From: Halobacteriovorax sp.
GTDB lineage: Bacteria > Bdellovibrionota > Bacteriovoracia > Bacteriovoracales > Bacteriovoracaceae
Direction of reading: 5' to 3'
Assembly: GCA_002720865.1 (NCBI GenBank)
Contig: PBIO01000010.1
Coordinates: 1 to 57,417, forward strand
Length of the DNA: 57,417 bases
Shown: in pieces, positions 1 to 57,417 of the stretch
Layout of the letters: every line of letters begins with the position of its first letter
Numbering within the stretch: position 1 is the first letter of the stretch
Program-made: the position numbers and the translations under genes
Notes under the pieces: model-generated
What the model was told of the DNA's origin: nothing
The model's input: only the letters and a program-made list of their open reading frames with translations
The model's database searches: none

Positions 1-3000
1 TCAGTGGTTTTTCTTATCTCAGAACGTACAATTTTGTTTCTCTCGTATCTAAGTTCGTTCATATCTTCTACAAAGACTCTTCTCGGGACCGTATGTTTCT
101 TGTAATCGGCCAATGTCTGGTTAATAACCCTATAAGTGATCCACTCTTTTTGGATAAATTGAGCTAACTCTTTATAGGTCTTGAATCCACCGCCACTCAT
201 TGTATTGAGGCGATTAAATGACTCATTATATTTAGGGTCAGTAACCTTAAGCTTTTCTAGGTTTCCTGCACCCATTTCTTCAACCCTGAGTCCAATAGAT
301 AGGTTTTGAATATCGCTGTAGAGCGTACTACGAGCTCCATAATCTGTTTTATCAAAGGAGACTATATCCTTGTTCTTAGTCACAGGTTTGTAATCCATTT
401 CCCATAACTTGAACTTATCCTTTTCGGATTCCGAGGCTGTTACACAACGGAATTTCTTACCAACAAGCCCAAGTTGATTTATGACTTGTTCAAACTTCTC
501 ATCTTCTTTTTCACCCTCACTTGCTTCATTTAGGGCCGCACATTTAAATACTTTGCTATAAACCCAAGGTTTCTCATTATCTGCCGTGAAGAAGTCTTGC
601 CACGCCTGGTCTCCATTAAGGTCAATCATTCCTTCAAAGTTATCACTTGAGATTCCTTTCACCGCACTTTCAACTACTGATGAATCACCAGAAGATTTCT
701 TAGAGCCAGATGATCCCGATTTACCTGTAAACTGCTTTTCTGATCCTTCTTGTGGGTCGCCGTTTATATCGTCATTACTTGCAAAGTTATTGTTTCCGGC
801 TGTTGGAGGATCATAGTTAAATGGGTTAGATCGGTTAAATGAGTTACCTGTTTGAGGTCCTGAGTAATCTGAAGCATATCTTCTATTGTTAGCCTGGGCA
901 TTAGATCCAGTTCCAGGCCCAACCCCTAAATCTGTATTATTCTCGAAATTTGTATCTCTTGGAATTGGTCTCTTGGTTGTACTTGGTTTTTTAGCAACTG
1001 TTTTTCCTTCAGTATCAACATCGTTTGAGTTTCTTTCTGGGTTAGAATTATCACTTCTAGCTATTTCAGAATCACCACTTCTTTCCGTTTGATTATTATC
1101 TCCACCACTAGAGCTATCATCAGGAACTTTGCCTTGATCTGTGTAATTCTGTGGAATAGGAGTGGGTTCCGGATCGCTACTAAATGAAGTTCGATTTTCA
1201 GTAGTTGCAGGGGTGTCTCTGTTAGTTCGAGTATCTGTTTCTGTTGGGACACTTTGGTCATTGTTGCCAATCTGAGGGATGGATTCATTTGAGAAATCAT
1301 CCGTTCTAGGTCCTGTTTCATTGGATCCACCGCTTTGTCTTTCAAACACCTCACTGGTCTCGTTAGAAAATTCTACCGATGGAGTAGGTCTCGAAACCAT
1401 TTGTCGCACTTCAGGGCTGTCTAACTGTCTATCAAATTGAATTTCTCTTTCAGGAGTTCCAGGTGTTCTATTTTGATTTTCAGTATAAGTCTGATTAATT
1501 GTTGTTGCCTGTGTACTTGAAGCGTTAGACATAATATCAAGTGGATCAACACCGGTTGTGGGTGATTTTCCAATAGTTTCAAAATAGGCAGTTTTTGTTT
1601 CTCCATCAGATTGTTTATTTTTCATGGAGTAAAGTACGGTTAAAAGTGATTTTACCTCGTAGAACTCTTCATCAGAAATATTCGATTCTGCCAAAATATT
1701 ATATTTCTCTGGATTTTCTTTTAGGGCTTTAACTAACTCGTCAATAGTCTCGAACTTATCTCTATTGCCACTTTCTCCAAAAAAACTTACCAAGGCCAAA
1801 TCAATATTAAGCTCTTTAAGTCTCTTTTCAAGCCGACCTTCAGTGTTGGAGATGATCGTCTCAATGTCAGTACATTTTTTAAGAGTTGGATCCTTTTCAC
1901 AGCCACCGAAAACACTTGGGTGACATGTTCCCTTATTTAAAATGTCATATTCAGAAGGAGTAGGGTGACTATCATCCTTTATGTATTTCTTTTCAATGTC
2001 AGATTTTGTACTTAGACCTATCTTGGCAATGTCATTTTCAAAGTCACCGCCTGTTCCTTTAGTTTCATCAAACTTCAGTTTTATACCTTCAGGTCCATCC
2101 ACCTCTTTACAGTACATTCTTTTAGAATAAGAAAGGGAGGCTATTTTTCCTCTCTCTGGTCCCAAGGCAGTATGAATACGAGGAGCAATTTGAGATACAT
2201 ATGTTCTAGGATCTATCTTTGGTTTATGTGTTCCACATATAACATCACCTAACTGTTTTAATGCCTTAGAGGATACGGTTTTCCCTGTCTCATCCACTTC
2301 TTTCTGAGTAATTGCAGAGCAAAATTTGTTGGCCTCAGCACCGACTGCTTTTAAATTATCCTCAGTTTCTATAAATTTTTTCCAGGTATTAGGCGGCATT
2401 TTCCCGAGTAAAGCAAAAGTTTTATTCTTACTCATGGCAATCCTTGCAAGTGGGTTTTTATTTAAAAATCCCATAAAGTCATCGCCGATTGATCTAGCTC
2501 CCCTTAACTCTCTAGGTGTAAATGGGGTTCCATCTTGATTGAAAAGATTATTCAAAATTTCAGGTTGTGATGAAGTAAACATCTGAGTTTCAAGCATCAT
2601 TTCATTGATATTCGTAAAAAGGACCTCTGAAACCATTGGGTTGAATGGGTTAATCATAGATTCAGGTCCAAGAATACTTGCAGTCTCAATGGGGGGATCC
2701 GCAAATTCACTAACTGCATCCTTTGGAAGACAATATCCCTTATCGAGATCTTCAGGTGAGATTGTATTTAAAGCAATCGAGTTACCAATACTTTGAAGGA
2801 AATCTTTGGCCTTCTTTTGATCTGAAGTACCGAATAAAACCTCTAACCCTTCATTTTTGAGATCGGCATTACAAGAAGGTCTATCATTAACCTCTCCGAA
2901 AACTGCCGAAGTGAAAGCATCAGCCGAACAAGGCCCCACAGAAGCAAATTCAGCCGAAGAAATTTTTCCTTCCTTATGGAGTTTTATAAGGTGCTTGCAG

Positions 3001-3428
3001 GTTTCAAAATTAGCATAGTATGAAGCTCTAAAGGCTTTAAGCGTTTCTATTCTTATAATATTGTTTACAAGTTCATCAATATTCGCGTTAACTATTTGGT
3101 TTTGTTTAAATTTTAGAAATTTATCATTGGTTGCACATTGGCATATCGAAGGACCTATTATCTCCTTCGAGTTACTCCAGGAGAAGTCCTTAAAACATTG
3201 ATCCCCGTCTTCTTTAAAAGCATTGATAAGTTCATCGAAGTTACCACTAGAGGCGTCTAATGATTTGATACTACTTTCGATACACTTGTTAAGGCGTAAC
3301 TCAAACTTGGGTTGAGTTCTCGATGCCTGCTTATCGAGGTAAGTTTCTTTAATCGTAGTATCCGCATAAGCATAAGATGCAGCAATAAGCAGAAGGTAGA
3401 ATGGTAAGTATTTGAAACACCTGTTCAC
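1..3428 (-). CDS. Very large secreted protein, C-terminus outside window
   Basis: The frame is open from a GTG at 3428 to the left edge, giving at least 1142 residues; the C-terminal end is not visible. The first 22 residues form a signal peptide (basic MNRCFK, hydrophobic core, AYA before D). Residues about 25-620 are Cys-containing and mostly helical in composition. About 622-920 is a long low-complexity stretch rich in Asn, Ser, Thr, Pro, Gln and Asp, followed by a more folded-looking region from about residue 940. The start lacks a clear Shine-Dalgarno, but an in-frame TGA lies shortly upstream and no ATG intervenes. I do not recognise the family. In layout (signal peptide, long Cys-containing body, low-complexity linker) it resembles the three long exported proteins at 48.8-55.0 kb. 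A surface or periplasmic role is inferred only from export. Confidence 0.8.
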   Translation of the reverse strand, partial: MNRCFKYLPFYLLLIAASYAYADTTIKETYLDKQASRTQPKFELRLNKCIESSIKSLDASSGNFDELINAFKEDGDQCFKDFSWSNSKEIIGPSICQCATNDKFLKFKQNQIVNANIDELVNNIIRIETLKAFRASYYANFETCKHLIKLHKEGKISSAEFASVGPCSADAFTSAVFGEVNDRPSCNADLKNEGLEVLFGTSDQKKAKDFLQSIGNSIALNTISPEDLDKGYCLPKDAVSEFADPPIETASILGPESMINPFNPMVSEVLFTNINEMMLETQMFTSSQPEILNNLFNQDGTPFTPRELRGARSIGDDFMGFLNKNPLARIAMSKNKTFALLGKMPPNTWKKFIETEDNLKAVGAEANKFCSAITQKEVDETGKTVSSKALKQLGDVICGTHKPKIDPRTYVSQIAPRIHTALGPERGKIASLSYSKRMYCKEVDGPEGIKLKFDETKGTGGDFENDIAKIGLSTKSDIEKKYIKDDSHPTPSEYDILNKGTCHPSVFGGCEKDPTLKKCTDIETIISNTEGRLEKRLKELNIDLALVSFFGESGNRDKFETIDELVKALKENPEKYNILAESNISDEEFYEVKSLLTVLYSMKNKQSDGETKTAYFETIGKSPTTGVDPLDIMSNASSTQATTINQTYTENQNRTPGTPEREIQFDRQLDSPEVRQMVSRPTPSVEFSNETSEVFERQSGGSNETGPRTDDFSNESIPQIGNNDQSVPTETDTRTNRDTPATTENRTSFSSDPEPTPIPQNYTDQGKVPDDSSSGGDNNQTERSGDSEIARSDNSNPERNSNDVDTEGKTVAKKPSTTKRPIPRDTNFENNTDLGVGPGTGSNAQANNRRYASDYSGPQTGNSFNRSNPFNYDPPTAGNNNFASNDDINGDPQEGSEKQFTGKSGSSGSKKSSGDSSVVESAVKGISSDNFEGMIDLNGDQAWQDFFTADNEKPWVYSKVFKCAALNEASEGEKEDEKFEQVINQLGLVGKKFRCVTASESEKDKFKLWEMDYKPVTKNKDIVSFDKTDYGARSTLYSDIQNLSIGLRVEEMGAGNLEKLKVTDPKYNESFNRLNTMSGGGFKTYKELAQFIQKEWITYRVINQTLADYKKHTVPRRVFVEDMNELRYERNKIVRSEIRKTT

Positions 3429-3568
3429 ATGTCTATTATCGGTGAGATATGGTCAGGTATTTAGGTAAATTACTATAGAGTAATGAATTACGCGTAAAAT
3501 CAATAGCTTACATTAATTGTAATTGTTATTTTAGCGATTTGGGGTGCCAATAATTATCGTAATTCGAC

Positions 3569-4336
3569 CTACTCAGCAGTGATCTCTTCCCAGGATTTCT
3601 GGCAAGTATCGGGAACCATTTCGCACAAATTTGGAATACCTACATCAACACCCGAACAACGGAAATATTCTTTTTTCGTGATGTTGAACTTTTTGATATA
3701 GAGGTCGCGGTAGACAATCCTCATATCTTCAGCTTCATTAGTGTTTCTATATCTTGTCCATAATTCTTCAGTTTTACTAAATGTTTCGCAATACTTTTCA
3801 CCAAGCGGTGAGGCACCAAGCTCTACTAATTTTCTATAATCTTCATGGTATCTAATCTTATGAATCGGCTTAACGACCAGCCATTTATCTCCGATCTGGT
3901 TGTATCCAAGAATGTGATTCGGATCAGCTCCCCACTTAATAATCTGCTCCCAGGCGTTATGAGAGAAGGAATTTGTTAGGGGTGTTCTTCCATCAGGTCC
4001 TTTCTGGTTGGGATCAGCACCAAGAACAGTAAAGGTTTCTTCGGCTAATCTGAAACTGATTCCATTCTGTATTCCTTGGTCCAACTCCTTTCCCATTGAT
4101 GAAACAATCCCAACTGCCCAATTAATGTTAATAGGACCATTGTCGTTAAAATCTTTATTATATTCTAAATTAGGAGACATTCCCTCTTTTAAAACCTTAT
4201 CTCTGAAAAGGGAGATATCATCGTTATTAACTAACTGATAGGCAATTTTGTTTGCCAATGACTTTGACGGTTTCCAACCTTCAGCTATTGCCGTGGTAGA
4301 AAAAAGAAAAATAAAAATCAATGAAGTTGTTTTCAT
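3569..4336 (-). CDS. Exported ankyrin-repeat-like protein
   Basis: 255 residues with an N-terminal signal peptide (MKTTSLIFIFLFSTTAIAE). The middle holds ankyrin-like pieces: LGADPNQKGPDGRTPL at about residues 105-120, then WGADPNH and LGASPLG, spaced about 30 residues apart. The C-terminal third carries four Cys (YCETF, FRCSG, LCEM, TCQKS), probably disulphide-bonded after export. Ankyrin repeats mediate protein-protein contacts, so a periplasmic binding protein is a reasonable guess; the partner is unknown. The ATG follows GAGAG at a fair distance. It lies upstream of the giant secreted gene on the same strand, separated by 140 bases. Confidence 0.8.
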   Translation of the reverse strand: MKTTSLIFIFLFSTTAIAEGWKPSKSLANKIAYQLVNNDDISLFRDKVLKEGMSPNLEYNKDFNDNGPININWAVGIVSSMGKELDQGIQNGISFRLAEETFTVLGADPNQKGPDGRTPLTNSFSHNAWEQIIKWGADPNHILGYNQIGDKWLVVKPIHKIRYHEDYRKLVELGASPLGEKYCETFSKTEELWTRYRNTNEAEDMRIVYRDLYIKKFNITKKEYFRCSGVDVGIPNLCEMVPDTCQKSWEEITAE

Positions 4337-4485
4337 GGGGCTCTCACTGTCTCTATACGAGTTAGTTATCTCTTACGAGATTTTAACTATTTATAAATTT
4401 ATAAACAATTTGAAAAGGGGATTCGTGAAGTTATTACTTACTATGTCTATATGGTGACATAAGCCACTAAGTATATGATTTTACA

Positions 4486-5268
4486 TTATTTATTTTGTGA
4501 GGAGGAGCCTGTAGAGCGACTTCCGCCTCCATTCGTAGAAGTAGATGCAGGAAATCTATTAGAGTAGAACTTAAACTCCTTCTTGAGCTTAGTCTGAACA
4601 AAAGACTTAAGAGTGTCGAGCTTTAGATCCTCGGCTACCCCTAGGCAGTAATCTATTGGGCCCATTTCAGAAATATTAACATCAGAGCCAGGTTTTTTCC
4701 CAGTCGCTTGCTCATTCTTAATCCTAGCGATTCTTTTCTCTATGGATCTCTTTATTGCTGTCTGCGCAGAGATAAAAACGTCTTTATTTGGATTAATTTT
4801 TTGAGGCTGATGGGGGTAGGCTACCTGTGGAGCAGATAAATTACGGTACACAGGATTCTTTCGATAATATTTTGTATCAGCGAATGTGAAAGTATCAGTT
4901 CCTGTTATAAGTTCAAAACTAATTTTCTTATTACCGAAATACATACTTAGGCCATAGTTGGCATTCTTCTTTAAGTCTTTCCTGGAAAGAAAATATGTAT
5001 CTTTCCCATGAAAAATATAGATTCCATCTTTATCAGGTGAGTTTATGAATTTTACGCCAGGATCACTAGCGGAGCCAATAAACCCATCTTGAGAATTTCT
5101 ACCCAAAGCCTCACCACAACTAAGTAAGTATTGAATGTTTTTCTTTTCTTCTGATCTATAGAAATCGTTTTTATCTTTGAAATTCCCCTCAATATATCGA
5201 CCAACATTTTCTAGTGAGTATGAAATTGAGGGTGTAATTAAAAGAGTTAAAAACATGAGAATCTTCAT
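4486..5268 (-). CDS. Secreted protein of unknown function
   Basis: 260 residues from the ATG at 5268, chosen because the signal peptide (MKILMFLTLLITPSISYS) starts there; a TTG at 5286 in the same frame would add six residues before it. Neither start has an obvious Shine-Dalgarno. The mature part has only two Cys (LLSCGE, DYCLG) and ends in a Gly/Ser/Asn tail. No family recognised. It is divergent from the small-protein operon at 5361, so the 90-base gap should hold promoters for both directions. Confidence 0.75.
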   Translation of the reverse strand: MKILMFLTLLITPSISYSLENVGRYIEGNFKDKNDFYRSEEKKNIQYLLSCGEALGRNSQDGFIGSASDPGVKFINSPDKDGIYIFHGKDTYFLSRKDLKKNANYGLSMYFGNKKISFELITGTDTFTFADTKYYRKNPVYRNLSAPQVAYPHQPQKINPNKDVFISAQTAIKRSIEKRIARIKNEQATGKKPGSDVNISEMGPIDYCLGVAEDLKLDTLKSFVQTKLKKEFKFYSNRFPASTSTNGGGSRSTGSSSQNK

Positions 5269-5304
5269 AAGATATTTATCGGTCAACTAATTTGAATTGT
5301 TTAA

Positions 5305-5315
5305 TTAGCGATTGG
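5305..5315 (+). promoter_or_regulatory. TTAGCGATTGG motif, copy A
   Basis: The 11-mer TTAGCGATTGG lies 56 bases before the ATG of the small secreted-protein operon. The same 11-mer occurs at 36965-36975 and, reversed, at 48592-48602, each time in a short non-coding gap upstream of a gene. Copies A and B also share an AATGAGGT..TTATGAA start context. Role (activator site, promoter element) is unknown. Confidence 0.4.
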
Positions 5316-5360
5316 CCTCAAGTACAATTTATCAAATACCGAGAACAAAATGAGGTGGTT

Positions 5361-5708
5361 ATGAAAACTGGATTGTTATTATCGGTTATTCTTGTTTTTT
5401 CAGGTCCTGTTTTTTCATTTACTGGAAAAATGAAAACAGTATGCAGAGCTCACGTAAAACCAAGGATTGTGAAGTGTCCTAGTTCCGACGAATGTGTTTG
5501 TATTGGGGTTAGGAGATGCGTAAATGAATCAAAAGAAAATCCAGTTGTAGGAGATCACGATGTTATGTGTAAGGCCGTGAGAGTTAACGGCGAAATGGTT
5601 TGTCCTGAGATTAATAGTTGCGCTAGAGAGAAATTACTTCTCAAAAGCCCCCTGGAGGAAAAATCCAATCCAGGTAATTCTGGGACTGGAGCTTCGATTA
5701 CGAAATGA
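5361..5708 (+). CDS. Small Cys-rich secreted protein, operon gene 1
   Basis: 115 residues. The ATG at 5361 is preceded by GAGGTGG and begins a signal peptide (MKTGLLLSVILVFSGPVFS); the frame is open further upstream but without export or ribosome-site signals. The mature protein has about ten Cys in about 95 residues (VCRAH, VKCPSSDECVCIG, RRCV, VMCKA, MVCPEINSC), which suggests a disulphide-stabilised fold. Its stop overlaps the next start (ATGA), so the two are translationally coupled. First of six coupled small exported proteins. Family not recognised. Confidence 0.8.
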   Translation: MKTGLLLSVILVFSGPVFSFTGKMKTVCRAHVKPRIVKCPSSDECVCIGVRRCVNESKENPVVGDHDVMCKAVRVNGEMVCPEINSCAREKLLLKSPLEEKSNPGNSGTGASITK

Positions 5709-6016
5709 TTAAAAAACTTTTCCTAATATTCATACTTCTATTTTCGGTTTCAGTTTTTGCCGAAATTATTGGCTTTAATTCAATTAGAGGAATTGTTCAT
5801 TACTCCGGTAAGGATCGTATGATTATTACTATGCCATCTGGAGAAGAAACAAGAGAGATTAGAGTACACATTGATAAAAAGGTAATCCCAAAAGAAGAGA
5901 GGAATAAAAAGAAAAATGAAAAGATTTCCTTCAAAACCACAGAGGAAATGTTCAAATTCGGAAACATGGTGATCCTGCCCTGGACGGTGAAAAAGAAAAA
6001 AAGGAGGAGAATGTGA
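5705..6016 (+). CDS. Small exported basic protein, operon gene 2
   Basis: 103 residues with signal peptide MIKKLFLIFILLFSVSVFA. The mature part is short and very basic; it ends in a Lys/Arg cluster (VKKKKRRRM). Start overlaps the previous stop (ATGA), and the GTG of the following gene overlaps its end (ATGTGA). The basic tail could contact nucleic acid, lipid A or murein, but nothing in the sequence decides this. Family not recognised. Confidence 0.75.
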   Translation: MIKKLFLIFILLFSVSVFAEIIGFNSIRGIVHYSGKDRMIITMPSGEETREIRVHIDKKVIPKEERNKKKNEKISFKTTEEMFKFGNMVILPWTVKKKKRRRM

Positions 6017-6954
6017 AAATATTCTTGTTCTTTTTTCTACTTTTTTCAGCAGAAGTATTTAGTTATGAATGGGTAGAGCCATCTTATGTGAAATTGATTG
6101 AGCAAAAAAACTGCTCACTCTGTGTGGGTAGAATGTGGACTAGCGAAACAACAGACGATCTAATTGTTTGCTCCTCCTTCGGTACTAAAAAATGTAAAGA
6201 TGCAGAGAAGTGCTTTAAGAATAAAGTAAGCGAGAAAAAGCCTTCAGAGAATGATGAAGTCGTAAAGAACGGGTATTCATTCAAAAAAGAGTTTGTTGAG
6301 TTCACTAAAAGCAAAAAACACAAATTAAAATGGTATTGTCGTGTCGGAGTTTATAAAGTTGATGATAACGAGAAGAAAAAGATTCCATTTGAAAAATGGG
6401 GCTCTGAAAATATCTCAATCAACTGGACGACTGTAGATGGAGGATCCCCTGAAGATAATAAATGTATTCCAGATAAGGATTCTTCAAGCTTAAAATGTGT
6501 GTTTAAGATTTCTCTGCCCGGAAGAGGGGAATCCACCTCCACATGCAAGACTGATGTAGATGATGAACGGAGTGACAATCTTTCATTTAAACTCGAATCA
6601 AAAGGACATAAGAAAGGGTCTGACACAGTCTTTATTAAGGCCATTTTGCCAGAGGGGTTTAAAGGAAAAGTTGATTGGTTTTTTAAACATGTGATGTGGG
6701 CAAAAACTTGCGAAATTAGCGGAAAGAAAAATCAATTCGTTACTTGTCCCAATCACTCCTTGTATGCAAGAAGTGCAAAGGCTACAATCACACACGAAGG
6801 AGAGACGATTGAAGAGATCGAAGTTTTTCCAAGACTGGGTATCCCACCAAATTTTAATTCACTTATTGGCGGAAAGAAAGAACCTCTAAAACCATTCACC
6901 CCAATAATTGTACCACCCGCAAACCCAGCTTATTGGACACAAGGATATTATTAA
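6013..6954 (+). CDS. Secreted Cys-rich protein, operon gene 3
   Basis: 313 residues from a GTG preceded by AGGAGGAG. Signal peptide MKIFLFFFLLFSAEVFS. Many Cys occur in spaced pairs (NCSLCVG, VCSSFGTKKC, KCIP..LKCVF, STCKTD, TCEISG, TCPNHS). The region from about residue 190 alternates beta-prone segments, as in immunoglobulin-like modules. The C-terminus is Pro-rich (PLKPFTPIIVPPANPAY). Overlaps the next gene by TAATG. No family recognised; an extracellular or periplasmic disulphide-rich beta protein is the best description. Confidence 0.78.
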   Translation: MKIFLFFFLLFSAEVFSYEWVEPSYVKLIEQKNCSLCVGRMWTSETTDDLIVCSSFGTKKCKDAEKCFKNKVSEKKPSENDEVVKNGYSFKKEFVEFTKSKKHKLKWYCRVGVYKVDDNEKKKIPFEKWGSENISINWTTVDGGSPEDNKCIPDKDSSSLKCVFKISLPGRGESTSTCKTDVDDERSDNLSFKLESKGHKKGSDTVFIKAILPEGFKGKVDWFFKHVMWAKTCEISGKKNQFVTCPNHSLYARSAKATITHEGETIEEIEVFPRLGIPPNFNSLIGGKKEPLKPFTPIIVPPANPAYWTQGYY

Positions 6955-7310
6955 TGAAATATCTCATACTTCTATTTATTTTTACCTCACCTACATTTGG
7001 AATTTCGTTTTCCAAGAAAAATCTTAGGGATTGCAAACCTGATAAATATAGAAAAGTTAAAGAGATGATTGATAAGAAAATGGGGAAACACTTTATTATT
7101 GCGCCAGCTGTTTGTACCTATGTTACCCCGGCAGGCATTTACAAGAAACAAATTGAGATTCTTTTAGAAACAAATTTGATGTGCCAAAAAACTAATTATA
7201 ATCCCAAAGACTTAGGTAAGTGTTTAGATGAAAAGATAACGACTTCGGATACTACAATAGACATTGAGGAACTTAAGCGTTCCAGAAGTCAAAAGGCGAA
7301 AGATAAATGA
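6954..7310 (+). CDS. Small exported protein, operon gene 4
   Basis: 118 residues. The ATG at 6954 is chosen because it shares its A with the TAA of the previous gene and starts the signal peptide (MKYLILLFIFTSPTFG). Mature part has three Cys (RDCKP, AVCTY, LMCQK) plus KCLD and ends in a charged helix. Ends ATGA-coupled to the next gene. No family recognised. Confidence 0.75.
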   Translation: MKYLILLFIFTSPTFGISFSKKNLRDCKPDKYRKVKEMIDKKMGKHFIIAPAVCTYVTPAGIYKKQIEILLETNLMCQKTNYNPKDLGKCLDEKITTSDTTIDIEELKRSRSQKAKDK

Positions 7311-7561
7311 GAGCCTTATTGTTGTTACTCTTCTTTTTACCTAGTGTATCAATGGCAAAAAAGGCTTGTGTTATAGAAAGAAAGTTTCACCTAGGGCCAG
7401 GGTTTGTTTATTGTGGAGTATATTGCCATGGCGAGATCGCTTATATGTGTAGAGCTAAAAAAAACGAGTCTTGTAAGCTTCTGTCACAATGTATAGAAGA
7501 CGCCAAAAAAGAAGGTACGGAATTGAAAATCTATACAGTAGGCAAAAGGAGTAAAAAATGA
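7307..7561 (+). CDS. Small Cys-rich exported protein, operon gene 5
   Basis: 84 residues, signal peptide MRALLLLLFFLPSVSMA, then about 67 mature residues holding seven Cys (ACVIE, YCGVYCHG, MCRAK, SCKLLSQC). That density suggests a small disulphide-knotted fold. Coupled on both sides by ATGA overlaps. No family recognised. Confidence 0.75.
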   Translation: MRALLLLLFFLPSVSMAKKACVIERKFHLGPGFVYCGVYCHGEIAYMCRAKKNESCKLLSQCIEDAKKEGTELKIYTVGKRSKK

Positions 7562-7977
7562 GCAGAGCCTTAATAGCTATTACATTATTTTTACTTCTTC
7601 AGTCGATAACCTGGGCCGGGTATGATGGAATTTTTATTATTAAGGGAGAGATAGTAGCTAGAGATCAGTGTGATTACAAAATAAAGCAGTCAAATGGGAA
7701 AACAACTCTTCTTCCAAGGAGTCATTTTGATAAATTCACAAAGGGCCGCAACCAAATTTATGCAAGACTAAGTGAATCTGAGTTAAATGTAGCCTTAGGA
7801 AATACAGTCGGTCCCGGAGTAAATTCAAAAGGTGTTTCCCTCGGGGGCGGATCCAATTCCAGAGGAGTTAGTTTAGGTGGTGGTTCTAATTCGAGAAATT
7901 GCAAATTAAGAAACCAGGTAAGCTCTCTTATACAGAAAGATTGGTTTCCATCTGTGACATTTTCCCGTCCCGAATAA
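7558..7977 (+). CDS. Exported protein with glycine/serine repeats, operon gene 6
   Basis: 139 residues, signal peptide ending TWA. The second half contains a tandem repeat of about 11 residues (SKGVSLGGGSN, SRGVSLGGGSN). The first half contains an isolated CDYK and the last part NCKL, so one disulphide is possible. Last gene of the coupled operon. Its 3' end overlaps the converging gene 7928-8245 by 50 bases, so antisense interference between the two transcripts is possible. No family recognised. Confidence 0.72.
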   Translation: MSRALIAITLFLLLQSITWAGYDGIFIIKGEIVARDQCDYKIKQSNGKTTLLPRSHFDKFTKGRNQIYARLSESELNVALGNTVGPGVNSKGVSLGGGSNSRGVSLGGGSNSRNCKLRNQVSSLIQKDWFPSVTFSRPE

Positions 7978-8245
7978 AGTAGGAAATCATCATTAATTCA
8001 GTTTCAGTGAAGAGTCTGGAATAAATGTTGTCTTCAAATGGAATCCGCTTCTCAATAAAAATCTCTTTAAACATATCTTGGCCTAGACACACATAGAGGC
8101 CTTCGATTTTTTTCCTTAAGCTTTCTTCAAAACTTAAAGGAGGCAAGTCGAGCTTCTTTATTAAGATTATAAAATCCTCCTTACCAAATAATTCAACTAG
8201 AGAGGATAGGTATAATTCTAAATCAATCGTTTGTAGATCATTCAT
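7928..8245 (-). CDS. Small cytoplasmic protein of unknown function
   Basis: 105 residues, no signal peptide and no membrane segment, rich in Glu, Leu and Ile, predicted mostly helical. Last gene of a three-gene minus-strand operon (8486-9127, 8238-8486, this). Its start lies inside the end of the preceding gene (overlap 8238-8245), which suggests translational coupling. The only one of the three without an export signal. Family not recognised. Confidence 0.65.
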   Translation of the reverse strand: MNDLQTIDLELYLSSLVELFGKEDFIILIKKLDLPPLSFEESLRKKIEGLYVCLGQDMFKEIFIEKRIPFEDNIYSRLFTETELMMISYFIRDGKMSQMETNLSV

Positions 8246-8486
8246 CGTTCAAATCCAGTTTTACCACCTCATCAAGTTCCGTAGTATTAATTTTTGATGG
8301 CACAAGAGTTTCCTTTAACTTGAGGTCCCTCGTTTTCTCCTCAGGCATCTTATGTAGTTTTGAGACCTCACTGGCCCACCTGAGTGCGGCCAATTCTTCT
8401 TCCTTTTCTCTGTGATTCGCCCCCTCAAGAGTATTAATCCAGAGGAGGCAGAAATATATAAAAATTCCGATATGCTTATGATTCAT
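8238..8486 (-). CDS. Small exported protein
   Basis: 82 residues; hydrophobic N-terminus (HIGIFIYFCLLWINTLEGA) serving as signal peptide or anchor, then a short charged segment. It starts at the last base of the upstream gene's stop (TAATG) and overlaps the downstream gene, so the three genes read as one translationally linked unit. No family recognised. Confidence 0.65.
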   Translation of the reverse strand: MNHKHIGIFIYFCLLWINTLEGANHREKEEELAALRWASEVSKLHKMPEEKTRDLKLKETLVPSKINTTELDEVVKLDLNDE

Positions 8487-9127
8487 TATTTTCCCTTAGA
8501 TTTTGAGCCGGTAGATTTAAAGCCAAAGCCAATATGTTCATTGTTATTCTTTGACTCACATTTCGAGCACTTCTTAGTTGCTTCATCAAAGTGGTCATCA
8601 ATCCTACTGAGTACGTTTAGCCTAAAGTCAGTGGACGCTTTTAAACTTGTCTCCTTGAAAGATTTTTCGCTTTCAAAAATAGACTTTTTAATATCTTCAA
8701 TAGTCCCACCTGATTGGCAGTTGAAAACTGCTGCATTTAGATTGGATCTTGCATTTCTGTATTCAAAAATCATAGGGTCAATATAGCGACCATCAAAAGT
8801 TGCGCCTGTTCTACTAAGGTGCCTGAAAATTTCGTTCTTAAGATTTTTTTGTTTTGAAATATTCTTGTATAGCTTAGTCACACCTTTACAGACTTTCTCA
8901 AGATCATTAGAAAATCTTAAGCGACCTAATCTATATTCATAAGAATCCAGACTAGACTCAAAGCCAATAGCTGTCATATGAAACTGAGATTTAGCATCAC
9001 CCTTCATAATGAAAGTTCTAGGGCTACAATCAAAATTCTGGCTCTCACCAAGTGCTGGATTAGTAAATCCAAAAAGTGCAATAGAAATAGTAAGAGTGTT
9101 AAGCAAAATTCTCTTTAGTTTTTTCAT
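8486..9127 (-). CDS. Secreted helical protein of unknown function
   Basis: 213 residues; signal peptide of about 27 residues ending NPALG. The mature part is mostly helical with Cys at FDCS, KVCKG, FNCQ and a terminal CSKCE pair, then a Gly/Ser/Lys tail. The ATG is well served by AAGGAGAGAGAGG. First gene of the minus-strand trio. The 5' leader (9128-9195) contains a GAGCCTG/CAGGCTC inverted repeat that could fold in the mRNA. No family recognised. Confidence 0.75.
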   Translation of the reverse strand: MKKLKRILLNTLTISIALFGFTNPALGESQNFDCSPRTFIMKGDAKSQFHMTAIGFESSLDSYEYRLGRLRFSNDLEKVCKGVTKLYKNISKQKNLKNEIFRHLSRTGATFDGRYIDPMIFEYRNARSNLNAAVFNCQSGGTIEDIKKSIFESEKSFKETSLKASTDFRLNVLSRIDDHFDEATKKCSKCESKNNNEHIGFGFKSTGSKSKGK

Positions 9128-9432
9128 CCTCTCTCTCCTTAAAAAGAGCCTGCCACTATTTGTTTTTGATTAGGAGTTAATGGCGACAGGCTCATGCGTT
9201 GTTGGGTGAGTTGATGATATTGCGCGTGGCGAAAATTCTCAATTTTTAGGGTTCGGGAGATAGGCCCATGAGGGGAGGAACTTTGAATGTGTCGTCCTGT
9301 GAGTGTGTTTTGGACTCGATTAAGACGACCTAAGTGGCTGAAATTATGTTAAAAATTCAAGGAAAATTAAACTACTCTGCTATTTTAGTAAGTGGCTGAA
9401 TTTCCGATAAGTTAGTTGGAGATTATTGAATT
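9128..9432. other. Divergent 305-base intergenic region with repeats
   Basis: No gene seen. It separates the minus-strand trio from the plus-strand gene at 9433 and should hold both promoters. It contains an inverted repeat GAGCCTG (9146-9152) / CAGGCTC (9187-9193), a direct repeat TAAGTGGCTGAA (9331-9342 and 9389-9400, 58 bases apart, the second shortly before 9433), and TCGTCCTGTGAG (about 9291), which recurs at about 31952. These are candidate operators; none is assigned. Confidence 0.5.
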
Positions 9433-10506
9433 ATGAACAAGCATCTAACTCTCGATGAGCAAATTGAAAAGATACAACTGCATATTGATTACAGTTTGGG
9501 TGAGCTGTTTGCCGGTGGTCACAGTAAGGCTGTCCGACACGATGTTAGAGTTTCAGCATTTTTTGGTTGGAGGCTATTTTGTTCTAACAATATTAGCAAG
9601 ACATGGGATGAAGTATTAAATCTAATGCCCTCAAACGTAGGGAGAGAATCTTTAAGGGATGCCACTAGGGATTTTAAGTCTTTCTATCTTATGGTTGGAA
9701 CAAGTTTAGATGCTGTTATATCAGTTTTGATTTCCCAGGAGTTTTCTAAGCATGTCCCACAGGAGCATCTTGAGGTGCTTTTATCAGAGAGATACCCAGC
9801 CTTTAGGAAAGCTTCAGAAAAGTACAATGAAGCAATAGACGATCTTTATAATGAAAAGAAAAAATCCAAGGCAATTGAGACGCTTACTGATTACTGCAAG
9901 AAGCATCTTTTTGATGTGTATAAAGATATAGACAGCAAATATAAATCAGAAGCTTTAATAATGCTCATGCTCAACGTAAAAGAGTTTGTTATCCTCGATC
10001 ACCCTCACTCGGAAGAGTTGCTGAAAGTGATAGACAAATTCATATCAAGAAAAGTGGCATATAAAAAAGATGGAAAGTTTGGATTATTCTCCGATTACGT
10101 TAGCCCCAAATTCGCCACAACCTTCCAAGAATCTATCAAAAAGGAAGTGAAAGAAAGGTATTTATCTGAGTATGTTATAGGTAAGCATCTTGGAATGAAC
10201 TTCATACACATCGAATCCCTCTCAAATGAAGGCATGAAGAAAGCTGAAGAACTCACTATAAAGTTTATAAAGGACCTTAAAGATTTAGGGAAAGATAAAA
10301 AGTTTCAATCTGATGATCCTCTATCTACAAATGTCGTGGCATTCAATATTGAGCAAGTTAGGTTAGGTAGACAAGTAGCAAAGGCAGACATTCATGTTCA
10401 CCCAGAGCCTCCTACTATAAGAGGTAGCGTGGCATTTGATGTGAGGCCCGACAATAGCGAGTTATCTACTCCAGATTCTAAAAAACCAGTTAAAAAATCA
10501 TCTTAA
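9433..10506 (+). CDS. Cytoplasmic protein of unknown function
   Basis: 357 residues, no signal or membrane segment. N-terminal 250 residues are strongly helical and charged; the last 40 residues are Pro/Ser/Lys-rich and probably disordered. Monocistronic in appearance: 305 bases upstream and 175 downstream have no gene. The upstream direct repeat TAAGTGGCTGAA suggests its own regulation. The position just before the transfer genes would suit a regulatory or DNA-processing role, but no catalytic motif or HTH is visible and I do not assign one. Confidence 0.7.
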   Translation: MNKHLTLDEQIEKIQLHIDYSLGELFAGGHSKAVRHDVRVSAFFGWRLFCSNNISKTWDEVLNLMPSNVGRESLRDATRDFKSFYLMVGTSLDAVISVLISQEFSKHVPQEHLEVLLSERYPAFRKASEKYNEAIDDLYNEKKKSKAIETLTDYCKKHLFDVYKDIDSKYKSEALIMLMLNVKEFVILDHPHSEELLKVIDKFISRKVAYKKDGKFGLFSDYVSPKFATTFQESIKKEVKERYLSEYVIGKHLGMNFIHIESLSNEGMKKAEELTIKFIKDLKDLGKDKKFQSDDPLSTNVVAFNIEQVRLGRQVAKADIHVHPEPPTIRGSVAFDVRPDNSELSTPDSKKPVKKSS

Positions 10507-10681
10507 TTCTCACCAGACGTTAAACTCAGTCCCATCCATCGTCTGACGAACCACTTTTTAAAAACCCGTTGAAATCCCTCAAGAATTTCTTAAGATGCAA
10601 TTATATAACGCATTGTGCGTCGCGTCTAAGTTTTGAAATGAAATTTAGCTTTTAACAAAACTGTTTTTACACGGAGGGTTC

Positions 10682-10942
10682 GTGTTTTGCTTTGGCAAGA
10701 AACCATATTCACAAAGTGAAGTCCCGGTCCTGGACTCAATAGCTATTCCCACCCGTCCAGCGTACCAAAGACTCAAACCTACCAAACTCACTTCTGATTT
10801 GGGTGAAATGGCGGGCCCAACATTTAATGGTCACCTCTCCCTAATAATGTTGGGCCTTTTCTTGCTCCTCCCTTCTCTATTAATTTCAAAGGCCTCTAAT
10901 GGCCAAGATCATATTCAAACCAATAAGGAGTACATTCATTGA
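10682..10942 (+). CDS. Possible small membrane protein or leader ORF spanning a terminator
   Basis: 86 residues from a GTG with GGAGG four bases upstream. One hydrophobic stretch (LSLIMLGLFLLLPSLLIS) at about residues 52-69. The coding sequence runs straight through a terminator-like hairpin (10814-10860), and its stop overlaps the TTG start of the lipoprotein gene at 10939. It may be a genuine small membrane protein, or a translated leader whose translation controls whether the hairpin forms. Coding evidence is modest. Confidence 0.4.
   Translation: MFCFGKKPYSQSEVPVLDSIAIPTRPAYQRLKPTKLTSDLGEMAGPTFNGHLSLIMLGLFLLLPSLLISKASNGQDHIQTNKEYIH
10814..10862 (+). terminator. Terminator-like hairpin inside leader ORF
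   Basis: Perfect 11-bp arms GGCCCAACATT (10814-10824) and AATGTTGGGCC (10846-10856), followed by TTTTCTT. It fits an intrinsic terminator on the plus strand, 77 bases upstream of the lipoprotein operon. Placed inside a possible ORF, it may act as an attenuator. Confidence 0.6.
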
Positions 10943-11610
10943 AAAAAATCATTCTATTTAAATTTATCATTTCGTTACTTATCACTTTTTCATCTTGTGG
11001 AAAGTCAGAAAGTAACCAAGGAACTGGTCAAGTTACTCAAAATCAGTTTGAAACACGTTCCTTAACGACGAGCCAGTTGTTAAGCAAGCTTAATTCTTAT
11101 ACACCAAGCCTAAACGATGTAAGAGAAGGTGATGTTCATTCTCTTGAAGAGAAAACTGTAGTTACAATTACTACTCTGGATAATGAACAAATATCATGTA
11201 GTGGTATTCGAGTTAAAGGTTATGAAGTTACTGACGTAAGAATATGGAAGTATTCATATGAAAGATTCGAGTTCGATATTGTCATATACGATCCAGAAAA
11301 AGATCCAGCTGTATGTCTGTCATATAGTGGTGAAGTCTCGAATGAGTTTAGAATCGAGGGAAAAGATTCCATTGATTATAAATATTCATCAGCATTAAGA
11401 GATTTTATAAGTTCTATTCATTTCTATGCAATTACTGAACTATCTCAAAGCATCGTAGAGCTCAAATATACGATTGATGGAGTGTTGTACACTGAGAGAT
11501 ACGACCTAACACGACCTTTTAAGTTTTCTCTAAGTCAAAAATTAGAAACCGATTCTGTTTCAAATGAAGAGTTGTTAAATCACACATTCATTTTTGAGAG
11601 GAGGTATTAA
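10939..11610 (+). CDS. Lipoprotein of unknown function
   Basis: 223 residues from a TTG preceded by AAGGAG. Hydrophobic leader ends in a lipobox (TFSSC, Cys at about residue 20), so it is predicted to be a lipidated envelope protein. The mature part is beta-prone with two further Cys (ISCSG, AVCLS). It is followed at TAATG by 11610 and then the 609-residue lipoprotein gene, so these three form an operon directly upstream of the T4SS genes. A role at the transfer apparatus or cell surface is inferred from position only. Confidence 0.75.
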   Translation: MKKIILFKFIISLLITFSSCGKSESNQGTGQVTQNQFETRSLTTSQLLSKLNSYTPSLNDVREGDVHSLEEKTVVTITTLDNEQISCSGIRVKGYEVTDVRIWKYSYERFEFDIVIYDPEKDPAVCLSYSGEVSNEFRIEGKDSIDYKYSSALRDFISSIHFYAITELSQSIVELKYTIDGVLYTERYDLTRPFKFSLSQKLETDSVSNEELLNHTFIFERRY

Positions 11611-12047
11611 TGAAACCTCTCAGAACCTTTTTAAAAACCTTACTTTTTTATCTCCCATTTTTGTTTATGGGATCAGGAAACTCGGCACTTGCTTTTGAGT
11701 ATAAACTGTACGGAAAGATGGTCTGTGAGGTCAAGGACATTGAGGAAAATTCAATCTTCAAGTCGATAGATATTGGCAATTATAAAAACGAGCAAAACGC
11801 CTCATTCCCAACTGACCTCGGAGTAGCGGAATTACTGTTATCCCACTCACCCTCTAAAGAGGGAGGACCAGGAAAAGCCTTCTCCAAAATTTCAGTATCA
11901 GATACCTCATACAAATTCTTCATCCCTGTTTCACAGATCCAGAAAATGAAAATGGGTGAAGTCGGAGAGAGAAGGTTTGAGTTTAAAAGCGGTATCTCGC
12001 TTTTCAATGTTTCTTGTCAATTTTGGCGAATTAGCAACGGAGAATAA
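11610..12047 (+). CDS. Exported protein of the lipoprotein operon
   Basis: 145 residues; signal peptide of about 28 residues ending ALAF. Mature part is beta-prone with two Cys (MVCEV, VSCQF), one near each end, which could form a single disulphide. Starts on the A of the preceding TAA and is followed with no gap by 12048. No family recognised. Confidence 0.72.
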   Translation: MKPLRTFLKTLLFYLPFLFMGSGNSALAFEYKLYGKMVCEVKDIEENSIFKSIDIGNYKNEQNASFPTDLGVAELLLSHSPSKEGGPGKAFSKISVSDTSYKFFIPVSQIQKMKMGEVGERRFEFKSGISLFNVSCQFWRISNGE

Positions 12048-13877
12048 ATGAAATTTATTATATCACCAGTATTAATCCTTTCTTTCCTTTTCCTATCTAT
12101 TGGTTGTTCAAGGACAGGAGAAGAAGAGGTCGCAGGACCTGTTACCCAAGTATCAAATCCACTTAAACCAATTAGTCCAGATGGGGACGAAGATGGTGAC
12201 AGGATTCCCAACAGTAAAGACGAAAATATGTTCCTTGCTGATGTTGTTGAGCTCGACAAAAAAATTGCTCAGTCATACAGCATGGTTCTTGATAAACCTG
12301 TAAGTGGGAGCGCATCATTCGCGATTGAGCACAATGTAGATCACGGTGACTTTGATTTTAATTATGGCGTTGGCAACCACGACTTCAAGGTTAAATCAGA
12401 CAGAATGATCTCAAAAGTTGCTAAGTTCACATCAGTAGCCAGGGGAGTACTTAGGACAATTGATTACGAGAAGATTTCTTACCCTAAGGCTAAAAAAGGA
12501 AGACACCTTAAGGGACTTCGTGAATACCTGGCCGCAGGATATGAGTACGATATTGAAGGAAATGATTTAAAAGTTTCATTCTCTTCAACCATCACTCTTG
12601 TTCCTACAGACAATTTTGAAGAGGTTAAGGATGTTGTTTTAGGTATTTATTACTTTAATTACGACACAGGAAAAGACGTGAAGGTGGCAACAACTAAGGT
12701 CGAAAGAACTTTCGCTAGAGACAATAAAGAGAAATTTACGGTAACCCTTGAAAACCTTCCGAACAGGATCCTGTTGGAAAACTATTTCAAACACGGGGAA
12801 TTTCTATCTGTTAAGGTAGAGGATTTTACAATTCCCTCGATGAAAACCACCAACTCTGAGTTTATGAAGGGGGTGTATGCCAAGACTATTCCAGTTGGGA
12901 TCACGACTCCACTATATAACAGAGTGAAATACGTTTCTACTTCGAGACATAACAACACCATCGTTAAGATTATCCAAGCTATCTTTAGAGAAGATTACAA
13001 AATCGAAAACAATGTAATCACTCAGCTTGGAGAATTTGTAAATAACACAAAGGGCGGTGAAACACTCGGGGATCTTCGAGGACATGATAAAACCGGAAAA
13101 TGGTATTTACTGACTAATAAAACGAAATACGAAGTATTTAACCATGAGTTTAAAGCTGGCGATCGCATTATTTTTAATTTTGCGATTGATAATACCGTTG
13201 CCACCCAAGTCGAAAGAACTTCATCAATGATTAAGCCCAAGGTTGAATCGGGTGAGTTTTATGAAGAGTTTGACTTAGGAGAGATAAGTAAAAACTCAAA
13301 GTTGAGTTTATTAATCTCAGGGGTAACCCTAAAGAGAGAGGATCTCTTTAAAAGAGAAATCCCTAGTGGTGGACGGTTTTTCAGTCACCGCAGTGGGAAC
13401 AATGTGTATTACAAAGCGTACATGTGTTACTTCAGGGAACAAAGAAGAAGCGGTAATTTTCTTGTTGACCCATTAAAATTTGATCGAAACGATAAATCAG
13501 AAAATCTTGAACATATACTTCTTGTTTCACAGGACCAATCTTTCAACTTTAAAGAAATACTTGAAAAGGCAGAAGGTATTTCTCACGAATGGGTTCAAGA
13601 CACATTGGTGTTTAAAATTCACAACTCAGAAAAACTTTTCGAGTCACTACAAATCGAACCATCTTCTCTTCGCATAAGAGTCGCGTCGATAGATAGGCCT
13701 GGGTATGTCGGTTCAAAAAGAACTCACGGAAAGGGTCCTTATACTGACCAGAGAGCCTTACAGTGCCGAGAAGACATTATCTGGGGGAACTTTCCCGAGC
13801 ACAGACCGAAGCACATTGACCATAAACACGAAGTGACAGTTGACCTTATTGGCCACCTGGACACTTTCTATAACTAA
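12048..13877 (+). CDS. Large surface lipoprotein with Ca-binding-type repeat
   Basis: 609 residues. Lipobox SIGC at about residue 20. Just after it lies SPDGDEDGDRIPNSKDEN (about residues 44-61), an acidic Asp-spaced loop like thrombospondin type 3 repeats, which bind Ca2+ and are common near the base of secreted adhesin-like proteins. The remaining 540 residues are beta-rich with few Cys. Sitting between two exported proteins and the VirB2-like pilin gene, it could be a surface exposed mating-pair or adhesion factor; that is inference. An AAGGAGG lies between its stop and the next gene. Confidence 0.75.
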   Translation: MKFIISPVLILSFLFLSIGCSRTGEEEVAGPVTQVSNPLKPISPDGDEDGDRIPNSKDENMFLADVVELDKKIAQSYSMVLDKPVSGSASFAIEHNVDHGDFDFNYGVGNHDFKVKSDRMISKVAKFTSVARGVLRTIDYEKISYPKAKKGRHLKGLREYLAAGYEYDIEGNDLKVSFSSTITLVPTDNFEEVKDVVLGIYYFNYDTGKDVKVATTKVERTFARDNKEKFTVTLENLPNRILLENYFKHGEFLSVKVEDFTIPSMKTTNSEFMKGVYAKTIPVGITTPLYNRVKYVSTSRHNNTIVKIIQAIFREDYKIENNVITQLGEFVNNTKGGETLGDLRGHDKTGKWYLLTNKTKYEVFNHEFKAGDRIIFNFAIDNTVATQVERTSSMIKPKVESGEFYEEFDLGEISKNSKLSLLISGVTLKREDLFKREIPSGGRFFSHRSGNNVYYKAYMCYFREQRRSGNFLVDPLKFDRNDKSENLEHILLVSQDQSFNFKEILEKAEGISHEWVQDTLVFKIHNSEKLFESLQIEPSSLRIRVASIDRPGYVGSKRTHGKGPYTDQRALQCREDIIWGNFPEHRPKHIDHKHEVTVDLIGHLDTFYN

Positions 13878-13889
13878 AAGGAGGTAGAA

Positions 13890-14195
13890 ATGAAAATTCT
13901 ATCAGGTATTTCAAGAAGGCTACGGACAGTAAGTATCTCGACTCTCGCCCTAGTTCCGGTATGCGCATACTCAGCTGATCCCTGGACTATGGTTAAGTCA
14001 TTTTACATGTCCAAAGGTTACAAATGGTTCATGGCCTTCTTATTACTCGGAGCACTTGTCGGTATTTGGAGGCACTTTGAGAATAGTGCTGTTGGAAAAT
14101 ACGTTCTTGCTATTTGTGTTCTTGTGGGTGTCGTCGTGAACTTACCTGGTTTACTTGAGTTATCCGCAAGACTTACAACAGGATTGATTTCCTAA
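13890..14195 (+). CDS. VirB2-like major pilin
   Basis: 101 residues with a long leader ending CAYSA (about residue 29) and two hydrophobic segments (about 44-60 and 69-90) split by a short basic loop. This is the standard VirB2/TrbC pilin layout: processed leader plus two membrane helices. It is the first T4SS gene and is followed directly by a VirB3-like and a VirB4 gene, the usual B2-B3-B4 order. A strong AAAGGAGG precedes the ATG. Sequence identity in pilins is low, so the call rests on architecture and order. Confidence 0.72.
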   Translation: MKILSGISRRLRTVSISTLALVPVCAYSADPWTMVKSFYMSKGYKWFMAFLLLGALVGIWRHFENSAVGKYVLAICVLVGVVVNLPGLLELSARLTTGLIS

Positions 14196-14196
14196 A

Positions 14197-14448
14197 ATGA
14201 AAGCTTCTAACCCTCGTTACATTCGAGCTCGTGCAGGATTCTTTGGAATCTCAATTTTTGATTGCATGGTGGCCTTTTCAGTTCTCTGCCTAGGCCCAAT
14301 GTTCGAGCTCGAATTTGGAGGGGTAGCAGTCGTGAATACTCTATATTTTGTTGCACGGATTATGACCAGAAACAAGATAAGCGGTAAGGAGATTCCGGCA
14401 AAGATTAAAAAATCAAAATATTTATATTGGACAAGAGCAGTAAAATGA
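14197..14448 (+). CDS. VirB3-like inner-membrane protein
   Basis: 83 residues. The N-terminus is basic (NPRYIRARAGFFG), and one or two hydrophobic segments lie at about residues 18-50. VirB3/TrbD/TraL proteins are about this size, sit in the inner membrane and work with VirB4; here the gene lies between the pilin-like gene and virB4 and overlaps the latter by four bases (ATGA). The family call is by context and size. Confidence 0.7.
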   Translation: MKASNPRYIRARAGFFGISIFDCMVAFSVLCLGPMFELEFGGVAVVNTLYFVARIMTRNKISGKEIPAKIKKSKYLYWTRAVK

Positions 14449-16475
14449 AAGCACTACTAGACGACATTAAAAACATAATTTCTTCAAGTAAAACAAAGCA
14501 AAGCTTTTCAGGAATCGAATGGCCGATTGCTAAAGTAAGCGGTAATGAAATCATAAGCAGAAAGAACGTAAAGAGTTATGCTTATGAGTATATCGGTAAA
14601 GATATTGACCAGCTGTCTCCTGAAGCAAGATTGCTTTTTATCTTAAAGCTTAGAGCCTACCTAAATAAGGCATCAAGCGGAAACTTCTATAAGTTCTATC
14701 TGAAAAATAATCGTATCTTTGTTAATACCACTGAGGAAAATGCAAGATTTTTTGGAGGGAGGTTAGAAAAGCTCGATAATCCCCTATCTATTCATTTTGA
14801 AGGGGGTCAGATATATGGAGCTCCTTATTTCGGTCCCGACTATTACAAGGTAAATGGCCTTTATTATCGAATAATCAGCTTTGAATCGAATAGTTTTTCA
14901 ACAAATAAAATCGACTTCGCAGAGTTTTCTGGACACCACGAGTTGATGGTTCAGTTTATCAAACGAAAGACAGCAGTAGTTGATAACAAACTGGCTGGGA
15001 AAGAAAAGTTGCATGGAATTGTCAAAGGTGCATCTGATCTCAATATTACATCTGAAGAAGCAAAGGAAGAGTTACGTTTAGTCAGGAAACAATTAGAGCA
15101 AAAAGTAGAAAGCCTTTTTTTTGCCTATGTTAGCCTATTCGTTAGTGCGAATACCCTTGAAGAACTAAATTCAAAAACAATTAGATTACTAAATATTCTT
15201 GATGATGAAGGGCATACTCCATTTTTTGAAACTCACTCTCTTCAAGAAGTTTATAAATCAACACTTTTTGGTGTATCGCCATTATTTGGAAAATATGGTC
15301 AAGAATTTAATACGAGTGTTCTCTCAAACATTCTCCCTCTTTCAGTAGATAAGGTAAGTTCTTTTGGAAAAAAATATTTTTCAAGAGCCGGTAACGACGT
15401 TTATCTTGATTTGATGGATTTGGGAGACGGCCTAAATGTACTTTGGACAGGACCAACTGGCCGAGGGAAAAGTGTTACGGCCAGAGATTATGCCTGGGAC
15501 TTAATTGAATCCACAAAAATGAAGCTTCTGATCCTTGAATACGGTGATTCAAGTGAAAGGTTCGTAAAGTGGCACAAAGGGGTAAGTTACTCAGATAAGA
15601 TCCCTTTTTTGATGTTTAAAGAAGATCCCCATTATCTCCTGGAAATCTTCTTATCCCAGGTTGATAGAGACAAAGATAATATCAATACGGTTGATAGTGG
15701 GAAAATTTATGAAAGAATCAAGAAAGGAATTGAAGAAGATGCTTTTAATTCTGTCGATGACTTTATTGATTATGTTAGCGAAGACTATGAAGAGTTTAAA
15801 TACTACTTCTCAGAGATTCGTGACTATTTAGACGATGAGAGCGAACTACCCACCGAAGCAAAAATAATTCATTGTAATATCAAATTTTATCCCAAAAGAA
15901 TGAAAAAAGTTGTTCTGGCCTTTTTTATGAAATGGTTTGAAATGTACGAAGGGGATATAATGCTTCTCCTTGATGAACTTTATAAGTTTATCAAAAAAGA
16001 AGAGGAGGACGTAGGAAGCTACATTGACGAGTTCATTAGAACATTCCGAAAAGAAGGAAAGCCGATTTGGCTTTTTACTCAAAACCTGACCGATAAAGAT
16101 CAAATCGCTTACTTTGAAGCAATGACCAAAAACTGTGATGTTAGGGTGTGCTTTAGAGAGGGAAGTGAGATAAGTAGTCTTTCAAACTTTAAATCCGACC
16201 ATATAGTGACTCTAAATTCATTGTTTTATGAAGAAATTTCTTCAGATGATGTAGGAACTTCAAGAAGCGAGGTAAAGTTCGCAGTTCTCGGGCCCACTGT
16301 TAACAAGGTCCTTAGACACCCCAAAAATGAACTCCGTTATACGGTTTTAAACACTGATAAAGATTTTACGACTATGTTTAAAAACTGGGAAACAGGATAT
16401 GGGGGAAGATTCCATGAATGTTTTAGAGAAAGTGTAATAACATTTATGGAAGCGAGGAGAGAACTTGGTGTTTAG
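14445..16475 (+). CDS. virB4: VirB4 family T4SS ATPase
   Basis: 676 residues from the ATG overlapping the previous stop; a TTG at 14427 is less likely. Walker A GPTGRGKS at about residues 335-342 and Walker B MLLLDELYKF at about 505-514 are both present, followed by the typical sensor segment PIWLFTQNLTD. The N-terminal 300 residues match the VirB4 partner-binding domain in length. VirB4 powers pilus assembly and substrate transfer at the inner membrane. At about 675 residues it is slightly shorter than classic VirB4 (about 790). The most secure T4SS call in the window. Confidence 0.93.
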   Translation: MKALLDDIKNIISSSKTKQSFSGIEWPIAKVSGNEIISRKNVKSYAYEYIGKDIDQLSPEARLLFILKLRAYLNKASSGNFYKFYLKNNRIFVNTTEENARFFGGRLEKLDNPLSIHFEGGQIYGAPYFGPDYYKVNGLYYRIISFESNSFSTNKIDFAEFSGHHELMVQFIKRKTAVVDNKLAGKEKLHGIVKGASDLNITSEEAKEELRLVRKQLEQKVESLFFAYVSLFVSANTLEELNSKTIRLLNILDDEGHTPFFETHSLQEVYKSTLFGVSPLFGKYGQEFNTSVLSNILPLSVDKVSSFGKKYFSRAGNDVYLDLMDLGDGLNVLWTGPTGRGKSVTARDYAWDLIESTKMKLLILEYGDSSERFVKWHKGVSYSDKIPFLMFKEDPHYLLEIFLSQVDRDKDNINTVDSGKIYERIKKGIEEDAFNSVDDFIDYVSEDYEEFKYYFSEIRDYLDDESELPTEAKIIHCNIKFYPKRMKKVVLAFFMKWFEMYEGDIMLLLDELYKFIKKEEEDVGSYIDEFIRTFRKEGKPIWLFTQNLTDKDQIAYFEAMTKNCDVRVCFREGSEISSLSNFKSDHIVTLNSLFYEEISSDDVGTSRSEVKFAVLGPTVNKVLRHPKNELRYTVLNTDKDFTTMFKNWETGYGGRFHECFRESVITFMEARRELGV

Positions 16476-19029
16476 GATCTGTATCCTCATATTCGTTCTC
16501 CTTTTTGGACTTCAAAGAGTCCAGGCCGAACCGGTTTCAGCACTTACCGCTGTAAGCCAGGGAGCCACGATGTTTGGCCTATTTGGTGGAGCTAAAAATG
16601 TCGGAAAACTTGGCCAAGCCTCAGGTTTTGCCGGTGAGCTCCTTAGATTATTAGATCAGATCGGTCTTAAAAATAATGAAATGCTCAAGTCATTAGGGAG
16701 CGTAAAGGAAAGGCTTGATGCTTCTTACACACTTTCTCATATGGCAATAATTAACTTTGAGAGAGTTAAGAGCCTGAGAGACTTGGATGGCCGTACCTTA
16801 ACTGAGCTCAATAATAGTATTGCTGAAACGAAAAGCGCGATTAGATCAGCAAGAGATCATGCCAAAAGAATGGGTATCGAGCTAGAGATCATCAAGTTAC
16901 AAAACGAAGAGATAATTCATAGGAAGATGCAAGAAGAGATTTTGGTTCAGACGGCCAAGCAAAGATTAGAGGCCTCTGCCAAATCCATGAATCAGAGATC
17001 CAGTAACTACAATACTGCGGTTAACACAGCATTTAGTAATATCAATCTCGTTAAGATTTCTCAGCAATTAGAGGATGTAAATACAATGATGAGCTTTTCT
17101 ATTCAAAGAGAGCTCGATAAGGCAGATCAGAAAAGAAGAATAGAAGCTAAGATAAAGGAAATTTTAGGAATTACTCCTATTGAGAATCTTCAAGAAAGAA
17201 TAGATAACGGTGAAAGTGGTGGAGTAAAGTTGAACTTGGAGCTAAAAGGGCTCTTAAGGTTCGAGTTACCTTTTCTCCCCAAACTTACGCATTATTTACA
17301 TAGGTACGCTTTAGCGGCTCTTTTGGCATTTAGTTTGTTTGCTCTAGTCATGTCGGTAATGAACAGCGTTCAAGAGACGGCCATCACCTTGCATGAAATA
17401 TTGAAGCAGTCGTTCTTTGTATCCATAGCTTCAACAGTGTTTATGCTTGTTTCGGACATGGGATTCCTGGTTGCTGAAACAGTTTACCAAATGTTTAAAG
17501 GCACTTCCTTTTTTACTCAGGGCCTAGGAAAGGCAATCAATGAGGTAAATAGAGTGGCCGATATTGGTTCAGCGAAAGAGCCTTGGTACACATTTTTCGG
17601 CGTTCACTTGGCTCCTCTTAAGGCATTCAAAGAAATTATGGGATACATCCTCGTGATCCTCGCAAGGCTTGCAGTCTACATCCTTAAAGGGATTTATACG
17701 TGGGTCTATGTAAAATCAGTGGCACTGTCCTTTGTTCCTCTTGCGTTACATGTTTTTCCTGTTTTTAGAGGCAACTTAAGGGGGACAATGAGGGATCTCG
17801 TATATATCGGTGGGATGCCCCTTGTTGTTGCCATCTTATTAATCATTTATAGCTCTATTTTAAGCGGCGTTTATACGTCTGGAATCGTTGGTAATAATAC
17901 TCAGGGATTTTGGCTAACATTTATGCTTTTAATCATGCTTCCGACTTGTGGATATATCGCTATGGGGTGGGCAAGAGATGGAGGTATCTCAGATGGAGCT
18001 TCAAGAGTTGCAGAAAATGCTCAAAAAGTAGGGGCCCTATCTCTCATGGGTGGAGCAACAGCTGTAGCAAAAACTCCCATGTTCACTGCCTTAAAGGATC
18101 TGGGAAAAGATAAATTAAAGAGCAGATTTAAGCCAAACGTGGATCCTCTTACTGGCGGAGGTAATGTAAGTAAATTTGGAAAGTTTAGGAATTTAGCGTC
18201 AGATGGTGTTTCCAGATTCAGCACTAAGGGCAAAGAAAAAATTGAAGCCGTAAAAGGAAAGGTTAAGAAGTTTTCCGGAAATGACGGAAGTGGAATAAAT
18301 GGAGGAGGCCCACAGGGAACCAGTGGCTCTATGGGTGGATTCAGTCCTTCAGTTACAAAGGATGAAGTATTAAAGGAATCAGCTGTCAAAAAGGATAGCT
18401 TTAGGATTAAGCCTTCTTCTAATGGTTATCTTGGTTCTAATAAAGAAGTGCGTCGAAGACCCGAGGATGTTTATCTACGTGGATCCGACAGTGAACACAA
18501 TAGAGCCATGACTAAATTACACTCCGAATCTAGTAAGGATAACGGTCATGGGAGGAGTATTGTACCAAGGTCTAATGGTTCATATTCTAAAAGGGGAATG
18601 GATAGGGGTTCTAACAACTATCTTAACTCCTCAAATAAACTCAAATCATCTAATTCATTAGTTCCAGAATCACCAAGGTTTTATCGAAAGTCTATTCCTT
18701 CATCTAACAAGGGAATGTCTGCCCAGGATAGTGCTTACTTGAATATTCAAAAACCAACTCAGGAACAACTACAGAATAGAGGTAAGAAACCAGGCCTATA
18801 TTCTGATGGCTATACGCCTTCAGTTAAGCCTGGTGAATATAAAACACCGTCAATGGATCACAATGAAACTTCTAATTATAAGAATGGGAGATATAGCAAC
18901 TTTGATGAACCAAAATTCAACAACAATGAGGAAGCTCAATTCAATAACGACGAGGCTCCTAAAAATAAACTTGCAACCAAAGTTATTAAAAACTTGAAAG
19001 AAGATAAAAAAGACGAGCTACAAGAGTAG
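16468..19029 (+). CDS. virB6: VirB6/TrbL-like polytopic T4SS protein with long hydrophilic tail
   Basis: 853 residues. GTG at 16468 (or TTG at 16465) overlaps the virB4 stop and follows GAGGAGAGA. N-terminal signal-like helix, then a helical region to about residue 245, then five or more membrane segments between about 275 and 500, as in VirB6/TrbL. From about residue 540 the protein becomes a hydrophilic Ser/Asn/Gly/Lys-rich tail of about 310 residues that is likely disordered. VirB6 forms part of the inner-membrane channel. Extended C-terminal tails are known in VirB6 variants of several groups. Function by context and topology. Confidence 0.8.
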   Translation: MFRICILIFVLLFGLQRVQAEPVSALTAVSQGATMFGLFGGAKNVGKLGQASGFAGELLRLLDQIGLKNNEMLKSLGSVKERLDASYTLSHMAIINFERVKSLRDLDGRTLTELNNSIAETKSAIRSARDHAKRMGIELEIIKLQNEEIIHRKMQEEILVQTAKQRLEASAKSMNQRSSNYNTAVNTAFSNINLVKISQQLEDVNTMMSFSIQRELDKADQKRRIEAKIKEILGITPIENLQERIDNGESGGVKLNLELKGLLRFELPFLPKLTHYLHRYALAALLAFSLFALVMSVMNSVQETAITLHEILKQSFFVSIASTVFMLVSDMGFLVAETVYQMFKGTSFFTQGLGKAINEVNRVADIGSAKEPWYTFFGVHLAPLKAFKEIMGYILVILARLAVYILKGIYTWVYVKSVALSFVPLALHVFPVFRGNLRGTMRDLVYIGGMPLVVAILLIIYSSILSGVYTSGIVGNNTQGFWLTFMLLIMLPTCGYIAMGWARDGGISDGASRVAENAQKVGALSLMGGATAVAKTPMFTALKDLGKDKLKSRFKPNVDPLTGGGNVSKFGKFRNLASDGVSRFSTKGKEKIEAVKGKVKKFSGNDGSGINGGGPQGTSGSMGGFSPSVTKDEVLKESAVKKDSFRIKPSSNGYLGSNKEVRRRPEDVYLRGSDSEHNRAMTKLHSESSKDNGHGRSIVPRSNGSYSKRGMDRGSNNYLNSSNKLKSSNSLVPESPRFYRKSIPSSNKGMSAQDSAYLNIQKPTQEQLQNRGKKPGLYSDGYTPSVKPGEYKTPSMDHNETSNYKNGRYSNFDEPKFNNNEEAQFNNDEAPKNKLATKVIKNLKEDKKDELQE

Positions 19030-19042
19030 CCAAGGAGAATAA

Positions 19043-19555
19043 ATGGAAACGAAAGAGAAGTCTAAGCGCAAGCCGGTTCAAGAAGAAGAAACCGACTACT
19101 TTATGGGCTTTGAAGAGGCCATAGAGAAGCAAAACGCAATCCTTAAGGTACTAGGTGGATCCGTTCTATTATGCTTTGCCGTAATCAGTGTCATTTTTGT
19201 AGCTAGTAATAAGATCAACATTTTGAAGCATAACGAGTTTTTTTCTCAGGATGGAGCAAAAATTGAAGTATGTGGATATGCCGTAAAAGGGATCCTCAAG
19301 GGTAATCTTCATAAAGGAATCTTTACAGAGGAAGCTAGAAGAAAGGCAGTAATGGAAAGGTTACAGCCTCATACTGAAGAAATTAAGAAGATATTTAAAC
19401 CCTTTATGGTCGAGTCCAATAAGTGCAAAGTGGTCGTAAAAGATGCCATTGGGTTGCTCTCTTATACCTTCCCAATTGAAAACGTCAATGGACCATATGT
19501 ATTTAAGGCCACTGACTACGAAGAGATTGAGAAGATACAAACACATAACTATTAG
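19043..19555 (+). CDS. VirB8/TraE-like bitopic T4SS protein
   Basis: 170 residues: cytoplasmic N-terminus rich in Lys/Glu, one membrane helix (about residues 36-55), then a soluble periplasmic domain. This is the VirB8/TraE topology; the periplasmic part (about 110 residues) is near the size of the NTF2-like VirB8 domain. It precedes VirB9- and VirB10-like genes, the standard order. No diagnostic motif; the call rests on order and topology. Confidence 0.65.
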   Translation: METKEKSKRKPVQEEETDYFMGFEEAIEKQNAILKVLGGSVLLCFAVISVIFVASNKINILKHNEFFSQDGAKIEVCGYAVKGILKGNLHKGIFTEEARRKAVMERLQPHTEEIKKIFKPFMVESNKCKVVVKDAIGLLSYTFPIENVNGPYVFKATDYEEIEKIQTHNY

Positions 19556-19563
19556 GATTTAAA

Positions 19564-20079
19564 ATGGACTATTTTGTACTAGGTAAACAAGTAAGCACAT
19601 TATTAATCAATACGCTGTCTCCTCTTGTTCTGACATTCCAGACACCGGTGAAGAATGTAATTGTTCCTGACAGTAGATACTTTCATGCAGTTCACGATTC
19701 TCAAGCAAATGAAGGTAAGACAGTTATTCTCTGGGCCAAAAAGAATCCTTCGCTGAGCTCACAGACAATTACTGTTCTATTGGAAAAGGGGAGTTACGTC
19801 TTTGCACCTGAAAATACCAAACAGGTAAAAGACAAAGACATTAATATCTATAAAGGGAAGGTAAACTCCTCTTACGATGTAGTTTATAAGACCAAAGACT
19901 ATATATACTTCGAGGGTGACACCTCTATAAAGATCAAAAATCTAAGAAAGCGACCAATCGAGATTAATGGGATTCGCGTTAATGCTGAAAAGGTTGGATA
20001 CTTTTCAAAAGGTACCCCGCTTAAGATCAAGCTAAACAGTGTTCCTAAAAGGCCCAAAAATATTAGGGTAGCGAGGTAG
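19564..20079 (+). CDS. VirB9/TraK-like T4SS protein
   Basis: 171 residues, beta-rich, with a weak hydrophobic leader. The N-terminal part (PVKNVIVPDSRYFHAVHD and the following strands) resembles the VirB9/TraK N-terminal domain, which sits in the outer-membrane core complex with VirB7 and VirB10. It is shorter than a full VirB9 (about 290), and the C-terminal VirB7-binding domain is not obvious, so a TraK-type protein is equally possible. Overlaps the next start region. Confidence 0.6.
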   Translation: MDYFVLGKQVSTLLINTLSPLVLTFQTPVKNVIVPDSRYFHAVHDSQANEGKTVILWAKKNPSLSSQTITVLLEKGSYVFAPENTKQVKDKDINIYKGKVNSSYDVVYKTKDYIYFEGDTSIKIKNLRKRPIEINGIRVNAEKVGYFSKGTPLKIKLNSVPKRPKNIRVAR

Positions 20080-20081
20080 TG

Positions 20082-20939
20082 ATGAGTAAAAATATTATTC
20101 TATTCCTATTTCTAACTCTCTTAACTTTAATGTCTGTAAAGGTAGAGGCAAAACTTTTAGATAAGTCGCTTAGATATGGTGGCCGATTCAAGCAAGATAA
20201 AGTCTCCACCAAGGCCTCTGCACCAGTTAAAAATACAGCAGAACTTGAAGCTCTTAAAAGGAGAATGGAAGAGCAACTTAAAAGAGAGAAAGAGCTTGCT
20301 GATAAAAAGATAAAAGAACTAGAAGCGAAGGCAAGAAGAAAGAAGAAGGTAAAGAAAAAGAAAATAGTTAAATATCAACCCTTGATCCTCACAAGTAAGA
20401 AGATTCTACCTGCCTCATATGAAGCAAAGGCATACCTATATCAATCTCTTCAGATCATTGATGGAGAGAGAAAGAGAGTACGTCAGATCAGAACAAGAGG
20501 GGACAAGTATATACCAGATGGAACTCGTTTTCAGTGTGACTCAGCAGTTTCAGGTAAACGTATTCTTACCGAGTGTGATGCCATGGTCATTAGAGGGAAA
20601 AAGGTAAGGATCAATGTCGTTGTACTTGATGATTATGATGGGGATGAAGGAATGTTCGCTGATGAAATAAGAGAGATTGATGATTCCATTATACCTAAGA
20701 AAGCGATAGCCACCGGTCTTAGTGCAACATTTGATGCAAATAAGCAACGCTATGACGGAAACAATGGAGAAGTTGTTAGGCGTAATGGCCACAACATTAC
20801 CATGAGTATGGCCGAGGGAGTTAGTAACGGTATTTCAGAAAGTATTGAGAGAGAAGCAGAGAGGGCACAAAGAATATTAACAGTTAGATCAGGAAAGAGA
20901 CTTCTTTTGAGTTTTTCAGATGAAGTGGAATTAAATTAA
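20082..20939 (+). CDS. VirB10/TraB-like T4SS protein
   Basis: 285 residues from ATG 20082 (a GTG at 20079 is also possible), with AGGT just upstream. Hydrophobic N-terminal segment about 4-23, then a Lys/Glu-rich coiled coil (about 50-100), then a beta-rich domain. Strands such as YIPDGTRFQCDSAVSG, VVLDDYDGDEGMFADEI and the end RSGKRLLLSFSDEVEL fit the VirB10/TrbI C-terminal domain. Unusually the N-terminal helix looks like a cleavable signal (VEA at its end) rather than an inner-membrane anchor preceded by a cytoplasmic stretch. Confidence 0.68.
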   Translation: MSKNIILFLFLTLLTLMSVKVEAKLLDKSLRYGGRFKQDKVSTKASAPVKNTAELEALKRRMEEQLKREKELADKKIKELEAKARRKKKVKKKKIVKYQPLILTSKKILPASYEAKAYLYQSLQIIDGERKRVRQIRTRGDKYIPDGTRFQCDSAVSGKRILTECDAMVIRGKKVRINVVVLDDYDGDEGMFADEIREIDDSIIPKKAIATGLSATFDANKQRYDGNNGEVVRRNGHNITMSMAEGVSNGISESIEREAERAQRILTVRSGKRLLLSFSDEVELN

Positions 20940-20950
20940 GGAGATATTTA

Positions 20951-21508
20951 ATGAAAAGTATTAAGTCTATTTTACTCGTTTCTTCAGTATTTATCCTTCT
21001 ACAAGGTTGTAGCTCTCACAGTGTTTACAAGGCTATGTATAGAGGAGCCGCTTTGGGTGCCGGAGCAGGAATTGCTGTTGACTATGCCGTTAAACCTGAT
21101 GGGGTTAAATACGAAGCTCAACACGCTGTAGGCTCTGCTTTAATAGGGGCCGCAGTCGGTGCAGGAGTGTCTTATTTATTTCACAAAGAAGATCCATCTA
21201 AAAACCCCATTCCAAGGAAGAGAGAGGACGAAATGAGGGACGAGATACAGAAGTCTTCTCAACCAGATTTTGACTATGAGCTTGGTAATAAGAAACTTGA
21301 GTTAAACCTGGAGTTTAAAAAGACCAATACATACATCCAGAAGACGGCAAATTTACCATCTGATTTAAAAGCTCTATTCCCACAGCCTACGTTGGAAACT
21401 CATAAGCTTGAGCCTCAAGTAAGAACTTTTGGGAATGAGACAATGCTTATTAGAGGGTGTGAAGTTTCTGTTCAAAGTGTAGCTGAACCAAATATTGGTA
21501 CGAAGTAA
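20951..21508 (+). CDS. TraV/VirB7-like lipoprotein with glycine zipper
   Basis: 185 residues. Lipobox LLQGC with Cys at about residue 20. Residues 30-80 contain glycine-zipper stretches (GAALGAGAGIAVDYAV, ALIGAAVGAGVSYLF) of the type that packs into membranes. A lipoprotein placed after VirB10 fits the TraV/VirB7 role in the outer-membrane core ring. Larger than VirB7 (about 50) and closer to TraV in size. Its TAA shares a base with the next ATG. Confidence 0.68.
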   Translation: MKSIKSILLVSSVFILLQGCSSHSVYKAMYRGAALGAGAGIAVDYAVKPDGVKYEAQHAVGSALIGAAVGAGVSYLFHKEDPSKNPIPRKREDEMRDEIQKSSQPDFDYELGNKKLELNLEFKKTNTYIQKTANLPSDLKALFPQPTLETHKLEPQVRTFGNETMLIRGCEVSVQSVAEPNIGTK

Positions 21509-21672
21509 TGAAAAATCAAAGTGGACTACAGATAGCTGTTGTAGCGATTGGAAAATTACTCTTCAAAGGGCTTAGGTTCTTGTTTGTAACGCCGGAAAAG
21601 AAAAGGGATGAAAAGACATATGCAATCATTAAAAACCGATCTACGAAAAATTTTTTCAATGTTAATGATTAA
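21508..21672 (+). CDS. Small 54-residue protein coupled to T4SS operon
   Basis: The ATG at 21508 shares its A with the TAA of the lipoprotein gene, and the frame runs 54 codons to a TAA at 21670-21672. Residues 7-27 are moderately hydrophobic (LQIAVVAIGKLLFKGLRFLF), so it may be a small membrane peptide; the rest is basic. The last nine codons and the stop fall inside the perfect palindrome at 21646-21688. No family recognised; support is the coupled start. Confidence 0.5.
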   Translation: MKNQSGLQIAVVAIGKLLFKGLRFLFVTPEKKRDEKTYAIIKNRSTKNFFNVND

Positions 21673-21690
21673 CATTGAAAAAATTTTTTG
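21646..21690. repeat. Perfect AT-rich palindrome, terminator-like
   Basis: Perfect 21-bp inverted arms (21646-21666 and 21668-21688) around one central G, with runs of A and T at the outer ends, so each strand gives a hairpin followed by Ts. It closes the VirB operon and could terminate transcription in both directions. It lies next to the large inverted repeat that begins at 21703. Confidence 0.65.
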
Positions 21691-21702
21691 CTATTCGCTG
21701 GG

Positions 21703-21910
21703 TATTCGTACCTGGGAACGGCCGACGAATATAATCAAAAACTGCAAATGGCTAAAACTAAAGGACTTCACCACCCCCACACGGCCACGGCGCACCGGTG
21801 ACCTCTCCCCTTCTACGTCCTGCGGTCTTGAACGGGAGAGGTCACCGGTGCGCCGTGGCCTGTCTGGTGGTATTGAATCAGTTAGCTCTCTCCATTTGCA
21901 GTTTTTGATT
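21703..21910. repeat. Nested inverted repeats, candidate origin of transfer
   Basis: From outside in: TATTCGT (21703-21709)/ACGAATA (21725-21731); AATCAAAAACTGCAAATGG (21733-21751) with its perfect complement at 21892-21910; ACCACC (21770-21775)/GGTGGT (21866-21871); and perfect 27-bp GC-rich arms 21783-21809 and 21834-21860 around a 24-base loop. The inner arms are far richer in GC than their surroundings. The position between the mating-pair genes and the relaxation-like/coupling genes fits oriT; a replication origin or MITE-like element are alternatives. No transposase and no target-site duplication seen. Confidence 0.55.
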
Positions 21911-21998
21911 GGATCCGGTCCTGGTGGGGTCAGTGAATTTTCAATTTATTTATTTATATTATTTATTATTAGTTTAGTTTGTTTAGGTTTAGTTCCTA

Positions 21999-22402
21999 TG
22001 TGCGATACTACAGTGGTTTCTAAGATTCTACAGGTGGTATGCCTAGATCGTGTATGCGGAGTATTGTGGTCTTATGTAATTGAGTGGTCTTTATCTGAGA
22101 TATTGCTTGCTCTATTCTTTTCTATTGTGGTCATTTCAGTGGCCATATTTAAACATGTTAAATATGTCCTTGTTGGGCTATTCTCGGCCGGTTTAGTTTT
22201 ATCTCCTTTGCGTTGTATATCTCCGGCCTTGTATCCTATTCTCACCAGGTCCCATCAAAGTTCTAGCGGATCTGAAAATCTATCTTTCTCCATATTCTGC
22301 TTTCCTCTAAGGATTAAAAAATTATGCGAGATTTCTACCAGTTTTCTTCTATTTTTTAGAAGGTTGGCCATTCAACTTAAAAAGGGGTTCTATGTCTATT
22401 GA
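21999..22402 (+). CDS. Possible small Cys-containing membrane protein
   Basis: The frame is open across the inverted repeats from 21608, but coding there is implausible. From the ATG at 21999 it gives 134 residues with hydrophobic segments (SEILLALFFSIVVISVAIF and YVLVGLFSAGLVL) and several Cys. It ends 11 bases into the next gene, a typical coupling overlap. No clear Shine-Dalgarno was seen at 21999, and the true start could be further left. If not real, the 21911-22391 stretch is a T-rich leader holding nothing else I can identify. Confidence 0.35.
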
Positions 22403-23135
22403 TATTGAAATTACACAAAGAGATTTTGAGCTTTTTAAAATGTTAAATAGGCTCAAGTTTTTAAGAGTTGATCTTGTTAACGGTTTTTTCTTTTCTGGTA
22501 AGCGTACTACCTCAAAAAGACGGTGTCAGCAGAGGTTAAAGCTATTAACCGATAATGATTACCTTATACGCGTGAAAGGTGGGCTCTCTACACAGTTCAT
22601 ATACAGACTCTCTAGGAAGGGAGTTAGGTATCTTGAAAACGAGTGGTATAGGTTTCATCCAAATCAAAGTGATGGCGAGTCCAAAAAGAAGTTTAAGGCC
22701 TTTCCGTTTATCGAGTCTATGCCTTGGAGTAGTTTCTTTCACGAGCATGAAGTTGCGAGAGTTTTAAATGAATTTTGGCACGGAAAATTTAGGGCCTTCT
22801 ATTCAGATAGAGAACTTAAAAGGATGTATAAGGACTACGCAATTATTCCCGATCTTCTTATTAAAACAACGAAAGGAAATATCGCCGTAGAGGTGGAGCT
22901 AGAAAGCAAGACCCACAAGCGTATTAGAGAAAAGCTTAAAACGTACTCAGAGATCGAAGGTATTTCCTACGTTCTATATCTTTGTAACGGAATTGGTATT
23001 CAGCAAGCTGTCGGAGGCATTGCTCACCAGATAGGCACGTTAAATTTTGGCCTACAGGTCATGCAACTGGATGGATTTCATCGGGAGCCACAGGTTGTAT
23101 TTAATCAAATCAAGACGACTCTAAAAGGGAGCTAG
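22392..23135 (+). CDS. Replic_Relax-like winged-helix/nuclease protein
   Basis: 247 residues. Residues about 5-90 form a winged-helix-like domain (FELFKMLNRLKFLRVDLV, then RRCQQRLKLLTDNDYLIRV, then YRLSRKGVRYL). Residues about 150-185 hold IIPDLLIKTTKGNIAVEVE followed by LESKTHKRI, the P-D...E.E..K arrangement of PD-(D/E)XK-type cores. This layout is that of the replication-relaxation family found beside TraG genes in conjugative elements. No classical relaxase (Tyr plus HxH) is visible elsewhere, so this may start DNA processing. The coupling-ATPase gene follows after two bases. Confidence 0.65.
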   Translation: MSIDIEITQRDFELFKMLNRLKFLRVDLVNGFFFSGKRTTSKRRCQQRLKLLTDNDYLIRVKGGLSTQFIYRLSRKGVRYLENEWYRFHPNQSDGESKKKFKAFPFIESMPWSSFFHEHEVARVLNEFWHGKFRAFYSDRELKRMYKDYAIIPDLLIKTTKGNIAVEVELESKTHKRIREKLKTYSEIEGISYVLYLCNGIGIQQAVGGIAHQIGTLNFGLQVMQLDGFHREPQVVFNQIKTTLKGS

Positions 23136-23137
23136 TA

Positions 23138-24892
23138 ATGAACGAAGTTACGAAACAGGAAATGTTTTTGTTTTTTAAGAAGTATCTTTTCTTAGTTATA
23201 AGTTTTTTGTTCGTAATTGGTATTAACACCAATATTCATTGGGCTGTTTACCTACCAATATCAATACTATTTGCGGCTCTCTATAAGAGATTAACAGATG
23301 GCTATTTAAGAGACTTGGCACTAAGGTGGGAGAGGTCTAATCATCATATCTATACATTCCTTTATACTGTCTCCTTTATGGGACTCGGGCTTTATGTATT
23401 CATATTTTATTTTCAGCTATCTGTGGGATTTATAGTAAGCCTACTATCTCTCTTTTTCTGTTGGGGATATTTTATATATTTCTTTTTAAAGGCCCACCAG
23501 AGGAGTGCGGAACATCAGGAGATTTTAGAAGAGAGTCCTGGGGTGTTTATGGGTCACTATTTAGATAAGGACGGCCTACCAAAGGCGCGCCATGTTTCCA
23601 ACTCTGATAGAGTTCAGCATCAGATCACTGTTGGTGGTTCTGGTTTTGGTAAAACCTTCAGTACATTTATGCCCCAAATTTATCAGGATATTCAAGAAGG
23701 GGATAACTTCATAGTTATCATTAATATGAAATCAGATATGGACTTTGAAAACAAAGTTTATTCTTGGTGTAAAAAGTTCAATAGAAAGTTTAGATATTTC
23801 TCAATTACTAAGCCGGAGCTCTCATCCTATTACAACCCATTTTTATTCGGATCGAGGGGGATGATTAGAGATAAATTCATGCTTTTTAGTAGCTGGGATA
23901 ACGCCTTTTATAAAAAGCTTGTTAAGACAGATTTAGCAAAGAAGCTAGATGGGCTCTATGACGAAGGAGTTACCATCTCGAAGATGAAACAGCTTTTTGA
24001 AGAATATGAAGGTGATAAAGATTTTAAAGGTGTTATCGCCGACCTTGAGGGTGTCCAATACGCTCCGTTTTACGAAAAGATAAACGTCCCATTTGGATCG
24101 ATTCACGACTTCTATAAAGAGAAATCTGTATTCTTTCTTTCATTAGATGAAGATCAGATGAGGGAATACGCTAAAGACTTTCAATGTATGATCTATAACG
24201 ACCTTAGAGGGTTTGCAGGATATATCAGAGATAGAGTTGATGAAAGAGACCGCACTCCAACTTGGATATATAGTGATGAGATTAAAGAGGTATTTGATAA
24301 CTCTATGACCACTTATAACTCTCGTAGTAGGGCGGCAGGCTTTGGGAACTTCTATGCTACCCAGTCTCCCTCAGGGGATATACCAAGGGATCTACTAAAC
24401 CAGTTACAGGGCTCTTGTAAAACATGGCATATTTTAGGTGGGCTCGATGCTGATTCAATTGAATATATCAATAAGCAGATCGGAACCGAAGAGATCGTAA
24501 AATATACAGAGCAAGTCGAATTAGGGGTTCAGACGACCAATACCGGCCTTGGTTCTGCCAGAGATGCGCATAAGCATGTCATTTCTCACAATACTTTCAG
24601 AAGGCTTAAATTGGGCGAGGGAGTCCTTTACACAAAAGAAGAAGGGTTCTCTAAAAAGATCATCTATGATGCGATGTTTTATTTAGATGATTCCGAACCC
24701 AGAAATTATACCAACGATTTTTACGATCTTGGAATTAAAGACTCAATCGAGGCTGAGAAGCAAAAATATGTAAAAGAAAGCATAAAAAAGCTCACAAAGC
24801 CAGATGATGGATTAACCGAACAAGAACGCTTTTATAGGGACGATTTTGTTCCACAAGTAACTATAACTGAAGAAGGGAGCATGCCCTTCTAA
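23138..24892 (+). CDS. virD4: VirD4/TraG type IV coupling protein
   Basis: 584 residues. Two N-terminal pairs of hydrophobic segments (about 10-45 and 70-110) anchor it. Walker A VGGSGFGKTF at about 164-173, FIVIINMKSDMDF next to it, and PTWIYSDEIKEVF at about 373 as the Walker B region; then YATQSPSGDI as the sensor stretch. These proteins recruit the relaxosome to the T4SS and pump DNA. Preceded by the relaxation-like gene. Residues after about 540 form an acidic tail ending MPF. Secure assignment. Confidence 0.9.
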   Translation: MNEVTKQEMFLFFKKYLFLVISFLFVIGINTNIHWAVYLPISILFAALYKRLTDGYLRDLALRWERSNHHIYTFLYTVSFMGLGLYVFIFYFQLSVGFIVSLLSLFFCWGYFIYFFLKAHQRSAEHQEILEESPGVFMGHYLDKDGLPKARHVSNSDRVQHQITVGGSGFGKTFSTFMPQIYQDIQEGDNFIVIINMKSDMDFENKVYSWCKKFNRKFRYFSITKPELSSYYNPFLFGSRGMIRDKFMLFSSWDNAFYKKLVKTDLAKKLDGLYDEGVTISKMKQLFEEYEGDKDFKGVIADLEGVQYAPFYEKINVPFGSIHDFYKEKSVFFLSLDEDQMREYAKDFQCMIYNDLRGFAGYIRDRVDERDRTPTWIYSDEIKEVFDNSMTTYNSRSRAAGFGNFYATQSPSGDIPRDLLNQLQGSCKTWHILGGLDADSIEYINKQIGTEEIVKYTEQVELGVQTTNTGLGSARDAHKHVISHNTFRRLKLGEGVLYTKEEGFSKKIIYDAMFYLDDSEPRNYTNDFYDLGIKDSIEAEKQKYVKESIKKLTKPDDGLTEQERFYRDDFVPQVTITEEGSMPF

Positions 24893-24909
24893 TTTAAGGA
24901 GAAAAATCT

Positions 24910-25236
24910 ATGCAAGACTTGAAAAGAATCTATGTTGCACTTGAAGACCACCCACGAGCAAAAGAAGTTATTCAAAAGCTCGAAGTAGAACTAGGAAGCC
25001 TTTCCAAAGTGAATCAAAAGAAAGCCTTCACTGATGTTTTCATCAAAGGAATGTTCGCCCTTGATTCAGAGGCGTATTCCGAAATTAGGGAAAGCTACCT
25101 ATCCATGCGTGACAAGGAGGCCATCTTTGTTGAGCAATATAACAAAAAACATGGGACTAACCTCACGAAAGAGCAAATTAGAGTAAAGCTCTACGAAGAA
25201 GCGTTAATGCTCCCTGAAGCACCACAAGTTCAGTAA
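24910..25236 (+). CDS. Small cytoplasmic protein downstream of coupling ATPase
   Basis: 108 residues, helical, charged, no signal or membrane segment. TAAGGAGAAAAATCT precedes the ATG. Its place after virD4 and before ssb suggests a DNA-transfer accessory role (relaxosome or T4CP partner), but no motif supports that. Not recognised. Confidence 0.65.
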   Translation: MQDLKRIYVALEDHPRAKEVIQKLEVELGSLSKVNQKKAFTDVFIKGMFALDSEAYSEIRESYLSMRDKEAIFVEQYNKKHGTNLTKEQIRVKLYEEALMLPEAPQVQ

Positions 25237-25253
25237 GGATAGGAGCGAGTTAA

Positions 25254-25637
25254 TTGCACAGTCTTACTAGCTTTAATATTAACCCTTTTAAGTCCGGAGG
25301 TGAAAAGGAAGATAGAAAAACTCTTAAACGGGAAATAGATAGGATATTAAATCATCAATTATCTAGGTCAGTGCTGGATCAAGTAATTTATGAAAACTTC
25401 CTAGATAGGAACCAGTTATTTTTGTTTTATACCCTGTTGATTATGACCATGATCCCATTAAAGGGAAATTTTGTGATCGCCAGAGCCACCTTAGATTATT
25501 GGGACATAACAGACCCAATTTCTGAAATAAGGGGTTTCTTAGATCAAGAAGAAGTTAATCGAATAAAGAATAACGATAGGGTTCAGAAATTATTATTAAC
25601 CCCTTTTGAAGCCATGAGACATTTTATTAATTCTTGA
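25254..25637 (+). CDS. Small protein with one membrane-like segment
   Basis: 127 residues from a TTG with AGGAG eight bases upstream; no better start is visible. A hydrophobic stretch [17 protein letters not shown] (about residues 55-71) lies between charged helical parts. It continues the virD4-ssb operon. Not recognised. Confidence 0.6.
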
Positions 25638-25653
25638 GGCATCGGAGCAAATT

Positions 25654-26118
25654 ATGAGTGTGAATAAAGTTATTTTAATTGGGCGTCTTGGAGCTGATGT
25701 AGAGCTCAAATATACGCCTTCAGGAACGGCCGTAGCTAATTTTTCGTTAGCAACTACCGAGTCCTGGAATGATAAGTCTGGTCAAAAACAAGAACGTACC
25801 GAATGGCACAGGATTGTGGTTTGGGGAAAATTGGCCGAACTATGTAACCAGTATCTGTCGAAAGGTAGACAGGCCTTTGTTGAAGGAGCTCTCCAGACAA
25901 GAGCATGGGAAGGCAAAGACGGGAATAAAAGATACACCACAGAAATCAATGCCCGTACTGTTCAATTTCTTGGTGGAGCTGGTAAGCCTGCTAACAATGG
26001 AGAAGAAGGAGCTGAAAAGAAAGAGACTCCTGAAGTTCCGGAGCACATGAACATGATGAATCAAGAGTACAACATCAATACAGATGCGAATTTCACAGCT
26101 GACGATATTCCATTCTAG
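25654..26118 (+). CDS. ssb: Single-stranded DNA-binding protein
   Basis: 154 residues: OB-fold with the classic opening [19 protein letters not shown], the strand [11 protein letters not shown] and the [14 protein letters not shown] segment, then an acidic linker and the C-terminal tip DDIPF that recruits partner proteins. Binds and protects single-stranded DNA during transfer and replication; plasmid-borne ssb genes are common next to transfer loci. Followed by a strong terminator. Confidence 0.96.
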
Positions 26119-26139
26119 GAATAGTTAAAGCACCCATTT

Positions 26140-26170
26140 AGCGGGTCACTTCGGTGATCCGCTTATTTTG
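26140..26170 (+). terminator. Intrinsic terminator after ssb
   Basis: Arms AGCGGGTCAC (26140-26149) and GTGATCCGCT (26154-26163) pair with one G-U around a UUCG tetraloop, followed by TATTTTG. It closes the transfer operon. Confidence 0.85.
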
Positions 26171-26215
26171 AAATTAATAAAAAATTGAATGTTTCTATCG
26201 AAACAAAGGATATTT

Positions 26216-26839
26216 ATGCCCAAAAAATTGATTATAGCCAGTGTTTTATCATTTTCGTTTGTAGCTTGTGTTACTGGGATCCTCGCAAATTATTTTCTTG
26301 GAGTTTTTGAAATCGAAATCCCGTTATTCCTAAATGATATAGAAAGGGTTTACGGAATGAATTTTAAGAATCTCTTTATTGGCTCCGGACTGACACTAAT
26401 GTTTTTAACTTTAGCTGAGTCAATACTTAACCTATTCTCTTTAGGGTTTTTCTCTGATGAATATCGGCATTTGAAATATGGAAAGGACAAGAGAAGGGCT
26501 ATTGGAGAAATTTATAGTAAGTCAATTTCATATCTGATTTCCTCAACGAAGATCATCTGTAGTTATCAGTTATTTTTTGTAGTTCTTAACTATTACGATA
26601 TGGCCTTAAGCAATCTGTATGGAAAAACTGCGCTTTTTTACCTAGTGATTACCTATGCAATGACAAGATTTATCAAATGGATATTTTATGAATCGCGAAT
26701 TTATACTTTACCAACCCTGATAGCTCCTGCAATACCAGTAGCAAAATCAAAAAGTGAATTTTTAAAAAGCAATCTTAACGTAGATTCTTTTATGATGAAT
26801 CAAGAGGGGGATGAAAATGCAACAAAGCATCTCCAATGA
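26216..26839 (+). CDS. Polytopic inner-membrane protein
   Basis: 207 residues from the ATG at 26216, which has AAAGGA upstream; an in-frame ATG at 26189 has no ribosome site. Four hydrophobic segments (about 5-27, 48-70, 105-127, 135-150). The C-terminus is soluble. Its end overlaps the start of 26817. Not recognised; looks like a plasmid accessory membrane protein. Confidence 0.7.
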   Translation: MPKKLIIASVLSFSFVACVTGILANYFLGVFEIEIPLFLNDIERVYGMNFKNLFIGSGLTLMFLTLAESILNLFSLGFFSDEYRHLKYGKDKRRAIGEIYSKSISYLISSTKIICSYQLFFVVLNYYDMALSNLYGKTALFYLVITYAMTRFIKWIFYESRIYTLPTLIAPAIPVAKSKSEFLKSNLNVDSFMMNQEGDENATKHLQ

Positions 26840-27278
26840 AGTCATAAGTTTTGCAAATAGAATTATCTACGAGGCTAAGAAAACTAACTCTGTGTCCAAT
26901 CTAGGTACTTCACTACTCTCAAATTACTTGGATAAAATTCAGTATAAGAAACTTGATACAAATGAGATTTATGCTTCAATCAAGTCATATTCTGAAAATT
27001 TATCAGGCCACAAGCAGTATTCCTTAACGATGGTTGCAGACTATATATTGGAATTAGTAGGAGCTATAGAACACCTCCAAAGTTGTAAGGACTCCATGTC
27101 TAAAACACTCTCTATGGAAGAGTACAAGTGTTATCAGCTATCAGCTGTAGACTATATTTATTCTATGCTGCTGGCCGCCAGAAATTTAAAAGAGGTAATG
27201 CCAGTAAAAACATTTGAAGAATTTGAACTTTTTTTGGTTCAAGGCCTTGACGGTACACAAAATGTGTACCATAATTAA
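26817..27278 (+). CDS. Helical cytoplasmic protein of unknown function
   Basis: 153 residues from the ATG at 26817, six bases after GAGGGGG; ATG 26811 lies right against the ribosome site. Strongly helical. Its last twelve codons overlap promoter P1 (27247-27275): the palindrome is translated as the C-terminal residues GTQNVYH. Not recognised. Confidence 0.65.
   Translation: MQQSISNEVISFANRIIYEAKKTNSVSNLGTSLLSNYLDKIQYKKLDTNEIYASIKSYSENLSGHKQYSLTMVADYILELVGAIEHLQSCKDSMSKTLSMEEYKCYQLSAVDYIYSMLLAARNLKEVMPVKTFEEFELFLVQGLDGTQNVYHN
27247..27275 (+). promoter_or_regulatory. Promoter-operator P1: palindrome fills the -35/-10 spacer
   Basis: TTGACG (27247-27252), 17-base spacer, CATAAT (27270-27275). 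The palindrome GGTACACAAAATGTGTACC (27252-27270) occupies the spacer exactly, so a bound repressor would block RNA polymerase. The same block recurs at 28447 and 41036. It drives the three-gene unit 27379-28422. The cognate repressor is not identified; HTH proteins at 31531, 38111 and 44291 are candidates in this window. Confidence 0.75.
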
Positions 27279-27284
27279 ATTATA

Positions 27285-27326
27285 GAAATTCCCAATACCA
27301 CCTGCGGGGGATTTCTTTTGACTACT
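27285..27326 (+). promoter_or_regulatory. 5' hairpin element, copy 1 (TACCACC loop + TGACTACT)
   Basis: Stem GAAATTCCC/GGGGGATTTC encloses a 12-base loop with TACCACC, followed by TGACTACT at 27319. With transcription starting about seven bases after the -10, the hairpin sits at the very 5' end of the mRNA. Downstream hairpins GGCCTA/TAGGCC (27334-27349) and TAGCT/AGCTA (27361-27375, containing the AGGAG ribosome site) suggest further control of translation. Confidence 0.65.
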
Positions 27327-27378
27327 CCACACTGGCCTAGAATTAGGCCCCTGTGGTTTCTAGCTATAGGAGCTAATT

Positions 27379-27780
27379 TTGACTGGATTTAACAATTTTC
27401 TAAATTTTATTTTTGCAGACCCCTCACGTGTTTTCGGATTAATGGCAGTTGCATTTGCGGCTTATGTTGGTTTGTACTTTTTTGTTAAAGTTTCTTTTAA
27501 GTGGACATACACCTTCACTACGAGACACTTTCCTTTACTCATCAATAATAATAAAGCCGATTCGGTTGAAACTCTTGAGGGAAAATTCGTTGTAGGTGAT
27601 GAAGGGGTAATTCAGATTGTCCTAAATCCCGTAGGTTTTCATTATTATGTAAGACCAACAGCTATGATCTATTACAAAGACAATACCTATAAATTTGTCG
27701 AAGATATTACCTATATCGTTAAAGACCGGCGAGTTCATGGGCCAATAAAAACAATAAGAAGATACAACGCTGACGAGTAA
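27379..27780 (+). CDS. Membrane-anchored protein, P1 unit gene 1
   Basis: 133 residues from TTG (27379), six bases after AGGAG, which itself is flanked by the short inverted repeat TAGCT/AGCTA. One hydrophobic segment (VFGLMAVAFAAYVGLYFFV, about residues 18-36), then a soluble beta-prone domain of about 95 residues. First gene after promoter P1. Not recognised. Confidence 0.65.
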   Translation: MTGFNNFLNFIFADPSRVFGLMAVAFAAYVGLYFFVKVSFKWTYTFTTRHFPLLINNNKADSVETLEGKFVVGDEGVIQIVLNPVGFHYYVRPTAMIYYKDNTYKFVEDITYIVKDRRVHGPIKTIRRYNADE

Positions 27781-27805
27781 GTAGTTTAAAAAAACGGAGT
27801 TTGAT

Positions 27806-28198
27806 ATGAAAGAAATGATATTGAAAATTATTAACCCAGGACCGAACTTTGCATTTTTAAAGCACTCGAATAGCGTTGCACCTTTAAGTAAAAAAGAGAT
27901 ATTCAGGAATTTGAAAGAGGTTAAATATCTCTTTATCCAAAAACCAAAACACAAACAGAAAAGAAACCTTGAGGAGTCTATAGCCCAATTCGGAATGTTA
28001 ATAGGGGAAAATTGGGAAAAGCTTTATGGTGTTTTCTCTGATGACTCTATAGAAGTCACCTACTGGGCCATTAATCTGGCTTATGAGTTTGAAGAAGATA
28101 TTATGAAAAACAAATACATCAATGGAGAAGAGGACGACTATCTTATATTAATTGATGATTTCTTTTCTAGAAAATTATTAGAAGTGACGGAGGAATAA
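27806..28198 (+). CDS. Small cytoplasmic protein, P1 unit gene 2
   Basis: 130 residues, mixed alpha/beta, acidic towards the C-terminus, no signal or membrane segment. Its TAA shares an A with the next ATG, so it is coupled to 28198. Not recognised. Confidence 0.65.
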   Translation: MKEMILKIINPGPNFAFLKHSNSVAPLSKKEIFRNLKEVKYLFIQKPKHKQKRNLEESIAQFGMLIGENWEKLYGVFSDDSIEVTYWAINLAYEFEEDIMKNKYINGEEDDYLILIDDFFSRKLLEVTEE

Positions 28199-28422
28199 TG
28201 GCTAAAACTGAAACTTGCCCCCTAGAAGAAATTGACCACAATATTGAAAAAATTGAATCAACACTATTTCAAGTCAGGTATTGGAGACAAAGAAATATTG
28301 ATGCTTATGATGATGAGATGCCCGAAACCTTTAAAAATTTCCGAGAAGAGGCAAGCACTCTAAATATCGAAACAAATCAACTACTAGAGTCTATATCAAG
28401 TTATTTAGAAAAAGAGGGTTAA
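28198..28422 (+). CDS. Small helical protein, P1 unit gene 3
   Basis: 74 residues, entirely helical and acidic, compatible with a coiled-coil or helical-bundle partner of the preceding protein. Its stop codon lies in the loop of the terminator that follows, so termination occurs immediately after translation. Not recognised. Confidence 0.65.
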   Translation: MAKTETCPLEEIDHNIEKIESTLFQVRYWRQRNIDAYDDEMPETFKNFREEASTLNIETNQLLESISSYLEKEG

Positions 28423-28436
28423 TCCCTCTTTTTTTC
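28411..28436 (+). terminator. Intrinsic terminator of P1 unit
   Basis: AAAGAGGG (28411-28418) and CCCTCTTT (28424-28431) around TTAAT, then a T run. It ends the P1 unit just before promoter P2. Confidence 0.85.
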
Positions 28437-28446
28437 TCCAAAGGCC

Positions 28447-28475
28447 TTGACGGTACACAAATTGTGTACCATAAT
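28447..28475 (+). promoter_or_regulatory. Promoter-operator P2
   Basis: TTGACG (28447-28452), 17-base spacer, CATAAT (28470-28475), with the palindrome GGTACACAAATTGTGTACC (28452-28470) in the spacer. Nearly identical to P1, including the flanking AAGGCC. It drives the J-domain/methyltransferase genes. Confidence 0.75.
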
Positions 28476-28483
28476 TAAATTAT

Positions 28484-28526
28484 TGAATAGCTCATTACCA
28501 CCCGCGAGCATTCAAGAATGACTACT
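28484..28526 (+). promoter_or_regulatory. 5' hairpin element, copy 2
   Basis: Stem TGAATAGCTC/GAGCATTCA with a one-base bulge encloses ATTACCACCCGC, followed by TGACTACT at 28519. The stem differs in sequence from copy 1 but still pairs. The distance from palindrome to TGACTACT is 67 bases, the same as in copies 1 and 3. Confidence 0.65.
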
Positions 28527-28551
28527 TTCACTTGGCCAATAGGAGGGCACT

Positions 28552-29061
28552 ATGAGTAATAAAATTTTTGATTCCTTAAAAATCCTAAATCTAACAGGAG
28601 ATAAAATTTCTTTCGATGAAGTAAAGAACGCCTTTAAGAAAGCGGCAGTAAAGTATCATCCAGATAAAAACCCCTCAGGGGCTGAAATGATGAAGCTTGT
28701 TAATAATGCTATGGATGTTCTGAAAGAGCAGACATTTCCAATTTCTAACAGTCCCAACGCAACAACCTCTGATTTTGGATCAATCATCAATCAGAAGTTA
28801 AATGAAATTATTGATTTAGATGGACTAATTATAGAGGTTATGGGCTCTTGGGTATGGATAACCGGTGAGACTAAAAAGCATAAAGATAAACTTTCTAAAG
28901 CAAAATTCTATTACGCGAAAAAGAAAAAGGCTTGGTATTTCCACCCACCACAAGAGACAAAAAACTTCTACAGAGGAAGAAAATCACTTGAAGATATTAG
29001 AGGCACCTACGGGAGCTCTATTGTTTCAAAATCATCATCAATTAGAGCAATTTCAGCTTAA
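28552..29061 (+). CDS. J-domain protein
   Basis: 169 residues. N-terminal J domain with KYHPDKNPSG (HPD at 36-38), the signature that stimulates Hsp70 ATPase. A Ser/Asn linker leads to a second domain with WVWITGETKKHKDKL and KKKKAWYFHPP (about residues 100-140), a module often joined to J domains in phage and plasmid proteins. It would act as a plasmid-encoded co-chaperone for the host DnaK, possibly for replication or protein turnover. Followed by a methyltransferase gene after ten bases. Confidence 0.85.
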   Translation: MSNKIFDSLKILNLTGDKISFDEVKNAFKKAAVKYHPDKNPSGAEMMKLVNNAMDVLKEQTFPISNSPNATTSDFGSIINQKLNEIIDLDGLIIEVMGSWVWITGETKKHKDKLSKAKFYYAKKKKAWYFHPPQETKNFYRGRKSLEDIRGTYGSSIVSKSSSIRAISA

Positions 29062-29071
29062 GGAGGAAGAA

Positions 29072-30658
29072 ATGGACTTCTATAAAGATTTTTTTCCTAC
29101 AAATGAAGCTCTCTATAGAAAAATGATGGATAAAGTAGTTAAACCCATCAAGGTAGACAGAATCCTGATCCCCGGCGCTGGCCGGGGTGATGAGGTCGAG
29201 TGGCTGAAAGAAAAATTCGGTAAAAGTTGCGATTGCTCACTCATTGAAATAAATCCCGAACTTCAGAATATTATAAGAGGAAAAAAGCTGAAGCTAATTG
29301 ACTCTGATTTTCTTTCATATAATGGCCAAGAGCATTTCGATCTGATTATTTCAAACTTTCCTTTTTCAATAGGTTGTGAATTTTTATTAAAGGCAATAGA
29401 GATTACATATTCAGGTCAGATCGTTTGCTTGATAAATGCGGAGACAATCAGGAATCCTTATTCAAATTTAAGAAAGGTTCTTAAGAAAAAACTAGAAGAT
29501 TTAAACGCAGACATTGAATTTTTAGAGGATGAATTTATTGATTCCGAGAGGAAGACCTCTGTAGAAGTGGCCTTGATTCATATTGAAATTAAAAACGAGG
29601 TTGAAAGTGATTTGTTTCACGGACTGAAAGTAGATGATGAAATTTTCGAGGTAAATGAAGAGATTGAAGATCAATCGCTCACAAGAAAGGATGAAATTCA
29701 TAATTTAGTTAAAAAATACGAGCTAACAAAACAAAATGTAATTAATCAGATAATAGAGTTTTATAAGTACAAACACCTTACTCACGGTTATTTAGCCCTT
29801 GAAGTTTCTGGTTCTACACAAAGCGGACGGGGATCATTAACAGAGCAAATCAAATTAGACTCAAACAACTTTATCACAACCTTAAAAAGAGATTACTGGT
29901 CAAAAGTTACGCAACTGGAAGGGGTAAAGTCGAGACTATCTTCAAAGAAAAGAGATCAGCTTCATGCTGAAATTGAGTCCTATTTAAGTTTAGAATTTTC
30001 TGAAAGTAATATTAAGCAATTCATTATTAATATTATTCAGAAGTTTCCGAAACTAATCAGTGAATCAATAGAGGAGCTTTTTGATAATCTTACGAGTTAT
30101 TCACTAATTGATAATAGATGGAACGATAGGGATTATGCCTCTAATATTCATTACTATAATGCCTGGGCTTCTAATTCAGGATATAAGATCAATAAGAAAG
30201 TAATCTATCCACTCAGGTGCCTGAACTGGGACGGATCAAAAGTCCAAGTAGATTATCAACACGAAAAATTTCTAAACGACTTAGACTTAGTGGTTAACTA
30301 TTTTTCCGATAACTGCACAAGTGAATCATGTTATGAGATTTGTAGAAAGGCAATCGAGGAAGGGATAACTAAGAAAATAGAAACGGCCAATTTGAGATTA
30401 TCCTTTTTTAAGAAAGGAACCATTCATATAGAATTTAAAAATACTGAAGTTTTGCGAAGGTTTAATATAGAGGCCGGAAAGCTTAAAAATTTTCTACCTA
30501 TGGATTATGCAAACAAGGCGTATGCCGATCTTAAGGAAGAGGAAATAGCTGTCGTTGAGGCCTTTGAAACCAGTAAGACATATAAACCAGAAGCAACTCA
30601 GATTCCAATACTTGAAAATTTCGCTAATTATGAGATTCCACTAATAGAAGTGGCATAA
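29072..30658 (+). CDS. SAM-dependent methyltransferase with DUF4942-like C-terminus
   Basis: 528 residues. The ATG at 29072 follows AAGGAGGAAG; the frame extends further left without a ribosome site. Motif I RILIPGAGRGDEV at about 30-42 and motif IV DLIISNFPFS at about 89-98 mark a Rossmann methyltransferase of the N6-adenine or related kind (SNFPF in place of NPPY/F). Residues 200-500 include TANLRLSFFKKGTIHIEF, resembling the DUF4942 module found in phage and plasmid methyltransferases. Same unit as the J-domain gene. Substrate unknown; DNA adenine modification against restriction is a reasonable inference. Confidence 0.75.
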   Translation: MDFYKDFFPTNEALYRKMMDKVVKPIKVDRILIPGAGRGDEVEWLKEKFGKSCDCSLIEINPELQNIIRGKKLKLIDSDFLSYNGQEHFDLIISNFPFSIGCEFLLKAIEITYSGQIVCLINAETIRNPYSNLRKVLKKKLEDLNADIEFLEDEFIDSERKTSVEVALIHIEIKNEVESDLFHGLKVDDEIFEVNEEIEDQSLTRKDEIHNLVKKYELTKQNVINQIIEFYKYKHLTHGYLALEVSGSTQSGRGSLTEQIKLDSNNFITTLKRDYWSKVTQLEGVKSRLSSKKRDQLHAEIESYLSLEFSESNIKQFIINIIQKFPKLISESIEELFDNLTSYSLIDNRWNDRDYASNIHYYNAWASNSGYKINKKVIYPLRCLNWDGSKVQVDYQHEKFLNDLDLVVNYFSDNCTSESCYEICRKAIEEGITKKIETANLRLSFFKKGTIHIEFKNTEVLRRFNIEAGKLKNFLPMDYANKAYADLKEEEIAVVEAFETSKTYKPEATQIPILENFANYEIPLIEVA

Positions 30659-30663
30659 ATACA

Positions 30664-30686
30664 AGGCCAGTACCACCTAAGGGCCT
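30664..30686 (+). promoter_or_regulatory. 5' hairpin element, copy 5 (no operator, no TGACTACT)
   Basis: Stem AGGCC/GGCCT encloses a 13-base loop with TACCACC, between the methyltransferase stop and the TTG at 30704. It lacks the palindromic promoter and TGACTACT. It may act within the P2 transcript as an internal regulatory hairpin. Confidence 0.5.
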
Positions 30687-30703
30687 ATAGCTAGGAGATT
30701 ATT

Positions 30704-31318
30704 TTGAATGAATTTTACAATTTCTTATTTCAACGATCCATCTTACTCACAGGGTTTTCTGCAAATGCAATTCGACGCAAAGAGTTTCAAGATACTGAAG
30801 AGTTACTATCTTTCAGTAAACGTGTAACAGATTCATTTTTTTCTAAATTTTCAGGGTCAGAGATTCCCTCAGAAGAACACTCATCCCACGAGGAAGACTT
30901 TGAAAATTTCTTTTTTGTCGAACTCGAAAAAATTATCGGTAATGATCCTAAAAGTGGATCACCATATTTTATGAAGCAAACTTTAAAGGGAAAAAATGAT
31001 ATATGCGGTTTTTTTGGGTTTGAAGATGGACGAGATCGCTTACCTGTGGACTCTCATTTCTATCTTTATTTATTCGGAAAAGGATCCGAGAGACAAAAAT
31101 GTATTGTATTCAACAGCCTAGAGACTGGTCTGGCCGAGTTAAAAGCAGATGAATCACATGTTATACACTCTGAGTTTATCAAAGAAGCTTTAAGCGATTT
31201 ATCTACAGTAACTCAACCAGGAAGGATCCCAAACATGGAGGAATACTTACTCGAAGGCCATAAGGGCTGTCTGACTAGGGTAAATCTGGACATTGCAGAT
31301 TTATTCAAAGAAAGCTGA
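30704..31318 (+). CDS. Cytoplasmic protein of unknown function
   Basis: 204 residues from TTG (30704) preceded by CTAGGAG, a start context very like that of 27379 (AGGAG, then ATTTTGA). No signal or membrane segment. Contains KTLKGKNDICGFFGFEDGRDR and YLYLFGKG-like stretches but no known motif. Third gene of the P2 unit. Not recognised. Confidence 0.6.
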   Translation: MNEFYNFLFQRSILLTGFSANAIRRKEFQDTEELLSFSKRVTDSFFSKFSGSEIPSEEHSSHEEDFENFFFVELEKIIGNDPKSGSPYFMKQTLKGKNDICGFFGFEDGRDRLPVDSHFYLYLFGKGSERQKCIVFNSLETGLAELKADESHVIHSEFIKEALSDLSTVTQPGRIPNMEEYLLEGHKGCLTRVNLDIADLFKES

Positions 31319-31331
31319 GAAAGGGGGGAGA

Positions 31332-31397
31332 ATGTATAAATTTTTGTTTTTTACTGTTTTGTATTTTTTGGGACAAATTATAAGAGTTTTATTTTGA
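31332..31397 (+). CDS. Possible 21-residue hydrophobic peptide
   Basis: ATG 31332 follows AAGGGGGGAG at ideal spacing and opens a 21-codon frame encoding a single hydrophobic helix (KFLFFTVLYFLG, then QIIRVLF). It sits just after the stop of 30704 and before hairpin copy 4. Small membrane peptide, leader peptide or chance are all possible; the strong ribosome site is the main support. Confidence 0.35.
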   Translation: MYKFLFFTVLYFLGQIIRVLF

Positions 31398-31403
31398 AAA
31401 GTT

Positions 31404-31450
31404 GGGGGCTAGACGCGTAGTACCACCCGCGCGTCTTCCCCCTGACTACT
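31404..31450 (+). promoter_or_regulatory. 5' hairpin element, copy 4 (long GC stem)
   Basis: Stem GGGGG..AGACGCG (31404-31417) pairs with CGCGTCT.CCCCC (31430-31442) around a loop with TACCACCCG, followed directly by TGACTACT (31443). It precedes the HTH gene at 31531. No palindromic operator lies upstream here. Confidence 0.65.
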
Positions 31451-31530
31451 CCACTTAGCTTCGCTAGGAAAGCTCAGCTGGATAGATTATATTGTATCAA
31501 GGATAATTCAATATATAAAGGAAGGAAGAA

Positions 31531-31830
31531 ATGTCGAAAAACAAAGAGCAGAATATAACTGAGGCTGTTGAGCGATTAAGGCTCTCTCTACTAGATGGAG
31601 TCATTAGCCAGATAGAAATGCTCGATGAAGTTAATACCAAGAAAATGCTTGCTGATAGGATCGGAATGACTAAGCAGTTACTAGATCATATCAAGAACGG
31701 TGAAAGAGTAAATTTCCCAAACCTAATGGCCGTTACTTCAGGTTCCTGCGAGGATTTCAGATCCATCGAGTTAAAATTCAAATTTAAGGATCAGGAAGTC
31801 ACCTTTTCCAGCGAAGATATTAAGCCCTAA
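31531..31830 (+). CDS. Small HTH protein
   Basis: 99 residues. Residues about 35-60 (TKKMLADRIGMTKQLLDHIKNG) read as a helix-turn-helix of the Xre/lambda type, while the last third is beta-prone with charged residues. GGAAGGAAG precedes the ATG. It has a copy 4 hairpin in its leader, so it belongs to the hairpin-marked set and is a good candidate for the regulator of the P1-P3 palindrome. DNA binding is inferred. Confidence 0.65.
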   Translation: MSKNKEQNITEAVERLRLSLLDGVISQIEMLDEVNTKKMLADRIGMTKQLLDHIKNGERVNFPNLMAVTSGSCEDFRSIELKFKFKDQEVTFSSEDIKP

Positions 31831-31966
31831 CTGCCTGATTATCCTTAGTTTTCTCATTTTTGCCATTCTCCTGGGTTTCACCACCAGTTTTTAACCATTT
31901 ATAAGCCTGTGTTTCATCTATTTTTCCGTCAGAAGAGGAATCTACCTTAGTTCGTCCTGTGAGGGC
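31820..31966 (-). pseudogene. Possible gene remnant without start
   Basis: A minus-strand frame of 48 codons with coding-like composition (DSSSDGKIDETQAYKWLKT and a Lys/Asn/Glu tail) but no ATG, GTG or TTG between the upstream TAG and its stop. It may be the last piece of a lost gene, or chance. It overlaps the end of the HTH gene by 11 bases. Confidence 0.25.
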
Positions 31967-32047
31967 CTAGTAATTGCGAGTACTTACGTTGAGAAAATTC
32001 CAACGAAGCTCTACGATTGTGCCATGAGTCATTTACGAGGAGAGAAC

Positions 32048-32935
32048 ATGAAAACACTTATTAAAACATTACTCATTTTAGCTGTCCTTATCACGGGAGC
32101 TAACTCATTCGCCGGCCAGATCGGCCAAAACGCAAGCTGTGTCCCAGATGACACTGAAAGCGAGATCAAGGGAAAGCTTAAGAAATTCGCCGAACCTAGT
32201 AATAAGTCAGCAAACAAGGTTTTAAAAAACCTTGAGGGTTTTAGTGATTATCTGGATGAGCAGGCAGACGAGATCGAGGACATGACCTGTTCAAATGTTA
32301 ACGAAATTTACAGTAAGCACTCTGAGCTTGTTGGATCAGTGAAAGATCACGGGAAAGTATTAAGAAAGTTCGCACCTAAAGCAAGGGAAGACATTAGAGA
32401 AGTGAAACAAGAGCTTCTTACAGTGGCACCTAGAAAAACGGATGTGATTTCAAAGCTTAAAAAAGAATGCGACACCGTTCTTAACGATGAACCAGAAGCA
32501 AAAGTATCTAGCATTCTAAATGAGGACGGACTGGACTCTCTATATGACGAGCTGATCGATCTTGCTGAAGATAACGAGGAAAAACTTAGCGGAGACAGTT
32601 CTGCACATGGAATTAGAGAAAAGTACCTAACGCCTCACTATGCGAACGCTATGAAGTGTATTGCTTTAGCTAGGCAAAAGAAGGCCCAAAAGCAACAGCA
32701 GTGGGCCCAGTATGCAGGAATGCTTGGATCAATTATGGCTACTAATACTTATGGCTCAAATGGTTCAATGATGTTTGGGCAACCTTATGGAGGGTACATG
32801 TATCCAGGAATGAACTACGGATTTCAAGCACCCAATATGTATGCGATGAACCGTGGATTTTACAATCCGTACGCTTACCAACAGCCGTATCAGGTTCCTT
32901 ATGCGCCTATGGGTTCATGGTCAATGGGCAAGTAA
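32048..32935 (+). CDS. Secreted protein with Met/Tyr/Pro-rich tail
   Basis: 295 residues from ATG 32048, placed after ACGAGGAGAG and at the beginning of the signal peptide (cleavage after NSFA); an in-frame ATG at 32024 lacks a ribosome site. Residues 25-220 are helical, with Cys at SCVP, MTCSN, ECDT and MKCIA. The last 70 residues are rich in Tyr, Met, Gly, Pro and Asn, a low-complexity tail. First gene of a four-gene exported set (32048-35499). No family recognised. Confidence 0.75.
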   Translation: MKTLIKTLLILAVLITGANSFAGQIGQNASCVPDDTESEIKGKLKKFAEPSNKSANKVLKNLEGFSDYLDEQADEIEDMTCSNVNEIYSKHSELVGSVKDHGKVLRKFAPKAREDIREVKQELLTVAPRKTDVISKLKKECDTVLNDEPEAKVSSILNEDGLDSLYDELIDLAEDNEEKLSGDSSAHGIREKYLTPHYANAMKCIALARQKKAQKQQQWAQYAGMLGSIMATNTYGSNGSMMFGQPYGGYMYPGMNYGFQAPNMYAMNRGFYNPYAYQQPYQVPYAPMGSWSMGK

Positions 32936-32953
32936 TTCTTGCCCAAGTTTTTT
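32925..32953 (+). terminator. Hairpin terminator after 32048 gene
   Basis: TGGGCAAG/CTTGCCCA (8 bp, loop TAATT holding the stop codon) followed by AGTTTTTT. Probably partial, because the next gene starts 18 bases on with its own strong ribosome site. Confidence 0.75.
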
Positions 32954-32970
32954 AGAGAGAGGAGAGAGAG

Positions 32971-33978
32971 ATGAAGAAACTACTAACGATAATTTGCATA
33001 GCTGTAACACTTTTTAGCTGCAACAAGGATGAAGAAGAAACAACAAGAGACGTTGTATATCACGGAGGATCTTTACCTGATGACTATTACGAAGCACCCC
33101 AGAACGACTGTACAGACGAAGAAGAGGAGCAAACAGAAGAGAGCGACGGGAAATTCAGACCTTCAATCGCAGTAGAGGATTCAATCGTTTGGAAAGTCAG
33201 AAGAAATGGAACTGCTAGACCTAACGGTTGGAAAAACTTTAAGTATAAGCAAGAGTGGGTTGATAAAACTATGGAGCTTGCAAAGTTAAAAACGCACTAT
33301 CCAAGAATGTTAACCCAAAAGATTAATCAATCTGATTTGAATCTAATCGGATGTCCAAACTTTAATGATAAGGATTTTGGAGATGAGAATAAACGCAAAT
33401 TTTGGTCAATTTATTTTGCATCTAAAAGCGGTAGAGAAGGTGGGCACAACCCAAAGGCCTACTACGATGAAACAGGAGTAGGGGATAGTTACGGACTACT
33501 ACAGGTCGACTCGAAACAGTGTAATGCTAATACCAACGCACTAAAAAATCCAAATCTAAAAGGTAACTTTTTACCAAATAGAAGAGGATCAAAATATTCG
33601 GATGGCGGGGATATGTTCATCCCTGAGAAGAATTTAACATGTGGATTTAACGTACTAGAAAATCAACTTAGACGCTGGAAGAACTCACTATTCACAGGAG
33701 AATGCGAAGCTTGTAGTTACTGGGCAACCAACAGGTTTGGAAGAAAGTCGCACAAAAAGTTTGTTAAGTCCCTAAGATTTAATTTTAAACAAATTCCTGC
33801 CTGTAAAGGTAGAAAAACCATAGAGCCAATCGGACAGGACTCGTTATTAGCAAAGATGCGAAATAAAAAACGCAAGTGTACTTCAAATACGAAACTTGCA
33901 AGAAATGAATTTGGTAAGAGCATCGAGCTTAATAGATTCAATAATTCTAATAATAACACTAGCTCTATTACAAAGTAG
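32971..33978 (+). CDS. SLT-like lytic transglycosylase lipoprotein
   Basis: 335 residues, lipobox LFSC (Cys about 17). After a Glu/Asp-rich linker comes FWSIYFASKSGREGGHNP with Glu at residue 156, followed by KAYYDETGVGDSYGLLQVD. This matches the SLT/lysozyme-like fold, where the Glu in an E-G pair is catalytic and a GLxQ segment lines the cleft. Such enzymes cut murein glycan strands; VirB1-type members open the wall for a T4SS. Distance from the VirB genes means an independent role is also possible. C-terminus rich in Asn/Ser. Confidence 0.65.
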   Translation: MKKLLTIICIAVTLFSCNKDEEETTRDVVYHGGSLPDDYYEAPQNDCTDEEEEQTEESDGKFRPSIAVEDSIVWKVRRNGTARPNGWKNFKYKQEWVDKTMELAKLKTHYPRMLTQKINQSDLNLIGCPNFNDKDFGDENKRKFWSIYFASKSGREGGHNPKAYYDETGVGDSYGLLQVDSKQCNANTNALKNPNLKGNFLPNRRGSKYSDGGDMFIPEKNLTCGFNVLENQLRRWKNSLFTGECEACSYWATNRFGRKSHKKFVKSLRFNFKQIPACKGRKTIEPIGQDSLLAKMRNKKRKCTSNTKLARNEFGKSIELNRFNNSNNNTSSITK

Positions 33979-33986
33979 GAGGAAAT

Positions 33987-34841
33987 ATGAAAAAGCTATT
34001 TTACACATTTATATTAACACTACTTTTAAATGGGTGCATTCAACCAGAAAGCCAAAACTTATCAGATCAAACTTTTATTAGTCCTGATCTAAGGGATACC
34101 TTGCCCAATGCAAACCTTGGAAATTTTTCCAGAGAGCTTAATGATCTTATGAATGGGCCAACGAGGGATTCAGATTGCAGTAATCCTCATAATAGGATCA
34201 TTCCAAATTTCAAATTAGGAAAAACTAGCGGGACACCAAAAGCTATTAAAAAGGAAGAGCAAGTTTATTGGAATGAGTGCTCTGGAAATCCTACTGCAAA
34301 CTACCATAGTGATGGTGTTCTACAGCCCCAAAAATGCTCAAAAAGAAGAAAAATGTCACGAGAATTTTTTCAGTTTTTTGAATCTAATTTTTCTGCTTGC
34401 ACCATCGAGTCTTTAGCAAAGGTTCGAGGGAAAGGTGATGCTGACGCAATTGAAAGGATCCATTTTTCTCATAGAGGAGTAGCAGGGGATACTAGACATA
34501 GTAACAGGTCTCTACACTCAATAAACAGGGCAATTGATATTGCTAAAATTCATATTGTCTCAAACGGAAATAACATTGTTTTCGATGCCAAAAAGCAACA
34601 TACGGGTGACGATAAGGTTTTCTATAAGCAATTTAGACACTGTTGGGACAGATCCATAACTCAATACCAGGGTAACTGCTCTGGGGCTTCTTATCCTGTT
34701 GGTAGTATTGGCTACGAAGATAGGCAACATAGAGAGCATGTCCACACTTCTCTACCAAAATGCAATAGCAATTATTATTCTAAAGAGAATGTCTTAGCAT
34801 CTACAAAAGATGAGGGAGAGAAAAATGAAAATATTAATTAG
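33987..34841 (+). CDS. M15-like murein peptidase lipoprotein
   Basis: 284 residues, lipobox LNGC. The metal-site pattern SLHSINRAIDI gives His177 and Asp184 (H-x6-D), and HREHVHTSL gives His248, His251 and His253. This is the arrangement of M15/extensin-like D,D- or L,D-peptidases that trim murein stems with Zn2+. Which His closes the site is uncertain. It follows the SLT-like gene by eight bases, so the pair looks like a murein-remodelling unit. Overlaps the next gene start. Confidence 0.6.
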   Translation: MKKLFYTFILTLLLNGCIQPESQNLSDQTFISPDLRDTLPNANLGNFSRELNDLMNGPTRDSDCSNPHNRIIPNFKLGKTSGTPKAIKKEEQVYWNECSGNPTANYHSDGVLQPQKCSKRRKMSREFFQFFESNFSACTIESLAKVRGKGDADAIERIHFSHRGVAGDTRHSNRSLHSINRAIDIAKIHIVSNGNNIVFDAKKQHTGDDKVFYKQFRHCWDRSITQYQGNCSGASYPVGSIGYEDRQHREHVHTSLPKCNSNYYSKENVLASTKDEGEKNENIN

Positions 34842-35499
34842 TCTTCTATTACTTTTTTCCCTTGAGGCAGTTGCAAGAGAGGGAAGAGATTGCTCATTTA
34901 AAAGAGAGAGGCAGTACACTAAAAAAAGTGAACTAGCACAGGATTTATTCCTTTCTGTTACTAATGAGTATCTACCGGCCTTCACGAATATCATTTATAG
35001 AAACAGCTATACCAATAGAGATAACAGTATAAGGAAACTCTGCATGTTGGAAGATGAGCTCTATGAAGCCTACGAAATAATGAAGAGTAAGTATTCCTAC
35101 TACGCAAATCACCTCGTAATGGTAAAAAGAAAGCATGTGATTTCACGTTTTAACTCCCCCGATATTCTTTATTTTTGGAGCACCAATCAAAAACCTTATT
35201 ATGATTACGAAGATAGCTTTAGTGAGTTCATTATTGCGTGTAGTGATGAAACTAGCGAAAAACCTGAAAAGGTACTTAAAAGTTTCGCGACACTAAAAAA
35301 GAACGTAGAAAATTTAAAGGACGTGATTTTAGACAATGATAGTCCTTATAATGAGCAGTTTTTCACCAATAAAAGATTGTTAGATGAGTTTACAGATGGT
35401 TGTGATGAATATCTGAAGAAGTTAAAGCTACGGCCAGAAAACTGTAAATCCATTGGAATGCTTGAGATCGAGGACGAAGCAAAGTCGAAAGGAAAGTAA
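34825..35499 (+). CDS. Secreted helical protein
   Basis: 224 residues from ATG 34825, which follows GAGGGAGAG and begins the signal peptide (MKILISLLLLFSLEAVA); an in-frame ATG at 34810 lacks export features. It begins 17 bases before the preceding stop, hence coupled. Cys at DCSFK, LCMLE, IACSD, GCDEY and NCKS. Last of the exported set. Not recognised. Confidence 0.72.
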   Translation: MKILISLLLLFSLEAVAREGRDCSFKRERQYTKKSELAQDLFLSVTNEYLPAFTNIIYRNSYTNRDNSIRKLCMLEDELYEAYEIMKSKYSYYANHLVMVKRKHVISRFNSPDILYFWSTNQKPYYDYEDSFSEFIIACSDETSEKPEKVLKSFATLKKNVENLKDVILDNDSPYNEQFFTNKRLLDEFTDGCDEYLKKLKLRPENCKSIGMLEIEDEAKSKGK

Positions 35500-35530
35500 C
35501 ACGAATCTTTAGCCAATCTGAAGGTCAATT

Positions 35531-36127
35531 ATGAATAAAAAATTTATAACTAGCGATTGGAAGTTTACTGGTGTCGTTTATGACCAAAAAAAAGCGATGC
35601 ACAGGTGCGATTTGTGCAAAGGAAAAAACTTACGCTATCAATACGAGATAGTGAGCTCTTTAGGTGAAGTTAAGAGGGTAGGGTCTAGTTGTATTTTAAA
35701 GTTTCAGGTTAAGTTTAGTTTTCCCAATTCTGATTTTCTTATTACAGAGCAGGATAAAAGGAAATATCTTCATAGAATCGCGAAAAGACTTACTGATAGA
35801 GAAAACTTCAAACTCGCAACTCAATCCCTGGAGAAACTGATCCAGGCCGATGACAAAATAGAAGATGATTTTCCTCTGAAGCAATATAGGAAGAAGCAAA
35901 AGCTTGGGCCGAAATTCTTGAATTTTCTATTTTGGAGATTCAAGGCCAACAATATCCAAATCGAAAGAAATTGGTTTAACCTCGATCTTTCAACGAAGAA
36001 GAGGAAGGAAGAGTTTTATGATCTTCTCGATTTTCAAGCATTGGGCCTTGCAAAGTGTAACGGTTTTCAATCATCAGTTATGGAAGAATATATCAAACAT
36101 AATAAAGCGAAACAGGAGAACGCATGA
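35531..36127 (+). CDS. Protein with N-terminal zinc-ribbon-like segment
   Basis: 198 residues. An N-terminal CDLC knuckle (about residues 28-31) with SSCILKF further on could bind a metal. The remainder is basic and helical. Coupled by ATGA with 36124. Cytoplasmic and probably nucleic-acid-binding by charge. No family recognised. Confidence 0.6.
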   Translation: MNKKFITSDWKFTGVVYDQKKAMHRCDLCKGKNLRYQYEIVSSLGEVKRVGSSCILKFQVKFSFPNSDFLITEQDKRKYLHRIAKRLTDRENFKLATQSLEKLIQADDKIEDDFPLKQYRKKQKLGPKFLNFLFWRFKANNIQIERNWFNLDLSTKKRKEEFYDLLDFQALGLAKCNGFQSSVMEEYIKHNKAKQENA

Positions 36128-36531
36128 GCACCGACAAGTTTCTTGAAGAAAAGCATTTTCAAATATTAGGACATCTTGCTGTTACTGATTTTATCAATGG
36201 AGAGAAAAAATGGATCTTTGAAAATGGGATCACTGTAGATGTTTATGAAAAGGGTAAAGTCAGCAAGTGTTGTGGAGTGAGTGACGATTATTACGCCGTA
36301 TATTTTGGAATACTGGACTTAGGTTTTTCGATTGTTATTTCTATGAATGAAGATCGTAATTATATGAATCTGTATATGCCCAGTGAAGATCACGGAAGTG
36401 GAATTAAGTTAGACCCTGTTATACCTGACAAAATTGTAAATTTACTTCATCCCTTACTAGAAAAAATATTATCTGAAAACTATGAACAATTAGGATTCGT
36501 TCTATCTGAATCCGGTGCCGAAAAAGGATAA
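36124..36531 (+). CDS. Small cytoplasmic protein
   Basis: 135 residues, mixed alpha/beta, one CC pair (KVSKCCGVSD). Coupled to the preceding gene by an ATGA overlap. No signal, membrane segment or known motif. Not recognised. Confidence 0.6.
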   Translation: MSTDKFLEEKHFQILGHLAVTDFINGEKKWIFENGITVDVYEKGKVSKCCGVSDDYYAVYFGILDLGFSIVISMNEDRNYMNLYMPSEDHGSGIKLDPVIPDKIVNLLHPLLEKILSENYEQLGFVLSESGAEKG

Positions 36532-36539
36532 GGTGTTTT

Positions 36540-36941
36540 ATGAATTATTTAAAAAATAACGAGAGAAGGGTAGACGAGTCTACATTTAATCGACTTTCTC
36601 AGCTATCCGGATTGAATGAGTGTATAGGTTTTCTTTTAGAAAATAGGGGAGCTCACGATCCTGAAAGTCTAGTGGAAAATTGCCGGGCCATTACTCATTA
36701 CTCAGTGACTGCAATGGAATATGCCTCAAGGGCCCTTATCGGAATAGGGGATGTTACTCAAAAGAGAGTTGATGAGCTGATGACAGAAACCAAGGCGAGA
36801 GTTTTAAAGCTCGATTCAAGGGAAGTCATCTTATTAAAGGCCACTGGCTATGAAATGGAGATGTTTTTGCCAAGGCCAAACAAGTTATTATTGGTTAAGG
36901 ACGCAAAAACCCCTTTATGGAGCTCAGAACCGCGAGCGTAG
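36540..36941 (+). CDS. Small helical protein
   Basis: 133 residues, mostly helical; the segment from about 40 to 100 has amphipathic periodicity. Starts eight bases after the previous stop. No motif recognised. Confidence 0.6.
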   Translation: MNYLKNNERRVDESTFNRLSQLSGLNECIGFLLENRGAHDPESLVENCRAITHYSVTAMEYASRALIGIGDVTQKRVDELMTETKARVLKLDSREVILLKATGYEMEMFLPRPNKLLLVKDAKTPLWSSEPRA

Positions 36942-36963
36942 AGAAGGTAGATTCAATTTCCAG

Positions 36964-36976
36964 TTTAGCGATTGGG
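36964..36976 (+). promoter_or_regulatory. TTTAGCGATTGGG motif, copy B
   Basis: Lies 61 bases before the ATG at 37025 and shares TTAGCGATTGG with copy A (5305) and copy C (48591). The downstream AATGAGGT....TATGAA also matches copy A. Confidence 0.4.
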
Positions 36977-37024
36977 CTTAAAGTTTCTTGTGGGATCCCG
37001 ATTAGGACCTACAATGAGGTTTTT

Positions 37025-37237
37025 ATGAACGAATTAAGTGAAGAGAAAAGAAAATCTCTTAAAGCAGTCCAGGATATGTACCTGAAGATTGATACTAAGA
37101 ACGTAGATGATTACGAGTACCTGGATAAGTCAGTTTCAGAGATTACTGATCCGGACACAACAGATTTAGAAGTAAAACGCCTTATGGATGAATTTGAAGA
37201 GAGATTTTACTCCAAAAACACCAGGAATGTGGCGTAA
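37025..37237 (+). CDS. Small acidic protein
   Basis: 70 residues from ATG 37025, preceded by AATGAGGT. A longer frame from 36917 would overlap the preceding gene and cross the TTTAGCGATTGG motif, so the short form is preferred. Acidic and helical; no motif recognised. Confidence 0.5.
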   Translation: MNELSEEKRKSLKAVQDMYLKIDTKNVDDYEYLDKSVSEITDPDTTDLEVKRLMDEFEERFYSKNTRNVA

Positions 37238-37291
37238 CTATATTGAATGTTTTGAATTTGAAAATTTTAACTAAAGGGAAAATAGAAGATT

Positions 37292-37412
37292 ACCGAAAAA
37301 TAATTATCACATACGGGGTTCGCCTCTCGTATGCGTGCCAAAGGGGGTGAGTTTAGTTTTCACCAACGTGCCTCGCCCCCTTCATGTTATCTCCCAGAAA
37401 ATTATTTTCGGT
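37292..37412 (+). ncRNA. Candidate structured RNA (three-way junction)
   Basis: Outer stem ACCGAAAAATAATT (37292-37305) / AATTATTTTCGGT (37400-37412) encloses hairpin CATACG/CGTATG (37310-37333) and hairpin AAGGGGGTGAG/CTCGCCCCCTT (37341-37382). The 245-base gap 37238-37482 has no gene. It may be a leader of 37483 (riboswitch or protein-binding leader), an antisense or incompatibility RNA, or a DNA origin structure. No known RNA family recognised. Confidence 0.45.
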
Positions 37413-37433
37413 CATTTCACCACTCCCCTTTTT

Positions 37434-37458
37434 CCCCTCATAAGAGTCCTTATAGGGG
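37434..37458 (+). promoter_or_regulatory. Hairpin before zinc-ribbon gene
   Basis: CCCCTCATAAG and CTTATAGGGG pair around AGTC, 25 bases before ATG 37483. Preceded by CCCCTTTTT, so on the plus strand it is not a standard terminator; with the upstream structured region it may form part of one leader. Confidence 0.4.
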
Positions 37459-37482
37459 GTAAGACAAGTTAAGTGAGGAATA

Positions 37483-37884
37483 ATGAGTAAAGTGAAAAAA
37501 ATTAACTGCCCAAACTGCTCTTACAAAGTTTCAGTTAATATTTATTCATTTGATAAGAAGCAAGATAATGAAGACTCTTGCCCGGCCTGTGGATGTACAT
37601 TTAGTTTTGTAACTACTGTAAAAATTGAAAACAAGAATATATTACTTTTAGATAAAAAAGGTCCACTAAGAGGAAAGGTTACAAGCTGGAATAAGAAAAC
37701 AAAGACCGGAGTATTAAAAGCTCTTAATGGTAAATCATATTCTATTAACTCAGATTCCTTTGAGTATTATCTACCCGTCATCAAGGGAAATACTAAAGTT
37801 GTTTTTAAGTTATGCGGAGAAAGCGTTAAATGCGTTATTCCCACTCAAACAGACGATTGGAGTGGCGGAGGTAGAGGGTTTTAA
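37483..37884 (+). CDS. Zinc-ribbon and cold-shock-like OB protein
   Basis: 133 residues. N-terminal zinc ribbon with CPNC (about 9-12) and CPACGC (about 32-37). Residues 60-125 (RGKVTSWNKKTKTGVLKAL, then a Phe-rich strand and NTKVVFKL) follow the cold-shock OB pattern G.V..W....G.I...V.F. It likely binds single-stranded RNA or DNA. Its stop overlaps the next start, which makes a small operon with a membrane protein and an HTH regulator. Confidence 0.68.
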   Translation: MSKVKKINCPNCSYKVSVNIYSFDKKQDNEDSCPACGCTFSFVTTVKIENKNILLLDKKGPLRGKVTSWNKKTKTGVLKALNGKSYSINSDSFEYYLPVIKGNTKVVFKLCGESVKCVIPTQTDDWSGGGRGF

Positions 37885-38108
37885 TGATGAAATATATAAA
37901 TCTCTATTTAGCGCCCCCTATAATCTTGTTCAGTTTAACCGGCGTACTTATAAATGAGTTTTTTTATGTTCTTAAAGCGACGGACATTAATGCCGGCGAA
38001 AAGCTCTTTTCACTCCCATTGTTAGGGATCCTCTCGCAGGTTGTTTTGTTTTACGCTCAAAAGGCCCTAAAGGAATATCTGAAAGAAACCTTCAACTTTG
38101 AATTATAG
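37884..38108 (+). CDS. Small two-helix membrane protein
   Basis: 74 residues with two hydrophobic segments (about 8-28 and 43-62). Starts at TAATG of the preceding gene; ATG 37887 is an alternative. Not recognised. Confidence 0.6.
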   Translation: MMKYINLYLAPPIILFSLTGVLINEFFYVLKATDINAGEKLFSLPLLGILSQVVLFYAQKALKEYLKETFNFEL

Positions 38109-38110
38109 AG

Positions 38111-38536
38111 ATGAGTAGCAGAAATAATTATTGGTCGGAATTTTCACTTAGCTTTCAGGGCTATATAGTCACATGCTTAAAGATCCAGGAAGGTTTTTCT
38201 CAAACTGATGTTGGAGAGCTTCTATCTATGGATCAGGGATCCATTTCTAGATTAGAAAAAAGAGAGCAAGGAAGTGATATATATAACGGGATAATATTAA
38301 TCCTACATGTCTACTTTCCGGATGTTTCTATCATGCAATTTTTGGATCCAGAATTTATTCAGGAGTTTCACAATTCCTTCTTGGATAAATACAAACCTAC
38401 TACCTACCGAGCAAGACAACTCAATGAAAGAGCTCAGCGTTTAATTTCTGATTCGACAAAAATCAAAAAAATCAATTTTAGATTAGTGAATCCCCAGAAA
38501 AAGTTAAGGTCGGATCACTCGGAGAATAATCAATGA
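38111..38536 (+). CDS. Xre-type HTH regulator
   Basis: 141 residues. Residues about 22-60 (IQEGFSQTDVGELLSMDQGS, then SRLEKREQG) are a clear Xre/Cro helix-turn-helix. The rest is helical with a basic tail. It lies upstream of the REC-like gene at 38622, whose promoter spacer holds an ACTTACAT/ATGTAAGT inverted repeat; self- or neighbour-regulation is inferred. The start follows the previous stop after two bases. Confidence 0.78.
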   Translation: MSSRNNYWSEFSLSFQGYIVTCLKIQEGFSQTDVGELLSMDQGSISRLEKREQGSDIYNGIILILHVYFPDVSIMQFLDPEFIQEFHNSFLDKYKPTTYRARQLNERAQRLISDSTKIKKINFRLVNPQKKLRSDHSENNQ

Positions 38537-38584
38537 GGTCCAACAGGATAAAGAAATCTTTATCTTAAGTAAGGGTTTTATAAA

Positions 38585-38607
38585 ACTTACATGTATGTAA
38601 GTATATT
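38585..38607 (+). promoter_or_regulatory. Operator in promoter spacer of REC-like gene
   Basis: ACTTACAT and ATGTAAGT (38585-38602, two-base centre) end where TATATT (38602-38607), a fair -10, begins. The -35 is poor. The operator-in-spacer layout echoes P1-P3. A GATAAAG/CTTTATC hairpin lies just upstream. Confidence 0.45.
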
Positions 38608-38621
38608 AGTTTGGAGAGAAA

Positions 38622-39077
38622 ATGTACGAAATAACGGTTGTTGGTTGCACCAAGGCCCTGTTTACTAAACTTGTAAACGAGATCAAGGATCCAAATATTT
38701 ATATTTCAAAATTTGATGACTTTGAATCTGCTTTTAACTACGCAAAGGGTAAAGATAATCTTCATATTATGATTTCTGAATTTTATGTAAAAGGACTTAC
38801 GCTTTCAACAATGATCTCAAGATACGCAAAACAAAAAGGCATGATACTTCCCTACTTTGTTTGTTTCACTAGGCTAAAGAAATTACCCCTCATCCGTTAT
38901 ATTCCTGCCAATCCCGATTCTGTTTTTAAAAAGAACGATTCGCAAAAAGTAGTAGAAGAAGTTAGAAGATATTTTGAAATTCTTTATAGATCACAGTTTG
39001 AAGAAGCTGAAAGACAGGACAAGGAAAAAGTCGATAACAACAAGCTTAATCAAGAAATTGATGAAAAAACTCACTAA
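38622..39077 (+). CDS. Atypical REC-like protein
   Basis: 151 residues. Alternating short strands and helices (ITVVGCTKALFTKLV, DNLHIMISEFYVKG, LPYFVCFTR) read like a receiver domain of a response regulator, but the usual phospho-Asp is replaced around ISEF and the acidic pocket is missing, so it is probably phosphorylation-independent. The last 35 residues are a charged tail. No output domain. Confidence 0.45.
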   Translation: MYEITVVGCTKALFTKLVNEIKDPNIYISKFDDFESAFNYAKGKDNLHIMISEFYVKGLTLSTMISRYAKQKGMILPYFVCFTRLKKLPLIRYIPANPDSVFKKNDSQKVVEEVRRYFEILYRSQFEEAERQDKEKVDNNKLNQEIDEKTH

Positions 39078-39135
39078 AAGACTGATAATCTACTAATACA
39101 CCACTTCCCTAGCAATTCTAATCATGGAGGATTAG

Positions 39136-39684
39136 ATGATCGAGTTTGTAAATTGGTTAGCTCATAAAAATGAACTTCTTAGGGCCGTTTGTTTTGCCTC
39201 GTCCATTTATTTTTTAAGGTTGGCCGTGAAGGATCTTGTATTCTTAGATAGTGACGGGGCTAGATTATACAATTCATTTAAAAATATGATGAATCCCTTT
39301 AAGCGAATACTTTATGTCGCCAAAGTTCTCTACTCCACTCACTTTAAAGGTAAAAAAACAGAGGTAAAAGGCAACCCTGCGAGTTTTGAAAGAGAAAAAA
39401 AGCTCGATTTAGAAATGAGGTTTTTAGAGCACGGTCCCTCACCTTCTCACTATAATAAAATGCTATCAGCGAAAAAGGTTATCGCATGGGTCACTCTTTG
39501 TTTTGAGTTTGCTACCCTAACTCTTCTTTTTACAATTGGAGGCCTAACTGAGATATTTGGCTCCCTTACTCCCTGGATAAACTTTTTTGCCTCAATCTAT
39601 TTGTTATTTTTTATCTTGATTATCGTTATAGGGATACTGGCAGGAATTTACACCTATGACTTTGTTATGAAGGATATGGAGTAA
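39136..39684 (+). CDS. Membrane protein
   Basis: 182 residues with a short N-terminal hydrophobic helix (about 13-29) and two clear helices near the C-terminus (about 117-135 and 145-172); the middle is basic and cytoplasmic. GGAGG precedes the ATG. Not recognised. Confidence 0.65.
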   Translation: MIEFVNWLAHKNELLRAVCFASSIYFLRLAVKDLVFLDSDGARLYNSFKNMMNPFKRILYVAKVLYSTHFKGKKTEVKGNPASFEREKKLDLEMRFLEHGPSPSHYNKMLSAKKVIAWVTLCFEFATLTLLFTIGGLTEIFGSLTPWINFFASIYLLFFILIIVIGILAGIYTYDFVMKDME

Positions 39685-39727
39685 TAAGGTATAATCAGTC
39701 CAAATATAAAAACATCGAGAATAAGTT

Positions 39728-40012
39728 ATGGCCTTTAGAATAGATATTAAAGACTACATTCCAGAACTACTTTGTCCCCATATAGATAAAAAATGTGAGG
39801 ATACAATCCATGAGGCAAATCTTGAGTTGATGGGTAAATCTAGTATCGGGGATATTGAAATTCAAAATATCGCTAATCAGGTTTTTACTAAGTCTAAAGT
39901 TATGATTATTTGCGACGGAAAAAGTCTAAATGATGCCCTCAAAGATTTTTTAAAGAGGATTAAAGGCTATAGAAGCACCAATAGTGGTGGTGGAACTGCG
40001 GTGATGGGATAA
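39728..40012 (+). CDS. Small protein of unknown function
   Basis: 94 residues with three Cys (LLCPH, KKCED, IICDG) and a Gly-rich C-terminus. Followed at TAATG by 40012. Not recognised. Confidence 0.6.
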   Translation: MAFRIDIKDYIPELLCPHIDKKCEDTIHEANLELMGKSSIGDIEIQNIANQVFTKSKVMIICDGKSLNDALKDFLKRIKGYRSTNSGGGTAVMG

Positions 40013-40542
40013 TGAAAGTTGAAGATATATTAAAAGGGCTAAAGGATTCTCCTGGAACAACCATCGCAGTTGTTATTGTCGTTGGGCTGTTCATGATCTT
40101 TGTTTCAAAGGTAAAAGGTACTTTAGGTCAAAATCTTACAGCTGACAGATTAAAAGAGCTCACAAAACAGCTAATGGGCCTTTCTAAAGAAATAGAAGAT
40201 GAGTTTAAGAGGCTATTAAATAAATACGATGATCCTAAGAAAATGACCCAAGATGAGAAGGATCACCTTTCTGGTCTTATTGTAAAATACAGAGTTGATT
40301 TACATGATTATTCTGTTGGAGCTCATACATATAAACTTTTAAAAGAAGTAGAAGAAAATCATGCCTTCGATCTTAAATGGCTTGTTAAAGAAAATATCCC
40401 CGTTTTAAAAGATATATGCAAAGAGATGGGCTTTTCTGATCCCTTCTCTGAAGAAAGTCTAAAGCGTGTTCACGATGTAGTTTTTAGGTTTTTGATGGAA
40501 GATGAAAGAGAAGAGTACCTTAAATGTTTCCAGGATGATTAA
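40012..40542 (+). CDS. Membrane-anchored helical protein
   Basis: 176 residues, one N-terminal membrane helix (TTIAVVIVVGLFMIFV, about 16-31) and then a long helical, charged cytoplasmic or periplasmic domain. Coupled to the preceding gene. Not recognised. Confidence 0.65.
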   Translation: MKVEDILKGLKDSPGTTIAVVIVVGLFMIFVSKVKGTLGQNLTADRLKELTKQLMGLSKEIEDEFKRLLNKYDDPKKMTQDEKDHLSGLIVKYRVDLHDYSVGAHTYKLLKEVEENHAFDLKWLVKENIPVLKDICKEMGFSDPFSEESLKRVHDVVFRFLMEDEREEYLKCFQDD

Positions 40543-40543
40543 T

Positions 40544-41017
40544 ATGAAGTATTTGGCCTTAATTCCCCTACTCTTTTTATTTCAGTCCTGTGAAGAAACA
40601 AGTGTTAAAGAATCCAAAATCAGATCCTCCTTTATGATAACCGAGGCAAATTTACGAAAATACAATAGGGAAGAACGTGGGAAGTTTATTGATTTCACCT
40701 TTAACGAGAAACTTAAAGGTGGCCACGGGGTTATCGGTAAGATTTCTTTTTTAAACACTGATAACGAAAACATAAAGTGTGAGTTTTGGATCAGCGGAGA
40801 TAGACTTATCCCAAAAAACACCGAATCTATGAATCTATTTGTCTATTGTGACGGTACACATCGAAATCACGACAGATGGAGTGAGATAGATAAAAAGATT
40901 AATATTGAAACCTTGAGAGAAATGACCATTGATTACATATATATTGGGAGTAGATCGCCCTCAGACATAAATCGTGACGATTACGCCTGGGTGCAATACC
41001 ACCGCAAATATCAATAA
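40544..41017 (+). CDS. Lipoprotein of unknown function
   Basis: 157 residues from ATG 40544 (AGGAT upstream); the frame is open from 40502 but the signal peptide begins at 40544. Lipobox LFQSC at residue about 16. The beta-prone mature domain has two further Cys (IKCEF, VYCDG). A chance half-site TGACGGTACACA of the P1-P3 operator lies inside it at about 40848. Not recognised. Confidence 0.68.
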   Translation: MKYLALIPLLFLFQSCEETSVKESKIRSSFMITEANLRKYNREERGKFIDFTFNEKLKGGHGVIGKISFLNTDNENIKCEFWISGDRLIPKNTESMNLFVYCDGTHRNHDRWSEIDKKINIETLREMTIDYIYIGSRSPSDINRDDYAWVQYHRKYQ

Positions 41018-41035
41018 CTTTTTTATTTTAAGGCC

Positions 41036-41064
41036 TTGACGGTACACGATATGTGTACCATAAT
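41036..41064 (+). promoter_or_regulatory. Promoter-operator P3
   Basis: TTGACG (41036-41041), 17-base spacer, CATAAT (41059-41064). Palindrome GGTACACGATATGTGTACC (41041-41059) has one arm mismatch compared with P1 and P2. It drives the gene at 41136. Confidence 0.75.
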
Positions 41065-41069
41065 TGATT

Positions 41070-41115
41070 TATAGATAACCCATTACCACCCGCGGGAAGT
41101 CTATAGTTGACTACT
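41070..41115 (+). promoter_or_regulatory. 5' hairpin element, copy 3
   Basis: Stem TATAGATAACCC/GGGAAGTCTATA (outer six and inner three pairs, with an unpaired middle) encloses ATTACCACCCGC, then TGACTACT at 41108. Palindrome-to-TGACTACT distance is 67 bases, as in copies 1 and 2. Confidence 0.65.
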
Positions 41116-41135
41116 ACCCTACACTGGAGGCCTTA

Positions 41136-42281
41136 ATGATAGATTTTGATAATCTCGTTAGTATTCAAATTGAAATAGACCTTAAAATTAAAAATTTTGC
41201 ACTTGAATGGTCAGAAAAGATGGACAGATTAACCATTAAAAGTGGAGAGGATGGTTTTCAGTTTGATGATTTAACACTCACTGCAAATTTTACTGATAAT
41301 GACGAAAATCTCCTTTTAGAGATCATAAATGACGGAAGTATTGCTCATATTATAACTGACCACTACAAAGGAAAGGATTTTGCTTCCCTTTTACCTGAAG
41401 GGATGAAATTCCTAAGCCCATCTAGTGAAATAGTTGTCGAGGCCGAAATAATTTCTAGTTCCGATCCACAGGCATGTTCAGAGTTAGCGATAGTCCCCAA
41501 TAAAGAAAGACTAGACGAAGCACTGGACGGATTTTTAGGAAAAGAAATCTATGATTATGGAACGATTCCTAAATCAAAAGAAGAAGCAAGAGAAGCTATT
41601 TTAGATATGGATAATCATAAGTCTGATACGAGCGATAAACTCACGACTCTTTACAAATTAGATAAGAAACTAACTGAGGCCAGAGAAGTAATTGAAGAGA
41701 AAATTAACCGTCTTAGAAGTAGGGCAAATAGGGAGTATGACCACATAGAAAAGCTCTCGGCTAAAACTCCTGAAGGTAAAATTAGAAATAAAAAATATCA
41801 AATTTTAATTTCCAAGGAGAGGCTCGATAAGCAAATCGCAAAGCTTTCAGAAATTAAAGACTCCCGCCCTAGAAGAGGAGAAGACGGTAAAAAGATTTTT
41901 AAAATCATGGACCAGGAAGAAAAGATCAAGAAGACTCAAAAACTTATTGATAGGTACGAGCTCGATCTATGGAATCTTTATCAAAAAAATCCAAATGAAG
42001 ATGATCGTATCTCCTTTAATGAGCGTTCTCATATCTGCGGAGATTGCGGAAAGTTTGCATCAGACAACGCCCTCGATCTTAGTATGGATGAGTGCGAGCA
42101 TTGTGGAAGTTTAAATTGGGCAAGCCCAAACTGGCTTACTACAGGGGGAAATGAAGGCGTTGATATTTTTCTAAAAGATGCTAAAAATTTGAAGCTCTCC
42201 CCTCTTGGCCTTCTTTTAAAATGGAAAGACTTACCTGAAGAGTTCTTCTCAATCGTTAAAGACATGGATAAATCAGCTTAA
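41136..42281 (+). CDS. Zinc-ribbon coiled-coil protein
   Basis: 381 residues. Residues about 165-275 are a Lys/Glu-rich coiled coil. Near residue 300 lies ICGDCGKFASDN followed by MDECEHCGSLNW, a CxxC...CxxC zinc ribbon. The N-terminal 120 residues are beta-prone and acidic. The sole gene of the P3 unit and preceded by hairpin copy 3. A nucleic-acid-associated role is plausible because of the ribbon, but the family is not recognised. Confidence 0.7.
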   Translation: MIDFDNLVSIQIEIDLKIKNFALEWSEKMDRLTIKSGEDGFQFDDLTLTANFTDNDENLLLEIINDGSIAHIITDHYKGKDFASLLPEGMKFLSPSSEIVVEAEIISSSDPQACSELAIVPNKERLDEALDGFLGKEIYDYGTIPKSKEEAREAILDMDNHKSDTSDKLTTLYKLDKKLTEAREVIEEKINRLRSRANREYDHIEKLSAKTPEGKIRNKKYQILISKERLDKQIAKLSEIKDSRPRRGEDGKKIFKIMDQEEKIKKTQKLIDRYELDLWNLYQKNPNEDDRISFNERSHICGDCGKFASDNALDLSMDECEHCGSLNWASPNWLTTGGNEGVDIFLKDAKNLKLSPLGLLLKWKDLPEEFFSIVKDMDKSA

Positions 42282-42313
42282 CTGTTTATCTCGACGCGAT
42301 GCTCGGGAATGGA

Positions 42314-42349
42314 TTGACACAAGAATATTACTTTTTTACCCTATTCTTG
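42314..42349 (+). promoter_or_regulatory. Promoter with inverted repeat
   Basis: TTGACA (42314-42319), 17-base spacer, TACCCT (42337-42342), overlapped by CAAGAATA (42320-42327) and TATTCTTG (42342-42349). Downstream, GAAATTT/AAATTTC arms could fold a leader hairpin before the gene at 42482. The 200-base gap 42282-42481 has no other gene. Confidence 0.5.
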
Positions 42350-42481
42350 GTTTTGAAATTTCCGGTCACTCGCGGCCCTGGCTACGGCGAAAATTTCTAA
42401 TTATTCCTAGAAAAGAATTATCAACTTTTTTTAGGCCTTCTTAATGCGAGTAAAGAAAATATGCCAAAAAGGAGTTGATGT

Positions 42482-42952
42482 ATGTATTCATCAAAAAACA
42501 CCCCTGTTAATTTAAAAAAGAAAGCTCGTCTTTTACAAACCAATTTAAAAAATGTGGATAAGGTCGATCTCACTCACTCTAGGTGCCTTGAAATTGTGTC
42601 CCACTTATTGGGTTTTCATAATTGGAGTTACGCCAAAAAAGTTTTAGGCGAAAAAGAATCTGGGGTTAATAACAAAAATGAGATTTCAACAGTGGGTGAT
42701 CTCAGAAAGGCCATTTCTGGTTTTAAAGATAGTGCTCCCCTGGACGCTCATTTTTCCTTTAAAACACTTGATTACATTCAAGATATTGAAGATGAAGAAA
42801 CTGAGAGGTTTCAAGAGTTTTCAGTAAACATAGATGAATTTAGTGATAATAGTTTTGTTTCACTGAAGTTAAAGTTAGAGCATGAAAGTTGTTCTATAGA
42901 ACCCGGGGCCAGGATAGAAAACCTGAAGGCCGTATTAAGAAGATTCGATTAG
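42482..42952 (+). CDS. Protein with LGFxNW-type N-terminal motif
   Basis: 156 residues. Residues 28-55 contain DLTHSRCLEIVSHLLGFHNW, close to the HS..LE.VA..LGFRNW stretch at the N-terminus of many small bacterial proteins annotated as glyoxalase-superfamily-like. The rest is mixed. AAGGAG precedes the ATG at good spacing. Function unknown; the motif is the only handle. Confidence 0.6.
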   Translation: MYSSKNTPVNLKKKARLLQTNLKNVDKVDLTHSRCLEIVSHLLGFHNWSYAKKVLGEKESGVNNKNEISTVGDLRKAISGFKDSAPLDAHFSFKTLDYIQDIEDEETERFQEFSVNIDEFSDNSFVSLKLKLEHESCSIEPGARIENLKAVLRRFD

Positions 42953-42960
42953 AGGTAAAT

Positions 42961-43467
42961 ATGAGTGATCTTCCAGACGAGGAAATTAAGAAACTTGTAT
43001 CTTCAATTTGTAGAAGGATTAACTCTCTAGAAGAAATAGAGGACCTTAAAAAACTGAACAAAACATGCAAATTGATATGCTCTGACTACGAGAGCCTTAT
43101 TGAGAGAGAGTTTATTACACCCGATTTTAATTTGTTCGATGTTCAAACTGGCTATCACAAGGATGCAAGCTTATTGATCTATCCGTTGGGTTTTAGCGAC
43201 TATTTCGGGGGTGGCCTTGGCCACACCCTTTTGAATATTTTTAACAACGGAAGCAATGATGGAAATAGCGAGTCGATGGATCAGAACAATAGAGGTCTAA
43301 TCATTGACTCCTTTTCCTGTTTAAAATCTCTAAAAGAGTTCGCCCAATCAAAGAACGTGGTTTTATTTGAGCGTCTAAAGGCCCTAGATAAGGATTTTAA
43401 GTCGTATTTCGAGAGTATGGACGCACTTCCATACATGGACCTTAATTCGTTTCTATACGATGATTAA
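42961..43467 (+). CDS. Small cytoplasmic protein
   Basis: 168 residues from ATG 42961, which follows AGAGGTAAAT; a longer frame from 42889 overlaps the preceding gene. Mixed helical; a Gly/Asn-rich loop (about 95-125). Not recognised. Confidence 0.6.
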   Translation: MSDLPDEEIKKLVSSICRRINSLEEIEDLKKLNKTCKLICSDYESLIEREFITPDFNLFDVQTGYHKDASLLIYPLGFSDYFGGGLGHTLLNIFNNGSNDGNSESMDQNNRGLIIDSFSCLKSLKEFAQSKNVVLFERLKALDKDFKSYFESMDALPYMDLNSFLYDD

Positions 43468-43507
43468 GACCTGTTAAATGTCTGTTTTCTTATTAAACTT
43501 CTGTGAA

Positions 43508-43536
43508 TTGGCTTGATTAAACAGCTCAAGTATTCT
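43508..43536 (+). promoter_or_regulatory. Promoter of 43576 gene
   Basis: TTGGCT (43508-43513), 17 bases, TATTCT (43531-43536). Short inverted repeat CTTGA (43512-43516)/TCAAG (43526-43530) fills the spacer. Confidence 0.45.
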
Positions 43537-43575
43537 CGAGTATCGACCGATAGTTTATCTGAATAGGAGATATTT

Positions 43576-44268
43576 ATGAGTTCAAATTTTATCGGCGACA
43601 CCGATTTAGATTTTCAATGTAAAAGCTGTGATGCTGAAGTGACAACTGTTGTTGAGGAATCAAAAGGTAAGCTCGAATTAACCTGTCCCGAATGCAACGC
43701 TCTCAACGTGTTTTCTTTTGAAATAATCCAAAGAGATCCCGAGATTGTTATTAAAGACCATACTTTTAAAGCGGTAGAAGAGGTGGTCGAAGATATTGAA
43801 AAAATTCTCGATACCCCCCTGATTTTTACTTATGGATCAGCTGTAGCTCCTGAAGAAGTATTTTCTGATTATTGGGAAGGACTAGGAGAAGAAGAGCAAG
43901 GTAATTTTACTAATCCTCACTTTTTTCTCGGCGAGTCCTATTCGCTATTGGGATTTCTCCATAGGCAATATAGAGACAAAATTAAATTCATTGGAAACGT
44001 GGTTGATAAACTCGAAGAGTACGCTGAAACTTCTATTGTTGTAGGATTTAAGGATGGAACCGTTTTGGAATTTAATGAAGTCTGGGACAATAGAAATCGA
44101 GTAACCTTTTTCTCATATAAAGATGCAACTGCTTCGTCTAGTAATAATCAAAAAGATATTGAAAAGACCGCGGAAATCTACAAGTTAAAGCAATACAGTC
44201 TTGAGATTAGAGAAGGAAAAAGAGAGCCTGACGAAGAGTATTACGAACTTCTCGCTAAAGTTTCATAA
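43576..44268 (+). CDS. Zinc-ribbon protein of unknown function
   Basis: 230 residues. An N-terminal CKSC (about 15-18) and CPEC (about 36-39) form a zinc ribbon. The rest is acidic and helical-beta mixed. AGGAGATATTT precedes the ATG. It converges on the minus-strand HTH gene with 22 bases between. Not recognised beyond the ribbon. Confidence 0.65.
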   Translation: MSSNFIGDTDLDFQCKSCDAEVTTVVEESKGKLELTCPECNALNVFSFEIIQRDPEIVIKDHTFKAVEEVVEDIEKILDTPLIFTYGSAVAPEEVFSDYWEGLGEEEQGNFTNPHFFLGESYSLLGFLHRQYRDKIKFIGNVVDKLEEYAETSIVVGFKDGTVLEFNEVWDNRNRVTFFSYKDATASSSNNQKDIEKTAEIYKLKQYSLEIREGKREPDEEYYELLAKVS

Positions 44269-44290
44269 TAGATAAGAAATGCAGACGGTG

Positions 44291-45100
44291 CTAGTAGCCC
44301 ATTAGTTTTTCTTCAGTGATACCCAATCTGGCGAGTATTTTTAACTTTGTGATGTTTAATATTCGCTCAACTTCATTGTTTTCAATTCGACTGATAGTTT
44401 TTCTGTCTATTCCAGGAAAATCATCTTGATTTACACCAAGAATTGCCCTGGCCCTAAATAGACATGCCCCAAATGTCTTATCCTCTTTCTTTCTTTGCTT
44501 GTTCAATCTTTTTCTATAATCCGGATCTCTTGGGTATAGAATGTTATAGGCAGAAGCCTCATAGTCACCAAGTTGGACACTGAGTCCTCCATCAATAACT
44601 TTGAATTTAGAAAAATCTGGCGAGTTTACAGCATTACTTTTAAAGAATGAAAAAGGAAGCTTAATCATTCCAAAATTTCCACGATATAGAGTTAAAACCT
44701 TGTGTTCCTGGTTAACCTCTCCTCCGATGATATAATCCTGTGGGTATTCTGTTTTTCTAATCTCATTAATTTCTTCAATATCCAAATCTGTTTTAGTATC
44801 CAGATAAATTACCAATTGAAAAATAGGTTCTAGCTCACTTCTTAGTTCAAAGCTATCTTTCAGTTTTTTTACAAGTAAAACATACTCTTTAAATTGATTT
44901 TGAACTTTTATATCGCTCTCAAGAATTTCTTTATAAGTCTTTTTAACTATAGTGTTACTCTGGGCCCATAATGAGTTGATTGATTTAGATTTAGCTTGGT
45001 TAGTTTTAATGTCCCCATAATGAATTTTTCCCCTCCTTTGTGAGGGTGGTAATTCATTTAGATTTTGATCTGTAATTTCTAAAGTCTCTTGTAACGACAT
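44291..45100 (-). CDS. DUF2442-like/HTH antitoxin-type regulator
   Basis: 269 residues. N-terminal 140 residues helical. FSKFKVIDGGLSVQLGDYEA followed by YNILYPRD (about 168-198) resembles the DUF2442 core. Residues about 208-265 (CLFRARAILGVNQDDF, GIDRKTISRIENNE) are an Xre-type HTH. DUF2442 proteins are often adjacent to DUF4160 ones in toxin-antitoxin-like pairs, and the upstream partner 45109-45483 fits. It would then bind the operon promoter, where AAATGTC arms flank the -10. Assignments by eye. Confidence 0.55.
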   Translation of the reverse strand: MSLQETLEITDQNLNELPPSQRRGKIHYGDIKTNQAKSKSINSLWAQSNTIVKKTYKEILESDIKVQNQFKEYVLLVKKLKDSFELRSELEPIFQLVIYLDTKTDLDIEEINEIRKTEYPQDYIIGGEVNQEHKVLTLYRGNFGMIKLPFSFFKSNAVNSPDFSKFKVIDGGLSVQLGDYEASAYNILYPRDPDYRKRLNKQRKKEDKTFGACLFRARAILGVNQDDFPGIDRKTISRIENNEVERILNITKLKILARLGITEEKLMGY

Positions 45101-45108
45101 TGTCTATC

Positions 45109-45483
45109 TCACTTTTTCTTTTTTGGTTTCTTGATTTTAACTACAACCTTCTTCTCTTTTGCCTCTTTCCCCTCTTCTTTATCATCTTCATTCTCTGGCA
45201 GAGGGTTATTGGGGTACATTTCATTCCACTTTTTATATATTTCTTTCTTCTTATTTTTAACCTCTTCTACAAACTCAGGTGGCAAATCCTTTTTAGGGGG
45301 ACTCGTATCCATTATTTCAAAAGTTCTTAAATTGATTCTCCACTGCTTTGGTTTCCCACCCCTTTGTTGCCTGATAATTGTTATATGCGGATCCTCGTAC
45401 GGGGGTTCGTTATCGTAAATTTTAACTTTCCACTTTGGATCCTTACTGTACTTCTTCGGATTATTAAATTTTGCAGGTGCCAC
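45109..45483 (-). CDS. DUF4160-like toxin candidate
   Basis: 124 residues from a GTG served by GAAGGG. The stretch DPHITI, then RINLRTFEIMDTS and a helix KKKEIYKKWNEMY match the DUF4160 outline (PHFHV..., D.ETGE..., helix with W). The C-terminus is a Lys/Glu-rich tail of about 40 residues not usual for that family. Eight bases separate it from the HTH gene, and it is the first gene of the pair. Toxin activity is inferred from the pairing only. Confidence 0.5.
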   Translation of the reverse strand: MAPAKFNNPKKYSKDPKWKVKIYDNEPPYEDPHITIIRQQRGGKPKQWRINLRTFEIMDTSPPKKDLPPEFVEEVKNKKKEIYKKWNEMYPNNPLPENEDDKEEGKEAKEKKVVVKIKKPKKKK

Positions 45484-45497
45484 ATAATTCCCTTCTT

Positions 45498-45537
45498 TAA
45501 ATGTCTCATTTGATTATATCACCAAAAGGGACATTTA
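45498..45537 (-). promoter_or_regulatory. TA-type autoregulated promoter
   Basis: On the minus strand TATAAT (45513-45518) lies between inverted arms TAAATGTC (45498-45505) and GACATTTA (45530-45537). A repressor dimer on those arms would cover the -10. A third related half-site (AAATGCC) lies at about 45578. Confidence 0.55.
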
Positions 45538-45624
45538 ACTAATCGGAGAAGGGGTTTTTTTCTTTAATAATTAGTCCTAAATGCCTGAAATCAAACAAGT
45601 AGAATAATTTTCTTCTGGCCTCGG

Positions 45625-45650
45625 GCGTAAGTTATGCGTAAGTATAAAAT
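45625..45650 (+). promoter_or_regulatory. umuD upstream direct repeats
   Basis: GCGTAAGT occurs twice (45625-45632 and 45636-45643) with TATAAAAT right behind, abutting the umuD ATG. It resembles a promoter whose -10 reaches the start codon. It is not a match to the Bdellovibrio LexA box (TTACN3GTAA) as I know it. Confidence 0.4.
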
Positions 45651-46049
45651 ATGGACTCAAGAGAATTGCACAAAAATGAAATCGTTCTACCTTCAGCAAG
45701 CTGCGGAATTTTCGGGTTAGGAGAAGATTATCAAGTAGAACCCTACCTACTAGATGAAATATTCGAGACCGGTAAGCCACATATTATGGACCTCAGGGCG
45801 ACGGGCGATTCTATGGCCTCGATCATTTTACCAGGAGACACCTTGAGAATTTCGAGAAAGGCAGAAATTAAAAGCGGATCCATTGTCGTGGCCGTATGGG
45901 AGGGAAAGTTTATCTGCAAATATTACTTTCGTAGAAACGATGCTCATTATCTTGTTTCGGCCAATAAGAAATATTCCGACCTAAGAATTAATAAATTTTC
46001 ACTAGAAACAATTTTTAAGGTTGTGGCGCAATTTAGGTTTCACACATGA
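45651..46049 (+). CDS. umuD: UmuD-like S24 autoprotease subunit
   Basis: 132 residues. Cys18-Gly19 (ASCGIFG) is the UmuD/LexA self-cleavage site; GDSM gives catalytic Ser54, and CKYYF the catalytic Lys90, the standard S24 pair. RecA-stimulated self-cleavage would make UmuD', which activates UmuC as DNA polymerase V. No Shine-Dalgarno precedes the ATG; the TATAAAAT directly upstream raises the chance of a leaderless mRNA or a later start (TTG 45666). Overlaps umuC by ATGA. Confidence 0.9.
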   Translation: MDSRELHKNEIVLPSASCGIFGLGEDYQVEPYLLDEIFETGKPHIMDLRATGDSMASIILPGDTLRISRKAEIKSGSIVVAVWEGKFICKYYFRRNDAHYLVSANKKYSDLRINKFSLETIFKVVAQFRFHT

Positions 46050-47326
46050 GTAGCAATTCAAAACCTTATGTGATTTTAATTGATGGAGATTCTTTCTTTT
46101 GGAGTTGTGAGCTCATTTTTAGACCGGATCTTATTGGAAAACCAGGTATTATTCTTTCTAACAATGACGGATGCGCAGTCTCAAGAAATAGGTTGGCCAA
46201 AAAATTGGGAATAGCCATGGGGGATCCCTATTTTAAGATCCGCAACCTTTGTGAAGAAAATGGCGTTATCGCATTTTCTAGTAACTTTGAGCTCTATCTC
46301 GATATTTCTAGAAGATTTAAACAGATTTTAAAAGAAGAGGTGGGAGGTATAGAAGATTATTCAGTAGATGAATCATTCGCTAGTTGGAATATAAGAATGG
46401 ACCTTAAAAAGTTTGCTAAACACCTGAGGTTCAGGCTTTTGCGAGAAGTGGGGATCCCCACGACTGTTAGTATTGCACCATCAAAAGTTTTGGCAAAGGT
46501 CGGATCCAGGATCGGGAAAAACGATCCTAAAATGGAAGGTGTTATGTTTTTCCATTCTCACATAGAAGCAGACAGCTATTTAAAAGAAATATCTGTCGAT
46601 AAACTTTGGGGAATTGGAAGAGGACGCCATTTACAACTCAGATGCCTCGGAGTTCATTCGGCTTATGATTTAAAGTATTATGACAACACTAAGCTTTTAA
46701 GAAAGAATTTAACAAAAGCTGTAGTTCAAATTAGGGATGAGTTGCACGGTATCGAGTGTTTTCCTGTAACTGAAATTCCCGAAAAGAAAAAAGAAATTAT
46801 GAGCACCAGGACATTTTTTAGATCTGTTTATACGAAGTTCGAGCTGGCGAGAGCACTTTCAGACCATATTAGTGACGCCAGTGCCGAACTAAGGTTACAG
46901 GGATCTGTGGCAAAAGAGGTTACCATCTATCTTTCTTCAAATAGACACAGAGATGGAATCGAGCAATATAGTTTTAAAAAATCAATGAGGATCGGATCAG
47001 CTACCGACAATACATTTCGGCTGATTGAATTGGCCCTTAGTATGCTCGAGCTCGGCTTTAAGAACGGAATCGAATATAAAAGAAGTGGAATTAAGCTCTC
47101 TCAACTGGAAGATAATTACGAATATACCTTGAGTTTGTTTGATCCTATAGAATCTGAAAAAGTTTCAAAACTTATTACAGCCATGGATATTATTAATTCT
47201 CGGTTCGGAAAAAGAAAAGTCCGGTCACTTTCATGTAGCACTGATAATTTGACATGGAAGATGAATCGATCAAATCTCTCCCCTGCATACACAACAAATT
47301 TTAACGAGTTGCCCATCTGTGGCTGA
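46046..47326 (+). CDS. umuC: UmuC-like Y-family DNA polymerase
   Basis: 426 residues. Catalytic carboxylates: Asp13 in LIDGDSFFWSCE and Asp108-Glu109 in YSVDESFASW. VGIPTTVSIAPSKVLAKV and DKLWGIGRG (thumb HhH region) follow in order, and the C-terminus carries the typical SPAYTTNFNELP end. It is the catalytic subunit of an error-prone, lesion-bypass polymerase. Plasmid umuDC loci raise mutagenesis and help the element survive damaged DNA. Length is normal (422 in E. coli). Confidence 0.95.
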   Translation: MSSNSKPYVILIDGDSFFWSCELIFRPDLIGKPGIILSNNDGCAVSRNRLAKKLGIAMGDPYFKIRNLCEENGVIAFSSNFELYLDISRRFKQILKEEVGGIEDYSVDESFASWNIRMDLKKFAKHLRFRLLREVGIPTTVSIAPSKVLAKVGSRIGKNDPKMEGVMFFHSHIEADSYLKEISVDKLWGIGRGRHLQLRCLGVHSAYDLKYYDNTKLLRKNLTKAVVQIRDELHGIECFPVTEIPEKKKEIMSTRTFFRSVYTKFELARALSDHISDASAELRLQGSVAKEVTIYLSSNRHRDGIEQYSFKKSMRIGSATDNTFRLIELALSMLELGFKNGIEYKRSGIKLSQLEDNYEYTLSLFDPIESEKVSKLITAMDIINSRFGKRKVRSLSCSTDNLTWKMNRSNLSPAYTTNFNELPICG

Positions 47327-47439
47327 TCCGCTCGACAACTTTTTATGCTCCTATCAAGTGATTTAAAGACGTTGTATTTTCCAAAATAGCGATCACCTCG
47401 GAATCTTCTCTTTTTTAGGGACTCATCTATTCTGAAGAA

Positions 47440-48225
47440 ATGAAAAGAATAATAATTTCCTTTTTGTTCCCCCTATTTTTAGTTTCGTGTATCGAAACCG
47501 GAGAACTATTAGGAGAAGTTACAGTTAGGGGCGGGAGTTCAAGCGGAGGTGGAGCCGTAGTAACTGTTTCAGAAAGTCTTGTGATCTCTCTCGATGATGA
47601 TCTTGACGACTTAGAAACTTCTTCATCCCCCAATCCGTATGACTATATGAGTGATGGAGAGGGATACCTTCATGCCCCGGCCGAACCAGACACACTATTT
47701 TGTGGTTACTGGGAAACAATACAAGATGATTTCACCTATTGTGTCTTTAGGTTTGAACTACCAAAGGATATTCCTGGTAACGCTACAATAACGTCAGCTA
47801 GTTTTTCTGTAAGAGGGAAAGGACATGTTACAGCTGGCACAGGTAACTGGGTACAGGGGACAGACTATTTAGAAATTTTTGCAAACAATACAGATAATAG
47901 TTCAACTTTACTTAACTATAGCGACGTAGAGGCCGTGTCCGGGAGTAGGACTTCAGCAATTCGCTGGCCGTCTTCTGGAGGATTAAACTGGCTCGATGGC
48001 CAGATGACAAGTCCAAGTCTTGTATCAATAATCAACGAGCTAAAAACAAATCACAATGGACTTTTAAGTGGAAGTGGGATCACCTTATGGGTTGCATCAC
48101 ACCAGGACTATAAAATTAAGGCCGGATTAGATGATAAAGAAATCAAAATAGCAGATTATGGTCACGCTGAATTTAACACCACCCTGACAATCGAGTATCA
48201 CTACGAGAAGGTAATATCACCCTAG
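47440..48225 (+). CDS. DNRLRE/CBM96-like lipoprotein
   Basis: 261 residues. Lipobox LVSC (Cys17). After a Gly/Ser linker comes CVFRFELPKDIPGNATITSA followed by SFSVRGKG, the FRFDLS.IP.GATI.SA pattern of DNRLRE/CBM96-like beta-sandwich modules found on many secreted proteins that bind polysaccharide or other ligands. It may be surface exposed. A TAGCGAT sequence lies about 53 bases before the ATG. The last four bases overlap the converging gene. Confidence 0.62.
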   Translation: MKRIIISFLFPLFLVSCIETGELLGEVTVRGGSSSGGGAVVTVSESLVISLDDDLDDLETSSSPNPYDYMSDGEGYLHAPAEPDTLFCGYWETIQDDFTYCVFRFELPKDIPGNATITSASFSVRGKGHVTAGTGNWVQGTDYLEIFANNTDNSSTLLNYSDVEAVSGSRTSAIRWPSSGGLNWLDGQMTSPSLVSIINELKTNHNGLLSGSGITLWVASHQDYKIKAGLDDKEIKIADYGHAEFNTTLTIEYHYEKVISP

Positions 48226-48500
48226 GCGGCCTCATCGAATTTTTTATCCCAGTTAAGATCCTCATCACATGCTTCATAACAGTCACATAAGAACCACCAC
48301 TCCACGAGGGCCCAAAGTCTTTCGTGGGATTCAAGCATAACCGGCTTTCTGTGAATGCAGTTTTTAATCTGATTTTTTAGATTCAAAAGAGGTTCAGAAT
48401 ACTCAGGGAGCTCCATCATTTCAGGGTTCATTTGTTCGTAAGCTTCGAGTTTTCTCAAAACTAATTTGTTAAGCTCTACAATGTTTCTTAAGTCGCTCAC
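48222..48500 (-). CDS. Small cytoplasmic protein
   Basis: 92 residues from GTG 48500 with AAGGGGG upstream. Helical, with Cys at NCIH, LCDCYEACDE. No signal peptide. It diverges from the 48784 gene; motif C of TTTAGCGATTGG lies in the shared upstream region. Not recognised. Confidence 0.6.
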   Translation of the reverse strand: MSDLRNIVELNKLVLRKLEAYEQMNPEMMELPEYSEPLLNLKNQIKNCIHRKPVMLESHERLWALVEWWFLCDCYEACDEDLNWDKKFDEAA

Positions 48501-48783
48501 GCTTCCCCCTTAAGAACATATCGAATTAGTAAGAAAAAACTAAAATTTGTTTGAGTCGAAAACCTCTAAATGGTTGAATTTCAGAAACGGCCCAATCGCT
48601 AAAAAAACAATTAGATAGCCCCCTCTTTTAGTTGGCACCGTCCAGTTGACGTTTTAGCGACTGTAGAGAATGTAACAAGTTGATTTTAAAGAGATTCTTA
48701 TGAGAGTCGGATTAATTTTTCTTTATTTTTGGGTCAGGGCGTAAAATATTGAAATTAATAGTATTTCAGCCGAAGAGTACAGT
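48501..48783. promoter_or_regulatory. Divergent region with inverted TTTTAGCGAYTG pair
   Basis: No gene in this 283-base gap. TTTTAGCGATTGGG points left (48591-48604) and TTTTAGCGACTG points right (48652-48663), one facing each diverging gene. This symmetric arrangement supports the motif as a promoter-associated element. Confidence 0.5.
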
Positions 48784-50658
48784 ATGAATCAGTTATTAGT
48801 TTTACTAGCTTTCACATTGGTTTCATTTAGTGTGCCCGCAACTCAGACAGATGACGTTCAGACGAAGAAAGAGGTGGTCATCGAAGAACGAACTGAGATG
48901 GAAGATATTGAGATATTGGATAATATCGCTGAGGCCCTGAATGTCTGCGATGAAAACATGCCCCTAGATCAGAAGTTTGTGGTTTGGAGGGCCAAGAGAA
49001 ATCTCAAATCCAAGCGTCACCACGAAGCACGTACTTTAATTGTTAAAGATAAAGTCAACACGCTTAAAGATTCAGAGGAAGTAAAAAACGACACTCAATT
49101 TTCAAGCATTATCCTCCCCGCAGTATCAGCTGATGGAATGTCACAATCAACTGTTATTAGAAAGAAAGATAATTGGGTAGATGGTGCGATAGATAAGCTT
49201 GCAGAAAGAATTGTTGATGCAAAAATCGGAAAAGAGGCTAGAAAAAGAAAAGACTGCATTAAAAGGCTAAGAAAAAAGAGGGGCGAAGGTGGTCAATGCG
49301 GAGCCAGAATTAGAGAGGCGTATGATTTCCTAAAAATCGGTGGGGAGTACGAAAAGCATTACGTTAAACCTTATCAAGACAGAAGAGGATTCGTAAAACA
49401 AGTCAAAGAAATCACCTATAAAAGAGTTGAGGACGCCTGTAGCTCAAAAGACGAAAAGAAAATCGTCAAAGAGTGCTCAGACTTCACAGAGGAGCTAGAG
49501 GAGAACTTAGCAACATGTAAATCTCTTAGGAAAGTAGATAGAAGGACAGCATCAATATTTGAAGAAGTAATGAGAACTGTCTTTATGGATGTTGCAAATG
49601 CGGGAAAAGTTGATTCAGAACAGATAAGAAACGATCTCCTTTCCGGTGCTAGAGAGGTCGCCCAGAATTATGACAAGTTCACTGACGGAAGAAAGGCTAT
49701 TTTAAAAATTAGTCAAACTGCAACCAAAGGGGCAGATGAGGGCTATTCCCAGTTAATAGATACCTATAACGACCAAATTAATGCCTCCAACGATATTGCC
49801 AAAGGCTTTGATGGAGTTAATGCTTCAAAATTGAAATTCAATTACCCAATTACCGACTACACCTTGAAGGGCGATAAGTCGGACGCGAAATTTTCCAAAA
49901 TGAAGTTGATTGACTCGAAAAAGGATTCATTTCTTTTAGGAGAATTGAGTAATAAGCTCTCTAAGAATGGTTTTCCTGAAAAAGATTTTAAATCCTTTTT
50001 ACTGAATTATAAAAAATCCATTATGACAAACTCAGGCAAGGAGTATGCCGAGTTAACAACTGATTTGTATAATAAAGGGAAAGCATTATCCAGTGCCCTG
50101 GATAGGATCCCCTCCCCTTTGGCGGAAATCAAGAATAACGATCCATTACTTTTTGCCTCAATCCAAAAGAGTCATGATCTGATCGGAAATAAACTTGGTT
50201 CTAAATTTAAAACACTAGATTTCGATTCAGACAAAGATGGATTAACCCTGGATTCTCTAATAGTTGAAACCCAAAAAGAGGAAGAGAGCAAAGAAGAGAA
50301 AGTAGACACTGAGCCTGAACCAGTACAAAGTTATTCAACCCAGAGTGCAGAGAAAAAGTCTTCACCAGATCTCCCCGAAGAAGGTGATGGCAAGGTGACT
50401 CTTGAGGATATCGCAGTCAATAAATACGGATTCTCTCTTAATGAAAACTCAGCCATTGATAAAGAAGAACAGTTAAAGCTTATCCTCGAAGCCGAAGAAA
50501 GGAAAAAACGTGCAGAGAGAGGAATTTCACAATTTGAAGCATCTAAACAGATTGGCGAAAGGGAAAAGAACCTTTTTAAAGATTATATCAGCAAGAGATA
50601 TAGAAAAGAGCTTCATAATTTTGTGATTATAAAAAGAGTCAAGCGCGCAAAAAAATGA
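48784..50658 (+). CDS. Long exported coiled-coil protein, C-terminal motif family 1
   Basis: 624 residues, signal peptide of about 20 residues (LVLLAFTLVSFSVPA). Helical throughout, with Cys in the first third (NVCDE, DCIKR, QCGAR, ACSSK, ECSDF, TCKSL). Low-complexity acidic stretch at about 500-535. The end reads NLFKDYISKRYRKEL then a Lys/Arg tail; the same LF..IS.RY-like end occurs in the next two proteins. Its stop overlaps the start of the next gene (ATGA). Family not recognised; the shared C-terminus suggests a sorting or docking signal. Confidence 0.75.
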   Translation: MNQLLVLLAFTLVSFSVPATQTDDVQTKKEVVIEERTEMEDIEILDNIAEALNVCDENMPLDQKFVVWRAKRNLKSKRHHEARTLIVKDKVNTLKDSEEVKNDTQFSSIILPAVSADGMSQSTVIRKKDNWVDGAIDKLAERIVDAKIGKEARKRKDCIKRLRKKRGEGGQCGARIREAYDFLKIGGEYEKHYVKPYQDRRGFVKQVKEITYKRVEDACSSKDEKKIVKECSDFTEELEENLATCKSLRKVDRRTASIFEEVMRTVFMDVANAGKVDSEQIRNDLLSGAREVAQNYDKFTDGRKAILKISQTATKGADEGYSQLIDTYNDQINASNDIAKGFDGVNASKLKFNYPITDYTLKGDKSDAKFSKMKLIDSKKDSFLLGELSNKLSKNGFPEKDFKSFLLNYKKSIMTNSGKEYAELTTDLYNKGKALSSALDRIPSPLAEIKNNDPLLFASIQKSHDLIGNKLGSKFKTLDFDSDKDGLTLDSLIVETQKEEESKEEKVDTEPEPVQSYSTQSAEKKSSPDLPEEGDGKVTLEDIAVNKYGFSLNENSAIDKEEQLKLILEAEERKKRAERGISQFEASKQIGEREKNLFKDYISKRYRKELHNFVIIKRVKRAKK

Positions 50659-52487
50659 GTTCAAGGATCCTGTTTACATTATTTCTTTTATCGTTATCGA
50701 GTGAGATATTCTCCGCTTGTTATTACAAAAATAGTTCAATGGAAAGCAAGAGAAAGGATTGTGTAAATACCTTCGGGATGGATTGGGACTGCTCAAGAAA
50801 CACTTGTGTGAACCAAGTTCAAACAACAAATCTAAGAGAAGACTGGAAAGAGTGTAACCATAAAGAGTTAAGTGAAAGAAATGCCTGTTACGACAAAGTT
50901 GCTTTTAATCATTCCGAACTTAGGGAATTGGACGAGGCAACTGACATGCCTGGTAAATACGCTAACGCATCTATATCAGGAATGTATCTTGCCCTAGAGA
51001 TGATTGATAAGTCTGCGATGAGTGATTTTGCACCCTGTACTTCAAAAAAGATCATGGGATTAGCTTCAAAGGCGAATCTTGTTGCGACGGCCGCCGTAGA
51101 GTGGATTAGTAGAAGCAGGCTTAAAGCAATTAAGGAAGATTATGAGAATCAAGTCAAAGAAGAAGGGGCTTATGATGCTCAGATGCAGGCCCTAGAACAT
51201 GCAAAAGTAGAAAGAGAAGTTGTTATCGAATTGGCCAAGATTATGAAAAACGCCTATTCGATTAGCACTGGCCTATACGCCACGGCCTCAGTCGTCGCCA
51301 TTGCAGAAATCGCCTTAATTAAGTCCCCACCTTGTTCAGGAATAGGACCCGCACCAGGAGCCCCTGGTGGTGTAATTACCAACAAGGGCTTAACTAAGCT
51401 TGTAAACACTTCTACTGGGATCGCAGGAATCGGTTTAACAGGATCTAGTTTGAGCTATAAGCTTATGCGTTCAGCGAAACTTCAGGAAGAAAGGGCTAAG
51501 AAAGAACTTAAACAGATTAAAGAAACCATTTTAAGATTCAAAACCGCATCAGCTGGGTACTGTTCCCCCGAGCAGAGAGAGCAGATATCTTCAGATCCGG
51601 AATGTTATTGCTATAACGAGGATGGGTCTAAGAATGAGAATAGAACAAACTCAGATATCTGTAATAACTTTTGGGAAGGGGTGGAGAAAAGTCTTTTCGT
51701 TCCACCAAAAGATTACACAACCCTCAATAAAGAATTGAAGAAAAAAGTGTGTGTGATGAAAAACGGTCAGGTCGATAGAGATTGTAAATGCAGACAGATT
51801 CTCGATACTAAGAACGAAAACTCTTGCTTAAAGGTATCAATGAATAAGAACGAACTGAGAGGTCTGGGGACCTCGTTTGGTGTTGATGGTGCAGTAAATG
51901 CAATAAACGCTTTGGCTAGTGGGCGTTATGGTTTCTCTGACCTGGACACATCCGAATTTTCTAAAAACGCAATAAAGGCCAAAAGATTTTTAAGAGCAGA
52001 ACTTGGAAAACTCGCCAAAAAGGATGCTCTTGAAAAAAGAAAAAGAGATCCATTGCTGGCTGATTTTAGGAGAAAATTTCTTAAGTCAGCTTACAACAAG
52101 AGCGATTCTATGGGTAAGGCAAAGCAAAGCCTAGAAGAGTTGGCCCAGAGCCTCAGACCTTCAGACGAGTATATTGAAAGTGCTGAAAACGGCAATATAG
52201 AGATTCCTAAAAAGTCAGGGATAACATTTTCTGGATCAGGTAAAGGGTCATTGAATAAAAAACGAAGTAATAATGACTCACTGGATTCGTTCACAGAAGA
52301 GGTGAACCATTCCCATGACTTTCAAGAGCCAGACGATGACGTTGTTGTGCTTAATACTAATGATATTGAGAAGGACACAGGTAAATCAATTTTTAAGATT
52401 ATTTCTAAGAGGTATTTTATAACCGGCTTTAAAAAGCTTGACTTGATAGAAGCTGTTCCCGATGAAGAACTAGCGGAGTCCGAATGA
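50655..52487 (+). CDS. Long exported Cys-rich protein, C-terminal motif family 2
   Basis: 610 residues; signal peptide ends about SEIFSA, directly before CYYKN. Cys-rich N-terminus and middle (DCVNTFGMDWDCSRNTC; ECYCY; DCKCRQ). Hydrophobic Ala/Gly-rich helix pair at about 195-260 may insert in a membrane. The end carries SIFKIISKRYFITGF. Overlaps both neighbours by ATGA, so the three-gene run is translationally coupled. Family not recognised. Confidence 0.75.
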   Translation: MSSRILFTLFLLSLSSEIFSACYYKNSSMESKRKDCVNTFGMDWDCSRNTCVNQVQTTNLREDWKECNHKELSERNACYDKVAFNHSELRELDEATDMPGKYANASISGMYLALEMIDKSAMSDFAPCTSKKIMGLASKANLVATAAVEWISRSRLKAIKEDYENQVKEEGAYDAQMQALEHAKVEREVVIELAKIMKNAYSISTGLYATASVVAIAEIALIKSPPCSGIGPAPGAPGGVITNKGLTKLVNTSTGIAGIGLTGSSLSYKLMRSAKLQEERAKKELKQIKETILRFKTASAGYCSPEQREQISSDPECYCYNEDGSKNENRTNSDICNNFWEGVEKSLFVPPKDYTTLNKELKKKVCVMKNGQVDRDCKCRQILDTKNENSCLKVSMNKNELRGLGTSFGVDGAVNAINALASGRYGFSDLDTSEFSKNAIKAKRFLRAELGKLAKKDALEKRKRDPLLADFRRKFLKSAYNKSDSMGKAKQSLEELAQSLRPSDEYIESAENGNIEIPKKSGITFSGSGKGSLNKKRSNNDSLDSFTEEVNHSHDFQEPDDDVVVLNTNDIEKDTGKSIFKIISKRYFITGFKKLDLIEAVPDEELAESE

Positions 52488-54952
52488 TCTCCCCTTATAG
52501 GTACACTCTTCCCATTTTAGTTTTTATCATCAGCCTATGTGGTTTTGCGCAATCTACAATTCCACCGGATGTGGAGATTCAACAATATGCTTCTAATATT
52601 TACACCAGGGCAGGACTGGCCAAAGAGAAAATATTATTCGACAAGTTTCTGCTCTCATATAAAGAATTTCTTCACTTAAAAGTTAAAGGTAAGGCTAAAA
52701 AAAACATAATCGGCTTTGTTGATTTTAATAAGATTTCCGGAAGCGAAAGATTTGTCATCGTGGATGTAACTTTTAGCAATCCTAGAGTAATTGCCACAGA
52801 ACTTGTTTCTCATGGTCAAGGATCTGGCTCATATTGGAAGGCAAAGACATTCTCAAACACGCCAAATTCATTTAAGAGCTCTCTTGGAACCTACATCACA
52901 GGAGAGAGGTATTGGTCTAACAGATTCGGAGACGCTATGAGGTTGGATGGTATAACCTCAGGGCAAAATACTAACGTAAGATCTAGGGCAATAGTTTTTC
53001 ATTCTGGTTTTTATGTAAACAAGCTCTGGGCGACAATTTTAAGGATGGTTGGAAAATCTAAAGGATGTTTAACAGTTAGAAAAAGAGTTGTTAAAAAATT
53101 AATCAACATTCTTCAGAACGGATCCGTGATATTTGTACATCATAATACAAAAAACTTGTTAAAAAATTATAAAATGGGCCCTCAACACGTGGCCATTGCC
53201 AAAGGCGGTAGAGGTGCCCTACTCCCCTCTTCTTTAGAAACTGAAATAGATGACATATCAACATCCACACATTTTCAGAACACTCCTCAGACTCAGCTAT
53301 CTGGAAAACTGCCACTAGAAAAAGCTACTGATATGAGTAGAATCTGGAAATATGCTAAAATTCTTGGGATAGGTGCATTGACCGCTAAATTTGTTCCCAA
53401 ATTGATAGAACGGAAAAATAAAAATATCCCCACCAAGTTTAAAAGTAAAAATAACGTCGTCAATCATAAGGGTGAAGCAAAATTTACAGGAAACTCTGAT
53501 CTCGAAAATTGTCAGGCCCTATCGAGTGAGCCTTTGGATGTAGTAGCAAGAAAGGTACAGGAAGGCGGGGCCAATCCCCATGCTTTTTTTAGGGGATCTT
53601 GGCGCGATCTAGGTGCATTATTGAAAACCCCTATTTCAATTGATAATGGCGATGTGCCCAAGGCTTCCAGGAATTTGCTTACTAAGATCAATGAATGTGC
53701 AGCCATGGTTTCTTACCTCGATCCTAATAATTTTCAGAGAATGGATCCCAATAGAAAGTCTGTGACCTCCAGTAAAGATAAAAAAATTACTTGTAGGTAT
53801 CAAGGTGTCGAATCCGCTGACAATTCTAAATGTGAAGAGCTAATAGCCAAATATGACAATTTAAGAAAAGAAGAAGCTCAACTTAGAAAGAAACAAGGGG
53901 ATGATTTTAAAAAATATGGAGATGAAGTAAAGGCAAAGGTCGCAAATGGAAACATTCAATCAAGTGCTTTAATTGCCTCAAACTCACTTAGAGATAAAAA
54001 AACTGCGATGGCTGGGACTAGAAGTAGATTTAAAACTCATCTACTGAATAATTTGGCAAAGAGCTTAAGTGCATTTCCCAATTATGATTCGCTCTATAGA
54101 AAGTGCTCATCAAACTTCAATAGGCATAACAACCTATCAGTTGTTGATTACTCTAAGTTTAATGCCATTTACTCTAATGGCTTTGACTTTTCGCTATCGA
54201 GTCTTGGGGAGGTTAAGGATCCTTGTGCAGACTCTTTAAAAAATTCTAACCTAGTGATGATGCACAATAACCACACAAAGGACGAAGTATCTAGGCTTCT
54301 AAGTGAAATTGGAATCGAGAAAAGTGATCTTGAGGGGAAGATCGCCACTCTGAGATCCCAAAATAGCCCAACCTTAAATAGAAGAGGTGGCTCGATTCAA
54401 GATTCCTCGGCTCTAAAAATATCTTCTTTAAAGTCTGTTATTTCAGGTAAAAATGAAAGTACAAGAAGTAAAATAAACGATCTCTCCCAAAGAGATACAA
54501 CTACAAGGCTCAATAACTCTAATCAAAAGAATGACTCTAATTATTTAGGCAACAACCTAAGAAGCCATAATGAAACAGGTTCTTCAGATTCTCTCGCCGG
54601 TAAGGTTGTTAAAAATACCTCTGGAATCTCTACTAATGATCCAGAAGAGAATTTGGTAATGAGTCTTGTAGAGAATAATGAGCTCGATAAGTTAAAGTCA
54701 GGCGTTTTAAGCGGCGAAATCAACTGGGATGAAGTGGTTTATGAGTATTCTCAAGGAAAAATAAGCAAAGCCACCATGAGGAGCCTTGCAAGCGAAACAG
54801 GGAATAAAATCTACCGTTTAAAGAGTTTTACTAAAAATCAACAGAAGGCCAAGAAAGATATTCATAATGAAAATGTGAGCCTTTTCGGCATCATTAGCAA
54901 TAGATATTCCAGGAAACTCCTAGAGGGAGACATTTCAGCCAAGGATAAGTAA
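52484..54952 (+). CDS. L,D-transpeptidase with long tail, C-terminal motif family 3
   Basis: 822 residues, signal peptide ending GFAQS. Residues about 40-215 match the YkuD_2-type murein L,D-transpeptidase family: FVIVDVTFSNPRV, SSLGTYITGERYW, RAIVFHSGFYV and KSKGCLTV with catalytic Cys195, then GSVIFVHH. These enzymes form or exchange cross-links in peptidoglycan. About 600 residues follow, first a hydrophobic segment (about 295), then Asn/Ser-rich low complexity, and the end SLFGIISNRYSRKL. The tail is far longer than in housekeeping enzymes. Confidence 0.78.
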   Translation: MISPYRYTLPILVFIISLCGFAQSTIPPDVEIQQYASNIYTRAGLAKEKILFDKFLLSYKEFLHLKVKGKAKKNIIGFVDFNKISGSERFVIVDVTFSNPRVIATELVSHGQGSGSYWKAKTFSNTPNSFKSSLGTYITGERYWSNRFGDAMRLDGITSGQNTNVRSRAIVFHSGFYVNKLWATILRMVGKSKGCLTVRKRVVKKLINILQNGSVIFVHHNTKNLLKNYKMGPQHVAIAKGGRGALLPSSLETEIDDISTSTHFQNTPQTQLSGKLPLEKATDMSRIWKYAKILGIGALTAKFVPKLIERKNKNIPTKFKSKNNVVNHKGEAKFTGNSDLENCQALSSEPLDVVARKVQEGGANPHAFFRGSWRDLGALLKTPISIDNGDVPKASRNLLTKINECAAMVSYLDPNNFQRMDPNRKSVTSSKDKKITCRYQGVESADNSKCEELIAKYDNLRKEEAQLRKKQGDDFKKYGDEVKAKVANGNIQSSALIASNSLRDKKTAMAGTRSRFKTHLLNNLAKSLSAFPNYDSLYRKCSSNFNRHNNLSVVDYSKFNAIYSNGFDFSLSSLGEVKDPCADSLKNSNLVMMHNNHTKDEVSRLLSEIGIEKSDLEGKIATLRSQNSPTLNRRGGSIQDSSALKISSLKSVISGKNESTRSKINDLSQRDTTTRLNNSNQKNDSNYLGNNLRSHNETGSSDSLAGKVVKNTSGISTNDPEENLVMSLVENNELDKLKSGVLSGEINWDEVVYEYSQGKISKATMRSLASETGNKIYRLKSFTKNQQKAKKDIHNENVSLFGIISNRYSRKLLEGDISAKDK

Positions 54953-54999
54953 TCGTCTCAAACCTTACCCCAAAATACTGGCAGGCCAGAATCTTTGAG

Positions 55000-56040
55000 A
55001 TGTTAGCAGTATTCAACTGTGTATTAATCTATTCCCTATTGGGAAAATCAGAATTTTTAGGTACATACACCTCAATAATCAACTCTCTCCTTACTGGATC
55101 CTGTATTACTTTTTTTGGATTGTGGATCTGGAAACTTAGTCGCATAAATTTTTCTGACTATGTAGACGGTGGGAACCCAGGTCCTAACGAGTTAAACGAA
55201 CTTAAGCGGGCATTTAATACTCTCGGATTTAGAAATTCTGACGCATTTCAAACACTCGTACAGGGAGTGTTATTCGTAATTATCCTTTCAGCAGTAGCAG
55301 AAGGTGTTTCCGGATTGGCCGATATGAGTATAACTATAGGCATGGTGAAGGTATTTGCTATTGTCCAAATAGCCTTTATTGATTTTACTAATGTATATAT
55401 AGGCGCACAAGCAACCAAGTTGTTTGAAGGAAGATCATTCACAATCCTTAGGTTTATCCAGATCACCATAAAACATATAAGAAGTAGTTATTTTTTCGAC
55501 TCCCTCATAGCAACCGTTCTGTACACGACAATTTTTGTCTTAATTAAAAAAGAAATCCTGCCCAGGTACAGTGAAGACATATTTATTTTAGGATTAATTG
55601 TAGGCGCATTTTTCTTTGCTAGAACATACATAAATCACCTGACAAAGGGTAAAAAGTATGTGGCCTACAACGAACTGGATTTAAAAAGACCAGGCGTCCT
55701 GATCCATGACTTAATTGATGTTGGTTATCGACATAAGAAAGTGTCATATTTTTTTATTTGGGAATTTAACAAAGAATTTGATGTTATTCCCTGTCTTAAA
55801 GTAAAAGAGGCAGAGTTTAGTGAATTTGGAACGGATTATTACGGAAAAAATTTAACCACTGAGATTGAGATAAAACAGATCACCAAAAAGCACTGTAAGA
55901 TATATGTAAGCTTCTCAGGCGGGAAAGACGGAATCCCAAATGATTATGAATTCTTAGCCTGCTTTAATAAGCTAGTCATCTCAGCAGATGCGACTTATCC
56001 ATTTTATTTTTCGACATTAAAGAAACATTTTAGAAAGTAA
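55000..56040 (+). CDS. Multi-pass membrane protein
   Basis: 346 residues from ATG 55000; no other start codon lies between the upstream in-frame stop and this ATG. Hydrophobic segments at about 1-20, 27-47, 88-105, 113-135, 165-183 and 190-208 point to an inner-membrane protein, followed by a soluble C-terminal domain of about 120 residues. Converges on the minus-strand HTH gene with eight bases between. Not recognised. Confidence 0.7.
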   Translation: MLAVFNCVLIYSLLGKSEFLGTYTSIINSLLTGSCITFFGLWIWKLSRINFSDYVDGGNPGPNELNELKRAFNTLGFRNSDAFQTLVQGVLFVIILSAVAEGVSGLADMSITIGMVKVFAIVQIAFIDFTNVYIGAQATKLFEGRSFTILRFIQITIKHIRSSYFFDSLIATVLYTTIFVLIKKEILPRYSEDIFILGLIVGAFFFARTYINHLTKGKKYVAYNELDLKRPGVLIHDLIDVGYRHKKVSYFFIWEFNKEFDVIPCLKVKEAEFSEFGTDYYGKNLTTEIEIKQITKKHCKIYVSFSGGKDGIPNDYEFLACFNKLVISADATYPFYFSTLKKHFRK

Positions 56041-56048
56041 TAATCACA

Positions 56049-57417
56049 TTACGACGCACTCCTTCTTAATTGAGTTCTGTCTTTAAGTGGCACACACAGA
56101 GAAAGAGCTAGTTGAGATGAAGAAGGAAGGTGATACATTCGATATAGTGATATTTGAGATAGTTTAAAATTCTTTTGTTTCTCTGAAAGGTCAGATGAAA
56201 GAACTTCTAATATCTCCTTATACTCCCTATACCATACTCTTCTAACAGATAGTTGCTTCTGTTCCCTAGCCTCTTCTATACTTTTTACATTCTTTTCTAC
56301 TAAAGACATTTCACGAGAATTTGCCTTTTTTATAGAAGAATCTAATATCTCAGAAAAGCCATTCTCAGACTTAATGATAGGAATAAGAGAGTCTATTGAA
56401 GTACACTCTCTATCACTAGCTTCTAAGTCCCCATTTACAACAAATCCATCTTTCAGGTTAACTCCAAGATTTAACAAAGTATTAAGCGTATCACTCATTC
56501 CAGGCGGAATGTTTTTAAGACAGAAATACTGCCTCATACGCTGAAACACTTTCTTTTCCTCATTGGATAAGCCCATTTTAAATTCTGGATTAGTTACAAC
56601 CGACTCCTGGCCAGGGATTGATCTCCAACCGTAGTAAAACCACCTTTTTTCATAGATTGAGTAACAGCTATCTTCCGTCTTCCTGGAACACTCCTTCCTT
56701 GAAGCTCCTAGTAAATCCATTTGGCGCTTTAAGGTTTCGTTCTTTAGACTTTTAGTGAGGTCACACTCATGAGATTGCTTTAAGGCTCTTAGCTTTGCCT
56801 TGTATGCGTACGATCCTAAAGACGAACTATTGCTATTATCATCACTGAGAAGTTGTTTTCTCACGATTATTTGATTATTGATTTTATTTTGAAATTTAAA
56901 GGTCTTATTTTTAATTTTAAGGTCTGAACCAACCAGTTTCCTGTCAATCTTATAGCTATTCGGTAACTGCTGTATAAGAGCTCCTGAGGCGTCTCTATAC
57001 ACTCCCCTAATATCGTTATGCTTATAGTGACGTGGAAGTAATTTATATGCTTCTGTTGGGTCCGTTAGACGCACAAAGTGGTTCCTTTTAATAAGGAATT
57101 TAGCTCGGTTTTTACATAGATAAGAGTTTATTGTTCTCTCATCAAGATTTAGAAATTCAGAGATCCTTTTTTGTGAGATCCCGTAAATCAATTCATCAGC
57201 CAAGATCGCAAATGCAATAGCTTTAAATTCTTCGATAGATTTTGGTTCAATCTTAGAACCTACCCTAACTCTATAGCCTCTTGCGACCGAAGCTATGAAT
57301 GAGTAGCTTTCAATACTTTTTAGAGAGCCATAATTTTCATAGAAGCGAGACTTTTCATTGAAATAATCTTCTAAAAGTCGTTCTTCATTGGCGAAATCAA
57401 AGGATTTAGGGTTTTCT
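56049..57417 (-). CDS. HTH-containing protein, N-terminus outside window
   Basis: At least 456 residues; the frame is open to the right edge, so the start lies outside (an internal TTG at 57203 is not likely to be the true start). ELIYGISQKRISEFLNLDER (about residues 72-91 of the visible part) reads as a helix-turn-helix. The rest is basic and includes several Cys. A plasmid replication or regulatory protein is possible given its size and HTH, but no Rep family motif is evident. Confidence 0.7.
   Translation of the reverse strand, partial: ENPKSFDFANEERLLEDYFNEKSRFYENYGSLKSIESYSFIASVARGYRVRVGSKIEPKSIEEFKAIAFAILADELIYGISQKRISEFLNLDERTINSYLCKNRAKFLIKRNHFVRLTDPTEAYKLLPRHYKHNDIRGVYRDASGALIQQLPNSYKIDRKLVGSDLKIKNKTFKFQNKINNQIIVRKQLLSDDNSNSSSLGSYAYKAKLRALKQSHECDLTKSLKNETLKRQMDLLGASRKECSRKTEDSCYSIYEKRWFYYGWRSIPGQESVVTNPEFKMGLSNEEKKVFQRMRQYFCLKNIPPGMSDTLNTLLNLGVNLKDGFVVNGDLEASDRECTSIDSLIPIIKSENGFSEILDSSIKKANSREMSLVEKNVKSIEEAREQKQLSVRRVWYREYKEILEVLSSDLSEKQKNFKLSQISLYRMYHLPSSSQLALSLCVPLKDRTQLRRSAS

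Follow-up and report, generated by a model that had tools for sequence, protein, structure and literature searches.

The nested hairpin at positions 21733–21910 of the window (the whole stretch of 57,417 nucleotides analyzed here) is very probably the origin of transfer (oriT) of the plasmid that carries it, with the MOB_C-type protein encoded at 22392–23135 (+ strand) as its cognate relaxase. Contig C10, to which the window belongs, repeats a single 70,001-bp circle 1.8 times in tandem; the replicon is therefore a plasmid, best explained as a conjugative plasmid of ~70 kb from a Bacteriovoracaceae-like bacterium. (The tandem duplication is an assembly artefact, and the copies vary at a few positions.) The locus presents the combination by which a MOB_C oriT is recognized: a nested inverted repeat with a nic-like G/GTC in its inner arm, beside relaxase and coupling-protein genes. 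An oriT between mating and relaxation genes had been proposed in the original prediction. That proposal is supported, and made specific as a MOB_C-type oriT, by the position between type IV secretion system (T4SS) genes and the MOB_C and coupling-protein genes, by a core conserved in position and strand, and by the likeness to CloDF13, the classical MOB_C plasmid and prototype.

The outer stem is perfect over 19 bp (21733–21751 and 21892–21910), and the GC-rich inner stem is perfect over 27 bp (21783–21809 and 21834–21860; 31 bp at 97% when extended), both from the inverted-repeat search. Between them, the predicted folds place an imperfect middle stem, with TTCACCACC on the left side (21767–21775) and GGTGGTATTGAA on the right (21866–21877). 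The original prediction had joined these arms to a 43-base palindrome as one structure. All the arms are where it placed them and the stems are indeed nested, but the palindrome (21646–21688; perfect and AT-rich, with 21-bp arms at 21646–21666 and 21668–21688, a 1-nt centre and a T6 tail) is a separate hairpin and not a nested arm. Among inverted repeats whose arms are separated by no more than 300 nt, the longest in the whole 70,001-bp circle are 27, 21, and 19 bp, all at this place, and the next-longest is 13 bp. The folding z-scores of the hairpin are −15.3 (RNA), −17.1 (DNA, + strand) and −15.9 (DNA, − strand), and none of the shuffled sequences folds as well. Sub-threshold Rfam matches were discarded, being mostly to microRNA models, which respond to any long hairpin.

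Two short motifs had also been singled out in this region. The repeat TATTCGT/ACGAATA, suggested as a relaxase site, finds no support; inspection by eye showed no conservation of it around homologous hairpins, and the conserved element is TGACCTCTCCCCTTCTACG. The complementarity between GGTGGTA and a TACCACC hairpin loop elsewhere, which had been allowed to be chance, is best read so, because GGTGGTA is the middle-stem partner of ACCACC. The heptamer TACCACC itself occurs 11 times vs. 2.2 expected (27296, 28496, 31421, 41084, perhaps 30671). Several copies lie within a common larger intergenic unit, some with an AT-rich stretch, ATAATTAAATTAT, upstream and TGACTACT downstream.

All the genes that frame the hairpin are on the + strand. 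To its left are T4SS genes: a VirB4/TraC-like ATPase (14427–16475; TIGR02746, 4.2e-12, under the NCBIfam cut-off) and a TrbI/VirB10-like protein (20079–20939; PF03743, a weak 1.6e-4 under the Pfam cut-off, with syntenic homologues at loci L022 and L131). A lipoprotein-like gene (20951–21508) ends just left of the hairpin and has a counterpart at the same position in L131. Its stop codon and the start codon of a 54-aa ORF (21508–21672) overlap as TAATG, and the stop of this ORF is inside the AT palindrome, which probably, as we infer, is the transcription terminator of the T4SS operon and lies outside the oriT core. To the right, 541 bp separate the inner stem from the relaxase gene, which is followed by the gene for a type IV coupling protein (23138–24892; TraD/TraG/TrwB-like, PF10412, 4.8e-5), homologues of which adjoin the hairpins of relatives. 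The frame of a 264-aa ORF (21608–22402) runs through the hairpin, and searches of Pfam, PHROG, and NCBIfam gave no family match for it; its first half, at least, is probably not a gene. Its 3′ half, in the gap between hairpin and relaxase (21935–22391), could encode a small membrane protein, also without family match. Elsewhere, the plasmid carries a Y-family DNA polymerase of the ImpB/MucB type (46046–47326). We found no PLSDB match to the transfer region by blastn or to the relaxase by tblastn, and no relatives among viral contigs.

The core of the hairpin recurs far beyond this plasmid. Sixteen loci, once set in the same orientation, have in common a 19-nt element that runs from TGAC to AC(G/A/C) with C-rich sequence in the middle, and also a back-pairing right arm; the spacing is invariant in all 16, and L035 reads CGAC for TGAC (L023, with a looser version, was left out). 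The common form is TGACC, a C-rich stretch and CNACG at fixed 19-nt spacing, with GGTCA pairing back, often nested in a second stem. In the window this core, which runs from TGAC to ACG across inner arm and loop, is TGACCTCTCCCCTTCTACG (21799–21817, + strand), the predicted recognition and nic element of the MOB_C relaxase. The covariance model built from the 16 loci (R1), the window hairpin among them, matches 21793–21850 (+ strand) with 48.8 bits, a score for a sequence that is itself in the model. Covariation in the stems is strong: 68 two-sided changes are seen vs. 19.8 in shuffles, with 96.4% paired. Of 115 genomes from the family, 72 have a match to R1, as do 49 of 114 genomes sampled across the phylum (E 1e-5), counts that, like those of the pattern loci below, include related species and non-independent loci. 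An outer stem of at least 10 bp is present in 62.5% of cases vs. 2% with mismatched flanks (p 1.5e-36); the nested outer stem is thus a family trait.

Where relatives carry this relaxase or this coupling protein, a hairpin adjoins the gene. In the flanks (up to 5 kb per side) of 40 R1 matches picked as not used in model building, MOB_C is found at 31 and a coupling protein at 27, and all 58 of these genes are on the strand of the hairpin. The gene order there is coupling protein, MOB_C, then the hairpin after a further 19–143 bp, or 405 bp in a single case. When 257 Gb (~85,000 genomes) were scanned with a DNA pattern of the core, which is stricter than the family to the point that the window hairpin itself has no exact match, at least 116 loci emerged; among those listed, the titles are mostly Bdellovibrio, Bacteriovorax, or kin, and MOB_C is present at 79 and a coupling protein at 56 of the 116, all on the same strand. 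Also among the listed loci, five Thermoleophilia genome bins (L126, L127, L140, L173, L188) have the same core with long stems, and in L127 the MOB_C and coupling-protein genes lie downstream of the hairpin, as in the window.

The short distance past the relaxase gene in many relatives, and the fact that the structure folds as RNA too, would suit a role as terminator of transcription or as RNA that regulates the relaxase operon. Such a role is nevertheless very improbable: a T-run follows none of 108 homologous hairpins, the letters of the loop are conserved, no Rfam family reaches its gathering score on the hairpin, and in the window plasmid, L131, and L127 the hairpin is upstream of the relaxase gene. 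At L131, a locus from a Bacteriovoracaceae genome, the gene order of the window is kept, the proteins are ~25–38% identical, the hairpin occupies the same gap, and the loops are near-identical (CTACGTCCTGTGGACTTGA in L131 vs. CTACGTCCTGCGGTCTTGA in the window plasmid).

The genome from which the window comes contains four such hairpins, whose arms differ; MOB_C genes adjoin three of them. A blast search of this genome gives no full-length match except the copy on the plasmid and the duplicate produced by the tandem assembly. Further oriT-like hairpins lie beside MOB_C and coupling-protein genes at G000:C3:71254-71300 and C11:216743-216792, and, with neither gene beside it, at C27:91998-92049. 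The original prediction would have been abandoned had the same repeat turned up at many sites as a MITE, which is not the case, because there are only these four with different arms. Since they are not copies of one another, a MITE or transposon end has hardly any probability left, and the same small weight goes to a recombination site for a tyrosine integrase. Such integrases do lie near 29 of the 79 MOB_C loci among the pattern loci listed, nearly all just 3′ of the hairpin, and near 15 of the 37 without MOB_C. Yet the fixed short distance is that from hairpin to MOB_C and not to the integrase, the plasmid's own integrase gene is separated from the hairpin by ~26–27 kb of the circle, and the oriT of CloDF13 has no annotated integrase next to it.

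The relaxase (247 aa) matches PF13814 (Replic_Relax) with 36.6 bits vs. a cut-off of 25.3 (E 6.2e-9). Its match to the NCBIfam family MobC_subf (NF041423; E 7.7e-6) has 25.4 bits, under the cut-off of 200, and the protein is therefore distant from the MobC of CloDF13. Profile searches of the whole genome gave no match to the Relaxase, TrwC, or MobA_MobL families. In the AlphaFold2 model (pLDDT 92.5), residues 3–94 form a MarR-type winged helix (Z 9.8 in a fold search), and the top two Foldseek matches of the protein, each with probability 1.00, are the restriction endonucleases 2p14 (E 1.5e-3) and 7edb (E 2.9e-3). The predicted active site of this PD-(D/E)XK nuclease, with a conserved PD...ExE motif, comprises D154, E167, E169, and K173; in an alignment of 49 sequences P153, D154, and E167 are invariant, and E169 and K173 nearly so. 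D154 and E167 are also common to the CloDF13-type MobC. An N-terminal winged helix with a PD-(D/E)XK active site is the make-up of MOB_C relaxases (PMC12857230), and the winged helix, the nuclease fold, and the conserved residues thus give the protein the same make-up.

The Pfam replication-relaxation label, together with a PHROG match annotated as replication initiation by nicking, raises the question of whether the hairpin is instead a replication origin (double- or single-strand) with the Replic_Relax protein as replication initiator, and conjugation plays no part. We regard this as improbable, though less so than a terminator or an integrase site. A coupling protein accompanies the hairpin at 27 of the 40 R1 matches and at 56 of the 116 pattern loci listed, and many copies are next to integrases on long contigs, an arrangement like that of integrated elements, for which no replication origin is needed. 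In CloDF13, moreover, the same design serves mobilization.

The oriT of CloDF13, like the window hairpin, is a nested inverted repeat; its inner arms are CTGACCACCC and GGGTGGTCGGG. The latter has a single exact match in CloDF13, on the opposite strand from the mob genes and inside the nested hairpin of which CTGACCACCC is the other arm. The TGACCACCC arm holds an 11-mer, GGGTG/GTCGGG, that we checked to be present in the CloDF13 sequence and take to be the mapped nic; the mapping is reportedly that of Nunez and de la Cruz in 2001. As in the window plasmid, a coupling protein and a MobC relaxase are adjacent, but the coupling protein comes before the relaxase in CloDF13 and after it here. CloDF13 also differs in lacking the 19-nt-spaced CNACG core (its CGAC-to-ACG spacing is 22), in its larger loop, and in a relaxase that is only distantly related to the one in the window. 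Its oriT is present in 837 plasmid records; a close relative is of type MOBC in PLSDB, with a MobC above the NCBIfam cut-off. As the window relaxase is under that cut-off and CloDF13 is missed by R1, the two oriTs are of related but distinct types.

In pDC09 of Streptococcus mutans, a 16-bp hairpin with GGGGTCAT closely precedes the gene for a protein of 258 aa that has an ExE...K motif; a coupling-protein gene comes next. This plasmid, too, is without the CNACG core, its 258-aa protein has no Pfam match, and the sequences are only suggestive of a relation to the window system. The search with R1 found no match in either pDC09 or CloDF13, and the likeness to both thus rests on motif and layout. 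In the enterobacterial oriT-mobB-mobC of pMET1 and HPI-ECOR31, called CloDF13-like, nic is reported to be inside an inverted repeat (PMC2262945), so that by description it resembles the window hairpin. The relaxase TraX of pAD1 shares the winged helix and the PD-(D/E)XK nuclease with the window protein, but TraX binds five direct repeats 70–120 bp from nic (PMC12857230). No such repeats were seen near the window hairpin; the region 21000–22500 contains only two chance-like two-copy repeats.

From these comparisons we infer nicking and mobilization at the hairpin. The MOB_C relaxase would read the asymmetric core (TGACC...CTACG, 21799–21817) across inner arm and loop and would nick the arm at the G/GTCA step, most likely at 21803/21802 on the − strand. 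This predicted nic is drawn by analogy with the G/GTC of CloDF13 and its reported mapping; because the arm is palindromic, the sequence does not decide the nicked strand, and the symmetrical alternative is at 21840/21841 on the + strand. The single strand would then pass through the adjacent coupling protein and the T4SS. The nested stems may extrude, present the site, and help the transferred strand's ends to join again.

In the literature searched, we found no description of an oriT in Bdellovibrionota, a phylum of largely predatory bacteria, throughout which the same hairpin signature would, judging from sequence, mark mobile elements. At 37 of the 116 pattern loci listed, no MOB_C is present in the DNA examined, some stretches of which simply end early. 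In L105, L108, L156, L190, L208, and L234, a hairpin without nearby MOB_C has a tyrosine integrase close by. Loci with hairpin and integrase and without MOB_C are candidates for islands mobilized in trans. A wider reading, to which we give a little less than an even chance, is that one oriT signature runs through the Bdellovibrionota and that the relaxase-less hairpins, many of them beside a tyrosine integrase, belong to small islands that rely on MOB_C relaxases, and on conjugative plasmids like that of the window, as borrowed machinery, giving a hidden shared gene-transfer network in predatory bacteria. The signature marks likely transfer origins even with no relaxase present. It also carries the MOB_C nic motif beyond enterobacterial plasmids into a distant phylum, and genetic tools for predatory bacteria could use it as a candidate oriT.
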